Assembly (NCBI RefSeq): GCF_020880415.1
Contig: NZ_JAJIUJ010000038.1
Span: 124,001-188,000, forward strand
Source of the DNA: Xanthomonas euvesicatoria pv. euvesicatoria
Lineage (GTDB): Bacteria > Pseudomonadota > Gammaproteobacteria > Xanthomonadales > Xanthomonadaceae
Direction: 5' to 3'
DNA: 64,000 nt
The position numbers and the translations under genes were made by a program. Below the pieces are notes generated by a model. That model had not been told where the DNA came from and ran no database searches. It saw nothing but the letters and a program-made list of their open reading frames with translations. Within the stretch, counting starts at the first letter, position 1. Every line of letters begins with the position of its first letter. Below, piece by piece: positions 1-64,000 of this stretch.

Positions 1-2889
1 TCACCGGCCGGCACGGCACGCTTGCGCGATTACGCCATCGATAGCTGGAGTTCGCGCAACGGGCTGCCGCACAACTCCTTGCGCGACATCGCCCAGACCC
101 GCGACGGGTATCTGTGGTTCGCGACCTGGGAAGGGTTGGTGCGCTACAACGGGCTGGAATTCAGCGTGATCGACCGCAGCACGCGCCCGGGGCTGCCCGA
201 TAACGGCGTCGGCGCGCTGTATGTAGATCGCGATGGCGCGCTGTGGCTGAGCGATGCGCGCGGCAATCTGGTCCGGCATGGTGCCGACGGGCAATGGCGA
301 CAGTGGCAGCGGCAAGGGCAGTGGCCGCAGGCGTTGATCCATGCCATGACCATGGATGCCGAAGGCCGCATGTGGCTGTTGTTCGAAGGGCACGGGCTGG
401 GCTGCCTGTGGCCGGATGGGCGCTTCGACTATTTCCCGCCGCACGATGACGCACCGCTGCAGAGCAGCTTTCCGCGCATGGTGGTCGATGCGCAGGGGCG
501 CTTGTTGATCGGCACCTTCGATGGATTGATCTACCGCGAACCGGATGGGCGCATGCACCGCGCGCCGGCCGCATTCGGGTTTCCGCCGGGGTTGGCATGG
601 CCGTATCGCGCAACGGACGGCACGGTGTGGGTGGTTGCGGGAGATCAGCTGTATCGCCTGCAGGGCGAGCGCGCCGAGCTGATGCATCGGGTGCCGGGGC
701 AGGGTCACTTCACCGCGATGCTGCAGGATCGCAATGGCGACCTGTGGCTGGGCAGCGAAAACCAGGGGCTGCTGCGGATCGGGCCGTACGGCGTGGAGCA
801 TCTGCCGGCCGGTCGCAGCCTGCCGACCGGGCGCATCGTCAGTCTGCGCGAGGACGCCGAAGGCAGCATCTGGGTCGGCGCAAATGGCGGTCTGTTCCGG
901 CTGCGCGAGACACTGTTCAGTCGCTACAGCCAGCGCGATGGATTAAGCGGCGACTACAGCCGCGCCATGTTGGAAGACCGCGACGGCAGCTTGTGGATCG
1001 CCGGAACCGCCGGCCTGGACCGGATGCTGCCGGACGGGCGCATCGTGGCGGTGCCGGTGGCCACACCATCGGGGCGACGCCTTTCGGTGCTCAGCCTGGC
1101 GCTGGACCGGCACGGCGATCTTTGGGTAGGCACCTATGCCGATGGTGTCTTCGTGTTGCGCGCCGGGCGCGTGCTGCGCCATTACGGCGAGGCCGAGGGC
1201 ATTCCCGGCGGGCATATCCGCGCGATCGTGATCGACGACCACGAGACGGTATGGCTGGCAACCCAGCGTGGCGTGGTGCAGCTGGTGGATGGCAAGCGCA
1301 CGCCGTTGGCGATCGACGGCTTGCCTGCCAGCGTGGTGACCGCATTGGCCAACGTCGATGGCGCGGTGTGGATCGGTTCGGTCGATGGTGCGGCAGTGCT
1401 ACGCAACGGCAAGCTGCGCCAGTTGAATCTTGAGCAACTGGGCGGCGCGCGCAGCGTATTCGGTTTTCAGGCCATCGGCGATGCCATGTGGATCGCGACC
1501 GACCGCGGGTTGTATCGCGAGCGCAATGGCGTTCTCGCACGCGTGGGTCTGGAGCAGGGGATGCCGGTCGATACGGTGTTCCAGCTTGTCCAAGACCGGC
1601 TTGGCAATGCGTGGATCAGCAGCAATCGCGGCGTGCTGCGTACCGAATTCAAAACGCTCGATGCAGTTGCCGATGGGCGCGGCACGCTCGCGATCGAACG
1701 CTATGGCGAGATTGATGGCATGGGCAATGCACAGGCCAACGGCAGTTCCGGCCCCAGCCTGCTGCGGCGCGCCGACGGCACGGTGTGGGTGGTGACAGCT
1801 GGCGGGGTAAGCATGGTCGACCCCTCACGTCTGCAGCGCTTTCGCGAACGTCGCCCGCCGCCGGCAGTGATCGAGAACGCGCAGCAGGATGGCCGCCCGT
1901 TGGTGTGGCGCCAGCGCGCCCAACTGGCTGGCGGGCATCGCTTGAACGTGTCCTACGTCGGCATGAGCTTTCTGCTGCCGGAGCGAATCGAGTACCGCAC
2001 CCGGCTGGAAGGCCTGGACAACACCTGGACCGAACGCGGCCGGCAGCGCAGCGTGGAATTCATCGGCCTGCCGCCGGGCCGATATCGTCTGCACGTGGCT
2101 GCGCGCCATCCGGGCGGGGCATGGAGCCCGCACGAAGCGGTGTGGGCGTTCGAGGTATTGCCGCTGTGGTGGCAACGCCAGGATGTGCGCTTTGCCGCGG
2201 CGCTGGGGGCGCTCTTGCTGCTGGCCCTGCTGTATCGGGTGTTGCTGCATCGCTACAAGACCCATAACGCGCGCCTGGCCGAGCTGGTGCGCAAGCGCAC
2301 CGAAGACCTGCAACGGCAGGCGCAGCGCTTGCTGCAGGCCAATCAGGAAAAGAGCGAGCTATTGACGCGTTTGCGCATCAAGTCCGATGTGTTCGAGCGC
2401 CAGGCGCACGAAGATGCATTGACCGGGCTACCCAACCGTCGCCATTTCGACGAAGCGCTGGCGCGCGATATCAGCCGTGCACGGCGCAGTGGGCGGCCGC
2501 TGGTGCTGGCGATTCTGGATATCGATCACTTCAAGCGCATCAACGACCATTATTCGCACGCCAGCGGCGATGCGGTCCTGCACGAGGTGGGAGTGCTCCT
2601 GACGGCGGCCGCGCGCGCCTCGGATCTGCCGGCACGCCTGGGCGGCGAAGAATTCGCGCTGCTATTGGCCGACACCACGCTGGACGAGGCACAGGCGCTT
2701 TGCCTGCGCATCCGCGCGCTCTTCCACGCCCGTCACAACTGGGCCAGCGTCGAGGGCTTGCAGGTGACCTTCAGCGCCGGTGTTGCCGCGCTGCGCGACG
2801 ACGACACCGGCTCGTCGCTGATGCAGCGCGCCGATCACGCCTTGTACGAGGCCAAGAGCGCCGGCCGCGATCGGATCTGTGTGGGTTAG
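1..2889 (+). CDS. Two-component-propeller sensor diguanylate cyclase (5' end outside window)
   Basis: The frame is open from the first base, so the signal peptide and true start lie upstream. Residues about 1-630 (counted from base 1) are repeated Reg_prop blades with motifs such as DGYLWFAT and DGSLWIAG. A Y_Y_Y domain follows (about 644-720), then one membrane helix (about 729-750), a short coiled coil and a C-terminal GGDEF domain. The active-site motif is GGEEF at about 881-885. The metal-binding LDIDHFK motif is present, and an RASD inhibitory I-site lies five residues before GGEEF. Family knowledge: a periplasmic propeller senses a ligand and the cytoplasmic domain makes c-di-GMP from two GTP. 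With the GGEEF and I-site intact, it should be active and product-inhibited. The ligand cannot be inferred. Confidence 0.93.
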   Translation, partial: SPAGTARLRDYAIDSWSSRNGLPHNSLRDIAQTRDGYLWFATWEGLVRYNGLEFSVIDRSTRPGLPDNGVGALYVDRDGALWLSDARGNLVRHGADGQWRQWQRQGQWPQALIHAMTMDAEGRMWLLFEGHGLGCLWPDGRFDYFPPHDDAPLQSSFPRMVVDAQGRLLIGTFDGLIYREPDGRMHRAPAAFGFPPGLAWPYRATDGTVWVVAGDQLYRLQGERAELMHRVPGQGHFTAMLQDRNGDLWLGSENQGLLRIGPYGVEHLPAGRSLPTGRIVSLREDAEGSIWVGANGGLFRLRETLFSRYSQRDGLSGDYSRAMLEDRDGSLWIAGTAGLDRMLPDGRIVAVPVATPSGRRLSVLSLALDRHGDLWVGTYADGVFVLRAGRVLRHYGEAEGIPGGHIRAIVIDDHETVWLATQRGVVQLVDGKRTPLAIDGLPASVVTALANVDGAVWIGSVDGAAVLRNGKLRQLNLEQLGGARSVFGFQAIGDAMWIATDRGLYRERNGVLARVGLEQGMPVDTVFQLVQDRLGNAWISSNRGVLRTEFKTLDAVADGRGTLAIERYGEIDGMGNAQANGSSGPSLLRRADGTVWVVTAGGVSMVDPSRLQRFRERRPPPAVIENAQQDGRPLVWRQRAQLAGGHRLNVSYVGMSFLLPERIEYRTRLEGLDNTWTERGRQRSVEFIGLPPGRYRLHVAARHPGGAWSPHEAVWAFEVLPLWWQRQDVRFAAALGALLLLALLYRVLLHRYKTHNARLAELVRKRTEDLQRQAQRLLQANQEKSELLTRLRIKSDVFERQAHEDALTGLPNRRHFDEALARDISRARRSGRPLVLAILDIDHFKRINDHYSHASGDAVLHEVGVLLTAAARASDLPARLGGEEFALLLADTTLDEAQALCLRIRALFHARHNWASVEGLQVTFSAGVAALRDDDTGSSLMQRADHALYEAKSAGRDRICVG

Positions 2890-2892
2890 ACG

Positions 2893-2930
2893 CCGGGATT
2901 CGGGAATCGGGATTTGGGATTGGCAACGGC
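2893..2930. repeat. GGGATTCGGGAATCGGGATT-type intergenic repeat
   Basis: Short degenerate tandem units of GGGATTYGGGATT just after the cyclase stop codon, ending in GGATTGGCAACGGCAG. The same tail occurs at about 27384-27419. This is a recurrent Xanthomonas intergenic motif. No function is known to me. Confidence 0.7.
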
Positions 2931-2937
2931 AGTGCAG

Positions 2938-2990
2938 GCGTTCCTTCTCCTGCACGAGAAGGTGCTCAAAAGGGCGGATGAGGGTACGGC
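2938..2990. repeat. Partial TTCTCC/GGAGAAGG-type intergenic repeat
   Basis: TTCCTTCTCCTGCACGAGAAGG followed by AAAGGGCGGATGAGGGTACGG. It resembles the longer elements at 47603-47740 and 54205-54345. It can fold as a short hairpin and may help end transcription of the upstream cyclase. Confidence 0.5.
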
Positions 2991-3079
2991 AGCAAGCAGC
3001 AGTGCTGCGTCGTGATCAAACGGTTGCGGCTCGTGCTTGGTAAACGTACGCGATTGGCCGCTTCAATCCAGAAACCACG

Positions 3080-3118
3080 ACGCTTTTGCCAATCCCGAAT
3101 GCCCAATCACGAATCCCG
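3080..3118. repeat. Inverted copy of GGGATTCGGGATT-type repeat
   Basis: CCAATCCCGAATGCCCAATCACGAATCCCGTCC is the reverse-complement version of the repeat at 2893-2930. The two copies face each other across a short spacer between two convergent genes. Confidence 0.6.
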
Positions 3119-3121
3119 TCC

Positions 3122-3763
3122 TCACACCGGCCCGGGCCAGGCGTTGGCGATCTTGCAGAACAGGCGTGCGGTCTGTTCGGTGTCGTAGACCGCGCTGTGG
3201 GCGTCGGCGGCATTCCAGTCCAGTCCTGCGGCCTGGGCGGCGCGTGCCAGCACGGTCTGGCCATAGGCCACGCCAGCCAACGTCACCGTGTCGAACACGC
3301 TGAACGGATGAAACGGGTTGCGTTTGTGGCCCACGCGCGCCACGGCGGCGTTGAGAAAATTCAGATCGAAATGGGCGTTGTGGCCGACCAGGATTGCGCG
3401 CTGGCAGCCGTATTTCTTCACTGCTGCGCGCACCGGCGCGAACACATGGTCCAGCGCGTCCTTTTCCTGTTTCGCGAAGCGGAACGGGTGGTCGAGCACG
3501 ATACCGGTGATTTCCAGCGACTTCGGGTCTATCTCCAGCCCGGGCGCCGGCACCAGGTGCGCGCTGGCGGTCTCGCCGGGAAAGAAGCGTCCGTCGGTAT
3601 CCATCTCGATCGGCACGCAGGCGATCTCCAGCAGTGCATGCTTGTTCCAGTCGAACCCGCCGGTTTCTACGTCCACCACCACGGGCAGATAGCCACGAAA
3701 GCGGCGCGACATCGGCAAAAAAGAGGGGGCAGGCTGTGCATCGACCGGTTCGTTCATCCGCAT
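3122..3763 (-). CDS. rnt: Ribonuclease T
   Basis: A 213-residue DEDDh 3'-5' exoribonuclease that trims the CCA end of tRNA and matures stable RNA 3' ends. Exo motif I DVETGG is at residues 31-36, motif II GHNAHFD at 127-133, and motif III contains AHSAVYDTE with His189 and Asp194. All acidic and histidine active-site residues of the family are visible. Length matches the family (about 200-215). A start at the second Met (MNEPVD) is equally possible and would remove two residues. The gene converges on the sensor cyclase, with repeats in the gap. Call is secure. Confidence 0.96.
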
Positions 3764-3960
3764 AGCCTAGCAGGTCGCACGCCGTGCTCTGCCCCGGCTG
3801 CAGGCTGGCACGCTCACACCGGCGGCAGCGACGCCGCGACGATTCGGTGCACGGCCACTCGAGTGGCGTCGGCGTGCATTGCCGGCCCACCGTCTACGCG
3901 CGTCTTCCCCGAACCGGGCGACTGCAGACCACACAGCGACAGTCGCCATACACCGAAATG

Positions 3961-3995
3961 AAAAGGCCCGATCCGCGTTGCCACGGACCGGGCCT
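3961..3995 (-). terminator. Rho-independent terminator after rcnB-like gene
   Basis: Arms AGGCCCGATCCG and CGGACCGGGCCT (one mismatch) flank an 8-nt loop. On the minus strand the hairpin ends in a short T run. It lies 26 bp beyond the stop codon of the His-rich gene. Confidence 0.75.
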
Positions 3996-4020
3996 CCCTA
4001 ACGACACGGTGAGCGAGCCC

Positions 4021-4428
4021 TTAGCGACCCGCGACGACGCTGGTAATCAGCCCGGTGGCCACTGCGATCAGCACGTAGGTGTTATCCACGCGACGCCATT
4101 CGTGCCCGCGCGGCGGCGGCTTGAGATGGTGCTTGTGGTAGTCGGCAACGCGGCTACCACGATGGTCCGGTGCCAGCCGCTCGCCGCGGCGATACGGCGG
4201 GCCGCGGCGCTCGTTGCGATGATCCTCGTGATGCGCGTTGCGGCGATCGTCGCGCCTGTCGTCATGCCTGTCGTCGCGGTGATCGTCATGGCGGTCAGGA
4301 CCATGGTCGTCGTGACGCTGCGCATTGCGGTCACGGTCGTGATCCAGCTCGTGCTGCTGCGGTGCTGCAAACGCTGCGCCAGAGGTCAGCAGCGTCAAGG
4401 CCATGAAGGATCCAACGAAACGTTTCAT
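4021..4428 (-). CDS. RcnB-family His-rich periplasmic protein
   Basis: 135 residues. A signal peptide (about 1-22, ending GAAFAA) is followed by a very His/Asp/Arg-rich segment (about 25-75) with repeated HDDHRDD units. A C-terminal RcnB-like region contains WRRVDNTYVLIAVATG and a short hydrophobic end. RcnB of E. coli is a periplasmic protein linked to nickel/cobalt export; this protein shares the architecture but is far richer in histidine. A role in periplasmic metal binding is inference. No rcnA is adjacent. It has its own terminator, and 110 bp separate it from phoU. Confidence 0.7.
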   Translation of the reverse strand: MKRFVGSFMALTLLTSGAAFAAPQQHELDHDRDRNAQRHDDHGPDRHDDHRDDRHDDRRDDRRNAHHEDHRNERRGPPYRRGERLAPDHRGSRVADYHKHHLKPPPRGHEWRRVDNTYVLIAVATGLITSVVAGR

Positions 4429-4538
4429 CAGCGGACTCCTGGGTCACAGGAAATGCCTGTGCAGCTGCACCGTAGAAGTTTCAAGCTGAATACGTAATGA
4501 GAAGGCCTTGCGGCGCCTCACGGCAACGCTGCCGCGGT

Positions 4539-5249
4539 CTAGATGACGCCGGTGCTGCTGGTGTCGTCGCGCTTCACCCGCGGAGGCAAGGGCTGCTCGC
4601 CATGCACCAGGAACCACACGTTCTCGGCGATGTTGGTGGCGTGGTCGCCAATGCGTTCCAGATTCTTTGCCATGAACAGCAGATGCGTACACGGAGTGAT
4701 ATTGCGCGGGTCTTCCATCATGTAGGTGAGCAGCTCGCGGAACAACGCGGTGTACTGCGCATCCAGGCGTGCATCTTCGTCGCGGACACGGATCGCCGCA
4801 TCGGCATCTTTGTTGCGATACGCCTGTACGGCTTCGCGCACGGCATCGGCCGCCATCTGGCCAAGCGCGCGCAGGCCCACGGTCTGCGGCAGCGGCGGTG
4901 CGGAATTGAGCGCGATCGAGCGCTTGGCCACGTTGGCCGCGTAATCGCCGATACGTTCGATATCGGCCGGAATCCGCAGGCCTGCAAGAATTTCACGCAG
5001 ATCGCGCGCCATCGGGCCGCGCAATGCAAGCCGCATCACGTCGTGGCTGATCGCATGCTCCAGTGCGTCGATCGCCTCGTCGTTGACCACGATGCGGTGC
5101 GCGGCGTTGTCATCGCGACGCTCCACCACATCCAGTGCGGCTTCCAGCTGCGCCACCGCCGTCTCGCCCATGCGCACGATCTCGGCGACAAGACGGTGCT
5201 GCTCCTCGTCGTAGCTTTTGACGATATGGTCGTTGAGGTGCTGGTTCAT
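4539..5249 (-). CDS. phoU: Phosphate transport system regulator PhoU
   Basis: 236 residues made of two PhoU helical repeats. Typical PhoU metal-binding motif stretches occur in each half (RIGDYAANVAKRS and RIGDHATNIAENVWF). It links the Pst transporter to the PhoR/PhoB two-component system and keeps the regulon off when phosphate is plentiful. The start chosen is MNQHLND; upstream in-frame Met codons would add a poor N-terminus. It is the last gene of the pst cluster, 128 bp after pstB. Confidence 0.96.
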   Translation of the reverse strand: MNQHLNDHIVKSYDEEQHRLVAEIVRMGETAVAQLEAALDVVERRDDNAAHRIVVNDEAIDALEHAISHDVMRLALRGPMARDLREILAGLRIPADIERIGDYAANVAKRSIALNSAPPLPQTVGLRALGQMAADAVREAVQAYRNKDADAAIRVRDEDARLDAQYTALFRELLTYMMEDPRNITPCTHLLFMAKNLERIGDHATNIAENVWFLVHGEQPLPPRVKRDDTSSTGVI

Positions 5250-5377
5250 CGTGGTCTCGATTCGTGGCAGTGGTGGATGTCCGCCGTAACCTTGGCGACA
5301 TGGCACATGATGCAAATGTCGTGCCGGGCGGTGCGGCGGAACTGCGTCAATGCGGCGTTGCGCTGGCGCGCCTTACA

Positions 5378-6208
5378 TCAACCGAAGCGGCCGGTGATGT
5401 AGTCCTCGGTCTGTTGCTTGGATGGCTGCGAAAAAATGGTTTCGGTGCGGTCATGCTCGATCAGGTCGCCCAGGTACATGAAGGCGGTATAGTCGGACAC
5501 GCGCGCGGCCTGCTGCATGTTGTGGGTGACGATCACGATGGTGTAGTCCCGCTTGAGCTCTTCCACCAACTGTTCGATGCGGCTGGTGGAAATCGGGTCC
5601 AGCGCGGACGTCGGTTCGTCCAGCAACAACACATCCGGGCGCAGCGCCACCGCACGTGCGATGCACAGGCGCTGCTGCTGGCCACCGGAAAGCCCCAGTG
5701 CGCTCTGCCCCAGCTTGTCCTTCACCTCGTCCCACAGCGCGCCCTGGCGCAAGGCCTGCTCGACGCGGTTCTGCATGTCGGCCTTGGACAGCTTTTCGTG
5801 GTGGCGGATGCCGTAGGCCACGTTTTCGAAGATGGTCATCGGAAACGGCACCGGCTTCTGGAACACCATGCCCACCTTGCTGCGCAGGCGGTTCATCGGG
5901 TACTTCGGCGACAGGATGTTTTCGTTGTCCAGCAACACCTCGCCGCGCGCTTCCATCTTCGGATACAGCGCATAGATGCGGTTGAAGATGCGCAGCAAGG
6001 TCGACTTGCCGCAGCCGGAGGGACCGATCAACGCGGTGACGCGCTTTTCGGGAATCTCGATGTTGATGCTCTTGAGCGCGTGGTACTTGTCGTAATAGAA
6101 ATCCAGATTGCGTGCGGCCACCTTCACCGGCTCCTGCGCCGTCGGCGCCCCCGTGGCGGCCGGAACAGCGATGCGATGCATCGGCTTGGCGTTTTGGAGA
6201 TCGTTCAT
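5378..6208 (-). CDS. pstB: Phosphate ABC transporter ATP-binding protein PstB
   Basis: 276 residues. Walker [10 protein letters not shown] is at 62-70, the ABC signature LSGGQQQR at 173-180 and Walker B LLLDEP at 194-199, followed by the switch histidine in THNMQQA. It energises phosphate import by the PstSCAB complex. The start MNDLQN lies 22 bp after the pstA stop. An alternative in-frame ATG at 6238 would overlap pstA (ATGACTGA), so translational coupling from that codon cannot be excluded. The ~30-residue extension before the ABC domain is longer than in E. coli. Confidence 0.97.
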
Positions 6209-6230
6209 GTCGGGTGTCCGGAGGGAAAGG

Positions 6231-7100
6231 TCAGTCATTGGAAATCTTGTTGCGCAAGAGCAGGGCACGCGCACCCAGGCTCACCAGCAACACGAACACG
6301 GTCAGTACCAGCGCGCCGGCCCAGGCCAGCGTTTGCCAGGTGTCGTACGGGCTGCCGGCGAATTGATTCATGATCACCGGCACGCTGGCCATCGGCTGGA
6401 AGATGTTGCTGTTCCAGTACTGGTTGCCGAATGCGGTGAACAGCAGCGGTGCGGTTTCGCCGCTGATGCGCGCCAGTGCCAGCAGCACGCCGGTGACGAT
6501 GCCTGCCGAGGCGCTGCGGTACAGCACCTGCACGGTGACTTTCCACTGCGGAATGCCCAACGACAATGCGGCTTCACGCATCTGCGCCGGCACCAATCGC
6601 AGCATTTCGTCGGTGGTACGCACCACTACCGGCAGCACGATGAAGGCCAGCGACAGTGCGCCGGCGAATGCCGAAAAGCGCCCACCGGTCTGCATCACGT
6701 ACAAGGTGTAGACGAACAGGCCCAGCACGATCGAGGGCGCCGACAACAGGATGTCGTTGACGAAGCGCACCACCACGCCGGCCTTGCGCGCATTGCCGTA
6801 CTCCGCGAGCCAGGTGCCTGCGGCGATGCCCAGCGGCGTGCCGATGGCCAGCGCCAGCCCGCACATCACCGCACTGCCGAAGAAGGCATTGAGCAGGCCG
6901 CCTTCCTGCATCGGCGGCGGCGTCATCTTGGTAAACAGGTTGAGGTCGATGCCCGGCACGCCCTTGGACACCAGCGTCCACAGGATCCAGGCCAGGAAGA
7001 ACAAACCAAACAACGCAGTGACGCAGGAGAGCAGCAACGCAATGGCGTTGACGACCCGGCGGCGGTTGTACAGCGATTGCGACACCGAAGCGGCGGACAT
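6231..7100 (-). CDS. pstA: Phosphate ABC transporter permease PstA
   Basis: 289 residues with six predicted membrane helices and the permease EAA-type loop ([16 protein letters not shown]). It forms the phosphate channel with PstC. Its ATG overlaps the pstC stop by one base (TGATG), so the two are probably translated together. Confidence 0.96.
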
Positions 7101-8074
7101 CAGTTGCCCTCCCGACGCGACAGCTGCATCAGCATGAAGCGTGCGATGGCCAGCACGATGAAGGTCACGATGAACAACACGAAGCCCAGCAGCAGCAATG
7201 CCGACCGGTAGGTTTCAGTGGCTTCGCCGAAATCGTTGGCGATCAACGCCGCGATGGTGGTGCCAGGCTCCAGCAGCGACGGCGACAGGCGCACCGTGTT
7301 ACCGACCACGAACGCCACTGCCATGGTTTCGCCCAGCGCACGCCCCAAACCCAGGAACACGCCGCCGATCACCGCCGAGCGGGTGTAGGGCAGCACGATG
7401 TCCCAGCTCACTTCCCACTTGGTCGAGCCCAGTGCGTATGCCGATTCCTTCAAGCGCGTGGGCACGGTCAAAAACACTTCGCGCATGACCGAAGAGATGA
7501 AGGGAATCACCATGATCGCCAGCACGAAGCCGGCGGTCAGCAGGCCGATGCCCAACGGCGGGCCCTGGAACAATGGGCCGATCAGCGGCAGCGTGCCGAG
7601 ATGATCGTTCAGCCATGGCGTGACATGTTCGGTCATCACCGGCACCAGCACGAACAGGCCCCACATGCCGTAGATGATCGAGGGGATGCCGGCCAGCAGT
7701 TCGATGGCAGTGCCCACCGGGCCACGCAGCCAGCGTGGTGCCACTTCGGTCAGAAAGAACGCGATACCGAAACTCACCGGCACCGCAATCAGCATCGCGA
7801 TCACCGCGGTGACCAGGGTGCCGTAGATCGGTGCCAGCGCACCGTATTTGTTTTCGACCGGATTCCAGTCGGCTGAGTAGAAGAAACTCAGGCCCTGCAT
7901 CTGCAAGGCATGGCGTCCGCCCCACAGCATCGACAGTGCCGCGCTGCCGAGCGCCAACAGGACGAAAACGACCGTAGCGGCCAGCGCAAGCTTGAACAGG
8001 CGATCGGCACGTGCGTCGCGCAGGTCGCGGCCGCGTGGCGCGGTCATCGCTTCGGGAATGGCGGTGGCATTCAT
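7100..8074 (-). CDS. pstC: Phosphate ABC transporter permease PstC
   Basis: 324 residues, several membrane helices and an EAA-type loop (KESAYALGSTKWEVSWDIVL). It is the partner permease of PstA. It starts 112 bp after pstS1; a hairpin in that gap may lower expression of the membrane and ATPase genes relative to the binding protein. Confidence 0.96.
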   Translation of the reverse strand: MNATAIPEAMTAPRGRDLRDARADRLFKLALAATVVFVLLALGSAALSMLWGGRHALQMQGLSFFYSADWNPVENKYGALAPIYGTLVTAVIAMLIAVPVSFGIAFFLTEVAPRWLRGPVGTAIELLAGIPSIIYGMWGLFVLVPVMTEHVTPWLNDHLGTLPLIGPLFQGPPLGIGLLTAGFVLAIMVIPFISSVMREVFLTVPTRLKESAYALGSTKWEVSWDIVLPYTRSAVIGGVFLGLGRALGETMAVAFVVGNTVRLSPSLLEPGTTIAALIANDFGEATETYRSALLLLGFVLFIVTFIVLAIARFMLMQLSRREGN

Positions 8075-8125
8075 TCGATTGGACTCGTCACCCGCGCAAT
8101 GGCGGGAGCGTGAGACAGCAGGAAC

Positions 8126-8151
8126 GGCGAGGCACCTTCAGGTACCTCGCC
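8126..8151 (-). promoter_or_regulatory. Intergenic hairpin between pstS1 and pstC
   Basis: GGCGAGGTACC and GGTGCCTCGCC flank a TGAA tetraloop (minus strand). There is no strong T run, so it is more likely an mRNA-stabilising or attenuating hairpin than a full terminator. It would favour excess PstS over PstCAB. Confidence 0.55.
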
Positions 8152-8186
8152 GCAGCGCAGCCCGCCGCATGGGCGGGTGCAGGGCA

Positions 8187-9278
8187 TTACTTGAACTCGC
8201 TGCCCCAATAGGCTTCGATCTGCTTCACCAGCTCCGGCGGCAGCGGCACGTAGTGCAATTCGCTGGCCTGGGCCTGGCCGTTTTCCAGCGCCCACTTGAA
8301 GAAGTCCAGCGTCGCCTTGCTGCGCGCGGCGTCCTTGGATTGCTTGTGCATCAACATGAAGTTGGTCGCGGTGATCGGCCACGCCTTCTCGCCCGGCGCA
8401 TTGGTGATCACCAGGTTGAAGTCACGGGCGTTGGCCCAGTCGGCGCTGGCAGCGGCGGCGGCAAAGCTTTCCGCGTTCGGCTCGACCCACTGGCCGGCCG
8501 CGTTCTGCAGCGAGGTGTACGGCATCTTGTTCTGCAGGGCGTAGGCCAGCTCGACGTAACCGATCGAGCCCTTGATCTGCTGCACATACGAGGCAACGCC
8601 TTCGTTGCCCTTGCCACCCACGCCGCCCGGCCACTGCACCGAGGTGCCTTCGCCGACCTTGCTCTTCCACTCCGGGCTGACCTTGGACAGGTAGTTGGAG
8701 AAGTTGAAGGTGGTGCCCGAACCATCCGAGCGATGCACCAGGTTGATCTTGGTGGCCGGCAGGGTCACGCCCGGGTTGGCCGCCACAATGGCCGCATCGT
8801 TCCACATGGTGACCTTGCCCAGGAAGATATCGCCCAGCAGGGCGCCGGTCAGGCGCAGCTTGCCCGGCGCGATGCCTTCCAGATTCACCACCGGCACCAC
8901 GCCGCCGATGGCGGACGGGAACTGGCCCAGGCCAGCCTGTTGCAGTTCCGTGCTGTCCAGCGGTTTGTCGGTCGAGCCGAAATCCACGGTGCCGGCCTTG
9001 ATCTGCGCAATGCCGCCGCCGGAGCCGATCGACTGGTAGTTGACCTTGTTGCCGGTGGCGGCGTTGTAGTCGGCCGACCACTTGGACACCAGCGGATAGA
9101 TGAAGGACGCACCGGCGCCGGAAATTTCAGCGCCCTTGCTGTCGCTGGCGGTGGCGCCTGCGGTCGGCGCGCCCTTTGCGGCGTCTGCGGACTGCGCGTC
9201 CTTGCCGGGCGAGCACGCGGCCAGGGCGAGGGCGATGGTGAGGGACAGGGCGGTCAGGCTGGCCGACTGCAATTTCAT
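8187..9278 (-). CDS. pstS: Phosphate-binding protein PstS, lipoprotein form
   Basis: 363 residues. A lipoprotein signal ending LALAAC predicts membrane anchoring through the Cys. An Ala/Ser-rich linker is followed by the phosphate-binding fold, with typical PstS motifs GAGASFIYPL, SIGSGGG and HRSDGSGTT. The start MKLQSAS is used; the longer upstream frame lacks a signal sequence. A PHO box lies 63 bp upstream, consistent with induction by phosphate starvation. It is one of two adjacent pstS paralogues, and this one sits next to pstC. Confidence 0.96.
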   Translation of the reverse strand: MKLQSASLTALSLTIALALAACSPGKDAQSADAAKGAPTAGATASDSKGAEISGAGASFIYPLVSKWSADYNAATGNKVNYQSIGSGGGIAQIKAGTVDFGSTDKPLDSTELQQAGLGQFPSAIGGVVPVVNLEGIAPGKLRLTGALLGDIFLGKVTMWNDAAIVAANPGVTLPATKINLVHRSDGSGTTFNFSNYLSKVSPEWKSKVGEGTSVQWPGGVGGKGNEGVASYVQQIKGSIGYVELAYALQNKMPYTSLQNAAGQWVEPNAESFAAAAASADWANARDFNLVITNAPGEKAWPITATNFMLMHKQSKDAARSKATLDFFKWALENGQAQASELHYVPLPPELVKQIEAYWGSEFK

Positions 9279-9340
9279 GGAAGCTCCGAGGCTGGATTGG
9301 CCGGTGTCTCCGGCAGACCACACTATGAAATGATGTTTTT

Positions 9341-9358
9341 GTTACACCTGCATGACAG
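9341..9358 (-). promoter_or_regulatory. PhoB box upstream of pstS1
   Basis: On the minus strand CTGTCAT-GCAG-GTGTAAC matches the PHO-box layout of two 7-bp repeats separated by 4 bp (consensus CTGTCAT N4 CTGTMAC). A CATAGT-like -10 follows about 13 bp downstream. It lies between the terminator at 9381-9432 and the pstS1 start. Confidence 0.75.
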
Positions 9359-9380
9359 TGCCTTCTGGCCAACGCATCAC

Positions 9381-9432
9381 AAAAAAAGGACGCGGACCGC
9401 GGAGGGAGTGGCACCCTCCGGGATCCGCGTCC
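9381..9432 (-). terminator. Rho-independent terminator between pstS2 and pstS1
   Basis: GGACGCGGATCC pairs with GGTCCGCGTCC around an inner GGAGGGTGCCACTCC-type stem, then seven T on the minus strand. It should separate the pstS2 transcript from pstS1-pstCAB-phoU. The 348-bp gap between the two genes holds this, the PHO box, and a small ACAGCGCA/TGTGCTGT hairpin at 9606-9624; nothing else was seen. Confidence 0.85.
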
Positions 9433-9626
9433 CGGGGCCGACGCCGGGGAGAGAGACGGCGTCGTTCCTTTACGCGTTTTCGTGCTGGCTGCCGAGCCTC
9501 GGTGCGGGGCACCTAGTTGCCATTTCAGGCGGCCCTGCAGGTCGCCGGCATGGACCAGACAACCGCCCATGCCGTTTCAGAGCATGGCTTGCCCACCTTG
9601 GCGCTACAGCACAGGCTGCGCTGTCC

Positions 9627-10646
9627 TTAGTGCGGCAGATTCTTGGCCCAATACGCCTCGATCTGGGTGACCAGCGTGTCCGGCAGCGGCACGTAGTCCA
9701 ACTGCTTGGCCTGCGCATCGCCCTTGGTGTAGACCCAGCGGAAGAAGTCCAGGGTGTTCTTCAGGCCAGCCGGGTTCTTCGGCTTTTTCTGCACCAGAAT
9801 GAAATTGGTCGCCGTGATCGGCCAGGCGTTATCGCCAGCGGCGTTGGTCATCACCAGATAGAAGTCCTTGGCCGTGCCCCAGTCGGCACTGTTGGCCGCG
9901 GCGGCGAAGGTTTCGTCCGACGGTTGCACGAACTTGCCGGCCGCGTTCTTCATTGCGGTGTAGGCCATCTTGTTCTGCAGCGCGTACGACAACTCGACAT
10001 AGCCGATGCCGCCCTTGATCTGCTTCACGTAGGCGGCCACGCCCTCGTTGCCCTTGCCGCCGATGCCGGTCGGCCACTGCACGGCAGTCCCTTCGCCAAC
10101 CTTGCTCTTCCAGTCCGGGTTGACCTTGGACAGGTAGTTGGTGAAGTTGAAGCTGGTGCCCGAACCGTCGGAGCGGTGCACCACGGTGATCTTGCCTTCC
10201 GGCAGTTTCATGCCCGGGTTGAGCGCAGCGATGGCCGGGTCGTTCCAGGTGCTGACCTTGCCCAGGAAGATGTCGCCCAGGGTCTTGCCGTCCAGCTTGA
10301 GCGTACCGGCGGCGACGCCCGGAACGTTGACCACCGGCACCACGCCGCCGATCACCGAGGGAAACTGCGCCAGGCCGGCAGCGGCCAATTCTTCCGGCTT
10401 GAGCGGGGCATCGGACGAGCCGAAGTCCACGCTGGCCGCCTTGATTTGGGCAATACCGCCGCCCGAACCGATCGATTGGTAGTTGACCTGCTTCTTGGTG
10501 GCGGCGTTGTAGTCGGCCGACCACTTGGACATCACCGGGTAGATGAACGACGCACCGGCACCGGTGACATCGGCAGCCTGGGCACACAGTGCCAGCGAGG
10601 CGGCGAGTACGCCGACGGCCAGACGGGTCTTGAAGGAGTGGATCAC
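9627..10646 (-). CDS. pstS: Second phosphate-binding protein PstS, soluble periplasmic form
   Basis: 339 residues and clearly paralogous to the downstream pstS1: it shares GAGASFIYP, SIGSGGG, HRSDGSGT and WPITATNF. The signal peptide ends in an AQA-A type cleavage site and has no lipobox, so this copy should be soluble in the periplasm. PhoB-type repeats lie upstream and a strong terminator downstream, so it is probably its own PhoB-controlled unit. It may give high periplasmic binding capacity, feeding the same PstCAB complex. Confidence 0.95.
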   Translation of the reverse strand: MIHSFKTRLAVGVLAASLALCAQAADVTGAGASFIYPVMSKWSADYNAATKKQVNYQSIGSGGGIAQIKAASVDFGSSDAPLKPEELAAAGLAQFPSVIGGVVPVVNVPGVAAGTLKLDGKTLGDIFLGKVSTWNDPAIAALNPGMKLPEGKITVVHRSDGSGTSFNFTNYLSKVNPDWKSKVGEGTAVQWPTGIGGKGNEGVAAYVKQIKGGIGYVELSYALQNKMAYTAMKNAAGKFVQPSDETFAAAANSADWGTAKDFYLVMTNAAGDNAWPITATNFILVQKKPKNPAGLKNTLDFFRWVYTKGDAQAKQLDYVPLPDTLVTQIEAYWAKNLPH

Positions 10647-10720
10647 GGAACAGCTCCTGTAGCGAAGGGATGAGGACGTCCCGCCGTGGTGCCATTGCAG
10701 GGCAATGGCATGACCATGCG

Positions 10721-10749
10721 GTGTCTGGGAAATGACAGGGCGATGACGG
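10721..10749 (-). promoter_or_regulatory. Tandem PhoB boxes upstream of pstS2
   Basis: On the minus strand three 7-bp units are spaced exactly 11 bp apart: CCGTCAT-CGCC-CTGTCAT-TTCC-CAGACAC. The first two are close to the consensus and the third is degenerate. The 11-bp phasing is that of PhoB dimers on DNA. Confidence 0.65.
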
Positions 10750-10790
10750 CATTGCGCCGTCGGATGTTCAGGCCGGCAGGAAGTGGCGGC

Positions 10791-10829
10791 GCTGCCACCG
10801 CGTGCGCTCGACCGATCGCACGCGGCAGC
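10791..10829 (-). terminator. Strong hairpin after oprP
   Basis: GCTGCCGCGTGCG and CGCACGCGGTGGCAGC flank a ~10-nt loop just after the porin stop codon (minus strand). There is no clear T run, so it could be a Rho-dependent end or an RNA-stabilising structure. Confidence 0.55.
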
Positions 10830-10836
10830 GACGCAC

Positions 10837-12087
10837 TTACCAGTAGAACTGCGCGCGTGCTTCGATGATCGACGGGTTATCGTCGACCAGGCCGCGGGTG
10901 GTGCTGTTGTAGCGGGTGCTGTCGACCTTGGCGTAGTCGAGGGCGAACTTGAAGTTCGAGCGCCAGTACCAATTGGCGCCGACCGTCCAGATGTTCATCT
11001 TGCCGCCCAGCACGCCATCGACGAACGGTGTGTTGCCGTTGGCGACCAGGTGGCCATCGTTGAGGTCCAGGGTGTCGTAGCGCACCGCCAGCTGCCACAT
11101 GCCCGATGCCGGCTCGTTGGGCAGCGGGGTGGTCGGCACGCCAGCCTTGTAGCCCCAGGTTTCGCCGGTGAGGTTCCAGACGCCGCTCACGTACCAGCCG
11201 TCGCTCTTATAGTCGTGCGCATTGGCACCGATGCGGTTGGCGTTTTCCTGGAAGTACTCGCTCTGCAGCTTGAACGGCCCGGTGATCCACATCGCCTCGG
11301 CACCGGCCACGCCAACGTTGTCCACATTGGTGATGGCGCCGCTGTCGATCAGGCGAACGGTGGTCAGGTCGGCGTCGGGGCGTGCGCGCAGGCGCAAGGT
11401 GTCGTCGTCGGTGTCGTAGGCCAGGTAGCTCAGGCCGAAGTGCAGCACGTTGCCAGTCTCGTTGATCGGCGCCCAGGTGCCGCGCGCGCCATAGCCGTTG
11501 CCGTGCGCCTGGTTACGGGTCAGCTCGCGGCCGAATGCACTGGCGGTCACGCTCCAATTGTTGTCGCCCATGCCATAGGCCACGCCCAACCGGCGCGAGA
11601 TGCCATAGGTGTTGGTCACCGACGCCTTGGAGACGAAGTCGTTGTTCTTGGTGCTGGACAGTTCTTCCAGGCTGTTGGGCTGCTTGAACTGGCCGATCTG
11701 CAGGTAATTGTTCGCGTTGCCGCCGAACTTGTACTTGATGTTGTTATCCAGGAAGCGGCCAGTGCTGCGAATGGTGGTGCCACGGATGGTGACCTCCTTC
11801 AGCACGCTCGGGTCATAGCCGGCGACCCATTCGAAGTTGCCCGGGCCCTTGCCCTTGAGGACCAGCTCGGCGCGCCGGATGCTGAATTCGGAATTGTCGC
11901 CATTGGCACCGATCGGGCCATTGAGGTCCTGCACATCGTTGTGGAACCAGTTGCCGTCGGCCTGGACCAGGCCTTCCAGCGAGATTTCCGAACCACCGAT
12001 CACATCGATGGCGATCTCGGCGTGTGCTGCAGGGGCGGCCAGTGCCAGCAGCAGCGCGGAACCAAGCAGGGTGGGAGCGAGTTTCAT
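10837..12087 (-). CDS. oprP: OprP/OprO-type phosphate-selective porin
   Basis: 416 residues. A signal peptide ends in APAAHA; the rest has a beta-barrel pattern and finishes with the terminal aromatic ARAQFYW typical of outer-membrane proteins. Motifs such as FSIRRAELVLKG and NNYLQIGQFKQP match the Porin_O_P family. It would let phosphate or polyphosphate cross the outer membrane to the two PstS proteins. The gene lies at the head of the pho cluster, with possible PhoB half-sites upstream. Confidence 0.9.
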   Translation of the reverse strand: MKLAPTLLGSALLLALAAPAAHAEIAIDVIGGSEISLEGLVQADGNWFHNDVQDLNGPIGANGDNSEFSIRRAELVLKGKGPGNFEWVAGYDPSVLKEVTIRGTTIRSTGRFLDNNIKYKFGGNANNYLQIGQFKQPNSLEELSSTKNNDFVSKASVTNTYGISRRLGVAYGMGDNNWSVTASAFGRELTRNQAHGNGYGARGTWAPINETGNVLHFGLSYLAYDTDDDTLRLRARPDADLTTVRLIDSGAITNVDNVGVAGAEAMWITGPFKLQSEYFQENANRIGANAHDYKSDGWYVSGVWNLTGETWGYKAGVPTTPLPNEPASGMWQLAVRYDTLDLNDGHLVANGNTPFVDGVLGGKMNIWTVGANWYWRSNFKFALDYAKVDSTRYNSTTRGLVDDNPSIIEARAQFYW

Positions 12088-12144
12088 AGATGCCTTGCGA
12101 CCTGAGAAAGTGGGCGCAGGCTAGGGTGTGAAGGTTGCGTTAAT

Positions 12145-12259
12145 GTGACAAAACAACAAAAACGTAATACGTGATTTTTGCCAATAAAGACAAGAGTTTA
12201 CGTTTGTTTAAACTATGTCAGTGTGTGTCAAAAAACTGAACCGCGCTGTTTTATGACAG
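12145..12259 (-). promoter_or_regulatory. Candidate oprP promoter region with PhoB half-sites
   Basis: The 316-bp gap 12088-12403 separates divergent genes and is unusually AT-rich for this window. On the minus strand it holds TTGTCAC-ATTA-ACGCAAC (from 12151) and a perfect half-site CTGTCAT (12253-12259) followed by AAAACAG. Neither is a full PHO box. Control of oprP by PhoB is inferred from function and neighbours. Confidence 0.4.
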
Positions 12260-12403
12260 TACTCGGTGCCAACCTCAACGCCTTGAATTTCCCAGCTGTG
12301 CCGCTGACGGGCTGAACTGGCGCTATGTCAGCCTGAACACATGCGTCAGTTTGTGCGGCGCACCACTTGCATACGCGGCGTCAAAATTGTTAGCTTCGAG
12401 GCC

Positions 12404-12745
12404 ATGTTTCCTCGATTCCTCCAAATGCTGTTGGTCTGCCTGCTCGCGCTTTCCGCGTGGTCGGCAGCCAATGCGCACGCGCGCATGCATCATGCGTTCG
12501 TGGGCGACGGCCTGGCGGTAATGGTGGATGCTGGCGAAGAACGCGATGCAGCAGAAGATCCGCAGGACGACGGCGATACACAGAGCCAAGTCGACACACA
12601 GCCTGCAGACGATATCCCCTTGCTTTCCCAAGCATGGCCGATGCTGGCGCGGTATTCCCCCTCTTGGCACGCGCATCACGCGCCGGCAAATCAAAAACGC
12701 GACCTGATCCCACAGCTGCGTCCTCCAAACGCACTGCTTGGCTGA
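12404..12745 (+). CDS. Small secreted protein of unknown function
   Basis: 113 residues. A hydrophobic signal peptide (about 1-25, ending SAANA) is followed by HARMHHAF, then an acidic Asp/Glu/Gln-rich middle (about 40-70) and a His/Pro-containing tail. The start MFPRFLQ was chosen because it begins the signal peptide; earlier in-frame codons add a basic, non-signal stretch. No domain is recognised. It lies 114 bp before the carbonic anhydrase on the same strand. It is probably a real but genus-restricted gene. Confidence 0.55.
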   Translation: MFPRFLQMLLVCLLALSAWSAANAHARMHHAFVGDGLAVMVDAGEERDAAEDPQDDGDTQSQVDTQPADDIPLLSQAWPMLARYSPSWHAHHAPANQKRDLIPQLRPPNALLG

Positions 12746-12859
12746 TCCCCGCTGTCGCTGCACCCGGTGCATTCCGCGCCGGATTCCCAATTGATTTGTT
12801 TGTCTTGCAATTCGCGGTTTGCGCCGCGGATGGCTATTCGTTGCCTAGAGGAATCTCCC

Positions 12860-13540
12860 ATGGAAAGTTTGCTAGAAGGTTTTCGCCATTTCCGTAAGGA
12901 AGTCTATCCGCGTCAGAGTGCGCGCTTTCAGGAACTGGCAGGCGGCCAGAGCCCGCATACGCTGTTCATCACCTGCGCAGACTCGCGCGTCATGCCGGAG
13001 CTGATCTTCTCCGCACAGCCGGGCGAATTGTTCGTCTATCGCAATATCGGCAATGTGGTGCCGCCGTACTCGCAACATGTTAGTGGCGTGGTGGCAGCGA
13101 TCGAATACGCCATCGCAGTGCTGGGCGTGCGCCACATCGTGATCTGCGGGCACACCGACTGCGGCGCGATGAAGGCAGTGCTCAAGCCGGAGTCGCTGGA
13201 AGACGTGCCCTCCGTGGCAGCGTGGCTCAAGCACACCGATGCGGCGCGCCATGTCACCGCGCATCACGGGCACGATCCGCAGAGCCATGAAGCGCTGAGC
13301 TGCATGACCGAAGAGAACGTGGTCTCGCAGTTGGACCACCTGCGCACGCAGCCGGTGGTGGCAGCGCGCCTGGCGGCGGGCACGTTGCGCATCCACGGCT
13401 GGATCTACGATATCGCGCACGGGGAGATCCGCGCCTTCGATGCCGAGAAGGGTGGCTTCCGGCCACTGCTGGCCGAAAGCACCCCCGAAGCCACTCCACG
13501 CCCGCGACTGCAACAAGTCGTGCGCGCTGAACTCGCCTGA
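12860..13540 (+). CDS. Beta-carbonic anhydrase (SulP-linked)
   Basis: 226 residues. The zinc ligands and catalytic dyad of beta-class enzymes are visible: Cys39-Ala-Asp41-Ser-Arg43, then His98-Thr-Asp-Cys101. It interconverts CO2 and bicarbonate in the cytoplasm. The start MESLLEG has an AGAGGAA ribosome-binding site; the longer frame upstream has no support. It is followed after 11 bp by a SulP anion transporter, which suggests a paired bicarbonate uptake/hydration unit. A second, divergent beta-carbonic anhydrase lies at 37323-37985. Confidence 0.94.
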   Translation: MESLLEGFRHFRKEVYPRQSARFQELAGGQSPHTLFITCADSRVMPELIFSAQPGELFVYRNIGNVVPPYSQHVSGVVAAIEYAIAVLGVRHIVICGHTDCGAMKAVLKPESLEDVPSVAAWLKHTDAARHVTAHHGHDPQSHEALSCMTEENVVSQLDHLRTQPVVAARLAAGTLRIHGWIYDIAHGEIRAFDAEKGGFRPLLAESTPEATPRPRLQQVVRAELA

Positions 13541-13551
13541 CGGAGCCTGCC

Positions 13552-15120
13552 ATGAACACATCAGGTATCGGCGGATATTTCCGCCAGGGACTGTTTGGGC
13601 GTGATTTATTGGCGTCCGTGGTGGTCTTCCTTGTCGCGCTGCCGCTGTGCATGGGTATCGCGATCGCATCCGGCATGCCGCCCGCCGCGGGCCTGATCAC
13701 CGGCATCGTGGGTGGTCTGGTCGTCGGCTTTCTGGCGGGTTCTCCGCTGCAGGTGAGCGGGCCGGCCGCCGGCCTGGCTGTGTTGGTGTTCGAACTGGTG
13801 CGGGAGCACGGCGCTGTTGCGCTCGGGCCGGTGATCTTGGTGGCCGGCGCAATTCAGCTGATTGCCGGTCTGTGCCGCGCAGGCGTCTGGTTCCGGATGA
13901 CATCGCCGGCCGTGGTGGCCGGCATGTTGTCGGGCATCGGCATCCTTATCGTGGCCTCGCAGGCGCACGTCTTGATGGATGCCGCGCCCAAGGCCCGCGG
14001 TCTGGAAAACTTCGCTGCATTGCCTGGCGTGTTGTGGCAGGCCATCAGCGAGGGGACCGGCCGTAATGCGCTGTTCGTGGGTCTGGCGACGATCGGTATC
14101 ATCCTGGCCTGGGACAAGCTGCGCCCGCAGCGCCTGCGGTTTCTGCCGGGTGCATTGATCGCGGTGGTGGTTGTCACCGCGACCGTGCAGTTGCAGGGCT
14201 TGAACGTCAACAAGGTCGATGTCCCGACCAATCTGTTCTCTGCGATCAGCATCCCCAGCATTTCCGACATCTTTGGCGTGTTCAACCACACCTTGCTGGT
14301 CTCGGCAGTGACCTTCGCCTTCATCGCCAGCGCCGAGACCTTGCTGTCGGCGGCGGCGGTGGACCGCATGCATCAGGGGGCGCGGACGCAGTACGACCGT
14401 GAGCTGGCGGCGCAGGGCGTGGGCAATATGCTCTGCGGCTTCCTGGGTGCATTGCCGATGACCGGGGTGATCGTGCGCAGCGCGGCCAACGTGCAGGCCG
14501 GTGCGGCAACGCGTGCATCGACCATCCTGCACGGCAGCTGGCTGCTGGTGTTCGCCATGCTGTTGCCGTGGCTGCTGCGGATGACGCCGGTGGCCTGTCT
14601 GGCCGGCATCCTGGTCTATACCGGCGTGAAGATGATCAAGATCGGGCAGGTCAAGGAGCTGGCGACCTATGGCCGCGGAACGGCCGCGATCTACCTGGCG
14701 ACCACCTTCGCGATCGTGGCCACCGACCTGCTGACCGGCGTGCTGATCGGCTTCGGTCTGTCGCTGTTCCGTCTGGCACTGCATTCGTCGCGTCTGAAGG
14801 TCGAGGTGCGTGAGCACGCCGACAAGAAGGACGAAATGCATCTGACCCTCCAGGGTTCGGCCACCTTCCTGAAGGTGCCGGCCATGGCACGTACGCTGGA
14901 AAGCGTGCCGCCGAACACTGCGCTGCATCTGGATGTGGCCAAGCTGCACCACGTCGATCATGCCTGCATCGAGTTGTTGCGCGACTGGAGCCGCAATGCG
15001 GCCTCACGCGGCTGCGAACTGGTGGTGGACTGGAAGGAGCTGGATCGACGTGTCGAAGGCCAGCCCACAGTGGATGGCGTGCTGGTGGAACAGCGCGTCG
15101 AGCAGGCGAAAGCTGCGTAA
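13552..15120 (+). CDS. SulP-family anion transporter with STAS domain
   Basis: 522 residues. The SulP membrane core is about residues 15-420, with the typical PPAAGLITGIVGG and SGPAAGLAVLV stretches. A short C-terminal STAS domain spans about 425-510. Family members carry sulfate, bicarbonate or other anions with Na+ or H+. The tight link to a carbonic anhydrase favours bicarbonate as the substrate, as in other CA-SulP pairs; this is inference from context. A strong terminator follows. Confidence 0.9.
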   Translation: MNTSGIGGYFRQGLFGRDLLASVVVFLVALPLCMGIAIASGMPPAAGLITGIVGGLVVGFLAGSPLQVSGPAAGLAVLVFELVREHGAVALGPVILVAGAIQLIAGLCRAGVWFRMTSPAVVAGMLSGIGILIVASQAHVLMDAAPKARGLENFAALPGVLWQAISEGTGRNALFVGLATIGIILAWDKLRPQRLRFLPGALIAVVVVTATVQLQGLNVNKVDVPTNLFSAISIPSISDIFGVFNHTLLVSAVTFAFIASAETLLSAAAVDRMHQGARTQYDRELAAQGVGNMLCGFLGALPMTGVIVRSAANVQAGAATRASTILHGSWLLVFAMLLPWLLRMTPVACLAGILVYTGVKMIKIGQVKELATYGRGTAAIYLATTFAIVATDLLTGVLIGFGLSLFRLALHSSRLKVEVREHADKKDEMHLTLQGSATFLKVPAMARTLESVPPNTALHLDVAKLHHVDHACIELLRDWSRNAASRGCELVVDWKELDRRVEGQPTVDGVLVEQRVEQAKAA

Positions 15121-15159
15121 AGTGTTGTAAACGCCCGGCGTTCGCGCCGGGTGACCCCC

Positions 15160-15217
15160 ATCGTGATCGGGTGATGCATGGCGCCGAAAGACGCATCATC
15201 CGGTCACGATTTTTTTG
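15160..15217 (+). terminator. Rho-independent terminator after SulP gene
   Basis: ATCGTGATCGGGTGATGC and GCATCATCCGGTCACGAT form a long near-perfect stem, followed by seven T. A second smaller GCCCGGCG/CGCCGGGT hairpin precedes it at about 15133-15152. Confidence 0.9.
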
Positions 15218-15319
15218 GGCGGAGTGGGGATTCGAGATTCGTAAAAGCTTGCAGCCTTGCGGTTTGCTGCGTGTGACGAGGGCGCGCGGTTGCGCCGTTG
15301 CTCCGGCGCCACTGCTGTC

Positions 15320-16030
15320 TCAACTCTTGGTTTTTGCTTGCCGCTCAGGCGCCGGTGGCGTCTTGTCGCGGTAGCGGCATAGATCGTGGATCACGCAGCC
15401 CGGGCAATCCGGCTTGCGTGCCTTGCAGACGTAGCGTCCGTGCAGGATCAGCCAGTGATGTGCATCGTGTAGAAACTCGGCCGGGATCACCTTGACCAAC
15501 TTGTCTTCGACCGCGCGCACGTCCTTGCCTGGTGCAAGGCCGGTGCGGTTGGAAACGCGAAAGATATGCGTGTCCACGGCCATGGCGGGTTCGCCGAAGG
15601 CGGTGTTGAGCACCACATTTGCGGTCTTGCGGCCCACGCCGGGCAGCGCTTCCAGCGCGGCGCGATCATGCGGCACGTCGCCGCCATAGCGCTCCAGCAG
15701 GATGCGGCAGGTGGCGATGACGTTCTTGGCCTTGGCGTTGAACAAGCCGATGGTGGAGATGTACCGCTTCAGGCCTTCTTCGCCGAGATCGAGAATGTCG
15801 CGCGGGGTGTTGGCCACCGGATAGAGCTTGCGGGTCGCCTTGTTGACGCCGACATCGGTGGCTTGCGCCGACAGCAGCACCGCGATCAATAACTCGAATG
15901 GGGTGGTGTATTCCAGCTCGGTGGTGGGGTGCGGATTGAGTTCGCGCAGGCGCTCGAACATCTCCTGTATCTCGGGCTTGCGCATGCTGCTGCCACGACG
16001 CGCCGGTACCATTGCCTGGGGTGTGTTCAT
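15320..16030 (-). CDS. nth: Endonuclease III
   Basis: 236 residues. A bifunctional DNA glycosylase/AP lyase for oxidised pyrimidines. The helix-hairpin-helix LPGVGRKTA is at 129-137 with catalytic Lys135 and Asp153. The C-terminal [4Fe-4S] cluster ligands are Cys202, 209, 212 and 218 (C-x6-C-x2-C-x5-C). The chosen start overlaps the stop of the upstream gene as ATGA. An internal start at MRKPEIQ would give the usual 211-residue length, so the first 15 residues are uncertain. Confidence 0.96.
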   Translation of the reverse strand: MNTPQAMVPARRGSSMRKPEIQEMFERLRELNPHPTTELEYTTPFELLIAVLLSAQATDVGVNKATRKLYPVANTPRDILDLGEEGLKRYISTIGLFNAKAKNVIATCRILLERYGGDVPHDRAALEALPGVGRKTANVVLNTAFGEPAMAVDTHIFRVSNRTGLAPGKDVRAVEDKLVKVIPAEFLHDAHHWLILHGRYVCKARKPDCPGCVIHDLCRYRDKTPPAPERQAKTKS

Positions 16031-16407
16031 GGCTGCGCTCCGCCAGCGGCTTTCGCCTTCGCGCGCGCCAGGATGGCAGCGGCCAGCGGCGGCAGTGCGG
16101 GCGTTGCCGGTTGGCTGGGTGCCGGGGCGGGCGCCCTGCGCGCATCGCGTTCGGTGGCGCGCCGTTGCAGGCGCGCCGAGCGCGCGCGGTAGCGTTCGCG
16201 CGCGGCCCAGGCGTCTTGTAGACGGCGTTGCGCGCTGAGCAACGTGGCGCAGACCTGCGGGCAGTCGGCGTCCAGCGTATCGTGCTGCGGGTCGGGCAGA
16301 TAGGCCATCAAGCCGAGTGCCAGCGCACGATCCAGGTCGTCGGCCTGCACACAATCGAACAACCGCAGCGCCAACGGACGCGATGCCGGAATGAGCTCGA
16401 GCGTCAT
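16027..16407 (-). CDS. Uncharacterised protein between enoyl-CoA hydratase and nth
   Basis: 126 residues, probably cytoplasmic and helical, Ala/Arg/Gln-rich. It starts MTLELIPASRP and has a basic, Pro/Ala-rich C-terminus. It is not RnfB, which often precedes nth in gammaproteobacteria. Coupling by ATGA overlap to nth and an 8-bp gap from the enoyl-CoA hydratase show it belongs to this operon. No domain or function recognised. Confidence 0.6.
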   Translation of the reverse strand: MTLELIPASRPLALRLFDCVQADDLDRALALGLMAYLPDPQHDTLDADCPQVCATLLSAQRRLQDAWAARERYRARSARLQRRATERDARRAPAPAPSQPATPALPPLAAAILARAKAKAAGGAQP

Positions 16408-16414
16408 GGCGATA

Positions 16415-17197
16415 TCAGCGGTTGTGGAACTGGGCAGGGCGTTTGTCGAGGAATGCGCGAGTGCCTTCGCGCATGTCGTCAGTGGCGAACAACAACGCAA
16501 ATTGCGCGGTTTCCAGCTGCAGGCCTTCCTCGATGGCGCATTCGCCGCCGAACACCACCGCATCCAGAATGCCGCGCAGTGCCAGCGGCGCTGCAGTTGC
16601 CAGGCGTTGCGCAAGCGCCAGCGTTTCTTCGTGCAGGGCATCCGCTTCGACCACGCGATTGACCAGGCCCAATTGCAGTGCGCGGGCCGCGTCGATCGGC
16701 AGGCCGAGCAGGCTCAGTTCCAGCGCTGCGGCGCGGCCGGTGAGGCGCAGCAGGCGCTGCGTGCCGCCAAAGCCGGGAATCAGGCCGAGATTGATTTCCG
16801 GTTGCCCCAGGCGCGCTGTTGCTGCGGCGATGCGCAGGTGACACGCCATTGCCAGCTCCAGGCCGCCGCCCAGCGCAAAGCCATTGATCATCGCGATCAC
16901 CGGCTTGGGCATGCGCTCGATCCGGCGCATCAGTTGCTGGCCCAGCAACGAGAACTCGCGCCCCTGGATTGCCGACAGGTCACTCATTTCCGCGATATCG
17001 GCACCCGCCACGAAGGCCTTGGGGCCGGCGCCGGTGAGAATCACGGCGCGTATGTCGTCCGCATTGGCTGCGTCTTGGAACGCCTGATCCAGGGCCTGCA
17101 TGGTCTGCCGGTTCAGTGCGTTCAGTTTGTCCGGCCGATTGACCGTAATCGTCCGGACGCTGGCGTGGTCGGCGATCAGAATGACGTGATTGGACAT
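16415..17197 (-). CDS. Enoyl-CoA hydratase/isomerase family protein
   Basis: 260 residues of the crotonase fold. The oxyanion-hole segments AGADIAEM and GFALGGGLELAMAC are present, and both catalytic glutamates of true hydratases are in place (GGLELA and GQPEINLGL). It would hydrate trans-2-enoyl-CoA in fatty-acid breakdown or a related path. The rest of a beta-oxidation set is not adjacent, and the exact substrate is unknown. First gene of the operon with the 126-residue protein and nth. Confidence 0.9.
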   Translation of the reverse strand: MSNHVILIADHASVRTITVNRPDKLNALNRQTMQALDQAFQDAANADDIRAVILTGAGPKAFVAGADIAEMSDLSAIQGREFSLLGQQLMRRIERMPKPVIAMINGFALGGGLELAMACHLRIAAATARLGQPEINLGLIPGFGGTQRLLRLTGRAAALELSLLGLPIDAARALQLGLVNRVVEADALHEETLALAQRLATAAPLALRGILDAVVFGGECAIEEGLQLETAQFALLFATDDMREGTRAFLDKRPAQFHNR

Positions 17198-17360
17198 GTG
17201 AACCCTTGCGAACGTAAAAAAATAGTAAACACGGAACTTCCAAAACCCTTGCTGGTCCTAGCTTTCGCGATAAGTAGCGGTTCGGTATCGCGGCCGCTAT
17301 CCTAGCGCGTCATCTCAGGCGGCAGACCCGTCCTGTGCCACCACCCTGGAGAATTGTTTG

Positions 17361-18059
17361 ATGAAGTTGCGTTCTATCGCGGTCGCTGTGGCGGCCCTGG
17401 CCCTGACGGGCAATGCACTGGCCCAGGACACGACGTCCGAGAAGGGCAAGTTGAGCTATTACTTCGGCTACGACTATGGCAACAACCTTGCCGAGCTCAC
17501 CGGCCGCGGCGAGCAGCTCGACATCAACTCGGTGGTAAAGGGTCTGCAGGACGCCTATGCCAAGAAGCAGCCGGCCATCACTGCCGACCAGTTGAAGCCG
17601 GCCGTTGAGGCGTTCCAGAAGCGCGAGCAGGGCCGTGCCCAGCAGGCCAAGGCCGAGTACGACAAGGCCGCTGCAGCCAACAAGACCAAGAGCGATGCGT
17701 TCCTGGCCAAGAACAAGAGCACCGCCGGCGTGCAGACGCTGCCGAGCGGCGTGCAGTACCGCGTGATCGAAGCCGGCAAGGGCGCCAAGCCGACCCAGGC
17801 CAGCACCGTGCAGCTGGAAGTGGCCGGTCCGTTCCCGTTCGGCGACCGCGAGAAGGCACGTCCGGCGCAGCAGATCCCGGCCATCAAGGTCAGCGAAGTC
17901 GAAATGCAGGCCATGCGCGACACGCTGCTGCAGATGCCGGCCGGCTCGAAGTGGGAAGTGACCCTGCCGCCGGAAAAGGCCTACGGTGCCGACCCGCGTA
18001 CCCCGTTCCCGCCGAACGTGGCTGTGCAGTTCGAGATCAAGTTGGTCAGCGTCAAGTAA
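17361..18059 (+). CDS. FKBP-type periplasmic protein with degenerate catalytic domain
   Basis: 232 residues. A signal peptide (about 1-21, ending NALAQ) is followed by an FkpA/Mip-type N-terminal helical domain (about 25-110, KLSYYFGYDYG) and a C-terminal FKBP-like domain. The second half of the FKBP fold is clear (LLQMPAGSKWEVTLPPEKAYG and FPPNVAVQFEIKLV). The first half lacks the usual YTGTLxDGxxFDSS segment and the VIPGW loop. It may be a periplasmic chaperone with little isomerase activity. GGAGA ribosome-binding site; a strong terminator follows. Confidence 0.88.
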   Translation: MKLRSIAVAVAALALTGNALAQDTTSEKGKLSYYFGYDYGNNLAELTGRGEQLDINSVVKGLQDAYAKKQPAITADQLKPAVEAFQKREQGRAQQAKAEYDKAAAANKTKSDAFLAKNKSTAGVQTLPSGVQYRVIEAGKGAKPTQASTVQLEVAGPFPFGDREKARPAQQIPAIKVSEVEMQAMRDTLLQMPAGSKWEVTLPPEKAYGADPRTPFPPNVAVQFEIKLVSVK

Positions 18060-18077
18060 TTGCACGTGATGTTGTTG

Positions 18078-18113
18078 CGACAACGCCGGCCACCAGGCCG
18101 GCGTTGTCGTTTT
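18078..18113 (+). terminator. Rho-independent terminator after FKBP gene
   Basis: CGACAACGCCGGCC and GGCCGGCGTTGTCG around an ACCA loop, followed by TTTT. A very strong stem. Confidence 0.92.
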
Positions 18114-18171
18114 GGTCCAGCGATTGTCTGAAGAGAACGATGCAACGATGCAGCGGCCGCAGGACCCAGCG

Positions 18172-18975
18172 ATGAGTGGCAACGATGTCGGATCCGAGGC
18201 CGGCCCTCTGCCCAGTCCGTGTATCGGTGTATGTTCGCTGGACGCGCAGTCGCACTGCGTCGGCTGTTTGCGCAGCCTGGATGAAATTGCACGCTGGATG
18301 AGCATGAGCGACGCCGAACGCCAGGACTATCTGCACACGATGCTGCCCGCACGCGCGCTGACGGCGCGGCTGCCCGAATACGCGCAGTTGAGGCGGGCGC
18401 TGTATCCGCTGGATACCGCGCCGGCCGGGCCGGGTTGGAACCATGCCGAGCTGATCGACCTGACCGACGGCGACCCGTCTGCCGAAGCGGCGGTGCTGTG
18501 CGGGCTGGTGCCGCGCGAACAGGGCACGACGGTGTTGCTGACCCGGCGCACGGACAGCCTGCGCCATCATGCCGGGCAGGTCAGCTTCCCCGGCGGGCGG
18601 ATGGAGCCGTCCGATGCCGATGCCGCTGCTGCAGCGCTGCGCGAGAGTTGCGAAGAAATCGCGCTGGGGGCGCAGCACGTGCATGCCTTGGGGTACCTGG
18701 ATCCGTTTGTGACGGTGAGCGGATTTCGGGTGACGCCGGTGGTGGCGGTCATCGACCCGGCGTTCGTGGCGGTGCCGCAGCCGGATGAAGTAGCGGACGT
18801 CTTCGAAGTGCCGCTGGCCTATCTGATGGACCCGGACAATCTGCGCAGTGTGGAACTGGAGTTCCGCGGACGCCCGCGACGCGTGCTCGAATACGACTGG
18901 CCTGCCCACCGTATCTGGGGCGCCACCGCCGCCATTCTTCTCAATCTTCGTCGTCGCCTGGAGCAGGTTGCATGA
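18172..18975 (+). CDS. DUF1289-NUDIX fusion, CoA pyrophosphatase type
   Basis: 267 residues from the ATG with an AGGA site 7 nt upstream (an in-frame ATG at 18148 is possible). An N-terminal DUF1289 motif spans about 15-52 with four cysteines (SPCIGVC and CVGC). A NUDIX hydrolase domain follows. The NudL/CoA-type signature LLTRR..LRHHAGQVSFPGG spans 122-142, followed by RESCEEIAL at 157-165. It should cleave CoA or related nucleotide pyrophosphates. DUF1289 is usually a separate short protein, so the fusion is notable. Its stop overlaps the next start (ATGA). Confidence 0.85.
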   Translation: MSGNDVGSEAGPLPSPCIGVCSLDAQSHCVGCLRSLDEIARWMSMSDAERQDYLHTMLPARALTARLPEYAQLRRALYPLDTAPAGPGWNHAELIDLTDGDPSAEAAVLCGLVPREQGTTVLLTRRTDSLRHHAGQVSFPGGRMEPSDADAAAAALRESCEEIALGAQHVHALGYLDPFVTVSGFRVTPVVAVIDPAFVAVPQPDEVADVFEVPLAYLMDPDNLRSVELEFRGRPRRVLEYDWPAHRIWGATAAILLNLRRRLEQVA

Positions 18976-19844
18976 GTGCAGATCCGAACTGGACCACGCT
19001 GGTCGATGCCGCCACGCTTTCGGCCGCGTTGCAGCATCCACAGCTGCGTCTGCTGGATGCGCGTGCCGCGCCACCGACTGCGCCAGACCCGCACGCAGCG
19101 CGCAAGGCGTACGCGCAGGGGCATCTGCCCGGCGCGCACTATGCCGATCTGGACCACGACCTTGCAGATCTGTCACGGCCGGCGCAGGGGCGGCATCCGT
19201 TGCCGCATAGCGAGGCCTTTGCAAGACGCCTCGGCGAATGGGGCATCGATCCGCAGAGCCAGGTCGTTGTCTACGACGCAGGCGATGGCAGCATGGCGGC
19301 CGCGCGCGCGTGGTGGATGTTGCGGCTGATGGGCCATCGCCGGGTGGCGGTGCTGGACGGTGGCTTGGCCGCGTGGCGTGCGGCCGGTTTTGCGGAAAGC
19401 ACCGAGTCGCCTGCCTTGCGCAGCGGCACCGCGTATCCGGGCCACTTTGACGCCACGGCGGTGGTGGATGCCGAGCAGATCGCGCAGCGCCTGCAACAGG
19501 CGCCGGGCTGGTTGCTGGACGCGCGGGCGGGCGAGCGTTTCCGTGGCGAAGTCGAGCCGATCGACCCGGTGGCCGGGCACGTGCCCGGTGCAGTGAGTCG
19601 CCCGCTTGGGCTGAGCCTGCGTGATGGTCGCTTCAAACCAGCTGCCGAACTGCGCGCCGAGTTGTCCGCGTTGCTGGGTGCGTACCGGCCCGAGCAGGCG
19701 GTGGTGATGTGCGGATCGGGCGTGACGGCCTGCCATCTGTTGCTGGCATTGGAAGTGGCCGGGTTGTCCGGTGCGCGCGTCTACGCCAGTTCCTGGAGCG
19801 GTTGGCTGCAAGATGCCTCGCGCCCGGTCGCGACCGGCGCCTGA
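18972..19844 (+). CDS. Sulfurtransferase (thiosulfate/3-mercaptopyruvate type)
   Basis: 290 residues with two rhodanese domains. The C-terminal one carries catalytic Cys247 in CGSGVTA, the loop of 3-mercaptopyruvate sulfurtransferases of the SseA type. The N-terminal domain has VYDAGDGSMAA, where an Asp replaces the Cys, as usual for an inactive first domain. It transfers sulfane sulfur to cyanide or thiols. Translationally coupled to the NUDIX fusion. Confidence 0.9.
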   Translation: MSADPNWTTLVDAATLSAALQHPQLRLLDARAAPPTAPDPHAARKAYAQGHLPGAHYADLDHDLADLSRPAQGRHPLPHSEAFARRLGEWGIDPQSQVVVYDAGDGSMAAARAWWMLRLMGHRRVAVLDGGLAAWRAAGFAESTESPALRSGTAYPGHFDATAVVDAEQIAQRLQQAPGWLLDARAGERFRGEVEPIDPVAGHVPGAVSRPLGLSLRDGRFKPAAELRAELSALLGAYRPEQAVVMCGSGVTACHLLLALEVAGLSGARVYASSWSGWLQDASRPVATGA

Positions 19845-19932
19845 TTGCAGGCACAATGGCGGCAGGAACGGTGACCTGTGGGGACGCAGGTTCGCTGCGC
19901 GGAGCGCAGTTTCTTGCAGTGCTGGGTGAGCC

Positions 19933-20886
19933 ATGCGGTTGCAGTTACGGATTGGCGCGCTGTGCGTCGCGGTGTGGACGCTGGCTGCCTGTTCGGCGGA
20001 GTCGTCCGCCGATGTCAGCGATACGCCTGCGGTCGCTCATCGCAATGCGGCGCCGCATGATGTGTACGAAGTCGCGCTGGAACGCGCGCGTGCGGAGCGG
20101 CTGAGGCAGCTGCGGGCGCCCGATGGGTGGCTGAGCTATACCGGTTCGGGGCGCGTGCGCGCCGGCCAGTACCGTGTGGGCAGCGACCCGCACAGCGATA
20201 TCGTCCTGCCTGCCGGCCCTGCGCAGCTGGGGCAACTGACGCTGGATGCTGCAGGACACATACGCTTTCGCGCAGATGTCTCCGCCGCGGTGACGCTCAA
20301 CGGGCAGCGCATCGGCGACGTGCGCCTGCAACCAGAGCGGGCAGGGCAGCGCGGCGACCGGCTGGACGTGGGTGGCCGACAGTTCTACCTGGTGCAGACA
20401 GGCGCCTTGTACGGCTGGCGCTTCCGCGACCCGGCAGCGCCGGCGCTGACGCAGTTCGACGGGCTGGAATATTTCCCGACCGATCCGCAGTGGCGCATCC
20501 AGGCGCAGTGGCAACCCTATCCAACGCCGCGCACGACCACCTTGCTGACCTCGATCGGCACGCCGCTCACCGTGGAGGTGCCGGGAGAAGCCGTGTTCTC
20601 GCGCAACGGCCACGAATACCGCTTGCGGCCGCTGCTGCAGGAAGATGGCCAGGGCCTGTTCTTCCTGTTCGCCGACCGCACCAGCGGCAAGGAGAGTTAT
20701 GGCGGCGCGCGGTATCTGTTTGCCACCTCGCCCCGCGATGGTCAGGTGGTTCTGGATTTCAATCTGGCCGAAAACCCGCCATGCGCACTGACGCCCCATG
20801 TGGTCTGCCCCATCGCGCCGCCTGAAAACCGGTTGGACGTGGCAGTGAATGCCGGCGAGAAGACTTACCGTGGGACCGAACGTTGA
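19933..20886 (+). CDS. DUF1684 lipoprotein
   Basis: 317 residues. A signal peptide ending TLAAC marks Cys20 as the lipidation site. The DUF1684 region has RYLFATSPRDG, DFNLAENPPCA and a C-terminal CPIAPPENRLDVAVNAGE motif, which are typical. Function of the family is unknown. It follows the sulfurtransferase by 88 bp on the same strand. Confidence 0.85.
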   Translation: MRLQLRIGALCVAVWTLAACSAESSADVSDTPAVAHRNAAPHDVYEVALERARAERLRQLRAPDGWLSYTGSGRVRAGQYRVGSDPHSDIVLPAGPAQLGQLTLDAAGHIRFRADVSAAVTLNGQRIGDVRLQPERAGQRGDRLDVGGRQFYLVQTGALYGWRFRDPAAPALTQFDGLEYFPTDPQWRIQAQWQPYPTPRTTTLLTSIGTPLTVEVPGEAVFSRNGHEYRLRPLLQEDGQGLFFLFADRTSGKESYGGARYLFATSPRDGQVVLDFNLAENPPCALTPHVVCPIAPPENRLDVAVNAGEKTYRGTER

Positions 20887-21104
20887 GTGTGCTGCAACGG
20901 TGGACGGTGTGCGAGTCAAGAGGTGTTTTCGATGGCTCATCACAGCATCCGGGAGCGGTCACGTGCGTGTTCTCCGGGCGACGCTGTCTTTCGACGGCGC
21001 GGCTGGCACGCAGGTTGGATCGCTTCTCGGCGCTGTCGGGCGCGACCGGGCATGACCGACGTAACGCAGTGACTCGCCCACCGGCAGTGGCAAGAAAGCG
21101 CCGC

Positions 21105-21680
21105 CTAACGCGGCGTGTGCGACCAGCTCACCGCCGCTTCGATGCGCGGCCACGGGAACAGCGGGCCGGGGTCGAGCTTGCGCCGGATTTTACGGGCCGG
21201 GTCGTCGTTGGCGGCTTCCTGGGTGGTATCCAGCGCCTGATGGCCGGCGATGCGCCGCACCGAGGGCAGCTGCTGCTGCAGCCATTGCAACAAGGTGATC
21301 AGCGCGGCGATCTGCGCTTCGGGATAGGGTTCGGTCATCTGCTGATACCGCGAATCCAGCCAGTGCGGATAACGGCCGCGGTTGACCAGTTCGATGCCCA
21401 GCGTATGCGGGTTGTGCCCGCGCACATGATGCGCAACGCGCTCCAGGGCGACGTATTGCTGGATGCTGCCGTTGCGATCGAGGTAGTAATGCCCGCTGTT
21501 GCCGGTGCCGCTGTCATAAAGCACGCGTTCGCCGTATTCGCGCGCCATCGCCATGTCCGGCAATTCGGTGCAATGGATGACCACCATGTCGATCTGGGTG
21601 AGCGCGCGCCTGGCCAACCGCGATTCGTAGGATAACGGCGCATAGGTGATTGGCGGCGACGGCAAGACGGCATCGGACAT
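21105..21680 (-). CDS. N-acetylmuramoyl-L-alanine amidase, Amidase_2 (AmpD-like)
   Basis: 191 residues and no signal peptide. Zinc-ligand motifs of the family are visible: VVIHCTEL, ALERVAHHVRG and AGHQALDTTQE. It would cleave the amide between MurNAc (or anhydroMurNAc) and the stem peptide in cell-wall recycling. Start MSDAVLP; the open frame continues upstream without support. It stands alone, divergent from the MOSC gene. Confidence 0.88.
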   Translation of the reverse strand: MSDAVLPSPPITYAPLSYESRLARRALTQIDMVVIHCTELPDMAMAREYGERVLYDSGTGNSGHYYLDRNGSIQQYVALERVAHHVRGHNPHTLGIELVNRGRYPHWLDSRYQQMTEPYPEAQIAALITLLQWLQQQLPSVRRIAGHQALDTTQEAANDDPARKIRRKLDPGPLFPWPRIEAAVSWSHTPR

Positions 21681-21703
21681 GGAGCGGATGCTAGCATTGC
21701 CCG

Positions 21704-22195
21704 ATGGCTTTGAATCCCGACAGCCCTCTGGGCAAATTGATGGCGACGCTGCCACAGACCGGTCAGGTGACCTGGATCGGCGTGCGCCCGGCGCGTGAGG
21801 TGGCGATGCAGGAAGTGGACGCGGCGCAGGTGAGCACCGGTATGGGTCTTGTGGGAGACCGCTACAAAGGTGGCAGCGGCAAGCGCGGCGTGACCCTGAT
21901 CCAGGCCGAGCATTTGCCGGTGATCGCGGCGCTGTCAGGACACGCCACCATCGCGCCGGCGACGCTGCGGCGCAACCTGGTGGTGTCCGGAATTGCGTTG
22001 ATCGCGCTGAAAGGGCGGCGATTCCGAATCGGCGAAATCGAATTGGAAGGCACCGACCCGTGCGACCCATGTTCGCGCATGGAAGATGCCCTGGGTGCGG
22101 GCGGCTATAACGCCATGCGCGGCCACGGTGGGCTGTGCGCACGCGTGCTGCGCGGCGGCGTGCTGCGCATCGGCGATACGGTGCAGGCGCTATGA
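21704..22195 (+). CDS. MOSC-domain protein
   Basis: 163 residues, essentially one MOSC domain. Typical features include GDRYKGGSGKRGVTLIQ, the conserved Cys-containing DPCDPCSRME and a C-terminal GHGGLCARVLRGG. MOSC proteins handle molybdenum-cofactor sulfur or related metal-sulfur chemistry. No substrate can be assigned. Its stop overlaps the next start (ATGA). Confidence 0.88.
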   Translation: MALNPDSPLGKLMATLPQTGQVTWIGVRPAREVAMQEVDAAQVSTGMGLVGDRYKGGSGKRGVTLIQAEHLPVIAALSGHATIAPATLRRNLVVSGIALIALKGRRFRIGEIELEGTDPCDPCSRMEDALGAGGYNAMRGHGGLCARVLRGGVLRIGDTVQAL

Positions 22196-22719
22196 GTCGC
22201 GGCCATTGCATCCTCTCGCACGGCTTCGAAAGCGGCCCGGACGCCTTGAAGGTGACCGCGCTGGCCAACGTGGCCGAGCAGTTGGGCTGGACCCATGAGC
22301 GCCCGGATTTCACCGACCTGGATGCACGCCGCGAGGTGAGTACGCTGGGCGACGTGCCAGGCCGGCTGCAACGCCTGCTGGAAATTGCGCGGGCGGCGGC
22401 CGAGAAGGGGCCGGTGGTGCTGGCCGGCTCCAGCCTGGGCTCGTATATCGCCGGGATGGTGTCGTTGCAGGTGCCCACGCGCGGCCTGTTTCTGATGGTG
22501 CCGCCGACCAAGATGGGCCCGATGCCGGCGCTGGACGCCGCATCGGTGCCGATCTCGATCGTGCATGCCTGGCGCGACGCGTTGATTCCGGCTGCCGACG
22601 TGATTGCCTGGGCGCAGGCCCGGCATGCGCGCCTGCTGCTGGTCGACGATGACCATCGTCTGGCCTCGCACGTCGACGCCTCGGCGCGCGCGTTCGCAGC
22701 GTTGTTGCAGGGCCTGTGA
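22192..22719 (+). CDS. Alpha/beta hydrolase, YqiA/YcfP-like
   Basis: 175 residues. A short alpha/beta hydrolase with SHGFESGPDALK at the N-terminus, a nucleophile elbow LAGSSLGSY, an acid in HAWRDALIP and a histidine in DDDHRL. The triad looks complete. Such small hydrolases act as esterases on unknown substrates. Coupled to the MOSC gene. Confidence 0.8.
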   Translation: MSRGHCILSHGFESGPDALKVTALANVAEQLGWTHERPDFTDLDARREVSTLGDVPGRLQRLLEIARAAAEKGPVVLAGSSLGSYIAGMVSLQVPTRGLFLMVPPTKMGPMPALDAASVPISIVHAWRDALIPAADVIAWAQARHARLLLVDDDHRLASHVDASARAFAALLQGL

Positions 22720-22759
22720 TGCGGACGGTTGCCAGCCATGGCTGCGCGCGGTGCCACCG

Positions 22760-23266
22760 ATGAACGTGTTGATCCGCGAAGCCACCGAAGGCGACGCCGC
22801 TGCCATCGAACTGCTGACCATGGTGGCCTTCATGCGCGCCGAACACAGCCGGCATGACGAGCACCAGGTGATTGCAGGATTGCGTCAGGACGGCGCACTC
22901 GTGTTGTCGCTGGTCGCCGACCACGACGGCTACGTGGTCGGGCATCTGGCCGTCTCGCCGGTGGCGCTGTCGGACGATTCGCCCGGCTGGTTCGCGCTTG
23001 GCCCGCTGGCCGTGGGGCCCGGCCATCAACGGCAAGGGCTGGGGACGCGGCTGGTGCAGGCCGCGCTTGCCACGTTGCGCGAGCGCGGCGCCGCAGGCTG
23101 CCTGGCGCTGGGCGAGCCGGCGTTTTTCCGGCGCTTGGGCTTTGCGGTCGAACCTGGCCTGGCGTTGCCCGAGGTGCCTGCATCGGAATTGCAAGCCCTG
23201 GCGTTCGGCGACCGGCTGCTGCCGCTGGCCGATGTGGCTTACCACCCGGCGTTCGGGCTGGGTTGA
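22760..23266 (+). CDS. GNAT-family N-acetyltransferase
   Basis: 168 residues. The acetyl-CoA binding motif is seen as LAVGPGHQRQGLGTRLVQAAL, followed by a FFRRLGF element. Resembles YhbS-type acetyltransferases. Substrate unknown. Starts 40 bp after the hydrolase and probably shares its transcript. Confidence 0.85.
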   Translation: MNVLIREATEGDAAAIELLTMVAFMRAEHSRHDEHQVIAGLRQDGALVLSLVADHDGYVVGHLAVSPVALSDDSPGWFALGPLAVGPGHQRQGLGTRLVQAALATLRERGAAGCLALGEPAFFRRLGFAVEPGLALPEVPASELQALAFGDRLLPLADVAYHPAFGLG

Positions 23267-23388
23267 GCGCCGGCTGCATTGGCCCGGCCTGTTGCGCCGG
23301 TGTCGCTGCCAGTGCGGCGGGTTGGACTGGCTGCACTTCACCTGTTGAGGATTGGTCCGATGCGCCATTGATGCCGCCGTCGTGATGA

Positions 23389-26379
<2,991 letters not shown>

Positions 26380-26599
26380 GCTCGCGCCGGTTGCGTCCGA
26401 TGGCGCGCCGGCTCGGCTCGCGTAGACGCCAGCAGACGCGGTTGCCAAGGTGCCATGCGTCGCAGGCGCGGGAGCGCGTGCTTGCCACGACGCGACCGCT
26501 GCCGTGCACGCGCAGAAGGCGTGGGCATGATCGCAATGCGCCCACAACAAGCCCAGCACAGGGCTGCGGTATGCTGATTCGCATGCTCTGGAGTCAACG

Positions 26600-27376
26600 A
26601 TGACCGCACCACCTCGCATCGCTTTTCTTGCCAGCCCCGCCGAGCCGGCGGTGGCCGCGCGCGCACGCCTTACGCAGCGCTATGGCGACCATGCCCTGGA
26701 CAGCGCCGACATCGTCTGTGCGCTGGGCGGCGACGGGTTCATGTTGCAGACGCTGCACCGGCATGGCGCCGCCGACAAGCCGGTGTTCGGCATGAAGCTG
26801 GGCTCGGTCGGCTTTTTGATGAACCAGTACCGCGACAACGAAGACGACCTGCTCGAGCGCCTGCAGCGCGCCGAGCCAGCGTATCTGCGGCCGCTGGAAA
26901 TGCAGGTGCAGACCGAATCCGGTGCCAGTGCCGGCTCGCTGGCCTACAACGAGGTCTCGCTGCTGCGGCAGACCCGGCAGGCCGCGCATCTGAGCGTGGA
27001 TCTCAACGGCCAGACCCGCATTGCCGAGCTGATCGGCGATGGCGTGATGGTGGCTACGCCGGCCGGCAGCACGGCGTACAACTATTCGGCGCACGGGCCG
27101 ATCCTGCCGCTGGGCTCGCATACGCTGGCGCTGACGCCGATCGCGCCGTATCGTCCGCGGCGCTGGCGCGGCGCCATCCTCAAGGCAGATACCGAAGTGC
27201 GCTTCCGCGTGCTCGACCCGTACAAGCGCCCGGTCAGCGTCACCGCCGACTCGCACGAAATCCGCGACGTGGTCGAAGTGACCATCCGCGAATCCACGCA
27301 ACGCCAGGTCACGTTGTTGTTCGATCCCGAACACAATCTGGAAGAGCGCATCTTCAGCGAGCAGTTTGCGGTTTGA
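26600..27376 (+). CDS. nadK: NAD kinase
   Basis: 258 residues. The GGDG motif is at 43-46, followed by the NAD-binding [15 protein letters not shown]. It phosphorylates NAD to NADP with ATP or polyphosphate. Length is slightly short for the family, as in other Xanthomonas. It follows rlmKL after 220 bp in which no gene was seen. The repeat at 27384 follows. Confidence 0.96.
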
Positions 27377-27379
27377 GGA

Positions 27380-27420
27380 GCGGGGATTTGGGATTCGAGA
27401 TTCGGGATTGGCAACGGCAG
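27380..27420. repeat. GGGATTTGGGATTCGAGATTCGGGATTGG repeat
   Basis: Same family as 2893-2930, with the same GGCAACGGCAG tail. A reverse copy (CTAATCCCCAATCCC) lies at about 27521-27536, giving an inverted pair between nadK and the next gene. Confidence 0.65.
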
Positions 27421-27543
27421 CAGCGTGCCACGTCGTCTTTAGAATCGCGCGCACGCGCTACGATGCTGCGCGGATGGGCGATCAAATCCCGACCTCCAGT
27501 CCTGCTTTAAACCACTCCCTAATCCCCAATCCCGGCCTCCCCA

Positions 27544-28509
27544 ATGCCCGACAACTCCCCAAGGTTATTGACCGTCGCGGTGACCTCGCGCGCCCTGTTC
27601 GATCTCGAAGAAGGCCATGCGCTGTTCGAGGCCGACGGAGTGGAGGCGTATTCGGCATTCCAGCGCGAGCATGAGGACGACGTCCTGCAACCTGGCGTTG
27701 CGTTCCCGGTGGTGCGCAAGCTGCTGGCGCTCAATCACGATGTGCCCGAGGACGCGCCGCGGGTGGAGGTCATCCTGCTGTCACGCAATTCCGCCGATAC
27801 CGGCCTGCGCATCTTCAACTCGATCCAGCATTACAACCTGGGCATCGTGCGTGCCACCTTCACCTCGGGCGAGCCGACCTGGCCGTACGTCAAGCCGTTC
27901 GGGACCGACCTGTTTCTCTCGGCCAATCCGGAATCGGTACGGCGCGCGCTGAGCCATGGCATCGCGGCGGCGACCATCATGCCGCGCGCACTGGGCGAAC
28001 GCGCCGAGGCCGCGGCGGCAATCGTGGACAACGACGAAAGCCGTTTGTCGACGCAGCTGCGGATCGCCTTCGATGGCGATGCGGTGATCTTCGGCGACGA
28101 GAGCGAACGCATCTCGCGCGAGCAGGGCGTGGAAGCCTTCGGGCGTCACGAGCGCGAGCGTGCACGCGAGCCGTTGTCGGTGGGGCCGTTCCGTAATTTT
28201 CTGGCGGCCCTGCACACCTTGCAGGCGGCGTTTCCGCCCGGCCAGGCCTCGCCGATCCGCACGGCGCTGGTCACTGCGCGCTCGGCGCCGGCCCATGAGC
28301 GGGTGATCCGCACCTTGCGCGAGTGGGGCGTGCGTCTGGACGAGGCGCTGTTCCTGGGCGGGCGTCACAAGGGCCCGTTTCTTCAGGCGTTTGGTGCGGA
28401 TATCTTCTTCGACGATTCGCAGCACAACATCGACAGTGCGCGCCAGCATCAGCACGTGGCCGCCGGACATGTGCCGCACGGCGTGGCCAATGATCCGCCG
28501 TTTGCCTGA
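27544..28509 (+). CDS. 5'-nucleotidase (5-nucleotidase family, PF06189-like)
   Basis: 321 residues. Begins with TVAVTSRALFDLEEGH and has LLSRNSADTGLRIFNSI, AFDGDAVIFGDESE and a C-terminal FFDDSQHNIDSA, all characteristic of the cytosolic 5'-nucleotidase family. It would remove phosphate from nucleoside monophosphates. Single gene between a repeat pair and a convergent DUF2939 gene. Confidence 0.88.
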   Translation: MPDNSPRLLTVAVTSRALFDLEEGHALFEADGVEAYSAFQREHEDDVLQPGVAFPVVRKLLALNHDVPEDAPRVEVILLSRNSADTGLRIFNSIQHYNLGIVRATFTSGEPTWPYVKPFGTDLFLSANPESVRRALSHGIAAATIMPRALGERAEAAAAIVDNDESRLSTQLRIAFDGDAVIFGDESERISREQGVEAFGRHERERAREPLSVGPFRNFLAALHTLQAAFPPGQASPIRTALVTARSAPAHERVIRTLREWGVRLDEALFLGGRHKGPFLQAFGADIFFDDSQHNIDSARQHQHVAAGHVPHGVANDPPFA

Positions 28510-28583
28510 GCCACACACCCGCGCACGACAGGACGGGCTGCGCGGCGTCTGCGCTGGCTGACGCACCAAAGTGTTGTCGCGAA

Positions 28584-28600
28584 GGGACGCTTAGCGTCCC
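28584..28600. promoter_or_regulatory. Short palindrome over the DUF2939 stop codon
   Basis: GGGACGC-TTA-GCGTCCC. The loop is the minus-strand stop codon TAA. It lacks a T run, so its role as a terminator for the convergent pair is uncertain. Confidence 0.35.
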
Positions 28601-29157
28601 TGTCCCGCTTGCGCGTCAGCCAACGGCAGGCGGATATCGGTCAGCCGCCATCGCAGGCCTTGCCGCGTCAACACGAACACCACCGGCGCGCCAGTGGCGG
28701 TATGCGTAGTTGCGGTGAAGCGGCGAGTGGACTCGAAGCGTTGTTCGGCGCCTCGCAGCGGCCGTGCGGGCGCTGGCGCGGCGTAGGTGTCGGCGCTGAC
28801 GGTGTCGCCGGTGACCCGATTCCAGACGCTGTGGCCTTGCAACAGCGCGCCAATCCCAAGCGGCGTGACCAGAGTATCCACGCCCGCGCTGCCGATGCCG
28901 CTGGCGAGCTGCAAGGCGAACCCGCCGAGCAAGCTCGATTGCAGGCTGCTCCCGGCCTGGCGCACCAGGTAATCGTCCAGCTGCGCCTTGAGGTTGACGC
29001 GCAGAGTCGGGAAATCCACGTGTCGCTCCAGCTGTCCGGCATCGCGGTTGGCCACAGCCTGGCTGATGCCGCGGATAGCAAGATATGGTCCGGCAACGAC
29101 GTACCCGGCCAGCAGCACGACGGCCAGCACCGGCAGCAGCAGCCAGCGCTTCCTCAT
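28591..29157 (-). CDS. DUF2939 protein
   Basis: 188 residues. An N-terminal membrane helix (about 5-25, LLLPVLAVVLLAGYVVAGPY) precedes the DUF2939 region, which has AIRGISQAVANRDAGQLERHVDF. Probably inner-membrane anchored with a periplasmic domain. Function unknown. An upstream Met (29166) is possible, but GGA sits at better spacing for 29157. Confidence 0.75.
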   Translation of the reverse strand: MRKRWLLLPVLAVVLLAGYVVAGPYLAIRGISQAVANRDAGQLERHVDFPTLRVNLKAQLDDYLVRQAGSSLQSSLLGGFALQLASGIGSAGVDTLVTPLGIGALLQGHSVWNRVTGDTVSADTYAAPAPARPLRGAEQRFESTRRFTATTHTATGAPVVFVLTRQGLRWRLTDIRLPLADAQAGQGR

Positions 29158-29281
29158 CGTGTGCATTCCGGTGCTGTTGAAGCCGGGAGCGTGGTCGCCA
29201 GGTAGGCGAGGGCTGCGTAACGTCGCTGCGGTGCGCGCAGGATCGGCGCAGCGCGGCACGATTCGCGTGCCAAGTGTGTCA

Positions 29282-29968
29282 TCAAAATTCCAGGTCCAAG
29301 GCCGCGCACAGGTAATCGACGAACGGGGCCAGGGTCACCAGGTCCGTCTCGATGGTCTGGCGTAGTCGCGGCCCGGTCATGATGCTGTCGTCCAGGTGAC
29401 GCAGGTACGCCCAGTTGCGGTGCTTGAGATCGTCGATGAACTCGAAGTCGTTGGGAAATCCACGCGGTGTGCGCACCAGCTTTTCGCTGTCGTCCATGGT
29501 GAATTTGCGCAGCAGTTTCGGGTTATGCGCGGCGGCCTTCCAGCTGCCGGGATTGTCGAAAATGAACTGGCGCAGCTTGCGTTGCGTGTCCGGCTCCGGA
29601 TGCCACAGGCCAGCGCCGACAAAACTTTCGCCCGGCTGCAGGTGGATATAGAACGATGGCGCCGGCATCTGGCGGCGGCGTTCATGGAACAGGCGTGCGC
29701 CTTGCCAGTTCTTGTAAGGCGATTTGTCGTTGGAAAACCGCGCATCGCGATAGATGCGAAACAGCGAGCCGCCCTGGGTTTTGGGATCGGCGCGATAGTG
29801 TTCGCTGACCTGTGCCAGTGCCGGCTGCAGATCGGTGATCAGCTGCAGAAACGGCTGGCGCACATGCGCCTCATACTGATGCCGATGGTCGTTGAACCAG
29901 GTCTTGTCGTTGTGGCGGGCCAGGGCGCGCAGGAACTTGAAGCTGGCGTCGGAAAAGTAGGTGGTCAT
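29282..29968 (-). CDS. DUF2461 protein
   Basis: 228 residues of the DUF2461/TIGR02453 family. Typical motifs are FLRALARHNDKTWF, FRIYRDARFSNDKSPYK and FYIHLQPGESFVGAG. Function unknown; cytoplasmic. Its ATG overlaps the sbcB stop (ATGA), so it is made with exonuclease I. Confidence 0.88.
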   Translation of the reverse strand: MTTYFSDASFKFLRALARHNDKTWFNDHRHQYEAHVRQPFLQLITDLQPALAQVSEHYRADPKTQGGSLFRIYRDARFSNDKSPYKNWQGARLFHERRRQMPAPSFYIHLQPGESFVGAGLWHPEPDTQRKLRQFIFDNPGSWKAAAHNPKLLRKFTMDDSEKLVRTPRGFPNDFEFIDDLKHRNWAYLRHLDDSIMTGPRLRQTIETDLVTLAPFVDYLCAALDLEF

Positions 29969-31410
29969 AGCGTGCGTTGGAGGTCCGAACCCCAGGCGGC
30001 GAGCTGATCGAGTAGGGCTTGCTTGGTAGCATCGTCGGAGTGAGTACGCCGTAAATCCGCAATCTGCGCGTGGTATTGCTCCAGGGTGACTTCACCCAGG
30101 CCGCGGTCTTCGAGCAGGCGCTGGCGGCGATACACGTTCCAGCGCTCCTGTTCCTCGAACGAGAGTGTCTGCGGCCAGTTGCGCGCGCGGTAGCGAAACA
30201 GCAGCTCGATCAGGCGCGGGTCGCGAAAGCGCGCTTCCAGCGCGCCCAGTTCGTCCGGCGCGCTGGCGCGGACCTGTGCAAGCAGGCGTTTGTCGCCTTC
30301 GGCCAGAAATCCATCGTAGAGCGAGGCATCGGCATCGTTGACCGCCGCTACCGCGGCGCGTTCGCTGCCGTAGACCTGGCGCACCTTCTCGGCAAGTTCA
30401 GGGCCCAAGGCGCGCAAGCGTGCCGCCTTGGCCACTACCGCGTCGTGATCCACACCCAAGCGCTGAAAATCTGCAGCGCGCAGATGCTGCCAGGCCACCA
30501 GCGCGGGCGACTTGTTCAGATGCACTTCCTTCAACGGAATGCGCTGTTCGCCTTCCGGCAGATCCGCGGCGCGGATGTACAGGCGGTCGGCAATATCGTC
30601 GGGGCTCAGCCGCAACAACACCTCCGGGTCGCCCTCCAGATCGAACACGATCACGCGGCTGTCGATGCGCGGGTGGCGCGTCAGCGGCAACACCGCCGCG
30701 GCGCACAGGCGCGAGGCGGGGTAGCGCTGGGAGATATGCAGCACCGGCTGCATGGCGATGACATCCAGCAAGGTGGCGGCAAAGCGCTTGTCGCGCAGGC
30801 GCAGCGCGTAGTCCCACAACTTTGGCTGGTGCTGCTGGAATTTGCGCGCCATGCCGATGGTGGCGTACACGTCCGACAAGGCTTCGTGCGCATCGCCTTC
30901 GCGCACATCGTTGGCATCGGCCAGGTGCTCCAGCTTGAACGAGGTAGCGCCATCTTCGCGCTGCGGCCAGACGATGCCGTCCGGGCGCAGCGCATGGACC
31001 AGTCGCAGCACATCCAGCAGGTCCCAGCGCGAGTTACCGCCACGCCACTCGCGCTCGTACGGGTCGTAGAAATTGCGGAACAGGCCGCAGCGGATGAATT
31101 CGTCGTCGAAGCGGATCGAGTTGTAGCCCAGCGTGCAGGTCTGGGGCCGGCCCATTTGTTCGGCGATGCGCGCGAACGCCTCTGCTTCGGTGACGCCTTC
31201 GCGCAGCGCATGTTGCGGGGTGATGCCGGTCACCATGGTGGCATAGGGCGAGGGCAGCAGATCATCGGCCGGCTGCACGAAAAAGCTGATGGGCTCTTCG
31301 ATCACGCGCAACTGCGCATCGGTGCGCACCGCAGCGAACTGTGCGATGCGGGTGCGGCGTGGATCCTGGCCGAAGGTTTCCAGGTCGTAGAAGAGAAAGC
31401 TGTCAGGCAT
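29965..31410 (-). CDS. sbcB: Exodeoxyribonuclease I
   Basis: 481 residues. DEDDh exonuclease motifs are FYDLETFGQDP near the start, GYNSIRFDDEF and HEALSDVYATIG. The SH3-like and C-terminal ExoI regions follow. It degrades single-stranded DNA 3' to 5' in repair and recombination. Start MPDSFLFYDLE. Coupled to DUF2461. Confidence 0.95.
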   Translation of the reverse strand: MPDSFLFYDLETFGQDPRRTRIAQFAAVRTDAQLRVIEEPISFFVQPADDLLPSPYATMVTGITPQHALREGVTEAEAFARIAEQMGRPQTCTLGYNSIRFDDEFIRCGLFRNFYDPYEREWRGGNSRWDLLDVLRLVHALRPDGIVWPQREDGATSFKLEHLADANDVREGDAHEALSDVYATIGMARKFQQHQPKLWDYALRLRDKRFAATLLDVIAMQPVLHISQRYPASRLCAAAVLPLTRHPRIDSRVIVFDLEGDPEVLLRLSPDDIADRLYIRAADLPEGEQRIPLKEVHLNKSPALVAWQHLRAADFQRLGVDHDAVVAKAARLRALGPELAEKVRQVYGSERAAVAAVNDADASLYDGFLAEGDKRLLAQVRASAPDELGALEARFRDPRLIELLFRYRARNWPQTLSFEEQERWNVYRRQRLLEDRGLGEVTLEQYHAQIADLRRTHSDDATKQALLDQLAAWGSDLQRTL

Positions 31411-31495
31411 GCGGGTACGACATCCAGATGCGCGGCGCACGGCGTATGCGCTGCCGGTGCCGCCCAGTATCCCTCATCGCGGCAACGTCACGCTA

Positions 31496-31640
31496 AGAGC
31501 AGCCAACAAAACTACCGCGCAGCCGCCAGGCGGGTGCGGCCGGTGCTCGGAATCCTCATGTACCACTCGTGTACTGCGGTTCTGAGCGCGCCGTCTGCGC
31601 CCACCTGACGACTGCTCACTACGTTTTGTTAGCCGCTCTA
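31496..31640 (-). repeat. ~145-bp element with terminal inverted repeats, copy A
   Basis: Ends AGAGCAGCCAACAAAAC and GTTTTGTTAGCCGCTCT are 17-bp inverted repeats. The core contains GTACCACTCGTGTAC. Its reverse complement aligns along nearly its whole length with 60096-60238, including CAGTCGTCAGG, ACGAGTGGTAC, GATTCCG and GCACCGGCCGC. It fills most of the 258-bp gap between sbcB and kmo. It looks like a MITE or mobile intergenic repeat; no coding capacity was seen. Confidence 0.8.
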
Positions 31641-31668
31641 AGGCTGTCCTCCGTGTCTTCCGCAGAGG

Positions 31669-33036
31669 TCAATGCGCGCCGTCCAGCGGCTCCAGGCGTG
31701 CGTGCACAACCGCTTCCAAGGCAGCCCAGTCGATGCGCGACAGATCGCGGTGTCCCCGCGTGGCCTCCACCAGGATCTGGCGCTGGATCTCGCTGCGCGC
31801 CAGCGCAATCGAATAGCGCGTGCGCAGGAACGTCACCATGGTGTAGTGCGGCACGAAGCGGGTGGGCCAGCGCGCCTGCAATTTCTGTTCGAGCTCGCGC
31901 TGCAGCAGGAAGTCGGGGTCGTCGACGCGGTCGCGCATTTCCAGGTAGTTCTCCAGCGCCATCTGTTGGATGGCGGCCGCATCGTCGCGACGCGCAGCCT
32001 CGAAGGCCGCGAACGCGCTGGCGAGGTCGTCGTGCGCGTCCAGCTGATCTGCCAACGCCACGCAATCTTCGAATGCGCAATTCATGCCCTGCCCGTGGAA
32101 TGGCACCATCGCATGGGCGGCGTCGCCGATCAGCAATGCGCGGCCATCCAGATGCCAGCGATCCAGGGTCAGCGTGCCGAGCAGTCCGGGCGGATGCTCT
32201 TCCCAATGCTCCCTGAGCTGCGGAATCAGCGGCAATGCGTCCGGGAAATCGCGTGCGAACAAGGCCAATGCTTCATCGCCGGTGCGCGTGGTGGCAAAGC
32301 TCGGCTCGCCGGCGTTGGGCAAGAACAGGGTGACGGTGAACGTACCGCCATCGTTTGGCAGCGCAATGCACATGTAGCGCCCGCGCGGCCAGAGATGCAG
32401 CGCGTTGCCTTCGATCCGGAATCCGCCGCCCGGCTGCGGCGGAATTTCCAGCTCCTTGTACGAGTGATCGAGGAATTCGGTGCGTTCGCCCAGTGGCGAT
32501 TTGCGCTGCATCGCCGCGCGCAAGGCCGAGCCGGCGCCATCGCTGCCGATCAAGCTCTGAAAGTGGATCTCGTGCGGTTGGTCGTCGCGGTCGTCGATGA
32601 AGCGCGCATAGCCGGCGTCGAAGCCCACGGTATGCAGGCGGCGGTAGAAATGCACGCGCGCGCCGGCCTGTTCGGCCAGGTCGAGCAGCGCGACATTCAG
32701 CGCGGCGCGGTGGATCGACCAGATCACCTCGCTGTCGTCGCGCCCGTAGCGTTGCAGCTGCGGTTGGCCGATGATTGGGTGCACCATGCGGCCACGCATC
32801 ATCACCGCCTTGGCCATCACCGCATCTTCGGCGCCGGCCTGGCGCAGCGCATGCCGGCCGCGCTCGGCCAGCGCCAGGTTGATCGAGCGGCCGGACTCGT
32901 AGCCCTTGATGCGCGGGTCGCCACGCCGTTCGTATACGGTGACCTGCCAGCCGCGACGCGACAGCAGGATGGCCAGCAGGCAACCGGCCAGACCGGCGCC
33001 GATCAGGGTCAGGGAACGCGGAGAAACTGGGCTCAA
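31669..33036 (-). CDS. kmo: Kynurenine 3-monooxygenase
   Basis: 455 residues. FAD-binding GAGLAG is at 13-18, YESGRSINLALAERG is typical of the family, and a second FAD motif is LIGDAAHAMVPFHGQGMN. The C-terminal part has the RTRYSIAL region. It hydroxylates kynurenine to 3-hydroxykynurenine. Last gene of the haaO-FUSC-kynU-kmo cluster, which serves quinolinate synthesis for NAD. Confidence 0.95.
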   Translation of the reverse strand: MSPVSPRSLTLIGAGLAGCLLAILLSRRGWQVTVYERRGDPRIKGYESGRSINLALAERGRHALRQAGAEDAVMAKAVMMRGRMVHPIIGQPQLQRYGRDDSEVIWSIHRAALNVALLDLAEQAGARVHFYRRLHTVGFDAGYARFIDDRDDQPHEIHFQSLIGSDGAGSALRAAMQRKSPLGERTEFLDHSYKELEIPPQPGGGFRIEGNALHLWPRGRYMCIALPNDGGTFTVTLFLPNAGEPSFATTRTGDEALALFARDFPDALPLIPQLREHWEEHPPGLLGTLTLDRWHLDGRALLIGDAAHAMVPFHGQGMNCAFEDCVALADQLDAHDDLASAFAAFEAARRDDAAAIQQMALENYLEMRDRVDDPDFLLQRELEQKLQARWPTRFVPHYTMVTFLRTRYSIALARSEIQRQILVEATRGHRDLSRIDWAALEAVVHARLEPLDGAH

Positions 33037-33207
33037 TGCAATGTCCGGCAGCAGCCGGACGCAGCGCCGGCGAAAAGGGGAAGACAGCGACTGGCAACGA
33101 CGGTGGCCCCGGCAGCAACGCCGGGCGGGCTGGGAGTGTACGTGGGCGCGCGGCGATTCCGCGTGCCGTACAAGTGCTTTGGTGGCACTGCAGTCAGACT
33201 GCCGCGC

Positions 33208-34479
33208 TCAAGCAGCCGCCCAGGCTTCCACCTGCTCGACGAAGGTATGCAGATCGCTGAAGCGGTTGTACAGCGGCACCGGCGCAATACGGATCACGTC
33301 CGGTTCGCGCCAGTCGCCGAGCACGCCGGCCGCGTGCAGATGCTCGAACAGCGCGCGGCCCCGTGCGCGTCCGCCGGCCACCCGCAGCGACAGCTGGCAG
33401 CCGCGTCGTGCAGGTTCGGCCGGGGTGACGATCTGTAGTGCCTGCGGCACCCGCGCGTGGATCAATTGCTCCAGATGCCCGGTGAGCTGTTCGGATTTGG
33501 CGCGCAACGCAGCCATGCCGGCCTGGTCGAACAACGCCAGCGACGCGCGCAGCGGTGCCAGCGCCAGCACCGGCGGATTGCTCAGCTGCCAGCCTTCGGC
33601 GCCGGGCGAGGGCACGAACTGCGGGTCCATGCGGAAGCGGGTCTGCTGCTCATGTCCCCACCAGCCGGCCATGCGCGGCAGGTCGCTATTTGCATGCCGC
33701 GCGTGCACGAAGCAACCGCCCACCGCGCCGGGGCCGGCGTTGAGATATTTGTAGTGGCACCACACCGCGAAATCCACGCCGTCGTCGTGCAGGGTCAGCG
33801 GGAGATTGCCCACCGCGTGCGCCAGATCGAAACCCACCGCCGCGCCCTGCGCGCGCGCCAGCCGCACGATCTCGGCCAGGTCGAAGGCCTGCCCGGTGCG
33901 GTACTGGATGCCCGGCCACAGCACCAAGGCCAGGCGCGGGCCATGCTGCGCGATGGCTTCGGCAATGGCCGTCATCGAGACGGTGCCGTTGGGTTCGTCG
34001 GCGTCCACTTCGATCAGATGCGTGGCCGGGTCCAACCCGTGCAGGCGCAGCTGCGATTCCACCGCGTGGCGGTCGGATGGAAATGCGCCTGCCTCGATCA
34101 GGATCGCGCCGCGCTCGGCAGTGGGGCGGTAGAAGCTGGCCATCATCAGATGCAGATTGACGCTGAGGGTGTTCATCGCCACCACTTCGCCGGGTTGCGC
34201 GCCGACCACGCGCGCCAGCCCGTCGCGCACGAGTTGGTGGTAGGTCAGCCATTGGGTCGGGCCGGTGAAGTGACCTTCCACCGCCAGCGCGCCCCACCGG
34301 TCGAGCACCTCGTCCACCATCGCACGTGCCGCACGCGGCTGCAGGCCGAGCGAATTGCCGACGAAATAGGTCTGATCGTCATCGCCGTGCTGCGGGAACA
34401 CGAAGGCATCGCGCAGGCCGCGCAGCGGGTCGGCGGCATCCAGGGCGACAGCATGGGCGCGGGACAGCAGGTCGGTCAT
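33208..34479 (-). CDS. kynU: Kynureninase
   Basis: 423 residues, PLP-dependent. The Schiff-base lysine is Lys244 in WCHYKYLNAGPG. N-terminal YFVGNSLGLQP and VVAMNTLSVNLH are family motifs. It cleaves 3-hydroxykynurenine to 3-hydroxyanthranilate. Same strand and direction as kmo; 171 bp separate them with no gene seen. Confidence 0.96.
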   Translation of the reverse strand: MTDLLSRAHAVALDAADPLRGLRDAFVFPQHGDDDQTYFVGNSLGLQPRAARAMVDEVLDRWGALAVEGHFTGPTQWLTYHQLVRDGLARVVGAQPGEVVAMNTLSVNLHLMMASFYRPTAERGAILIEAGAFPSDRHAVESQLRLHGLDPATHLIEVDADEPNGTVSMTAIAEAIAQHGPRLALVLWPGIQYRTGQAFDLAEIVRLARAQGAAVGFDLAHAVGNLPLTLHDDGVDFAVWCHYKYLNAGPGAVGGCFVHARHANSDLPRMAGWWGHEQQTRFRMDPQFVPSPGAEGWQLSNPPVLALAPLRASLALFDQAGMAALRAKSEQLTGHLEQLIHARVPQALQIVTPAEPARRGCQLSLRVAGGRARGRALFEHLHAAGVLGDWREPDVIRIAPVPLYNRFSDLHTFVEQVEAWAAA

Positions 34480-34512
34480 CGTCGGGCTCGCAACACGGAT
34501 CAGGGCGGCAGT

Positions 34513-36642
34513 TTACCTGCCCGCATCGTGCACGCCGTCATGCACGGCCGGCGCATCGGCCGAGGCCGGTCGGGCAGGGCGCAGCAGGTGGGTGAGCGTG
34601 CCGATGCTGTCGGTGACGCGGTCGATGGTGTCGGCCAGCGCGGCGGTGGTTGGGGAACTGTCGGGCAATGCGGCCAGCGCATCGGAAAGCTGGCGCTCGG
34701 CGTTGCGCAAGGTGGTCGCGGCAGGAATACCGCCAGTGCGCAGGCAGTCGATCACCGCGGACAGCGCCTCATCGGCCTGCCGCGCGAAGATGGGCAGCGC
34801 GTCCAGCGTGGGCAACGGATGGCCATCGCGCAGCGCCGCTTCCAGCAACAAGCTGGCGCGGATCAGCCGGTTGCCATTGGCCAGCAGCGATTCGGCCAGC
34901 TTGAGCTCCTGCAGGTTGCGGCGGCTGCGCGGTTCGCCGCGAAGACGCTCGATCGAGGCCTGCGCATTGGTGCGGGCAACACGCGCGGCGGCACGCGTAT
35001 CGCTCAGACCCTCCATCTGGCCGAGCAGCACATGGCGGAGATGGTCGCGATATGCGCTGAGCAAGTGCGCCAGCGAGGCGCGAATCTGCCGGCGTTCGCG
35101 CGTGGGCCACAACGCATAGGCGACCAGCGCCAGCGCGCTGCCGGCCACTGTCGCCTGCAGGCGCGCGCCGACCGCTTCGCCCGGTGCAACGCCTTCGAAG
35201 GACAGCAGCAGCACCAGCATGCCGGTCAAAAACGCCACGCCGATGCCGTAGTTCACCTGTGTCAGCAAGCGAAACCCGAGGCAAAACAGCGCCAGCAGGG
35301 CCATGCGGACGCTGGCGCCGTCCATGGCCAGGTGCGCGAGCAAGGTGGCAAGCAATAGTCCGACGAAGGTGCCGGCCACGCGCAACGCGCCAAAGCTGAA
35401 GGTGCCGCCGAAATCGGGCTTGAGCACGATGGCGGTGGTCATCGGAATCCAGAAGCCGTGCGGAATCTGCTGCCAGCGCTGGAAGGCGATGGCCAGCGCC
35501 AGGCACACGCCGCAACGCAACGCGTGCCGGAAGGCGACCGACGACAGGTCCAGATTCGCGCGCAACGTGGCCCAGGTCGCGGCCGGGCGCAACGCCGACG
35601 GCAGCCGCGCTTCGGCCAGTTGCGCCTGGATTTCGCCACGGCTGCTGGCCCAGTGCGCGTTGCGGATCAGCGCGCGCAGCTGGCCGCCCAGGCCTTGCGC
35701 GCGCGCGACGGCGACACGCACCAGGCGGCGTTCGCGCGTGTCGGCGTTGTCGTGCTGAAACTGTGCCAATGCACCGACCAGATCGTCGAACCCGGTCATC
35801 GAGGCATTGGCGGCCTGCGGGTCTTCACCCATGGTCATCGCGTGCGCGAGCTGTTCCAGCACGATGGCGCTGCGTTCGAGCACGCGTTCGATCGCCGGTC
35901 GCGCCTGCGAGTCGGTCAGGCGCGTCTCGGCATCGGCCAACGACAGCAGCTCCAGCCGCACCCGATCGCACAGCTCGGCGATGATGCGAAAGCTCTGCAC
36001 CGCGATCGCGCGCGAGCGATGCTCGCCGTGCAGCATCACCATCGCGTCGAGTACTTCCTGCGTCGCCGGCGGCGCCGCACTGGCGTCCGGGCGCTGCCGC
36101 GCGATGCCGGCCAGCTGGCGCATCAGGTCTGCCAATGCAAAGCGTTCCGGGCGATAACGCTGCAGCGGCCACGCCGCCAACGCCAGCACCACCTGCAGCA
36201 GTCCGCCAGCGAAGATCAGCGCCGCCACACCGGGTGCCTGCTGCACCGGCAGCCGCATGTCTGCGCTGACCACCAGCAGGATCATGCTGGTCAGGCCCAC
36301 CCGCGCGGCCACCGGTCCGAGCGCCACCAGCAAGCCGCCGCCCAGGCCGAGCAACAGGCCGGCCAGCACCAGCGCCGGCGTATTGTGGCCGACCCAGATG
36401 CCGAGCAAGGCAGCCAAGCCGGCCGCCAGGGCTGCCATCAACATGCGTTGCAGACGCGCGCGATACGGCCCGGGCTGGTCGGAAAACATGGTATTGAGCG
36501 CGCCGCTGCACACCGCCAGGCCGGCGGCAACCTGCCCGGTCGCCACGCCGATCGCCAGCGGCAGGACGACTGCAACGGTGTTGCGCAGCGCGACGCGCAG
36601 GGGCACGTCGCGCGGTTTGAGGTCGATCAGTGCGCGCAGCAT
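34513..36642 (-). CDS. FUSC-family membrane transporter
   Basis: 709 residues. Two blocks of membrane helices (about 20-155 and 380-530) are each followed by a long soluble helical region, the AaeB/YccS-like FUSC layout. Such proteins are linked to export of aromatic acids. Its position between haaO and kynU suggests a role with kynurenine-pathway intermediates, which is inference. Start MLRALIDLK; a longer frame upstream is unlikely. Confidence 0.85.
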   Translation of the reverse strand: MLRALIDLKPRDVPLRVALRNTVAVVLPLAIGVATGQVAAGLAVCSGALNTMFSDQPGPYRARLQRMLMAALAAGLAALLGIWVGHNTPALVLAGLLLGLGGGLLVALGPVAARVGLTSMILLVVSADMRLPVQQAPGVAALIFAGGLLQVVLALAAWPLQRYRPERFALADLMRQLAGIARQRPDASAAPPATQEVLDAMVMLHGEHRSRAIAVQSFRIIAELCDRVRLELLSLADAETRLTDSQARPAIERVLERSAIVLEQLAHAMTMGEDPQAANASMTGFDDLVGALAQFQHDNADTRERRLVRVAVARAQGLGGQLRALIRNAHWASSRGEIQAQLAEARLPSALRPAATWATLRANLDLSSVAFRHALRCGVCLALAIAFQRWQQIPHGFWIPMTTAIVLKPDFGGTFSFGALRVAGTFVGLLLATLLAHLAMDGASVRMALLALFCLGFRLLTQVNYGIGVAFLTGMLVLLLSFEGVAPGEAVGARLQATVAGSALALVAYALWPTRERRQIRASLAHLLSAYRDHLRHVLLGQMEGLSDTRAAARVARTNAQASIERLRGEPRSRRNLQELKLAESLLANGNRLIRASLLLEAALRDGHPLPTLDALPIFARQADEALSAVIDCLRTGGIPAATTLRNAERQLSDALAALPDSSPTTAALADTIDRVTDSIGTLTHLLRPARPASADAPAVHDGVHDAGR

Positions 36643-36705
36643 GGTGCCGGTTTCAGAGCATGCGAGCGGCAAACCTGCTGCGCGCAGCCGCATGCCATCG
36701 CGCTG

Positions 36706-37236
36706 TCAGTCCTCGACCGTGGCATAGCGCTCGGGCGCAGGATGCAGATGCCCGCACTGCGAACAGGTGCGCAGCGCCAGCGAACGGTAGAAGCGATCGA
36801 ACACCGGCGGGAAGTCGGTTTCGATGTTCTTCAGCGGAAACATCGCTTCATACAACTTGTGATTGCACTGCGGGCAATACCATTGCAGGCCGTCCTGCTC
36901 GTTGGGCAGGCGCTCGCGTTCGATCACCAGGCCGATCGAGCCGGCCGCGCGTTGCGGCGAGTGCGGCACCTTGGGCGGCAGCAGAAAGACTTCGCCGGCA
37001 CGGATCGGAATGTCGCGCGCCACGCCCTCGTCCTGCACCTTCAGCACCATTTCGCCTTCGAGCTGGAAGAACCACTCCGGGCCTTCGTCGTAGTGATAGT
37101 CGGTGCGCGCGTTCGGCCCGCCGACCACCATGATGATGAAGCCATCCTGCTGGATGCACTTGTTGCCCACCGGCGGTTTGAGCAGATGGCGGTGTTCCTC
37201 GATCCAGGCGTGCAGGTTGATCGGCGGGATCAGCAT
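36706..37236 (-). CDS. haaO: 3-Hydroxyanthranilate 3,4-dioxygenase
   Basis: 176 residues. A cupin with iron ligands in [15 protein letters not shown] and PKVPHSPQR, and a bacterial-type C-terminal rubredoxin-like site with two Cys pairs (CPQC and CSQC). It opens 3-hydroxyanthranilate to the precursor of quinolinate. First gene of the cluster. Confidence 0.96.
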
Positions 37237-37322
37237 CGACGTTCCTCGGCAAAGTAAGGTATCCGGCTCAGCCGGCCGCCTACGTCCGATGGACGCTGCG
37301 GCCGGCCAGGTGTGCGTGCGGC

Positions 37323-37985
37323 TCAGCGCTCGGCGCGATCGGCCTGGATCTGCGCCAGCGCTGCGTCATAGCGTTCCTGCAGCAACTCGGGGCGGTCGAT
37401 CGACATGCCCAGGTCGTGCGCGCGGCCATCGCGCAGGCTGTATACCCAGCCATGCACGCTCAATTGCTGGCCGCGCTCCCAGGCATCGTGCACGATGGTG
37501 GTGCGGCACACGTTGACCACTTGTTCGAGCACGTTGAGCTCGCACAGGCGTGCGTGCTGCACCGACAGCTCGCCGGCGTTGTGCAGGCAGGCTTCGTGCT
37601 TGTCGGCCACGTCGGTGACGTGGCGGATCCAGTTGTCGACCAGGCCCATGCGCTTCTGGGTCAGGCTGGCGAACACGCCGCCGCAGCCGTAATGGCCGAC
37701 CACCAGCACATGCTTGACCTTGAGCACATCCACCGCGAACTGGATCACCGACAGGCAATTCAGATCGGTATGCACGACCACGTTGGCGATATTCCGGTGG
37801 ACGAAGACTTCGCCCGGCGCCATGTCGATGATCTGGTTGGCCGGCACGCGCGAATCGGAGCAGCCGATCCACAGATATTCCGGCGTCTGCTGGGTCGAGA
37901 GCTTGGAAAAGAATTCCGGATCCTCGCGGCGGATACGCTCGGACCAGGCGCGGTTGTTTTCAAGCAAGTGGTTAAGCTCGTTCAT
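37323..37985 (-). CDS. can: Beta-carbonic anhydrase (Can type)
   Basis: 220 residues. Zinc ligands and dyad: Cys42-Ser-Asp44-Ser-Arg46, His98 and Cys101 in GHYGCGG. It resembles E. coli Can (CynT2) more closely than the SulP-linked copy at 12860-13540. It hydrates CO2 to supply bicarbonate for carboxylations. Divergent from the muramidase operon. Confidence 0.95.
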
Positions 37986-38108
37986 GCGCGCAGTATTCCA
38001 GAAAACGTGGCCGTGGCGGCTTCTATGAGCGCCCAGGATGAATCAGCTTTCAGGCTTCCCGGTCTCGGCGAACGACCGATGTGCGGCCAGTGCACCCCTG
38101 GGGAAACT

Positions 38109-38139
38109 GGCGCCACCGATCAACTCCACAGGTGGCGCC
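38109..38139 (+). promoter_or_regulatory. Inverted repeat overlapping the muramidase ribosome-binding site
   Basis: GGCGCCACC (38109-38117) and GGTGGCGCC (38131-38139) are perfectly complementary around a 13-nt loop. The right arm contains the GGTGG Shine-Dalgarno, and the ATG follows one base later. In RNA this would hide the start of the GH108 gene; as DNA it could be an operator. Confidence 0.6.
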
Positions 38140-38140
38140 G

Positions 38141-38677
38141 ATGGCCGACTTCAACGCGTTCTTTCCGACCTTGCTCAAACACGAAGGCGGTTTCGTCAAC
38201 GATCCCGTCGATCCGGGCGGAGCCACCAACAAGGGCATCACCCTGTCGACCTTCAAGGCCTGCGCGCAGAACCTGCTGGGCATCGAGCCAAGTCTGGCGA
38301 ACCTGCGTGCGTTGACCGACGCCCAGGCTGGGGTCATCTACAAGGCGCAGTACTGGGACCGGCTGCGCGCCGATCAGATCGCGCTGCAGCCGTTAGCCAA
38401 CATCGTGTTCGACTTCTACGTCAACGCCGGCAACAACGCCATCAAACTGCTGCAGACCGTGCTCAACAGCCAGACCGGCGGCAAGTTGGTCGCTGACGGC
38501 CGCATGGGGCCGGCCACCTTCGCGGCGCTGGCATCCAGCAACCAGCAAGACCTGTATGCACGCTACAAGGCCGGCCGCAGGGACTATTACCACAGGCTCG
38601 TCGCAGCGCGACCGGCGCTTGGCAAGTTTCTCAAGGGCTGGCTGGCGCGCGTGGATTCCTTTCCCGACTCGGTCTGA
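38141..38677 (+). CDS. GH108-family muramidase (endolysin-like)
   Basis: 178 residues. The catalytic Glu15 lies in KHEGGFVNDPVDPGGATNKG, the hallmark of glycoside hydrolase family 108, and a PG_binding_3-like C-terminal half follows (YVNAGNNAIKLLQ). It should cleave peptidoglycan. There is no signal peptide, as in phage-type endolysins and secretion-system muramidases. Heads a run of eight same-strand genes. The start is preceded by an inverted repeat. Confidence 0.9.
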   Translation: MADFNAFFPTLLKHEGGFVNDPVDPGGATNKGITLSTFKACAQNLLGIEPSLANLRALTDAQAGVIYKAQYWDRLRADQIALQPLANIVFDFYVNAGNNAIKLLQTVLNSQTGGKLVADGRMGPATFAALASSNQQDLYARYKAGRRDYYHRLVAARPALGKFLKGWLARVDSFPDSV

Positions 38678-38719
38678 GCCGGCAGCGGCCCAGCGACACT
38701 TCCTACCGACGAGCCCGAC

Positions 38720-39250
38720 ATGGCGCAGATATCCCTCAATGATCTGATCGAAGCACTGGCTGGCGCGGTCATCGACGCCCAGGACCGGATCGAGCAACAC
38801 CAGATGGCCAACCTGGGTGCGTTCTTCGACGAAGACAACCGTCCTAGAAGCGTCCTGATCCGCTTGCCGTCGCAGCACCCGGAAGCGGGTGAGAACGACG
38901 AAGACCTGTATCGGGCACCGCTGTTGCCGCTGGTGTCGTCCAACGTCCTGCGGATCAAGGATGTAGAGATCAGTTTCGATGCACAGCTCGGTGAACTCAG
39001 CGAGCTGGACGAAGCAGGCGTGCCGGATGCGTTGGCGGTTCCATCCGTCGTCGAGGACTGGCATCCCAAGCCGCCGGCGCTGCCAGGCCAGATTGGCATC
39101 GATCTCGGCTCCAACGCAAAAAATGCACGAAACAGTGCGGTGCACGTCGTGTTGCGCGTGGAAGGCAGCGAGCCGACCGAGGGCGTGGCACGTCTCATCA
39201 ATCGCCTTGCGCAGTCGCAAGGTGTGTTCAAGACGGTCAAGGGAGAGTAA
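38720..39250 (+). CDS. DUF2589-like protein A
   Basis: 176 residues, soluble. It shows the layout of the DUF2589 protein next to it: an N-terminal helical segment with LIEALAGAVIDAQDRIE, then APLLPLVSSNVLRIKDVEISFD, and a C-terminal VHVVLRVEGSEPTEGVARLINRL. The last two segments align with PLLTLVNVPNLSIQTVDVTFD and YHVALHAEDRGTPEGLSRVLD of the neighbour. Function unknown. 42 bp after the muramidase. Confidence 0.75.
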   Translation: MAQISLNDLIEALAGAVIDAQDRIEQHQMANLGAFFDEDNRPRSVLIRLPSQHPEAGENDEDLYRAPLLPLVSSNVLRIKDVEISFDAQLGELSELDEAGVPDALAVPSVVEDWHPKPPALPGQIGIDLGSNAKNARNSAVHVVLRVEGSEPTEGVARLINRLAQSQGVFKTVKGE

Positions 39251-39301
39251 CGCCCGCCGTCATCGCTTTCTTCTTAAACAACCGTTCTTCAGGAGAACAT
39301 C

Positions 39302-39919
39302 ATGAGCGATATCGTCAACATGTCCGACCAGTTCAAGGGCCTGCCGATGGCAGACCTGATCGGCGCTCCGCTGCGTGCAGCCTGCGATGCGCAGGTCATG
39401 CTGGCACGGGCCACCGCCGACTTCATCAAGGTCATCGGCTTTCTGCCGCCGACCGACCCTGCCGATCCCAACGGGAACGGCGGCACGCGCACCGCGCAGT
39501 TCAAATTCAAGCGCCCGGTCGAAGACCCTAGCGGTACCGGCATGGCAGAGGAAGAAGTCGAGATCGTTGTACCGCTGTTGACCCTCGTCAACGTCCCCAA
39601 CCTGAGCATTCAGACCGTGGACGTCACCTTCGATATGGAAGTCAAATCCTCGTTCTCGGAAAAGGAAGCCGAAGACAAGAGCCTCAAGGTGGATCTGGAA
39701 GCCAGCGTCGGCTGGGGCGTCTTCAAGGCCAAGGTCAACGTGCAGGGCTCCGTGTCCAGCCACAAGGAAAATACCCGCTCTTCGGATAACTCGGCAAAGT
39801 ATCACGTCGCGCTGCACGCCGAAGATCGCGGCACGCCCGAAGGCCTGTCGCGTGTGCTCGACATCCTGCAGACCGCTGCGGCCCCACGCAAAGTCACCGC
39901 ACCTGTGCCGGTGCCGTAA
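39302..39919 (+). CDS. DUF2589 protein B
   Basis: 205 residues. The clearest family member of the three: MADLIGAPLRAACDAQVMLARATADFI, then a beta-rich part with PLLTLVNVPNLSIQTVDVTFD, a Lys/Glu/Ser-rich centre and a Pro-rich end. Family function unknown to me. AGGAG ribosome-binding site; 51 bp after protein A. Confidence 0.85.
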   Translation: MSDIVNMSDQFKGLPMADLIGAPLRAACDAQVMLARATADFIKVIGFLPPTDPADPNGNGGTRTAQFKFKRPVEDPSGTGMAEEEVEIVVPLLTLVNVPNLSIQTVDVTFDMEVKSSFSEKEAEDKSLKVDLEASVGWGVFKAKVNVQGSVSSHKENTRSSDNSAKYHVALHAEDRGTPEGLSRVLDILQTAAAPRKVTAPVPVP

Positions 39920-39965
39920 CGTCGCTAGTGCGTCCCGTACTTTCCCCTAACCCGAGTCGTTGCCG

Positions 39966-40226
39966 ATGATGGATTTTTCAGAAGTCAGTTTCATCAAGCG
40001 CATCGTCGTCGGCAGCGACAACCCGGCAAAAATGCAGACTGCCGAGCAGGTCGAAGCCGCGCAGCAGTTGCTCAATCGCTGCCTCAGCGAAGCGCCCAGG
40101 GGGGCAATTCTCGGAATCGAGAAGAGCTTCAATATCCTGCAGTTGGGCGAGCACCAGGTCGTGCTGCAATGGCTGTGCTACCACGTCGGGTTCAAGCGCA
40201 AGCCGGTCTGGCTGACGGAGGCATAG
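39966..40226 (+). CDS. Small unknown protein of the DUF2589 cluster
   Basis: 86 residues starting at tandem ATG codons. No membrane segment or signal. Composition is ordinary for a folded protein, with SFNILQLGEHQVVLQWLCYHVGFKRKP near the end. No family recognised. The next ATG follows its stop codon directly. Confidence 0.7.
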   Translation: MMDFSEVSFIKRIVVGSDNPAKMQTAEQVEAAQQLLNRCLSEAPRGAILGIEKSFNILQLGEHQVVLQWLCYHVGFKRKPVWLTEA

Positions 40227-40700
40227 ATGGCACGTGCGAGCTATTGCCTCGACACCTTCGTGGAGCTGCTCGACCAGGCCGTCCGACGCGCGCAACAGCG
40301 GTGCCGCCAGCGGCACGCTGCAGTCGTAAATGCCGCGGCGGCCGCATGCGACCTGTGGGTGCAGTGCATGGATGCAGAGCAAACGGCGCAGGCCGAAACG
40401 GCAACCCTGTTCTCCATTCCTGTATGCCAATTGCGTGCGCTGCGGCTGCAGCAAATCAGCGAGCTTTCGTTGACGCTGCAAGTGCAGATCGAGCCGGTCA
40501 CGCAGGCCGACGGTGCACCCGGGTTGGCATTGCGTCTTGCGCCGCCAGATGGCCGTACGCCTGGGCATACGCTGAAGATCAGCTATCAAGGAGCCGAGCG
40601 TCCGCGTGGCGTGCTTTGGTTCGATGGTGTCGCACTGAAGGAGTGGACGCTGCACCCGTTCATGGACGTGCCACTATCCGATCCAGGAGCGCTGCGGTGA
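40227..40700 (+). CDS. DUF2589-like protein C
   Basis: 157 residues. A helical N-terminus (about 1-50) is followed by TATLFSIPVCQLRALRLQQI, matching in pattern the PLL.LV....L.I..V.I.F segment of proteins A and B. It then has a beta-rich half. I read it as a divergent third member; this is by eye. The stop overlaps the next start as GTGA. Confidence 0.65.
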   Translation: MARASYCLDTFVELLDQAVRRAQQRCRQRHAAVVNAAAAACDLWVQCMDAEQTAQAETATLFSIPVCQLRALRLQQISELSLTLQVQIEPVTQADGAPGLALRLAPPDGRTPGHTLKISYQGAERPRGVLWFDGVALKEWTLHPFMDVPLSDPGALR

Positions 40701-41035
40701 GGCTGCTGCTGTCGGATGCCGATGCCCGGGCGCTCGCCGAGCGGCTGGGAACCGATGTGGCCGCCTTGCATGCAGATCTCTGTCGGCAGTCCCGGCGCAA
40801 GCTGCGATCCAGCTTCGTCATCTGCCTGGTCGTTGTTCTGGTTATCGCTGCGTTCGGTGTGCTGAGCGGCAGCGTGATCGATCTCTCCATGCTTTCCAAT
40901 TTCTTATCGGAGCTTTTTCATGGCTGGTCAACATCGCTATCGACATCACATTTTGCGCATCACCTCGGCACTTGCCTTGTGTGTATCGCTGACCGCAGCG
41001 CAGGCAGCTCCGGCGGGCGGGATTCCGGCTGGTGA
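40697..41035 (+). CDS. Single-pass membrane protein of the DUF2589 cluster
   Basis: 112 residues from a GTG start overlapping the previous stop (GTGA). About 38 soluble residues (RLLLSDADARALAERLG) and a basic patch RRKLRSS are followed by one strong membrane helix (FVICLVVVLVIAAFGVLSG), then a short tail. The last ~115 bp overlap the next gene in another frame. No family recognised. Confidence 0.6.
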   Translation: MRLLLSDADARALAERLGTDVAALHADLCRQSRRKLRSSFVICLVVVLVIAAFGVLSGSVIDLSMLSNFLSELFHGWSTSLSTSHFAHHLGTCLVCIADRSAGSSGGRDSGW

Positions 41036-41663
41036 CTGGCGCGGCATCCTGTCCGCCAGCGGCAGTGCTGGGCCGGTCTACGTCCGTCTGAGTGCGCGCG
41101 CGGCTGGAGGCGAGGGTACCCAGGTGGCGGATCTGCGATTCGGGCCTCCCTACAATTGCGCGCTCGAGTTGCGCGCGCAGCCGGACGGGTATGGTTTGCT
41201 GTCGCGCAATGGCGGCAAGTTCTGCGAGGCGCTGACCGGCGGGCTTGCCCAACTCCAGATCGCAGAGGGTGGGGCGCACGGGATGCAGCTCACCTTGTCT
41301 GGCAGCGCCTCGCCGCTCGTCGTCGCCCTGAGTCAGAGCAGTGCTGGATTGGCCGAAGCCGGGCGCTGGCGTGGGGCGGGGCTGATCTCCGCCCAGCTGG
41401 AAATCGTGGCGACCACGATCCGTCCCGGCGACGTGCTCGGTCGCCTGCGTTACGGTGCTCCACGGGATTGCCAGGTGGAATTGCGCTATGCCGGGCGTGC
41501 AGCAGGTGCGTTGAATGCCTGGGTCGTGGCCAACGATAGAGGCTATTGCCGTCAGCTCAGCGATGCCCAGGCCAGTCTGCAGGTTCGTGCAGATGGCAGT
41601 GCCGAGCTTGCATTGCTGTTGAAGGGACAGCGAGAGACGGCGCTGTTCGAGCGGATGCCTTGA
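40920..41663 (+). CDS. Secreted two-repeat protein of the DUF2589 cluster
   Basis: 247 residues. A signal peptide ends about residue 29 (AAQA). The mature part holds two copies of one domain, about 39-130 and 146-235. Each starts with WRG, has LRFGPPYNC or LRYGAPRDC in the middle and a second Cys later (GKFCEAL and GYCRQL), then a beta-strand-rich end. This suggests a duplicated domain with one disulfide each. No family recognised. GGAG ribosome-binding site. Confidence 0.75.
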   Translation: MAGQHRYRHHILRITSALALCVSLTAAQAAPAGGIPAGDWRGILSASGSAGPVYVRLSARAAGGEGTQVADLRFGPPYNCALELRAQPDGYGLLSRNGGKFCEALTGGLAQLQIAEGGAHGMQLTLSGSASPLVVALSQSSAGLAEAGRWRGAGLISAQLEIVATTIRPGDVLGRLRYGAPRDCQVELRYAGRAAGALNAWVVANDRGYCRQLSDAQASLQVRADGSAELALLLKGQRETALFERMP

Positions 41664-41702
41664 GGTGTCGTAGCCGCGTGGCTGCCAGTAAGGACGTCAT
41701 TT

Positions 41703-42701
41703 ATGTGGAAGCGAGCCAGTCGGCGCGCCGGCCTACGACGACGCGCAGTGGCCCAGCCGGTCCCGCCGGCGGATTTCGGCGGGCCGGCATTTTCCAGCGT
41801 GCTCGAACAACTGGAGCTCGAATGCCGGGCGATGGTGTCCTACGCACTGAAGCAAGGTCTGGCGATGTCTCCCGATCTGCCTGGCCGGCTGGCAGAGCTG
41901 CGCGTGATGCCTGGCGCCTCCTTGCACGGCGAATCCGGCGCGCGCGAATTGGCCGGTCTGCACCGACAGCTGGTGCGTGCGATCCAGCCGGCAACGCCGC
42001 AGGCGGTGGTGCTGATCGAGCGCGAGCGCCTGCGCGGTGGCTGGTTGCGCTGGCTGGGGCCGATTCCGTTGATCCGCACCTTGACCTTGACCTCGGTCGG
42101 TTGCCTGGCCTCAGTGGTCGGTCTGGCAATGTCCAGCCTGGTGAACGAGCACAACATCACGCTGGGCTTCCTCGCTTCCTCGGGGAGCACGCTGGGCTGG
42201 AATGTGATGTTCATCCTGGCCTGTGCCGGACTCGGTGCAGCGTTTTCCGCGTTGTTCCAAGCCCATCGTTACGTTGCCGACGCAACATACGATCCGCGCT
42301 TCGATTCCTCCTATGCCGCGCGCATGATCCTCGGTCTCATCGCTGGCCTGATCCTGGTGGAGTTGCTGCCGGAGAATCTTTTTGCTGACAGCAGCCTGGG
42401 CGCGTTCGGAAAGCCCGCACTGGCGATGATGGGCGGCTTCTCGGCAAGCGCGGTGTATCGCCTGCTGCAACGCATGGTCGAGGTCATGGAAACGGTCGTG
42501 CGCGGCGATTCCGGCCAACAAGCCGCTGCCGCGATCCAGTCGCAGCGTGCGTCGGCCGAATCCGAAAGCATCCGCGCCCGTGGCGAACTTGCCGCGGGTC
42601 TGTTGGACCTGCAGCGTGAGATGCAGGCCGATCCGCGCCTGGATCAGGTGCGCCAGCAACTGACCGGCCTTGCCAGGCAGATGATGTCAGACGAGTCCTG
42701 A
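41703..42701 (+). CDS. Multi-TM protein with C-terminal coiled coil
   Basis: 332 residues. A soluble N-terminus (about 1-110) precedes four likely membrane helices between about 118 and 260 (around LTLTSVGCLASVVGLAM, VMFILACAGLGAAFSAL, MILGLIAGLILVELL and LAMMGGFSASAVYRLL). A Gln/Glu/Arg-rich coiled coil forms the last ~70 residues. No family recognised. It could be the membrane anchor of the cluster. Confidence 0.75.
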   Translation: MWKRASRRAGLRRRAVAQPVPPADFGGPAFSSVLEQLELECRAMVSYALKQGLAMSPDLPGRLAELRVMPGASLHGESGARELAGLHRQLVRAIQPATPQAVVLIERERLRGGWLRWLGPIPLIRTLTLTSVGCLASVVGLAMSSLVNEHNITLGFLASSGSTLGWNVMFILACAGLGAAFSALFQAHRYVADATYDPRFDSSYAARMILGLIAGLILVELLPENLFADSSLGAFGKPALAMMGGFSASAVYRLLQRMVEVMETVVRGDSGQQAAAAIQSQRASAESESIRARGELAAGLLDLQREMQADPRLDQVRQQLTGLARQMMSDES

Positions 42702-43073
42702 TCGTTCGCGCATGAAATGCGCTCAACACGCGCGTGCGCCCTTTTTTGCCCGTCCGTAGAGTGCGGTTTGGCACGGCCTGCCGGACATCAGGTGGCAGCA
42801 CGCTTTCGCGTTGTGCGGCATAGCTCGCTTCGGCGTCGGCGCAAATTGCGTAACACGCTTCAGGCAGGCGCACCCGACACGGCGCCTCAGCGACATTAGC
42901 GGCGTTGTCGATACCAGCATCTGATGCTCGCCAAATCAGTTCAAGACCGATGGCCCGGAGATAAGCGTGTGACAAGCTCGCTCAAGTGCTCCTGCCGAGC
43001 ATCTGCCGATTCGCTGCAGCGCGCCGCGTGCAAGCCGCTGCACAGCGCGGTCCCCATTCGTGCACCAGAGGGT
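42702..43073. other. Gap between DUF2589 cluster and regulator
   Basis: 372 bp with no supported gene. Near the start GCGCATGAAATGCGC can fold, and TTTTTT follows at 42739-42744, which may end the upstream operon. Base composition is less GC-rich than the flanks. No clear promoter or repeat was found. Confidence 0.4.
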
Positions 43074-43787
43074 ATGATGAAGACACGTATCGTCGTCGCT
43101 GCCGATCGCACCATCCTTGTGGAAGGGATGGTCGCTTTGCTGCAAAAGGTTCCCGGTATCGAAGTGGTAGGCCATGCAGAAGACGGGCTGGCATGTCTTC
43201 AGATCGCCGCCAGAGAGCGCCCTGATATCGTTCTGGTGGATGTGCTCCTACCCGGCCTCAATGGTATCGATCTGACGCGGCGCTTGATGCAGCGCAGCCC
43301 CAACAGCCGGGCAATCTGTATCGCTCCGTCCGATGCCTGTACCCAGGCCAGCGCAGTCTTCGAAGCTGGCGCCAAAGCATATCTGGCGCGAACCAGCCGT
43401 TTTGCCGAATTGCTGCGGGCAATTCAATGCGTCATCCAGGATCAGACCTACATCAGCCCGCAGATGTCGCGTTCGCTGATCGCCGGGCTGCGTCGAGCCG
43501 CCAAGGCCGATTCGGCCTACACCCGACTCACCTCACGCGAGCGCGAAATCGTGCAGCTCTATTCGGAAGGCCTGTCCACCAGGCAGATCGCCAACCGCTT
43601 GCACCTGAGCGTGAAGACGGTGGGGACGCATCGCGAAAACTGCATGTTGAAGCTCAATATCCAAAGCATCGCTCAGCTGACCCGTTATGCGATCGCCCAG
43701 GGCCTTTCTCCGCTTGAAGCTGCAATCGACGGTAACAGTGAGTCATCCGATGGCTGCGTAGCGCAGCACATGCGCCGTGCCGGCTGA
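43074..43787 (+). CDS. LuxR/NarL-type response regulator with degenerate receiver
   Basis: 237 residues. The receiver keeps Asp56 in VLVDVLLPG, but one of the two metal-binding acids is missing (AADR), the Thr/Ser position is Ala84 and the usual Lys is Arg106 (YLART). The C-terminal NarL-type helix-turn-helix is standard (LTSREREIVQLYSEGLSTRQIA). No sensor kinase is adjacent. It may act without normal phosphorylation. Whether it controls the upstream cluster is unknown. Start MMKTRIV; the longer frame is rejected. Confidence 0.88.
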   Translation: MMKTRIVVAADRTILVEGMVALLQKVPGIEVVGHAEDGLACLQIAARERPDIVLVDVLLPGLNGIDLTRRLMQRSPNSRAICIAPSDACTQASAVFEAGAKAYLARTSRFAELLRAIQCVIQDQTYISPQMSRSLIAGLRRAAKADSAYTRLTSREREIVQLYSEGLSTRQIANRLHLSVKTVGTHRENCMLKLNIQSIAQLTRYAIAQGLSPLEAAIDGNSESSDGCVAQHMRRAG

Positions 43788-43983
43788 GGCGTGTCGGCAT
43801 GCACTGCGGTACATCGACGTCGGCACATTTCTGAGCGCCAAAAGCGCCGATCTGGCTGGCGCGCTGTCCAAGGCCGGCAATGGTGCCGTTGCCGGCGCGC
43901 GAGGCGGCAATTTGGAGTCGATTCAACGGCTGGAGCGAATGCTCGAACATGACCGCACCGGCAAACTACTGCTCATGCCATGA
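43777..43983 (+). CDS. Possible 68-residue ORF
   Basis: GTG start overlapping the end of the regulator. The protein contains LAGALSKAGNGAVAGARGG and LESIQRLERMLEHD. It may be a real small gene or a remnant of a larger one. No ribosome-binding site was seen. Low confidence. Confidence 0.25.
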   Translation: MPAEACRHALRYIDVGTFLSAKSADLAGALSKAGNGAVAGARGGNLESIQRLERMLEHDRTGKLLLMP

Positions 43984-44123
43984 GCGTCGCGAAGGGCAAT
44001 TCCTTACGAAGTGGGAGACACCTGCAATGACCTGTGCGCGGGCCGATGCAGGCGTCGGCCGCAGTGTGGCCGACGCGCCCCAGCCGTTTGGTGACTAGCC
44101 GTTCGGGGTACGAAGCGGCCGCC
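43984..44123. other. Gap between convergent genes
   Basis: 140 bp between the regulator/small ORF and the paiB stop. No gene, repeat or clear terminator was seen. Confidence 0.3.
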
Positions 44124-44759
44124 TCAGCGCGTCGTATCGACATCCAGCGCCGCCTGCATCAATGCTGCGATGGCGTGCGCGTCTTGGTCGGCTTGCTGCG
44201 TCAGGAACTGGGCGACACTGCGTTGATTGCCGGCCGGGTGGTTCTGGCTCAGCTTGAAGGTGAGCTCGATGCGGCTTGGAACGAAGCGGAAGCCGACCAG
44301 GCCGCGCAATTGCCGGCGATGACTGTCGCGCTCCATTTCGAACTGCCAATCGCTGCCCACGCGCTGCTCGAAGTGCGCGCTCATGCGCGCAATCAGACTG
44401 CCCAGCGCGTTTTCATCGCTCACCTGGTTGCAGCGTCCATGCAGGTGCGCAACGGCGTAGTTCCAGGTGGGCACACGCGCAGCTGCGTTTTTGTCCAGGT
44501 ACCAGGTGGGCGAGACATAGGCATGCGGGCCCTGCAACACCATGACCGCGTCGCCAGCAGTGCGCGCCTGCGGATTGGGGCGTGCCCAATGGCCTTCGAT
44601 CACGACATCCTGGCCATCGCGCTGATACAGCACCGGCAGGTGCGAGATCGCCGGCTGCCTGTCCTCGTCCTGGCTGATCAGGGTGACGAACGCATCGCGC
44701 GCGAACAGCCAGTCCAGCAAGGCCAGATCGGTCTGCGCAAATGCGCGCGGGGCGTACAT
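44124..44759 (-). CDS. PaiB-type FMN-binding protein
   Basis: 211 residues of the PaiB (FMN-binding negative transcriptional regulator) family: MYAPRAFAQTD at the start, HLPVLYQRDG, ARPNPQAR, VSPTWYLDK and VPTWNYAVAHLHG. The family has a flavin-binding split barrel. The cellular role here is unknown. It begins one base after the previous gene, at the end of the asnS operon. Confidence 0.9.
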   Translation of the reverse strand: MYAPRAFAQTDLALLDWLFARDAFVTLISQDEDRQPAISHLPVLYQRDGQDVVIEGHWARPNPQARTAGDAVMVLQGPHAYVSPTWYLDKNAAARVPTWNYAVAHLHGRCNQVSDENALGSLIARMSAHFEQRVGSDWQFEMERDSHRRQLRGLVGFRFVPSRIELTFKLSQNHPAGNQRSVAQFLTQQADQDAHAIAALMQAALDVDTTR

Positions 44760-44760
44760 G

Positions 44761-45087
44761 TCAGGCGCGGCCGCCCATGTTCACGACCATGCGCGCACGC
44801 AGCTCGGCATCGTCGTTACCTTGGGGCGGCGAGACTTCATGCAGCGAAAAGCCGCGGATGAGCGCGTCTTCCTCGTCCAGCCCTTCCAGTGCCACGAATT
44901 CGGCATCGAACAAGGCTGCGCGTGCGCTGTCTTCGCTGTCGTAGGGCAGCGTCTTGCCGTCGCTGTCCAGTACCTCGGCGGTGCCGGCTTCGTTGACGCG
45001 CAGGCGCGCCCAGATCAGCGTGCGGCCGATCGTGGCCAGCCACCAGGAGTCGCGGGCGCCCTGCAGGGTGTCTTCGTAAGTGGTCAT
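44761..45087 (-). CDS. Unknown 108-residue protein of the asnS operon
   Basis: Soluble and acidic; MTTYEDTLQGARDSWWLATIGRTLIWARLRV, then a DSDGKTLPYDSEDSARAALF stretch. No family recognised. Its ATG overlaps the previous stop (ATGA) and paiB follows at once. Confidence 0.65.
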   Translation of the reverse strand: MTTYEDTLQGARDSWWLATIGRTLIWARLRVNEAGTAEVLDSDGKTLPYDSEDSARAALFDAEFVALEGLDEEDALIRGFSLHEVSPPQGNDDAELRARMVVNMGGRA

Positions 45088-45389
45088 TGCATTACCTTGG
45101 AAAGCAGGCCGAGCAGGGCCGCCATGCCCAGGCCGAAAAAGATGGTGAGCAGCGAGAGCCAGGCGGGTGTGGCCAGACCGGACAGCGCAGTGTCGCGGTA
45201 GCTGCGGTAACGGCGCGCCAATAACCAGCGCAACGCCACAGGGCTGATGAAGGCAGGGTCGCCGAAGCTGGCCAATGCCTCCGGGTGGCGGTCGCGCATG
45301 TGCACCAGGGTCAGCGGCCAGAAGATCAGCAGCGCGGTCAACCCGGCGACGGCGACACCCACAAAACACAGTGCGAAGAACAGGGTCAT
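45084..45389 (-). CDS. Small membrane protein of the asnS operon
   Basis: 101 residues with two membrane helices (about 2-28 and 76-98) and a basic loop containing RYRSYRDT. No family recognised. ATGA overlaps on both sides show tight coupling. Confidence 0.6.
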   Translation of the reverse strand: MTLFFALCFVGVAVAGLTALLIFWPLTLVHMRDRHPEALASFGDPAFISPVALRWLLARRYRSYRDTALSGLATPAWLSLLTIFFGLGMAALLGLLSKVMQ

Positions 45390-45643
45390 GTGGCCGCCAG
45401 CAGGAGTGCGAGTTTGGGGAGTGTCGCGCCGATGACCAACGCGGCGATGGACCAACGCATTGGACCGGTGGCATGCCGGGTTGCGGCGCGCGCGGCGTCG
45501 GTCTGCCACCAGCGTTGCGGCTCCAGTTGGCGCGCTGCCAGCCGCGCCAGCAACACGCTCCGTACCGCCGTCAGCCCGGCCATGATCGCCGCTAGCCAGA
45601 AGGCCAGCGATTGCAGCAGGGGGACGGCGGCCGGCAAGCTCAC
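45386..45643 (-). CDS. Small membrane protein directly after asnS
   Basis: 85 residues from a GTG just after the asnS stop, with GGAG seven bases upstream. Two hydrophobic stretches (about 8-30 and 65-85) flank a basic, Trp-containing segment. No family recognised. Confidence 0.55.
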   Translation of the reverse strand: MSLPAAVPLLQSLAFWLAAIMAGLTAVRSVLLARLAARQLEPQRWWQTDAARAATRHATGPMRWSIAALVIGATLPKLALLLAAT

Positions 45644-45644
45644 C

Positions 45645-47039
<1,395 letters not shown>

Positions 47040-47243
47040 GACTGTTCCTCGCCGTAGCGACCTTGAATGGCCTGCGAGTTTACTGGCTGCGGCCGCGCCG
47101 GCGCGAGCATCTGAACCGCGTGCCGACGGCGGCGCTTGTCGCAGGCGCAGGCTGCCCCCATCTGTTGCGGACGCCGCCACTCAGCGTTCTGCCCGGTTGT
47201 TGCGGCCTCGCTATACTTGCCACCACTGTTTCGGAGTGCCCTC

Positions 47244-47582
47244 ATGGCCGTCAGCCTCACCCCCGCCGCGCTGGAGCGCGTGCAGCGTTTCGTGCAGCAG
47301 ACCCCGGGTGCGTTGGGTCTGCGCTTTGGCGTGACCAAGACCGGTTGTTCCGGATGGGGCCACGTCACCGACCTGGCACGCGAGGCGCGCGACGACGACG
47401 CGGTCTTCGAGCAGGGCGGGGTACGCATCTTCGTCGACCCCGCCAGCCTGCCGCTGGTGGATGGCACCTGCATCGACTTCGGCAAGCACGGCCTGAGCGA
47501 GACCTTCACCTTCAGCAATCCCAACGCCACGGCCGAATGCGGCTGCGGGGAGAGCTTCACCACCGCGGACGAGCATCGCTGA
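47244..47582 (+). CDS. A-type Fe-S cluster carrier (HesB/IscA family)
   Basis: 112 residues. The three conserved cysteines are in the family spacing: Cys35 (KTGCSG), then Cys99 and Cys101 (AECGCGESF). It delivers iron-sulfur clusters to target proteins. No isc or suf genes are adjacent. A TATACT -10-like element lies about 27 bp upstream. Confidence 0.93.
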   Translation: MAVSLTPAALERVQRFVQQTPGALGLRFGVTKTGCSGWGHVTDLAREARDDDAVFEQGGVRIFVDPASLPLVDGTCIDFGKHGLSETFTFSNPNATAECGCGESFTTADEHR

Positions 47583-47602
47583 GCGCGACCTGAGCCAAGC
47601 GG

Positions 47603-47840
47603 CGCTGGAGTGTTTCCTTCTCCCACCGGGAGAGGCTGCCCCAAAAGGGTCGGATGAGGGGACGGGCGAAGCTTCGCGTGGTTGAACGACACGAGTGGCT
47701 TTGCCCCGTATCCTCACCCCAACCCCCGCTCTGCGCCCCAGCCCGCGCTTGCAGCGCGGGCGCTCCAAGCCACGCGCGCCAGTGGCGCGCAGACCGCGCC
47801 TTGGAGCCCCGGCAGGAGAGGGGCTTTGAAAGTACCCTTG
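47603..47840. repeat. Composite GC-rich intergenic repeat
   Basis: Starts with TTCTCCCACCGGGAGAG, followed by GGGTCGGATGAGG, CCCGTATCCTCACCCC and GCCCGCGCTTGCAGCGCGGGCG, and ends in GGCAGGAGAGGGGC. It contains several hairpins. Related to 2938-2990 and 54205-54345. It fills most of the 413-bp gap before rpsF; the rest is the rpsF promoter and leader. Confidence 0.65.
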
Positions 47841-47849
47841 CCCGGTCTG

Positions 47850-47878
47850 TTGCGGCTAAGCATCTGATCTGCCATACT
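47850..47878 (+). promoter_or_regulatory. Promoter of the rpsF operon
   Basis: -35 TTGCGG (47850-47855), 17-bp spacer, -10 CATACT (47873-47878). Lies 117 bp before rpsF and downstream of the repeat. A CTTCCTG triplet repeat follows in the leader. Confidence 0.6.
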
Positions 47879-47940
47879 TTCCTGCTTCCTGCTTCCTGCC
47901 CGATTCCGGGCGGAAACCCTTGCTCCACCGGCCGCTTGCG

Positions 47941-47962
47941 CGGACCACCGGGGAGCTGTCCG
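47941..47962 (+). promoter_or_regulatory. Candidate S6:S18 leader element
   Basis: CGGAC and GTCCG pair around CACCGGGGAGCT in the rpsF leader. A CCG next to such a stem is the reported hallmark of rpsF leaders bound by the S6:S18 complex in other bacteria. Matching here is by eye; autoregulation is inferred. Confidence 0.45.
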
Positions 47963-47995
47963 GCCCACGTGGCCACATCCGAAAGGTAAAACAAC

Positions 47996-48427
47996 ATGAG
48001 TCGTCATTACGAAGTCGTGTTCCTGGTCCATCCGGACCAGAGCGAGCAGGTCCCGGCCATGATCGAGCGCTACAAGTCGCTGATCGAGGGCGGTAACGGC
48101 ACCATCCACCGCCTGGAAGACTGGGGCCGTCGTCAGCTGGCCTACCCGATCCAGAACCTGGTGAAGGCGCACTACGTGCTGCTCAACATCGAAGTCGACC
48201 AGGCCGTGCTGAGCGAGCTGGTGGAAAGCTTCCGCTTCAACGATGCGGTGCTGCGTCACCTGGTCGTCAAGCGCGATGGCGCCGACACCGAGCAGTCGCT
48301 GATCATGAAGAGCAAGGACGAGAAGGGCGACAAGCCCGAGCGTAGCGAGCGTCGTCGTCGTGACGACGAAGAGGGCGAAGCGCCCGCCGCCAACGATAAC
48401 GACGGCGACAACGCCGAAGCCGCTTAA
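47996..48427 (+). CDS. rpsF: 30S ribosomal protein S6
   Basis: 143 residues. The standard S6 fold ([24 protein letters not shown]) is about 1-98, followed by an Arg/Glu then Asp/Asn/Ala-rich tail of ~45 residues. It binds 16S rRNA with S18. First gene of rpsF-rpsR-rplI; priB is absent between rpsF and rpsR. Confidence 0.98.
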
Positions 48428-48438
48428 GGAGCGCTGTC

Positions 48439-48669
48439 ATGTCCAAGTTCTTCCGTCGTCGCAAGTTCTGCAAGTTCACCGCCGAGGGCGTCAAAGAGAT
48501 CGACTACAAGGATCTCAACACCCTGCGTCAGTACCTCACCGAGAACGGCAAGATCGTGCCGAGCCGCGTGACCGGTACCAAGTCCAAGTACCAGCGCCAG
48601 CTGGCCACGGCCGTCAAGCGCGCACGTTTCCTGGCGCTGATCCCGTACACGGACAACCACGACGTTTAA
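48439..48669 (+). CDS. rpsR: 30S ribosomal protein S18
   Basis: 76 residues; [31 protein letters not shown] and the C-terminal [12 protein letters not shown] are typical. 11 bp after rpsF. It pairs with S6 on the small subunit. Confidence 0.98.
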
Positions 48670-48688
48670 TCCGAGTCCCTCGGAAGAG

Positions 48689-48708
48689 CCCGCACATCCG
48701 TGTGCGGG
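48689..48708 (+). terminator. Hairpin after rpsR
   Basis: CCCGCACA-TCCG-TGTGCGGG followed by TAATTAAAAATATA. A perfect stem without a U run; may cause partial termination or stabilise the mRNA before rplI. Confidence 0.5.
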
Positions 48709-48761
48709 TAATTAAAAATATAGAGGCCGGTCATTCGAGATGCGGTGTTAATCGTGCTTTT

Positions 48762-48800
48762 ACGATTCCCGAATCCCGATTCCCGAATCCCGTCTTTTCG
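48762..48800. repeat. GATTCCCGAATCCC intergenic repeat
   Basis: CGATTCCCGAATCCCGATTCCCGAATCCCG: two near-perfect 14-bp units. Same family as 2893-2930 and 27380-27420. It sits in the 187-bp rpsR-rplI gap. Confidence 0.7.
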
Positions 48801-48856
48801 GACGGCACCCGTTGCGCCCGCCACATGCCGGCGCTAACGAATAACGGAGTAACACC

Positions 48857-49306
48857 ATGGATCTGATTCTTCTGCAGAAAGTGACCAACCTGGGCAACCT
48901 GGGCGACAAGGTCAGCGTCAAGCCGGGTTACGGCCGCAACTTCCTCGTGCCGCAGGGCAAGGCCGTGCCGGCTACCGCTGCCAACGTTGAAGCGTTCGAA
49001 ACCAAGCGCGCCGAGTACGAAGCCAAGGCCAACAGCATCCTGGCCGAGGCACAGAGCCGCGCCACCAAGTTCGAGGGCGCCAGCGTCACCATCGGTGCGC
49101 ATGCATCGACCGAAGGCAAGCTGTACGGCTCGGTTGGCCCGCGCGACATCGCCGAGGCGTTCACCGCCGCCGGCCTGCCGCTGGAAAAGAGCGAAGTGAT
49201 CCTGGGCGAAGGCGCATTCCGCAATGTCGGCGAATACGACGTTGTGCTGCACCTGCACGCAGATGTGGAAACCACGGTCAAGGTCATCGTCGAATCCGAC
49301 GCCTGA
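48857..49306 (+). CDS. rplI: 50S ribosomal protein L9
   Basis: 149 residues. N-terminal [17 protein letters not shown] and [13 protein letters not shown] are diagnostic, then the long connecting helix and the C-terminal RNA-binding domain. 187 bp after rpsR; strong terminator follows. Confidence 0.98.
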
Positions 49307-49326
49307 TCCAGGCCACATGTGTCACC

Positions 49327-49359
49327 CGAAGGGCGCCTTGTTAGGCGCCCTTCGTTTTT
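49327..49359 (+). terminator. Rho-independent terminator after rplI
   Basis: CGAAGGGCGCCT-TGTT-AGGCGCCCTTCG followed by TTTTT. Perfect stem. Confidence 0.95.
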
Positions 49360-49515
49360 GGGGTGCCGCCGCCAGTGCGGGCATGCCCGTTATACTCATG
49401 CCCCATTGCCGGTTCCACGGCCCGCGGATCTTATGGATCAAGGGCTTGGGCGCTGGCTTCACAGGAAAAGTACCTGCCGGCTTCGTCCGCGCGGTGCCCG
49501 GAATCTCCAGCCCCC

Positions 49516-52500
49516 ATGCGCCTGTCCACGATCAAGCTGTCCGGTTTCAAGTCGTTCGTCGACCCGACCACGTTGCACCTGCCCACCAACATGACCGGCA
49601 TCGTCGGCCCCAATGGTTGCGGCAAGTCCAACATCATCGACGCGGTGCGCTGGGTGATGGGCGAAAGCTCGGCCAGCCGCCTGCGTGGCGATTCGCTGAC
49701 CGACGTGATCTTTTCCGGCTCTTCGGCACGCAAGCCGGTATCGCAGGCGACGGTGGAGCTGATCTTCGACAACTCCGACCACACCATCAGTGGCGAGTTC
49801 GCCTCGTTCAACGAGATCTCGGTCAAGCGCCTGGTCAGCCGCGACGGCAATAGCGCCTACTACCTCAATGGCACCAAGTGCCGGCGCCGCGACATCACCG
49901 ATCTGTTCCTGGGCACCGGCCTTGGGCCGCGCAGCTACTCGATCATTGAGCAGGGCATGATCAGCCAGATCATCGAAGCGCGCCCGGAAGACCTGCGCGT
50001 CTATCTGGAAGAAGCCGCCGGCATTTCCAAGTACAAGGAGCGCCGCAAGGAAACCGAGACGCGTATTCGGCATACGCGCGAAAACCTCGACCGTCTGAGC
50101 GACCTGCGCGAAGAAATCACCAAGCAGTTGGCGCATCTGCAGCGCCAGGCGCGGCAGGCCGAGCAGTACCAGGCACTGCAGGAAGAGCGCCGGATCAAGG
50201 ACGCCGAGTGGAAGGCGCTGGAATACCGCGGTCTGGATGGTCGGTTGCAGGGCCTGCGCGAGAAGTTGAATCAGGAAGAGACACGCCTGCAGCAATTGAT
50301 TGCCGAGCAACGCGATGCCGAAGCACGCATCGAGACCGGCCGCGTGCGCCGCGAAGAAGCCGCCGAAGCGGTGGCCAAGGCACAAGCCGACGTCTACCAG
50401 GTCGGTGGCGCGTTGGCGCGTATCGAGCAGCAGATCCAGCACCAACGCGAACTCTCGCATCGCTTGCACAAGGCGCGCGATGAGGCGCAGAGCCAGCTGC
50501 AGGAATTGACCCAGCACATCAGCGGCGACTCGGCCAAATTGAGCGTGCTGCGCGAAGCGGTCGCCGCTGCCGAACCGCAACTGGAGCAACTGCGCGAAGA
50601 CCACGAATTCCGCCAGGAGTCGCTACGCGAAGCCGAAGCGCGGCTGGCCGACTGGCAGCAGCGCTGGGAAACCCATAACCGCGACACCGGCGAAGCCTCG
50701 CGTGCCGGTGAAGTGGAGCGCACGCGCGTCGATTATCTGGACCGCCAGGCACTGGAAGCCGACCGCCGCCGCGAAGCACTGGTCAACGAGCGTGCCGGGC
50801 TGGACCTGGACGCATTGGCCGAGGCGTTCGAGCAGATCGAACTGCGCCATGAAACCCAGAAGACCTCGCTGGACGGCCTGACCGAGCAGGTCGAGGCGCG
50901 CAAGCACGCGCTCGCTGGGCTGCAGGAACAGCAACGCGCCAGCCAGGGCGAGCTGGCCGAAGTGCGCAAACAGGCGCAGGCTGCGCGTGGCCGGCTGTCG
51001 TCGCTGGAAACCCTGCAGCAGGCCGCGCTCGGCCAGGAGCAGGGCGCCGCAGTGGCGTGGCTGAAGTCGCGCGGACTGGATTCGGCCGCGCGCGTGGGCG
51101 AGCGCATCAGCGTCGAGAGTGGCTGGGAAAACGCGGTCGAAGGCGCCTTGGGGCAGTTGATCGAAGGCGTGCTGGTGGAGGCGCCGGAGCAACTGGTCGA
51201 CGCGCTGGGCGAGTTGGGCGATGGTCGCATCGCGCTGGTGTCCAGTGCCACTGACAATGCGAGCTTCGCGCCGACCTCGCTGGCCGCCAAGGTGCAGGGG
51301 CCGATCGCGATCCGTCGCCTGCTTGCGCGTCTGCACACCGCCGAGGATCTGGACGCTGCGCGCACGCTGCAACGCAGCCTGCCCGAAGGCGATTCGGTGA
51401 TCACCCGCACTGGCGAGCGGCTGGGCGAGGGTTGGGTGCGCGTCTCGCGCTCGGGCGCGGCCAAGCAGGGCGCGTTGCTGCGTGAGCGCGAGATTCAAGA
51501 ACTGCGTACGCAGATCGAAACCTTGCAGGAGCGCGAAGCCGAGCTTGAACATCAGCTCTCCAGCTTTCGCGAACAATCGCTGGCGGCAGAGCAGCAGCGC
51601 GAAGACGCGCAGCGCCAGCTGTACATGGCGCACCGCAGCGTTTCCGAACTGGCCGGGCAATTGCAGAGTCAGCAGGGCAAGGTCGAGGCGGCGCGCACGC
51701 GCATCGAGCGCATCGAAACCGAATTGGCGCAACTGCTGGAAACGCTGGACACCAGCCGCGAGCAGGCCCGCGAGGCGCGCGCAAAACTCGAAGATGCGGT
51801 CACCTTGATGGGCGATCTGCAGGGTACGCGCGAAGCGCTGGAAAGCGAGCGCCGTCAACTCACCGATGCACGCGATCAGGCGCGCGATGCCGCGCGCGGC
51901 GTGCGCGATGCGATGCATGCATTGGCGCTGACGCTGGAGTCGCAACGCACCCAGATCGCATCGCTGAGCCAGACCCTGGAACGCATGGACAGCCAGCGCG
52001 GGCAGCTCGATACGCGCCTGGAAGATCTGGTCGCCCAGCTGAGCGAAGGCGATTCGCCGGTGGAAACACTGGAACACGAACATCAGGCCGCGTTGAGCGA
52101 ACGCGTGCGCACCGAGCGCGCGCTGGGCGAAGCGCGCACCCTGCTCGACAGCATCGACAGCGAGCTGCGCAGCTTCGAACAGACCCGCCAACAACGCGAC
52201 GAACAAGCGCTGGCGCAGCGCGAGCGCATTTCGCAACGCAAGCTCGATCAACAGGCGCTGGTGCTCAATGCCGAGCAACTGGAAGCGGCGGTGGTCAAGG
52301 CGGGCTTCGTGCTGGAAGACGTGGTCAACGGGTTGCCCGAGGCGGCCAACGTGGCCGAATGGGAAGCGGCCGTTGGCCAGATCGACGCGCGCATGCGTCG
52401 CCTGGAGCCGGTGAACCTGGCCGCCATCCAGGAGTACGGCGAGGCCGCGCAACGCTCCGAATACCTGGACGCGCAGAACCTGGATCTCAACACCGCGCTG

Positions 52501-53019
52501 GAAACGCTGGAAGAAGCCATTCGCAAGATCGATCGCGAGACCCGCGGCCGCTTCAAGGACACCTTCGACCGCGTCAACTCCGGCGTGCAGGCGCTGTACC
52601 CGCGCCTGTTCGGCGGCGGCCATGCGTATCTGGAACTCACCGGCGAAGACCTGCTCGACACCGGCGTCACCATCATGGCGCGCCCGCCGGGCAAGCGCGT
52701 GTCGAGCATTTCGCTGCTTTCCGGCGGCGAGAAGGCAATGACTGCGGTGGCGCTGGTGTTTGCGATCTTCCAGCTCAACCCGGCGCCGTTCTGCCTGCTC
52801 GACGAAGTGGACGCGCCGCTGGACGAAGCCAATGTCGGCCGTCTTGCCAACATGGTGCGCGAGATGAGCGAAAAGGTGCAGTTCCTGTTCGTCAGCCACA
52901 ACAAGGCCACGATGGAAGCCGCGCGCCAGCTCTCCGGCGTGACCATGCGCGAGCCGGGCGTCAGCCGTCTGGTCAGCGTGGACTTGGAAGAGGCCGCACG
53001 TTTGGCGGGTGCGGCATGA
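49516..53019 (+). CDS. smc: Chromosome segregation protein SMC
   Basis: 1167 residues. Walker A GPNGCGKS is at 31-38, long coiled coils surround a hinge near 520-630, the C-terminal signature LSGGEK is at 1068-1073, and Walker B LLDEVDAPLDEAN follows. It compacts and separates chromosomes with ScpAB, whose genes are not in the window. Start MRLSTIKLSGFKSF; a TATACT -10-like element lies about 120 bp upstream. Confidence 0.97.
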   Translation: MRLSTIKLSGFKSFVDPTTLHLPTNMTGIVGPNGCGKSNIIDAVRWVMGESSASRLRGDSLTDVIFSGSSARKPVSQATVELIFDNSDHTISGEFASFNEISVKRLVSRDGNSAYYLNGTKCRRRDITDLFLGTGLGPRSYSIIEQGMISQIIEARPEDLRVYLEEAAGISKYKERRKETETRIRHTRENLDRLSDLREEITKQLAHLQRQARQAEQYQALQEERRIKDAEWKALEYRGLDGRLQGLREKLNQEETRLQQLIAEQRDAEARIETGRVRREEAAEAVAKAQADVYQVGGALARIEQQIQHQRELSHRLHKARDEAQSQLQELTQHISGDSAKLSVLREAVAAAEPQLEQLREDHEFRQESLREAEARLADWQQRWETHNRDTGEASRAGEVERTRVDYLDRQALEADRRREALVNERAGLDLDALAEAFEQIELRHETQKTSLDGLTEQVEARKHALAGLQEQQRASQGELAEVRKQAQAARGRLSSLETLQQAALGQEQGAAVAWLKSRGLDSAARVGERISVESGWENAVEGALGQLIEGVLVEAPEQLVDALGELGDGRIALVSSATDNASFAPTSLAAKVQGPIAIRRLLARLHTAEDLDAARTLQRSLPEGDSVITRTGERLGEGWVRVSRSGAAKQGALLREREIQELRTQIETLQEREAELEHQLSSFREQSLAAEQQREDAQRQLYMAHRSVSELAGQLQSQQGKVEAARTRIERIETELAQLLETLDTSREQAREARAKLEDAVTLMGDLQGTREALESERRQLTDARDQARDAARGVRDAMHALALTLESQRTQIASLSQTLERMDSQRGQLDTRLEDLVAQLSEGDSPVETLEHEHQAALSERVRTERALGEARTLLDSIDSELRSFEQTRQQRDEQALAQRERISQRKLDQQALVLNAEQLEAAVVKAGFVLEDVVNGLPEAANVAEWEAAVGQIDARMRRLEPVNLAAIQEYGEAAQRSEYLDAQNLDLNTALETLEEAIRKIDRETRGRFKDTFDRVNSGVQALYPRLFGGGHAYLELTGEDLLDTGVTIMARPPGKRVSSISLLSGGEKAMTAVALVFAIFQLNPAPFCLLDEVDAPLDEANVGRLANMVREMSEKVQFLFVSHNKATMEAARQLSGVTMREPGVSRLVSVDLEEAARLAGAA

Positions 53020-53075
53020 CGTGCCATGCTTGTTGGAATAACGACACCTGTCACTCTTATGCGGAGGCACGCTGA

Positions 53076-53807
53076 ATGTCCGACATGGCCATGATCCGGA
53101 TCGGGATCCTGATCGCTGGACTGCTGCTGGTCGCGGCCATCTTCCTGTTTGGTCGCCCGAAGAAATCGCCGCAAGGGCGCCGGGTCGACAAGGACGAGGG
53201 CCAGCCGCGCGAACGGCGCGAGCCGGTGATTTCCAGCGAGTTTGGTGTGGAGGATGACGCTGCAGAACGCGCAGAAGGCGTCGAGCAGAGCGAGCTCAAC
53301 CTGGAAGGGCAGGATGCTTCCGGCGGTAACGAGGTCGGCAAGCGCCCGAACCAGGATTTCGACAAGATCGTGTCGTTGTTCGTGGCCGCCAAGGCGGGCC
53401 AGGTGCTGCGCGGCGAAGATGTGGTGGTGGCCGCAGAGAAGACCGGGCTGGTGTTCGGCCACATGAACGTGTTCCACCGCCTGGTGGAAGGCCATCCGGA
53501 GCGCGGGCCGATCTTCAGCATGGCCAGCATCCTCAAGCCCGGCAGTTTCGACATGGCCAACATCCGCGAGATGCAGACGCCGGCGATTGCGTTCTTCCTC
53601 ACGCTGCCGGCACCGATGACTGCGCTCGACGCCTGGGAAAAAATGCTGCCCACCGTGCAGCGCATGGCCGAGCTGCTGGATGGCGTCGTTTTGGACGACA
53701 GCCGCAATGCGTTGGGCCGCCAGCGTGTTGCGCATATCCGCGACGAACTGCGCGCCTACGATCGCCAGCACCAGGCACCGCCGCTGACCAAGTCGCCGCG
53801 CTGGTGA
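53076..53807 (+). CDS. zipA: Cell division protein ZipA
   Basis: 243 residues. An N-terminal membrane helix (about 6-26) precedes a charged flexible linker (about 28-95) and a C-terminal FtsZ-binding domain (about 100-235, DFDKIVSLFVAAK and FFLTLPAPM). It tethers FtsZ to the membrane at the septum. It lies 56 bp after smc; a small membrane gene follows. Confidence 0.95.
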   Translation: MSDMAMIRIGILIAGLLLVAAIFLFGRPKKSPQGRRVDKDEGQPRERREPVISSEFGVEDDAAERAEGVEQSELNLEGQDASGGNEVGKRPNQDFDKIVSLFVAAKAGQVLRGEDVVVAAEKTGLVFGHMNVFHRLVEGHPERGPIFSMASILKPGSFDMANIREMQTPAIAFFLTLPAPMTALDAWEKMLPTVQRMAELLDGVVLDDSRNALGRQRVAHIRDELRAYDRQHQAPPLTKSPRW

Positions 53808-53813
53808 GTTGAC

Positions 53814-54197
53814 ATGTTGAGCCTGCAGGGCGTGTTGGCGGTGGCATTGCTGCTGGTGCTGTGGGCGATCTTGGCGATGCCGTTGTTGTGGATCTTCACC
53901 AGGATCGCCGCGCGCCTGCGCAAAAGGCCGCGACATTCGCCCTGGGTGGTCGTGGGCTTTGCTGCCGCGATCACGTTGCTGGTCGCGCCGGTGCCGACGC
54001 CTTTCGTCAGCGTGTTCATGCCGCACGCCATCGCGCTGCTGGATCGCCGCTATTACCTGCACATCCTGCAAGGCCCGCCGCTACTGCACGAGCTGCTGTT
54101 GTGGAACGCCGGCTCGATGGCGCTGACCTTCGTCATCAGCTATCTGTGGATCCGCCGCACGCTGCGCGCACCGGAGCCTGATGGGTTGGATCGCTAG
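53814..54197 (+). CDS. Unknown small membrane protein after zipA
   Basis: 127 residues with three hydrophobic segments (about 4-32, 43-75 and 100-118). Starts 6 bp after zipA, so co-transcribed. No family recognised. It separates zipA from ligA, which are often direct neighbours. Confidence 0.65.
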   Translation: MLSLQGVLAVALLLVLWAILAMPLLWIFTRIAARLRKRPRHSPWVVVGFAAAITLLVAPVPTPFVSVFMPHAIALLDRRYYLHILQGPPLLHELLLWNAGSMALTFVISYLWIRRTLRAPEPDGLDR

Positions 54198-54204
54198 GAA
54201 CTTT

Positions 54205-54345
54205 AAGCCCCTCTCCTGCGGGAGAGGGGGTGAGGGTACGGGGCGAAGCCCTCGTGCAGCCGGACAACGCCAGGCGTCGCTCGCACCCTCATCCACCCCT
54301 TCGGGGCACCTTCTCCCCCATGAAGGAGGACAATGTCCCGAGTGG
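54205..54345. repeat. CCCTCTCCTGCGGGAGAGGG-type element
   Basis: Starts CCCCTCTCCTGCGGGAGAGGGGGTGAGGG and ends CACCTTCTCCCCCATGAAGG. A strong first hairpin (CCCTCTCC/GGAGAGGG). It lies between convergent genes and could terminate both. Related to 47603-47840 and 2938-2990. Confidence 0.7.
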
Positions 54346-54374
54346 AGAAGGATCTACCATTCAGTACTGAGTGC

Positions 54375-55511
54375 TCAACGCTTGGCTTTCCCGAATGCCT
54401 CGCGGAAGCGCAGCATTTCCGCTTCGGTCCCCACGCTGACGCGCACGCGCTTGGGCCAGATCGGCCAGCTGCGGCCGACGATGACGCCCTGCTTTTGCAT
54501 CGAATCGGCGAACACGCTCGCATCGCGCTTGACGTCCAGCAGGAAGCAGTTGGCTTGCGAGGGCAGGCAGGTGTAGCCCTTGCCCTTGAGCCAGGCGATG
54601 GTCTCCTCGCGCACCCGGGCGTTCTCGGCGCGGCGGGTCTGCACCAGCAGCGGGTCGCGCAGGCTGGCGATACCGGCGGCCATTGCCGGAACCGACACCG
54701 GGTTGCTGCCGAAAGCGGCAAGTTTGGTCTGCAGGCCGGGCGGGGCCAGGGCGGCGCCCAGGCGCAGGCCGGCCATGCCGTAGAGCTTGGAGAAGCTGCG
54801 CAGCACGATCAGATCCTGGCGCTGACGCACCAGATCGGCCACCGAGGGCTCGTTGCTGTAGTGGATGTACGCCTCGTCGACCACCAGCACGGCGCTGGCC
54901 GGTTTGTTGGCCAGCAACCATTCGATGTCGGCGCGCGGGGTGATGGCGCCGGTGGCGTTGCCGGGGTTGCACAGATACAGCATGCCGGCAGTCGGGTCGG
55001 CCTTGGCCATCGCCTTGACGTCATGCGCGCCATCGGCACGCAGCGGCACCTTGCGTACGGCCACGCCGCGGGCGGTGGCGCTTTCGATCAACGGGTCGAA
55101 GCTCGGGTCGGCCACCACCAGCCCTGCACGCGCGGACGTGAACAGGCTGCCGGCACGGTTCAGCGCGTCCCGCGACCCGGGGAATAACGACAGATGATCG
55201 TTGGGCAGCTGCAGCTCGCCGGTCATCAGGTTACGCAGATCCTGCTCCATCTCGAGCAGGTAGCGGCCCGAGCGTGCCAGCGAACGGGTGGCAGCGTCCA
55301 AGGCGGCCGGGGCAGGCCCGAGCGGATGCTCGTTGAGGTTGAGGTAGACCGTGCCGGCCGCCGCGGCCACGCCCGGCGTTGCCGCCGCCGCGGCGCGCTT
55401 GCGGGCCGCTTCGGCTGCGGGTGCCAGCCCCAGTGCGGAAACCGCCACGCCGGTGGTAGCGAGGCTGAGAAACGAACGGCGCGAGACGGGCAACGACACG
55501 GCGAACTCCAT
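54375..55511 (-). CDS. HisC-like PLP aminotransferase with Tat signal
   Basis: 378 residues. An N-terminal twin-arginine motif SRRSFLSLA and hydrophobic stretch are followed by AEAARKRAA. The rest is a class I/II (HisC-type) fold with LNLNEHPLGP, LYLCNPGNATG, VVDEAYIHY and the PLP lysine Lys242 in SFSKLYGMAGLR. Probably exported and active in the periplasm, which is unusual for a PLP enzyme. Substrate unknown; it may not make histidinol phosphate. Confidence 0.88.
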   Translation of the reverse strand: MEFAVSLPVSRRSFLSLATTGVAVSALGLAPAAEAARKRAAAAATPGVAAAAGTVYLNLNEHPLGPAPAALDAATRSLARSGRYLLEMEQDLRNLMTGELQLPNDHLSLFPGSRDALNRAGSLFTSARAGLVVADPSFDPLIESATARGVAVRKVPLRADGAHDVKAMAKADPTAGMLYLCNPGNATGAITPRADIEWLLANKPASAVLVVDEAYIHYSNEPSVADLVRQRQDLIVLRSFSKLYGMAGLRLGAALAPPGLQTKLAAFGSNPVSVPAMAAGIASLRDPLLVQTRRAENARVREETIAWLKGKGYTCLPSQANCFLLDVKRDASVFADSMQKQGVIVGRSWPIWPKRVRVSVGTEAEMLRFREAFGKAKR

Positions 55512-59301
<3,790 letters not shown>

Positions 59302-59409
59302 GTCATCTGGCTGTCATTGGCGCCGTATTGCTATCTTCACATTGATGATGCTCTCATCTTCACGTCCACGGGGGCGCGACGAAGATCGTTCGGGGTGAGG
59401 ATTGTCGGC

Positions 59410-60096
59410 ATGAAGTGGCTGGTCAGCTTATGCGGTTTGTGGTGCTTGCCGCTGCTGCTGCTCGCCGATGCGCGCGCGTCCGACCGCGCAGCCGGCGTGG
59501 TGCGCTGCGAGTCCAAGGACCTGGCGCGCGTGCACTGCGCGATGGACACCGCCCAAGGCGTGCAACTGGTGCGCCAGCTCTCCGAAACCAGCTGCATCCG
59601 CGGTAGCGAATGGGATGTCGAACGCGACGGCGTGTGGGTCGAACAAGGCTGCCGCGCCGAATTCGCAGCGACCCGTGCGAAGACCGCAACCGTGATGCGC
59701 CGCGTGGTGCGCTGCGATTCCAACGGCGGCACGGTGGCCTGCCCGGTGGTGCTGCGGGGCGCGCCGGTGCGGCTGCTGCGGCAACGCTCGATGTGGCCAT
59801 GCAAGGAAGGGCGCACCTGGGGCGTTCGCCGCAACGAAATCTGGGTCTCGCGTGGATGCGACGGCGAATTCGAAGTGGGCGCAGAAGATGGCTCCGGCTT
59901 CGTCGCGGTGCCGCGCATGGTTACCTGCGAATCGAAGAAAAGCGCGCGGCGCACCTGCGGGGTGTCGGTGGAACGTGCGGTGCGCCTGGGCCGGCAGATG
60001 TCCAAAACGCCCTGCGTGGAAGGCCAGACCTGGGGCTGGAGCCGCGACGGGGTGTGGGTGAACGACGGCTGCCGCGCCGAGTTCATCGTCGACTGA
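59410..60096 (+). CDS. DUF3011 protein with three Cys-rich repeats
   Basis: 228 residues. A signal peptide (about 1-23) precedes three similar units, each with RCES/RCDS, two or more Cys and a W..x(R/E)..(I/V)WV..GC..EF ending (for example WGVRRNEIWVSRGCDGEF). Secreted or periplasmic. Function unknown. The stop codon touches the repeat element at 60096. Confidence 0.85.
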   Translation: MKWLVSLCGLWCLPLLLLADARASDRAAGVVRCESKDLARVHCAMDTAQGVQLVRQLSETSCIRGSEWDVERDGVWVEQGCRAEFAATRAKTATVMRRVVRCDSNGGTVACPVVLRGAPVRLLRQRSMWPCKEGRTWGVRRNEIWVSRGCDGEFEVGAEDGSGFVAVPRMVTCESKKSARRTCGVSVERAVRLGRQMSKTPCVEGQTWGWSRDGVWVNDGCRAEFIVD

Positions 60097-60238
60097 GAGC
60101 GGCCAACACGACATCGCGCGCAGTCGTCAGGCGGGTCGGGACGACGCGCCGTCAGCGCAGGTGTACGAGTGGTACCTGCCGATTCCGGGCACCGGCCGCG
60201 GCCGCCTGCCGGCTGCGCAGTGGGTTTGTTCGCCGCGC
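60096..60238 (+). repeat. ~145-bp element with terminal inverted repeats, copy B
   Basis: Begins AGAGCGGCCAACACGAC, with core GTGTACGAGTGGTACCTGCCGATTCCGGGCACCGGCCGC, and ends GGGTTTGTTCGCCGCGCC. It aligns with the reverse complement of 31496-31640. Its ends are more worn than those of copy A. The A of the DUF3011 stop codon is its first base. Confidence 0.78.
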
Positions 60239-60294
60239 CAAGGCCGCGCGGTCGTGCAACGGCGCAGGCGCTGCGCGCGCCTTACAATGGGCGC

Positions 60295-61359
60295 ATGAAC
60301 GACAGCGCCCATATCGATTACGCCCGCTACGACCACATCCGGCCACTGCTGTGGACCGGCGATGCCCTTGAGTTGCTCGACCAACGCAAGCTGCCCTTCG
60401 AGGTGGCGCATGTGCGTTGCGACAGCAGCGACGCGGTGGCCGAGGCGATCCATTCCCTGGCCGTGCGCGGTGCGCCGGCGATCGGCATCGCGGCAGGTTG
60501 GGGCGTGGTGCTGGCCGCGCGCGACATCGCTGCCGACGACGGCAGCGCTGCGCTGCAGAAGCTGGAGCCGGCGCTGCTGCGGCTCAACGCGGCGCGTCCG
60601 ACTGCCGTCAACCTGGCCTGGGCGCTGATGCGCATGCGCCGCGTACTGGGCGCGGCCGGCGCCGACTGGCGCGAGGTGATCGCGCGCGAGGCGCAGGCCA
60701 TCGCCGATGAAGACCTGGCCGCCAACCGCCACATGGGCGCGCTTGGCGCCGCGTTGATCGCACCTGGCAGCGGCGTGCTCACCCATTGCAACACCGGCTC
60801 GCTGGCCACCGCCGGCTTTGGCACCGCACTGGGCGTGATCCGCGCCGGCATGGCGCAACAGCGCATTGCCAAGGTGTTCGCCGGAGAGACCCGGCCGTGG
60901 CTGCAGGGCGCACGCCTGACCGTGTGGGAGCTGCAGCAGGACGGTATCGACGCCACCCTGATCGCCGATTCGGCGGCCTCGCATCTGATGAAATCCGGAC
61001 TGGTGCAGTGGGTGATCGTCGGCGCCGATCGCATCTGCGCCAATGGTGATACCGCCAACAAGATCGGCACCTACCAGCTGGCCATCGCCGCCCGCCACCA
61101 CGGGGTCAAATTCATGGTGGTGGCGCCGTCGTCCACGGTGGATATGGCAACGGCCAGCGGGGACCAGATCGAGATCGAGCAACGCGATCCCGGCGAGTTG
61201 TTCGGCGTGGGCGGGGTCAGGACGGTGGCCGATGGCATCCATGCCTGGAACCCGGTTTTCGACGTCACTCCGGGCGATCTGATCGACGCAATCGTCACCG
61301 AACGCGGCGTGATCGCGCAGCCGGACCTGGCGCGGATGCAGGCCGCCTTCGGCGCCTGA
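60295..61359 (+). CDS. mtnA: Methylthioribose-1-phosphate isomerase
   Basis: 354 residues. Catalytic Cys165 in [10 protein letters not shown] and Asp245 in GADRI are present. It converts methylthioribose-1-phosphate to the ribulose form in methionine salvage. A TACAAT -10-like motif ends 6 bp before the ATG, so the transcript may be leaderless. No other mtn gene is in the window. Confidence 0.96.
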
Positions 61360-61568
61360 GCCCGGGGCCGGCCGCCCGGCTTCCAACGCCGCCCAAACTC
61401 CCTGCAAGTGCTTGTTTCTGGCTGGTAAAGCGGAGGCGTCGGGATGCCCTGCCGTGGTACAATCCGGCGCTTGAATCGCTCGGCGGGAGCGTGGGGTCGG
61501 CAGCCTGATGCAAGGGCGCTCCCGACGCGGCTTTCCGGCTCGCCCGCCACCTCACATACGGAACCCGA

Positions 61569-64000
61569 ATGGCAGAAACCGCCAAGGAAATCATCCAGGT
61601 CAACCTGGAAGACGAGATGCGCAAGAGCTACCTCGATTACGCGATGAGCGTGATCGTGGGCCGCGCACTCCCCGATGCCCGTGATGGCCTCAAGCCTGTG
61701 CACCGGCGCGTGCTGTACGCGATGCACGAGCTGGGCGCACACAGCAACAAGGCCTACTTCAAGTCGGCGCGTATCGTCGGCGACGTCATCGGTAAATACC
61801 ATCCGCACGGCGACCAGTCGGTGTACGACACGCTGGTGCGCATGGCCCAGCCGTTCTCGCTGCGCTACATGATGGTCGACGGTCAGGGTAACTTCGGTTC
61901 GGTCGACGGCGACTCCGCTGCGGCAATGCGTTACACCGAGTCGCGCATGTCGCGGCTGGCGCATGAGCTGATGGCCGACATCGACAAGGAAACCGTCGAT
62001 TTCCAGCCCAATTACGACGAAAAGGAACAGGAACCGACGGTCATGCCGACCCGGTTCCCGAGCCTGCTGGTCAATGGCTCGGCCGGTATCGCGGTGGGCA
62101 TGGCCACCAATATCCCGCCGCATAACCTGACCGAGGCGATCAACGCCTGCATCGCGCTGATCGACACACCCGAGCTGGATGTCGAAGGCCTGATGGAATA
62201 CATCCCCGGCCCGGATTTCCCCACCGCCGGCATCATCAACGGCACCGCCGGCATCGCGGCCGGCTACCGCACCGGCCGTGGCCGTGTGCGCATCCGCGCC
62301 AAGGCCGATGTGGAAGTGGCCGACAATGGTCGCGAGGCGATCGTCGTCACCGAGATCCCGTACCAGGTCAACAAGGCGCGGCTGATCGAGAAGATCGCCG
62401 AGCTGGTCAAGGAAAAGAAGCTCGAAGGCATCAGCGAGTTGCGCGATGAGTCCGACAAGGACGGCATGCGCATCTACATCGAAGTCAAGCGCGGCGAATC
62501 TGCCGAGGTTGTGCTCAACAACCTGTACCAGCAGACCCAGATGGAGGCGGTGTTCGGCATCAACATGGTGGCGCTGATCGACGGCCGCCCGCAGTTGATG
62601 AACCTCAAGCAGATGCTGGAGGCGTTCATCCGCCACCGCCGCGAGGTGGTCACCCGTCGCACCATTTTCGAACTGCGCAAGGCGCGTGCGCGTGCGCACG
62701 TGCTGGAAGGCCTGACCGTTGCGTTGGCCAACATCGATGAAATGATCGAGTTGATCAAGACCTCGGCCAACCCGCAGGAAGCGCGCGAGCGCATGCTGGC
62801 CAAGACCTGGCAACCGGGCCTGGTGGGCGCGCTGTTGGGCGCCGCCGGCGCCGAAGCCTCCAAGCCGGAAGATCTGCCGCCGGGCGTGGGCCTGATCCAG
62901 GGCTTCTACCAGCTCAGCGAAGTGCAGGCCTCGCAGATCCTGGAAATGCGTCTGCATCGCCTGACCGGCCTGGAACAGGAAAAGCTGACCGACGAGTACA
63001 AGCAGTTGCTCGGCGTCATCGAAGGCCTGATCCGCATCCTAGAAAACCCGGACGTGCTGCTGCAGGTGATCCGCGACGAGCTGATCAATATCCGCGAAGA
63101 ATATGGCGACGAACGCCGCACCGAGATCCGTCACAGCGAAGAAGATCTGGACATCCTGGATCTGATCGCGCCGGAGGACGTGGTGGTGACGTTGTCGCAT
63201 GCCGGTTATGCCAAGCGCCAGCCGGTGAGCGCGTATCGCGCGCAGCGCCGCGGTGGCCGTGGCCGCTCTGCCGCAGCGACCAAGGAAGAAGATTTCATCG
63301 ACCAGCTGTGGCTGGTCAACACGCACGACACGCTGCTGACCTTCACCAGCAGCGGCAAGGTGTTCTGGCTGCCGGTGCACCAGTTGCCGGAAGCCGGCTC
63401 CAATGCGCGTGGCAGGCCGATCATCAACTGGATTCCGCTGGAAGCCGGCGAGCGCGTGCAGGCGGTGCTGCCGGTGCGCGAATACGCCGACAACCGCTAC
63501 GTGTTCTTCGCCACACGCAACGGCACGGTCAAGAAGACGCCGTTGAGCGAATTCGCCTTCCGTCTGGCGCGCGGCAAGATCGCCATCAACCTGGACGAGG
63601 GCGATGCGCTGGTCGGGGTGGCCTTGACCGATGGCGACCGCGACGTGTTGCTGTTCGCTTCCAACGGCAAGACCGTGCGCTTTGGCGAATCCACCGTGCG
63701 TTCGATGGGCCGTACCGCCACCGGTGTGCGCGGTATCCGTCTGACCAAGGGCGAGGAAGTGGTCAGCCTGATCGTGGCCGAGCGTGCTGGCGGTGTCGAA
63801 GAAGAGATCGAAGGCGAGGAGGTCGATGACGTGGTGGAAGCCACCGATGGCGGCGAGTCTGCCGTGATCGAGGTCGCCGACGACGGCAATGTGGCCTACA
63901 TCCTGACGGCCACCGAGAACGGCTACGGCAAGCGCACCCCGCTGACCGAGTACCCGCGCAAGGGGCGTGGCACCCAGGGCGTGATCGGCATCCAGACCAC
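61569..64000 (+). CDS. gyrA: DNA gyrase subunit A (3' end outside window)
   Basis: 810 codons visible. Catalytic Tyr122 (AAMRYTES), quinolone-determining [10 protein letters not shown] with Gln at 83, and the GyrA box QRRGGRG near 559-565, followed by beta-pinwheel repeats. It breaks and rejoins DNA to add negative supercoils. Long acidic insert [11 protein letters not shown] in the C-terminal domain. TACAAT about 110 bp upstream may be its -10. Confidence 0.98.

What the first reader, a model, noticed from the sequence alone, without database searches (positions are those of the whole stretch)
38141..42701. Candidate undescribed envelope-linked operon built on DUF2589 proteins
Eight same-strand genes with short gaps or overlaps: GH108 muramidase, two DUF2589-type proteins, an 86-aa protein, a third DUF2589-like protein, a one-TM protein, a secreted duplicated-domain protein and a multi-TM coiled-coil protein. 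The mix of a wall-cutting enzyme, paralogous soluble subunits, membrane anchors and a secreted part looks like one machine (assembly, secretion or lysis). No phage structural or integrase genes flank it.
Basis: partly seen in the sequence, partly recalled or inferred. Interest (0 to 1): 0.78.

Follow-up and report, generated by a model that had tools for sequence, protein, structure and literature searches.

The report
Non-phage lysis-like cassette with DUF2589
A group of eight bacterial genes that pairs a cell-wall-cutting enzyme with a family of proteins of unknown role turns out to be a widespread cassette, gained or lost as a block, that probably lets bacteria open their own wall to release proteins, and no description of it was found.

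Summary
The eight-gene operon is real. It occurs in 6 of 35 genomes of this Xanthomonas group, always beside the same border gene. A B-C-D core (two DUF2589 paralogues, one 86-aa protein) recurs in gamma-, beta-, alpha- and delta-proteobacteria and two Bacillota MAGs. Decisive observation: 68 of 85 loci carry one wall hydrolase with the DUF2589 genes, of different families: GH108 here; GH19, GH24, a PG_binding_1 protein (GH46-like), PF11860 or Amidase_3 elsewhere. All 66 counted by cluster lie on the DUF2589 strand; none has a hydrophobic N-terminus. Some loci add a phage-type holin (11, by cluster) or toxin genes (EndoU plus partner 7, DNase-like 2, Tle1-like 1). This fits a domesticated release cassette that works like a type 10 secretion system, but no spanin and, here, no holin was recognised. 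C's fold is unresolved (pLDDT 69, no match). One viral lineage carries the DUF2589 pair near a holin-like gene. Of 13 further, mostly distant loci, 3 show a hydrolase. How it acts (pore, gate or scaffold) is inferred. DUF2589 is named in one held paper, in passing. New variant of a known kind.

The parts
38141..38677 (+). A: GH108 muramidase with PG_binding_3, no signal peptide seen; the exchangeable wall-hydrolase slot
   Evidence: Pfam and PHROG endolysin matches; match below cut-off to NCBIfam holin-associated N-acetylmuramidase, 116.4 against 240 bits; the only GH108 match in this genome
38720..39250 (+). B: short DUF2589 paralogue
   Evidence: PF11655 2.8e-26; homologous to C
39302..39919 (+). 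C: long DUF2589 paralogue; helix/sheet core plus an unresolved amphipathic region at residues ~106-173
   Evidence: PF11655 6.2e-49; AlphaFold2 model, mean pLDDT 68.9; beta moments
39966..40226 (+). D: 86-aa signature protein (KRIxVG...NP, GEHQVVLQ, YHVGFxRKP)
   Evidence: 74 of 85 loci by cluster, L041 and L042 by profile; alignment
40227..40700 (+). E: third DUF2589 paralogue
   Evidence: hhalign to B prob 96.6
40697..41035 (+). F: GTG start, short motif then one TM segment; joined to E in one reading frame in Pseudoxanthomonas L066
40920..41663 (+). G: secreted-looking protein, two copies of a two-cysteine domain
   Evidence: 42 of 85 loci by cluster
41703..42701 (+). H: three-TM protein that, like the holin of Luteibacter/Rhodanobacter/Luteimonas, comes after G
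   Evidence: 17 of 85 loci by cluster
43080..43787 (+). LuxR/NarL-type response regulator next to the cassette, not found at 16 cassette-less sites
   Evidence: PF00072 1.2e-17, PF00196 1.7e-17; no tblastn hit at 1e-5 in L179-L194
37323..37985 (-). border of the site: carbonic-anhydrase-like gene (my naming, not family-scanned), matched in 35 of 35 genus genomes
44124..44759 (-). other border: PNPOx-like gene (my naming, not family-scanned)

Best explanation
It is a chromosomal, non-prophage release cassette that works like a type 10 secretion system. A wall hydrolase without export signal (A) is made in the cytoplasm when a regulator switches the operon on. Three DUF2589 paralogues (C, B, E) with D form a complex held at the inner membrane through F; together with a membrane protein (H here, a holin elsewhere) it opens or gates the inner membrane so that the hydrolase reaches the wall. 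G acts outside the inner membrane, either restraining the hydrolase or protecting the cell. The result is regulated release of proteins, toxins in some lineages, by local wall opening or by lysis of some cells. Shown: gene content, partly conserved order, exchangeable hydrolase, lack of a hydrophobic N-terminus, recurrence with holin and toxin genes, a fixed site with presence and absence. Inferred: complex formation, pore or gate role, role of G, control by the regulator, release itself.
For: Exactly one member of five hydrolase clusters in 66 of 85 loci, 66 of 66 on the DUF2589 strand, 51 of 66 directly adjacent, 0 of 245 genes lying seven or more genes away; L041 GH24 and L042 Amidase_3 make 68 of 85. 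Distant DUF2589 pairs: L044 GH19, L129 GH24 and L038 GH46 plus PG_binding_1. 0 of 66 hydrolases have a hydrophobic N-terminus against 28 of 42 G proteins (called ORFs trimmed to the median length of the cluster). Phage holin phrog_2359, 3e-12, in L068 and its cluster in 11 of 85 loci; of 31 GH108 loci 11 have the holin, 14 have H, none both, 6 neither. EndoU nuclease cluster plus partner gene in 7 loci, 3 of 7 scanned; colicin-DNase-like cluster in 2, one scanned; Tle1-like in 1. Regulator clusters within four genes in 59 of 85 loci (the largest, c3, is mixed). E and F in one frame in L066. DUF2589 pair near a holin-like gene in viral contigs L145/L146.
Against: No spanin and, in the window, no holin was recognised. 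C is kept in the 11 loci that have a holin, so C cannot simply replace it. In 17 of 85 loci I recognised no hydrolase (L059 and L062 are cut by contig ends). Of 13 further loci scanned with my profiles, mostly distant DUF2589 pairs, 10 showed none, two of them short contigs. DUF2589-related genes are reported in Archaeoglobus (PMC3949148, one passage), and archaea have no murein (recalled). No fold match for C. No cargo gene is evident in Xanthomonas itself. The holin was scanned in one locus and its cluster covers a few related genera.
Confidence: 0.48

Rival explanations
1. Antibacterial toxin module: the wall hydrolase and the other enzymes are effectors aimed at competitors, DUF2589/D are their carrier or chaperone, and G is a periplasmic immunity protein.
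For: The payload varies: hydrolases, EndoU plus partner, DNase-like and Tle1-like genes. G looks secreted, with two invariant cysteines in 20 aligned rows, and stays with an open frame, without A-D or H, at 3 of 16 cassette-less Xanthomonas sites. Another Xanthomonas has a TrbL/VirB6 gene and a lipase-like gene below cut-off in the same site.
Against: One hydrolase per locus that largely follows the lineage of C (9 changes for 7 labels against 30.3 in shuffles, 61 labelled rows of 82). G is called in only 42 of 85 loci. No known delivery apparatus was recognised in the block.
Confidence: 0.2
2. Abortive defence: infection triggers the DUF2589 complex, which lets the hydrolase kill the cell.
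For: Patchy presence (6 of 35 genus genomes; 9 of 398 phylum genomes), empty sites, exchangeable killer enzyme.
Against: No PADLOC match at 0.1 for 10 proteins scanned: the window's eight, the L068 holin and c8; secreted G and the toxin genes are not explained.
Confidence: 0.1
3. Remnant of a phage late region under decay, without present function.
For: Hydrolase, holin and the viral contigs L145/L146; partial cassettes at 4 of 16 sites.
Against: Protein conservation of B, C and D across classes; no match to C in 50,697 phage records; no PHROG for B-H of the window at 0.01.
Confidence: 0.08
4. C is a beta-pore-forming protein that itself makes the hole in a membrane. (A narrower form of the best explanation.)
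For: Stretches 106-115, 131-135, 141-150 and 166-170 have mean beta moments of 0.50-0.62, against a shuffle mean of 0.25 and 95% point of 0.51; GWG is kept in 23 of 33 rows; the region is unresolved between resolved strands in both models.
Against: The moments lie near the 95% point and are averages over related rows, not a formal test; a helical stretch (26-30) reaches 0.47 as well; ordinary beta proteins can look like this; Foldseek found no pore protein at a meaningful E-value.
Confidence: 0.2

Closest known systems
Type 10 secretion systems (Serratia ChiWXYZ, Yersinia YenLC, Salmonella TtsA)
   Same: Endolysin outside a phage and without signal peptide, with a regulator nearby and, in some lineages, a holin and toxin genes; A resembles the holin-associated muramidase model below its cut-off
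   Different: DUF2589 proteins and D are not among the parts named in the sections read; no spanin recognised; no holin recognised in the window
Phage holin-endolysin-spanin cassettes
   Same: PHROG endolysin match of A; PHROG holin match in L068; DUF2589 pair near a holin-like gene in L146
   Different: Chromosomal site between non-phage genes with empty counterparts; C not found in 50,697 phage records
Pfam DUF2589 (PF11655)
   Same: B and C are over the cut-off
   Different: The family has no assigned function; the one held paper that names it does so in passing and none names PF11655

Membership tests
DUF2589 (PF11655) | match over the curated cut-off | tested here: met
   B 93.1 and C 166.7 bits against 23; E only by profile comparison
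Type 10 secretion system | endolysin encoded outside a phage | tested here: met
   A is GH108; the site is empty in 11 of 16 cassette-less genomes fetched
Type 10 secretion system | holin in the cluster | tested here: not met
   no holin match for window proteins; a holin cluster is in 11 of 85 related loci
Type 10 secretion system | spanin(s) | tested here: inconclusive
   no spanin family match; some G relatives look like lipoproteins by eye, but nothing shows spanin function
Type 10 secretion system | cargo released in an endolysin-dependent way | not testable with these tools
   needs experiment
Phage lysis cassette / prophage | phage structural, packaging or integrase genes nearby | tested here: not met
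   the left border gene is in 35 of 35 genus genomes and the borders meet at empty sites; of the eight proteins only A matches PHROGs at 0.01; genes beyond the borders were not family-scanned
Anti-phage defence system | match to a PADLOC model | tested here: not met
   10 proteins at 0.1
Beta-pore-forming protein | known pore-forming fold | tested here: inconclusive
   models with pLDDT 63.5 and 68.9; no Foldseek match at 0.001

The most novel reading that the evidence does not exclude
DUF2589 proteins are a new class of envelope-opening machine: a complex of up to three paralogues, with D and a membrane anchor, that forms a regulated gate or beta-pore for whichever wall hydrolase is encoded beside it, and so defines a release system distinct from holin-spanin type 10 systems, present across proteobacteria and some Bacillota.
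Probability: 0.25. Interest if true: 0.85.

Novelty: new variant of a known kind. Interest (0 to 1): 0.63.

Why it matters
It would give a first functional setting to a protein family that has none, take type 10-like release beyond the enteric bacteria in which the papers seen here studied it, and offer a natural experiment in which one core has been joined to six kinds of wall enzyme. Whether type 10 release is lytic is disputed (PMC10847048, sections 4 and 10 read, says lytic; PMC13284979, abstract, says non-lytic); this cassette gives new systems in which to test it.

Tried and rejected
Tried without result: Pfam, PHROGs, NCBIfam and PADLOC for D to H; solved-structure searches with C alone and with profiles of C, D and G (best E-value 0.087); Foldseek of model 1 against PDB and of model 2 against PDB and viral models; three leukocidin chains at E 5.2-9.2 are noise and were not used. 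H (c6) and another membrane family, c17, share a look-alike motif but are not related by profile (prob 0.1). Promoter and terminator scan found nothing. A prophage was rejected for the window by the empty sites. The first gene calls were replaced by a codon-model call, because antisense shadows hid B and D; that call still misses F, C and D of L042, D of L041 and other small genes, so cluster counts are lower bounds. The 85 loci are 80 of 242 relatives (the best kept) plus the window, L039, L040, L041 and L042; L039 and L108 are the same place, so 84 are distinct, and near relatives are over-represented. The control is distance within the same loci, not random genomes. The neighbour listing was cut, so the loci without hydrolase were read only in part.
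Full report
What is there. The eight genes are at the stated place, all on the + strand. A is GH108 plus PG_binding_3; B and C are DUF2589 over the Pfam cut-off; D to H match no family over a cut-off. At 0.01 PHROGs recognise only A, as endolysin. Profile comparison shows that B and C are homologous (prob 97.1), that E is a further paralogue (96.6 to B), and that c8, a neighbour in beta-proteobacteria, belongs with E (94.5). F has one hydrophobic segment and H has three; G carries two copies of a domain that most other loci have once. A is the only GH108 match in this genome.

Site. Near-identical loci are named X. phaseoli, X. cissicola, X. arboricola, X. codiaei and X. cannabis, so the genome is taken as a Xanthomonas. 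DUF2589 is in 6 of 35 genomes of the genus. The left border gene is in 35 of 35. I fetched the site in 16 of the 29 genomes without DUF2589. In 11 of 16 the hits of the two border genes end 108-117 bp apart, an empty site; in 3 of 16 F and an open G remain, with E matched over 26-100 of 157 residues; in 1 of 16 only A (59% identity) and D (46%); in 1 of 16 other genes, one of them TrbL/VirB6, fill the site. The cassette is thus present or absent largely as a block at one place.

Distribution. PF11655 is rare: 9 of 398 genomes of the phylum, 3 of 369 of the class and 4 of 289 of the class of G179, each count including the centre genome, with some genomes in more than one draw. A pattern scan of named genomes gave 242 relatives of C; the best 80 were kept, from Xanthomonas, Luteibacter, Rhodanobacter, Luteimonas, Pseudoxanthomonas, Pseudomonas, Paraburkholderia, Collimonas, Massilia and kin, Roseateles/Mitsuaria, Methylotenera, Azospirillum, Brevundimonas, several records titled as delta-proteobacterial groups and two Oscillospiraceae MAGs. 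With the window and four more loci this makes 85 (84 distinct). B and C are both called in 81 of 85 (C of L042 is found by profile). D is in 74 of 85 by cluster, plus L041 and L042 by profile. G is in 42, H in 17 and the holin cluster in 11.

The exchangeable hydrolase. 66 of 85 loci hold exactly one member of five hydrolase clusters: GH108 31, GH19 24, a PG_binding_1 protein (c20) 7, GH24 2, PF11860 2; 66 of 66 lie on the DUF2589 strand, 51 directly adjacent, and 0 of 245 genes lying seven or more genes away is one. Family names rest on one to three scanned members per cluster. L041 (GH24) and L042 (Amidase_3) raise the count to 68 of 85. The catalytic part of c20 has no Pfam match of its own, but the c20 profile matches the L038 protein at 5.5e-7, which is GH46 plus PG_binding_1. 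Outside the 85, 13 further loci were scanned with my profiles, mostly distant DUF2589 pairs: 3 have a hydrolase (L044 GH19, L129 GH24, L038) and 10 show none, two of these being contigs of 3-4 kb. None of the 66 has a hydrophobic N-terminus, whereas 28 of 42 G proteins do, so these look like cytoplasmic, endolysin-type enzymes that need a way through the inner membrane. On a tree of C, with 61 labelled rows of 82, the label needs 9 changes for 7 labels (six hydrolase kinds and the DNase-like gene) against 30.3 in shuffles: it largely follows lineages, with some swaps, for example GH24 in Pseudoxanthomonas near GH108 relatives, on weakly supported branches. Near-copies inflate the contrast with the shuffles.

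Partners. The holin (L068; phrog_2359 at 3e-12) and H are not found together: of 31 GH108 loci 11 have the holin, 14 have H, none both and 6 neither; where G is called, both come after it. F recurs in Pseudomonas and a Rhodospirillales MAG, and in Pseudoxanthomonas L066 it is one frame with E, which suggests that the DUF2589 complex is tied to the membrane. Regulator clusters (LuxR-containing c3, which is mixed; OmpR-type c7; AraC-type c9) lie within four genes in 59 of 85 loci. Seven loci, six of Pseudomonas and L112, hold an EndoU nuclease cluster with a signal-like N-terminus by eye, with a small partner gene in 7 of 7 that may be its immunity protein (EndoU scanned in 3 of 7). Two Bacillota loci share a colicin-DNase-like gene (L103 scanned), L042 has a Tle1-like gene, L121 a metallopeptidase-like gene below the cut-off.

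Phage link. tblastn found no match to C, or to the viral C, in 50,697 phage records at 0.01. A pattern scan of 2.9 million viral contigs confirmed three with a relative of C. One (L144) looks like a bacterial cassette with GH108, C and D; two (L145, L146), whose C proteins match at 100% and so count as one lineage, carry B and C, in L146 after a tail-fibre gene (phrog_9942) and before a holin-like gene (phrog_1296 at 1e-3) and a gene below the cut-off for Phage_Mu_Gp36. This fits descent from a phage late region, or pick-up by a phage; the direction is not shown.

Structure of C. Two AlphaFold2 models reach mean pLDDT 63.5 and 68.9. The second has helix 16-46, strands 64-74, 81-91, 101-107 and 170-175, and helix 180-192; residues 122-161 are below 50. 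The alternation of hydrophobic residues is raised in four stretches between 106 and 170 (0.50-0.62; shuffle mean 0.25, 95% point 0.51), and also in a helix (0.47 at 26-30). Foldseek gave no match at 0.001. The fold is open; a beta-pore is a hypothesis only.

Reading. The anatomy is that of a release cassette: an enzyme without export signal, membrane proteins, a secreted protein, a regulator, and toxin genes in some lineages. Type 10 secretion systems are described as holin/endolysin/spanin clusters outside phages (PMC10847048, sections 4 and 10 read), and whether they lyse the cell is disputed (PMC13284979, abstract and outline). [quoted passage not shown] that TtsA is a GH108 enzyme is recalled, while A matches the NCBIfam holin-associated muramidase model below its cut-off. 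The window fails the holin criterion and the spanin criterion is open, so I say it works like a type 10 system and do not file it as one. Against the reading: no hydrolase recognised in 17 of 85 loci (two cut by contig ends) and in 10 of 13 further ones, DUF2589-related genes in an archaeon (PMC3949148, one passage), no evident cargo in Xanthomonas, and an unresolved fold. The orphan G genes would also suit an immunity role in a toxin module, the main rival.

Novelty. The term DUF2589 occurs in 1 of 5.39 million held papers, in passing, and PF11655 in none. Searches that combine lysis-cassette terms with Xanthomonas or EndoU listed papers on phages, endolysins and holins, seen as listings only and capped (6 of 6, 10 of 20 and 8 of 995 papers). 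Only the held open-access library was searched. In this check I mended wording and counts, added the 10 of 13 further loci without hydrolase, and left the odds as they were, since that result was known when they were set.

Noticed in passing
L180 (unnamed Xanthomonas genome), 1325-6459: The same chromosomal site holds, instead of the cassette, a TrbL/VirB6 gene (4.5e-29), a lipase-like gene below cut-off and small genes without function; it may be a type IV secretion effector cluster, so the site may attract competition modules.
   Followed up: partly
L145 and L146 (viral contigs): A DUF2589 pair in one phage lineage, in L146 between a tail-fibre gene and a holin-like gene.
   Followed up: partly
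L148 position 5977-6267: A D homologue (41%) on a 194-kb viral contig; my profiles found no DUF2589 gene in the 12 kb held.
   Followed up: no
L124, L125, L112 and four more loci: EndoU nuclease cluster with a signal-like N-terminus, each with a gene of ~90-118 aa of one family beside it (one member scanned, no Pfam match): a likely toxin and immunity pair.
   Followed up: partly
L128 (Vibrio plasmid): B-C-D near a HlyD/ABC exporter pair and a gene annotated as a toxin-type glycosyltransferase; my profiles found no hydrolase.
   Followed up: no
L032 / L047 (X. phaseoli): Gene B lies in two frames, so this copy of the cassette may be decaying.
   Followed up: no
L185 5998-6825: A GH108-like gene and a D-like gene side by side without any B or C match at 1e-5: D may partner the hydrolase.
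   Followed up: no
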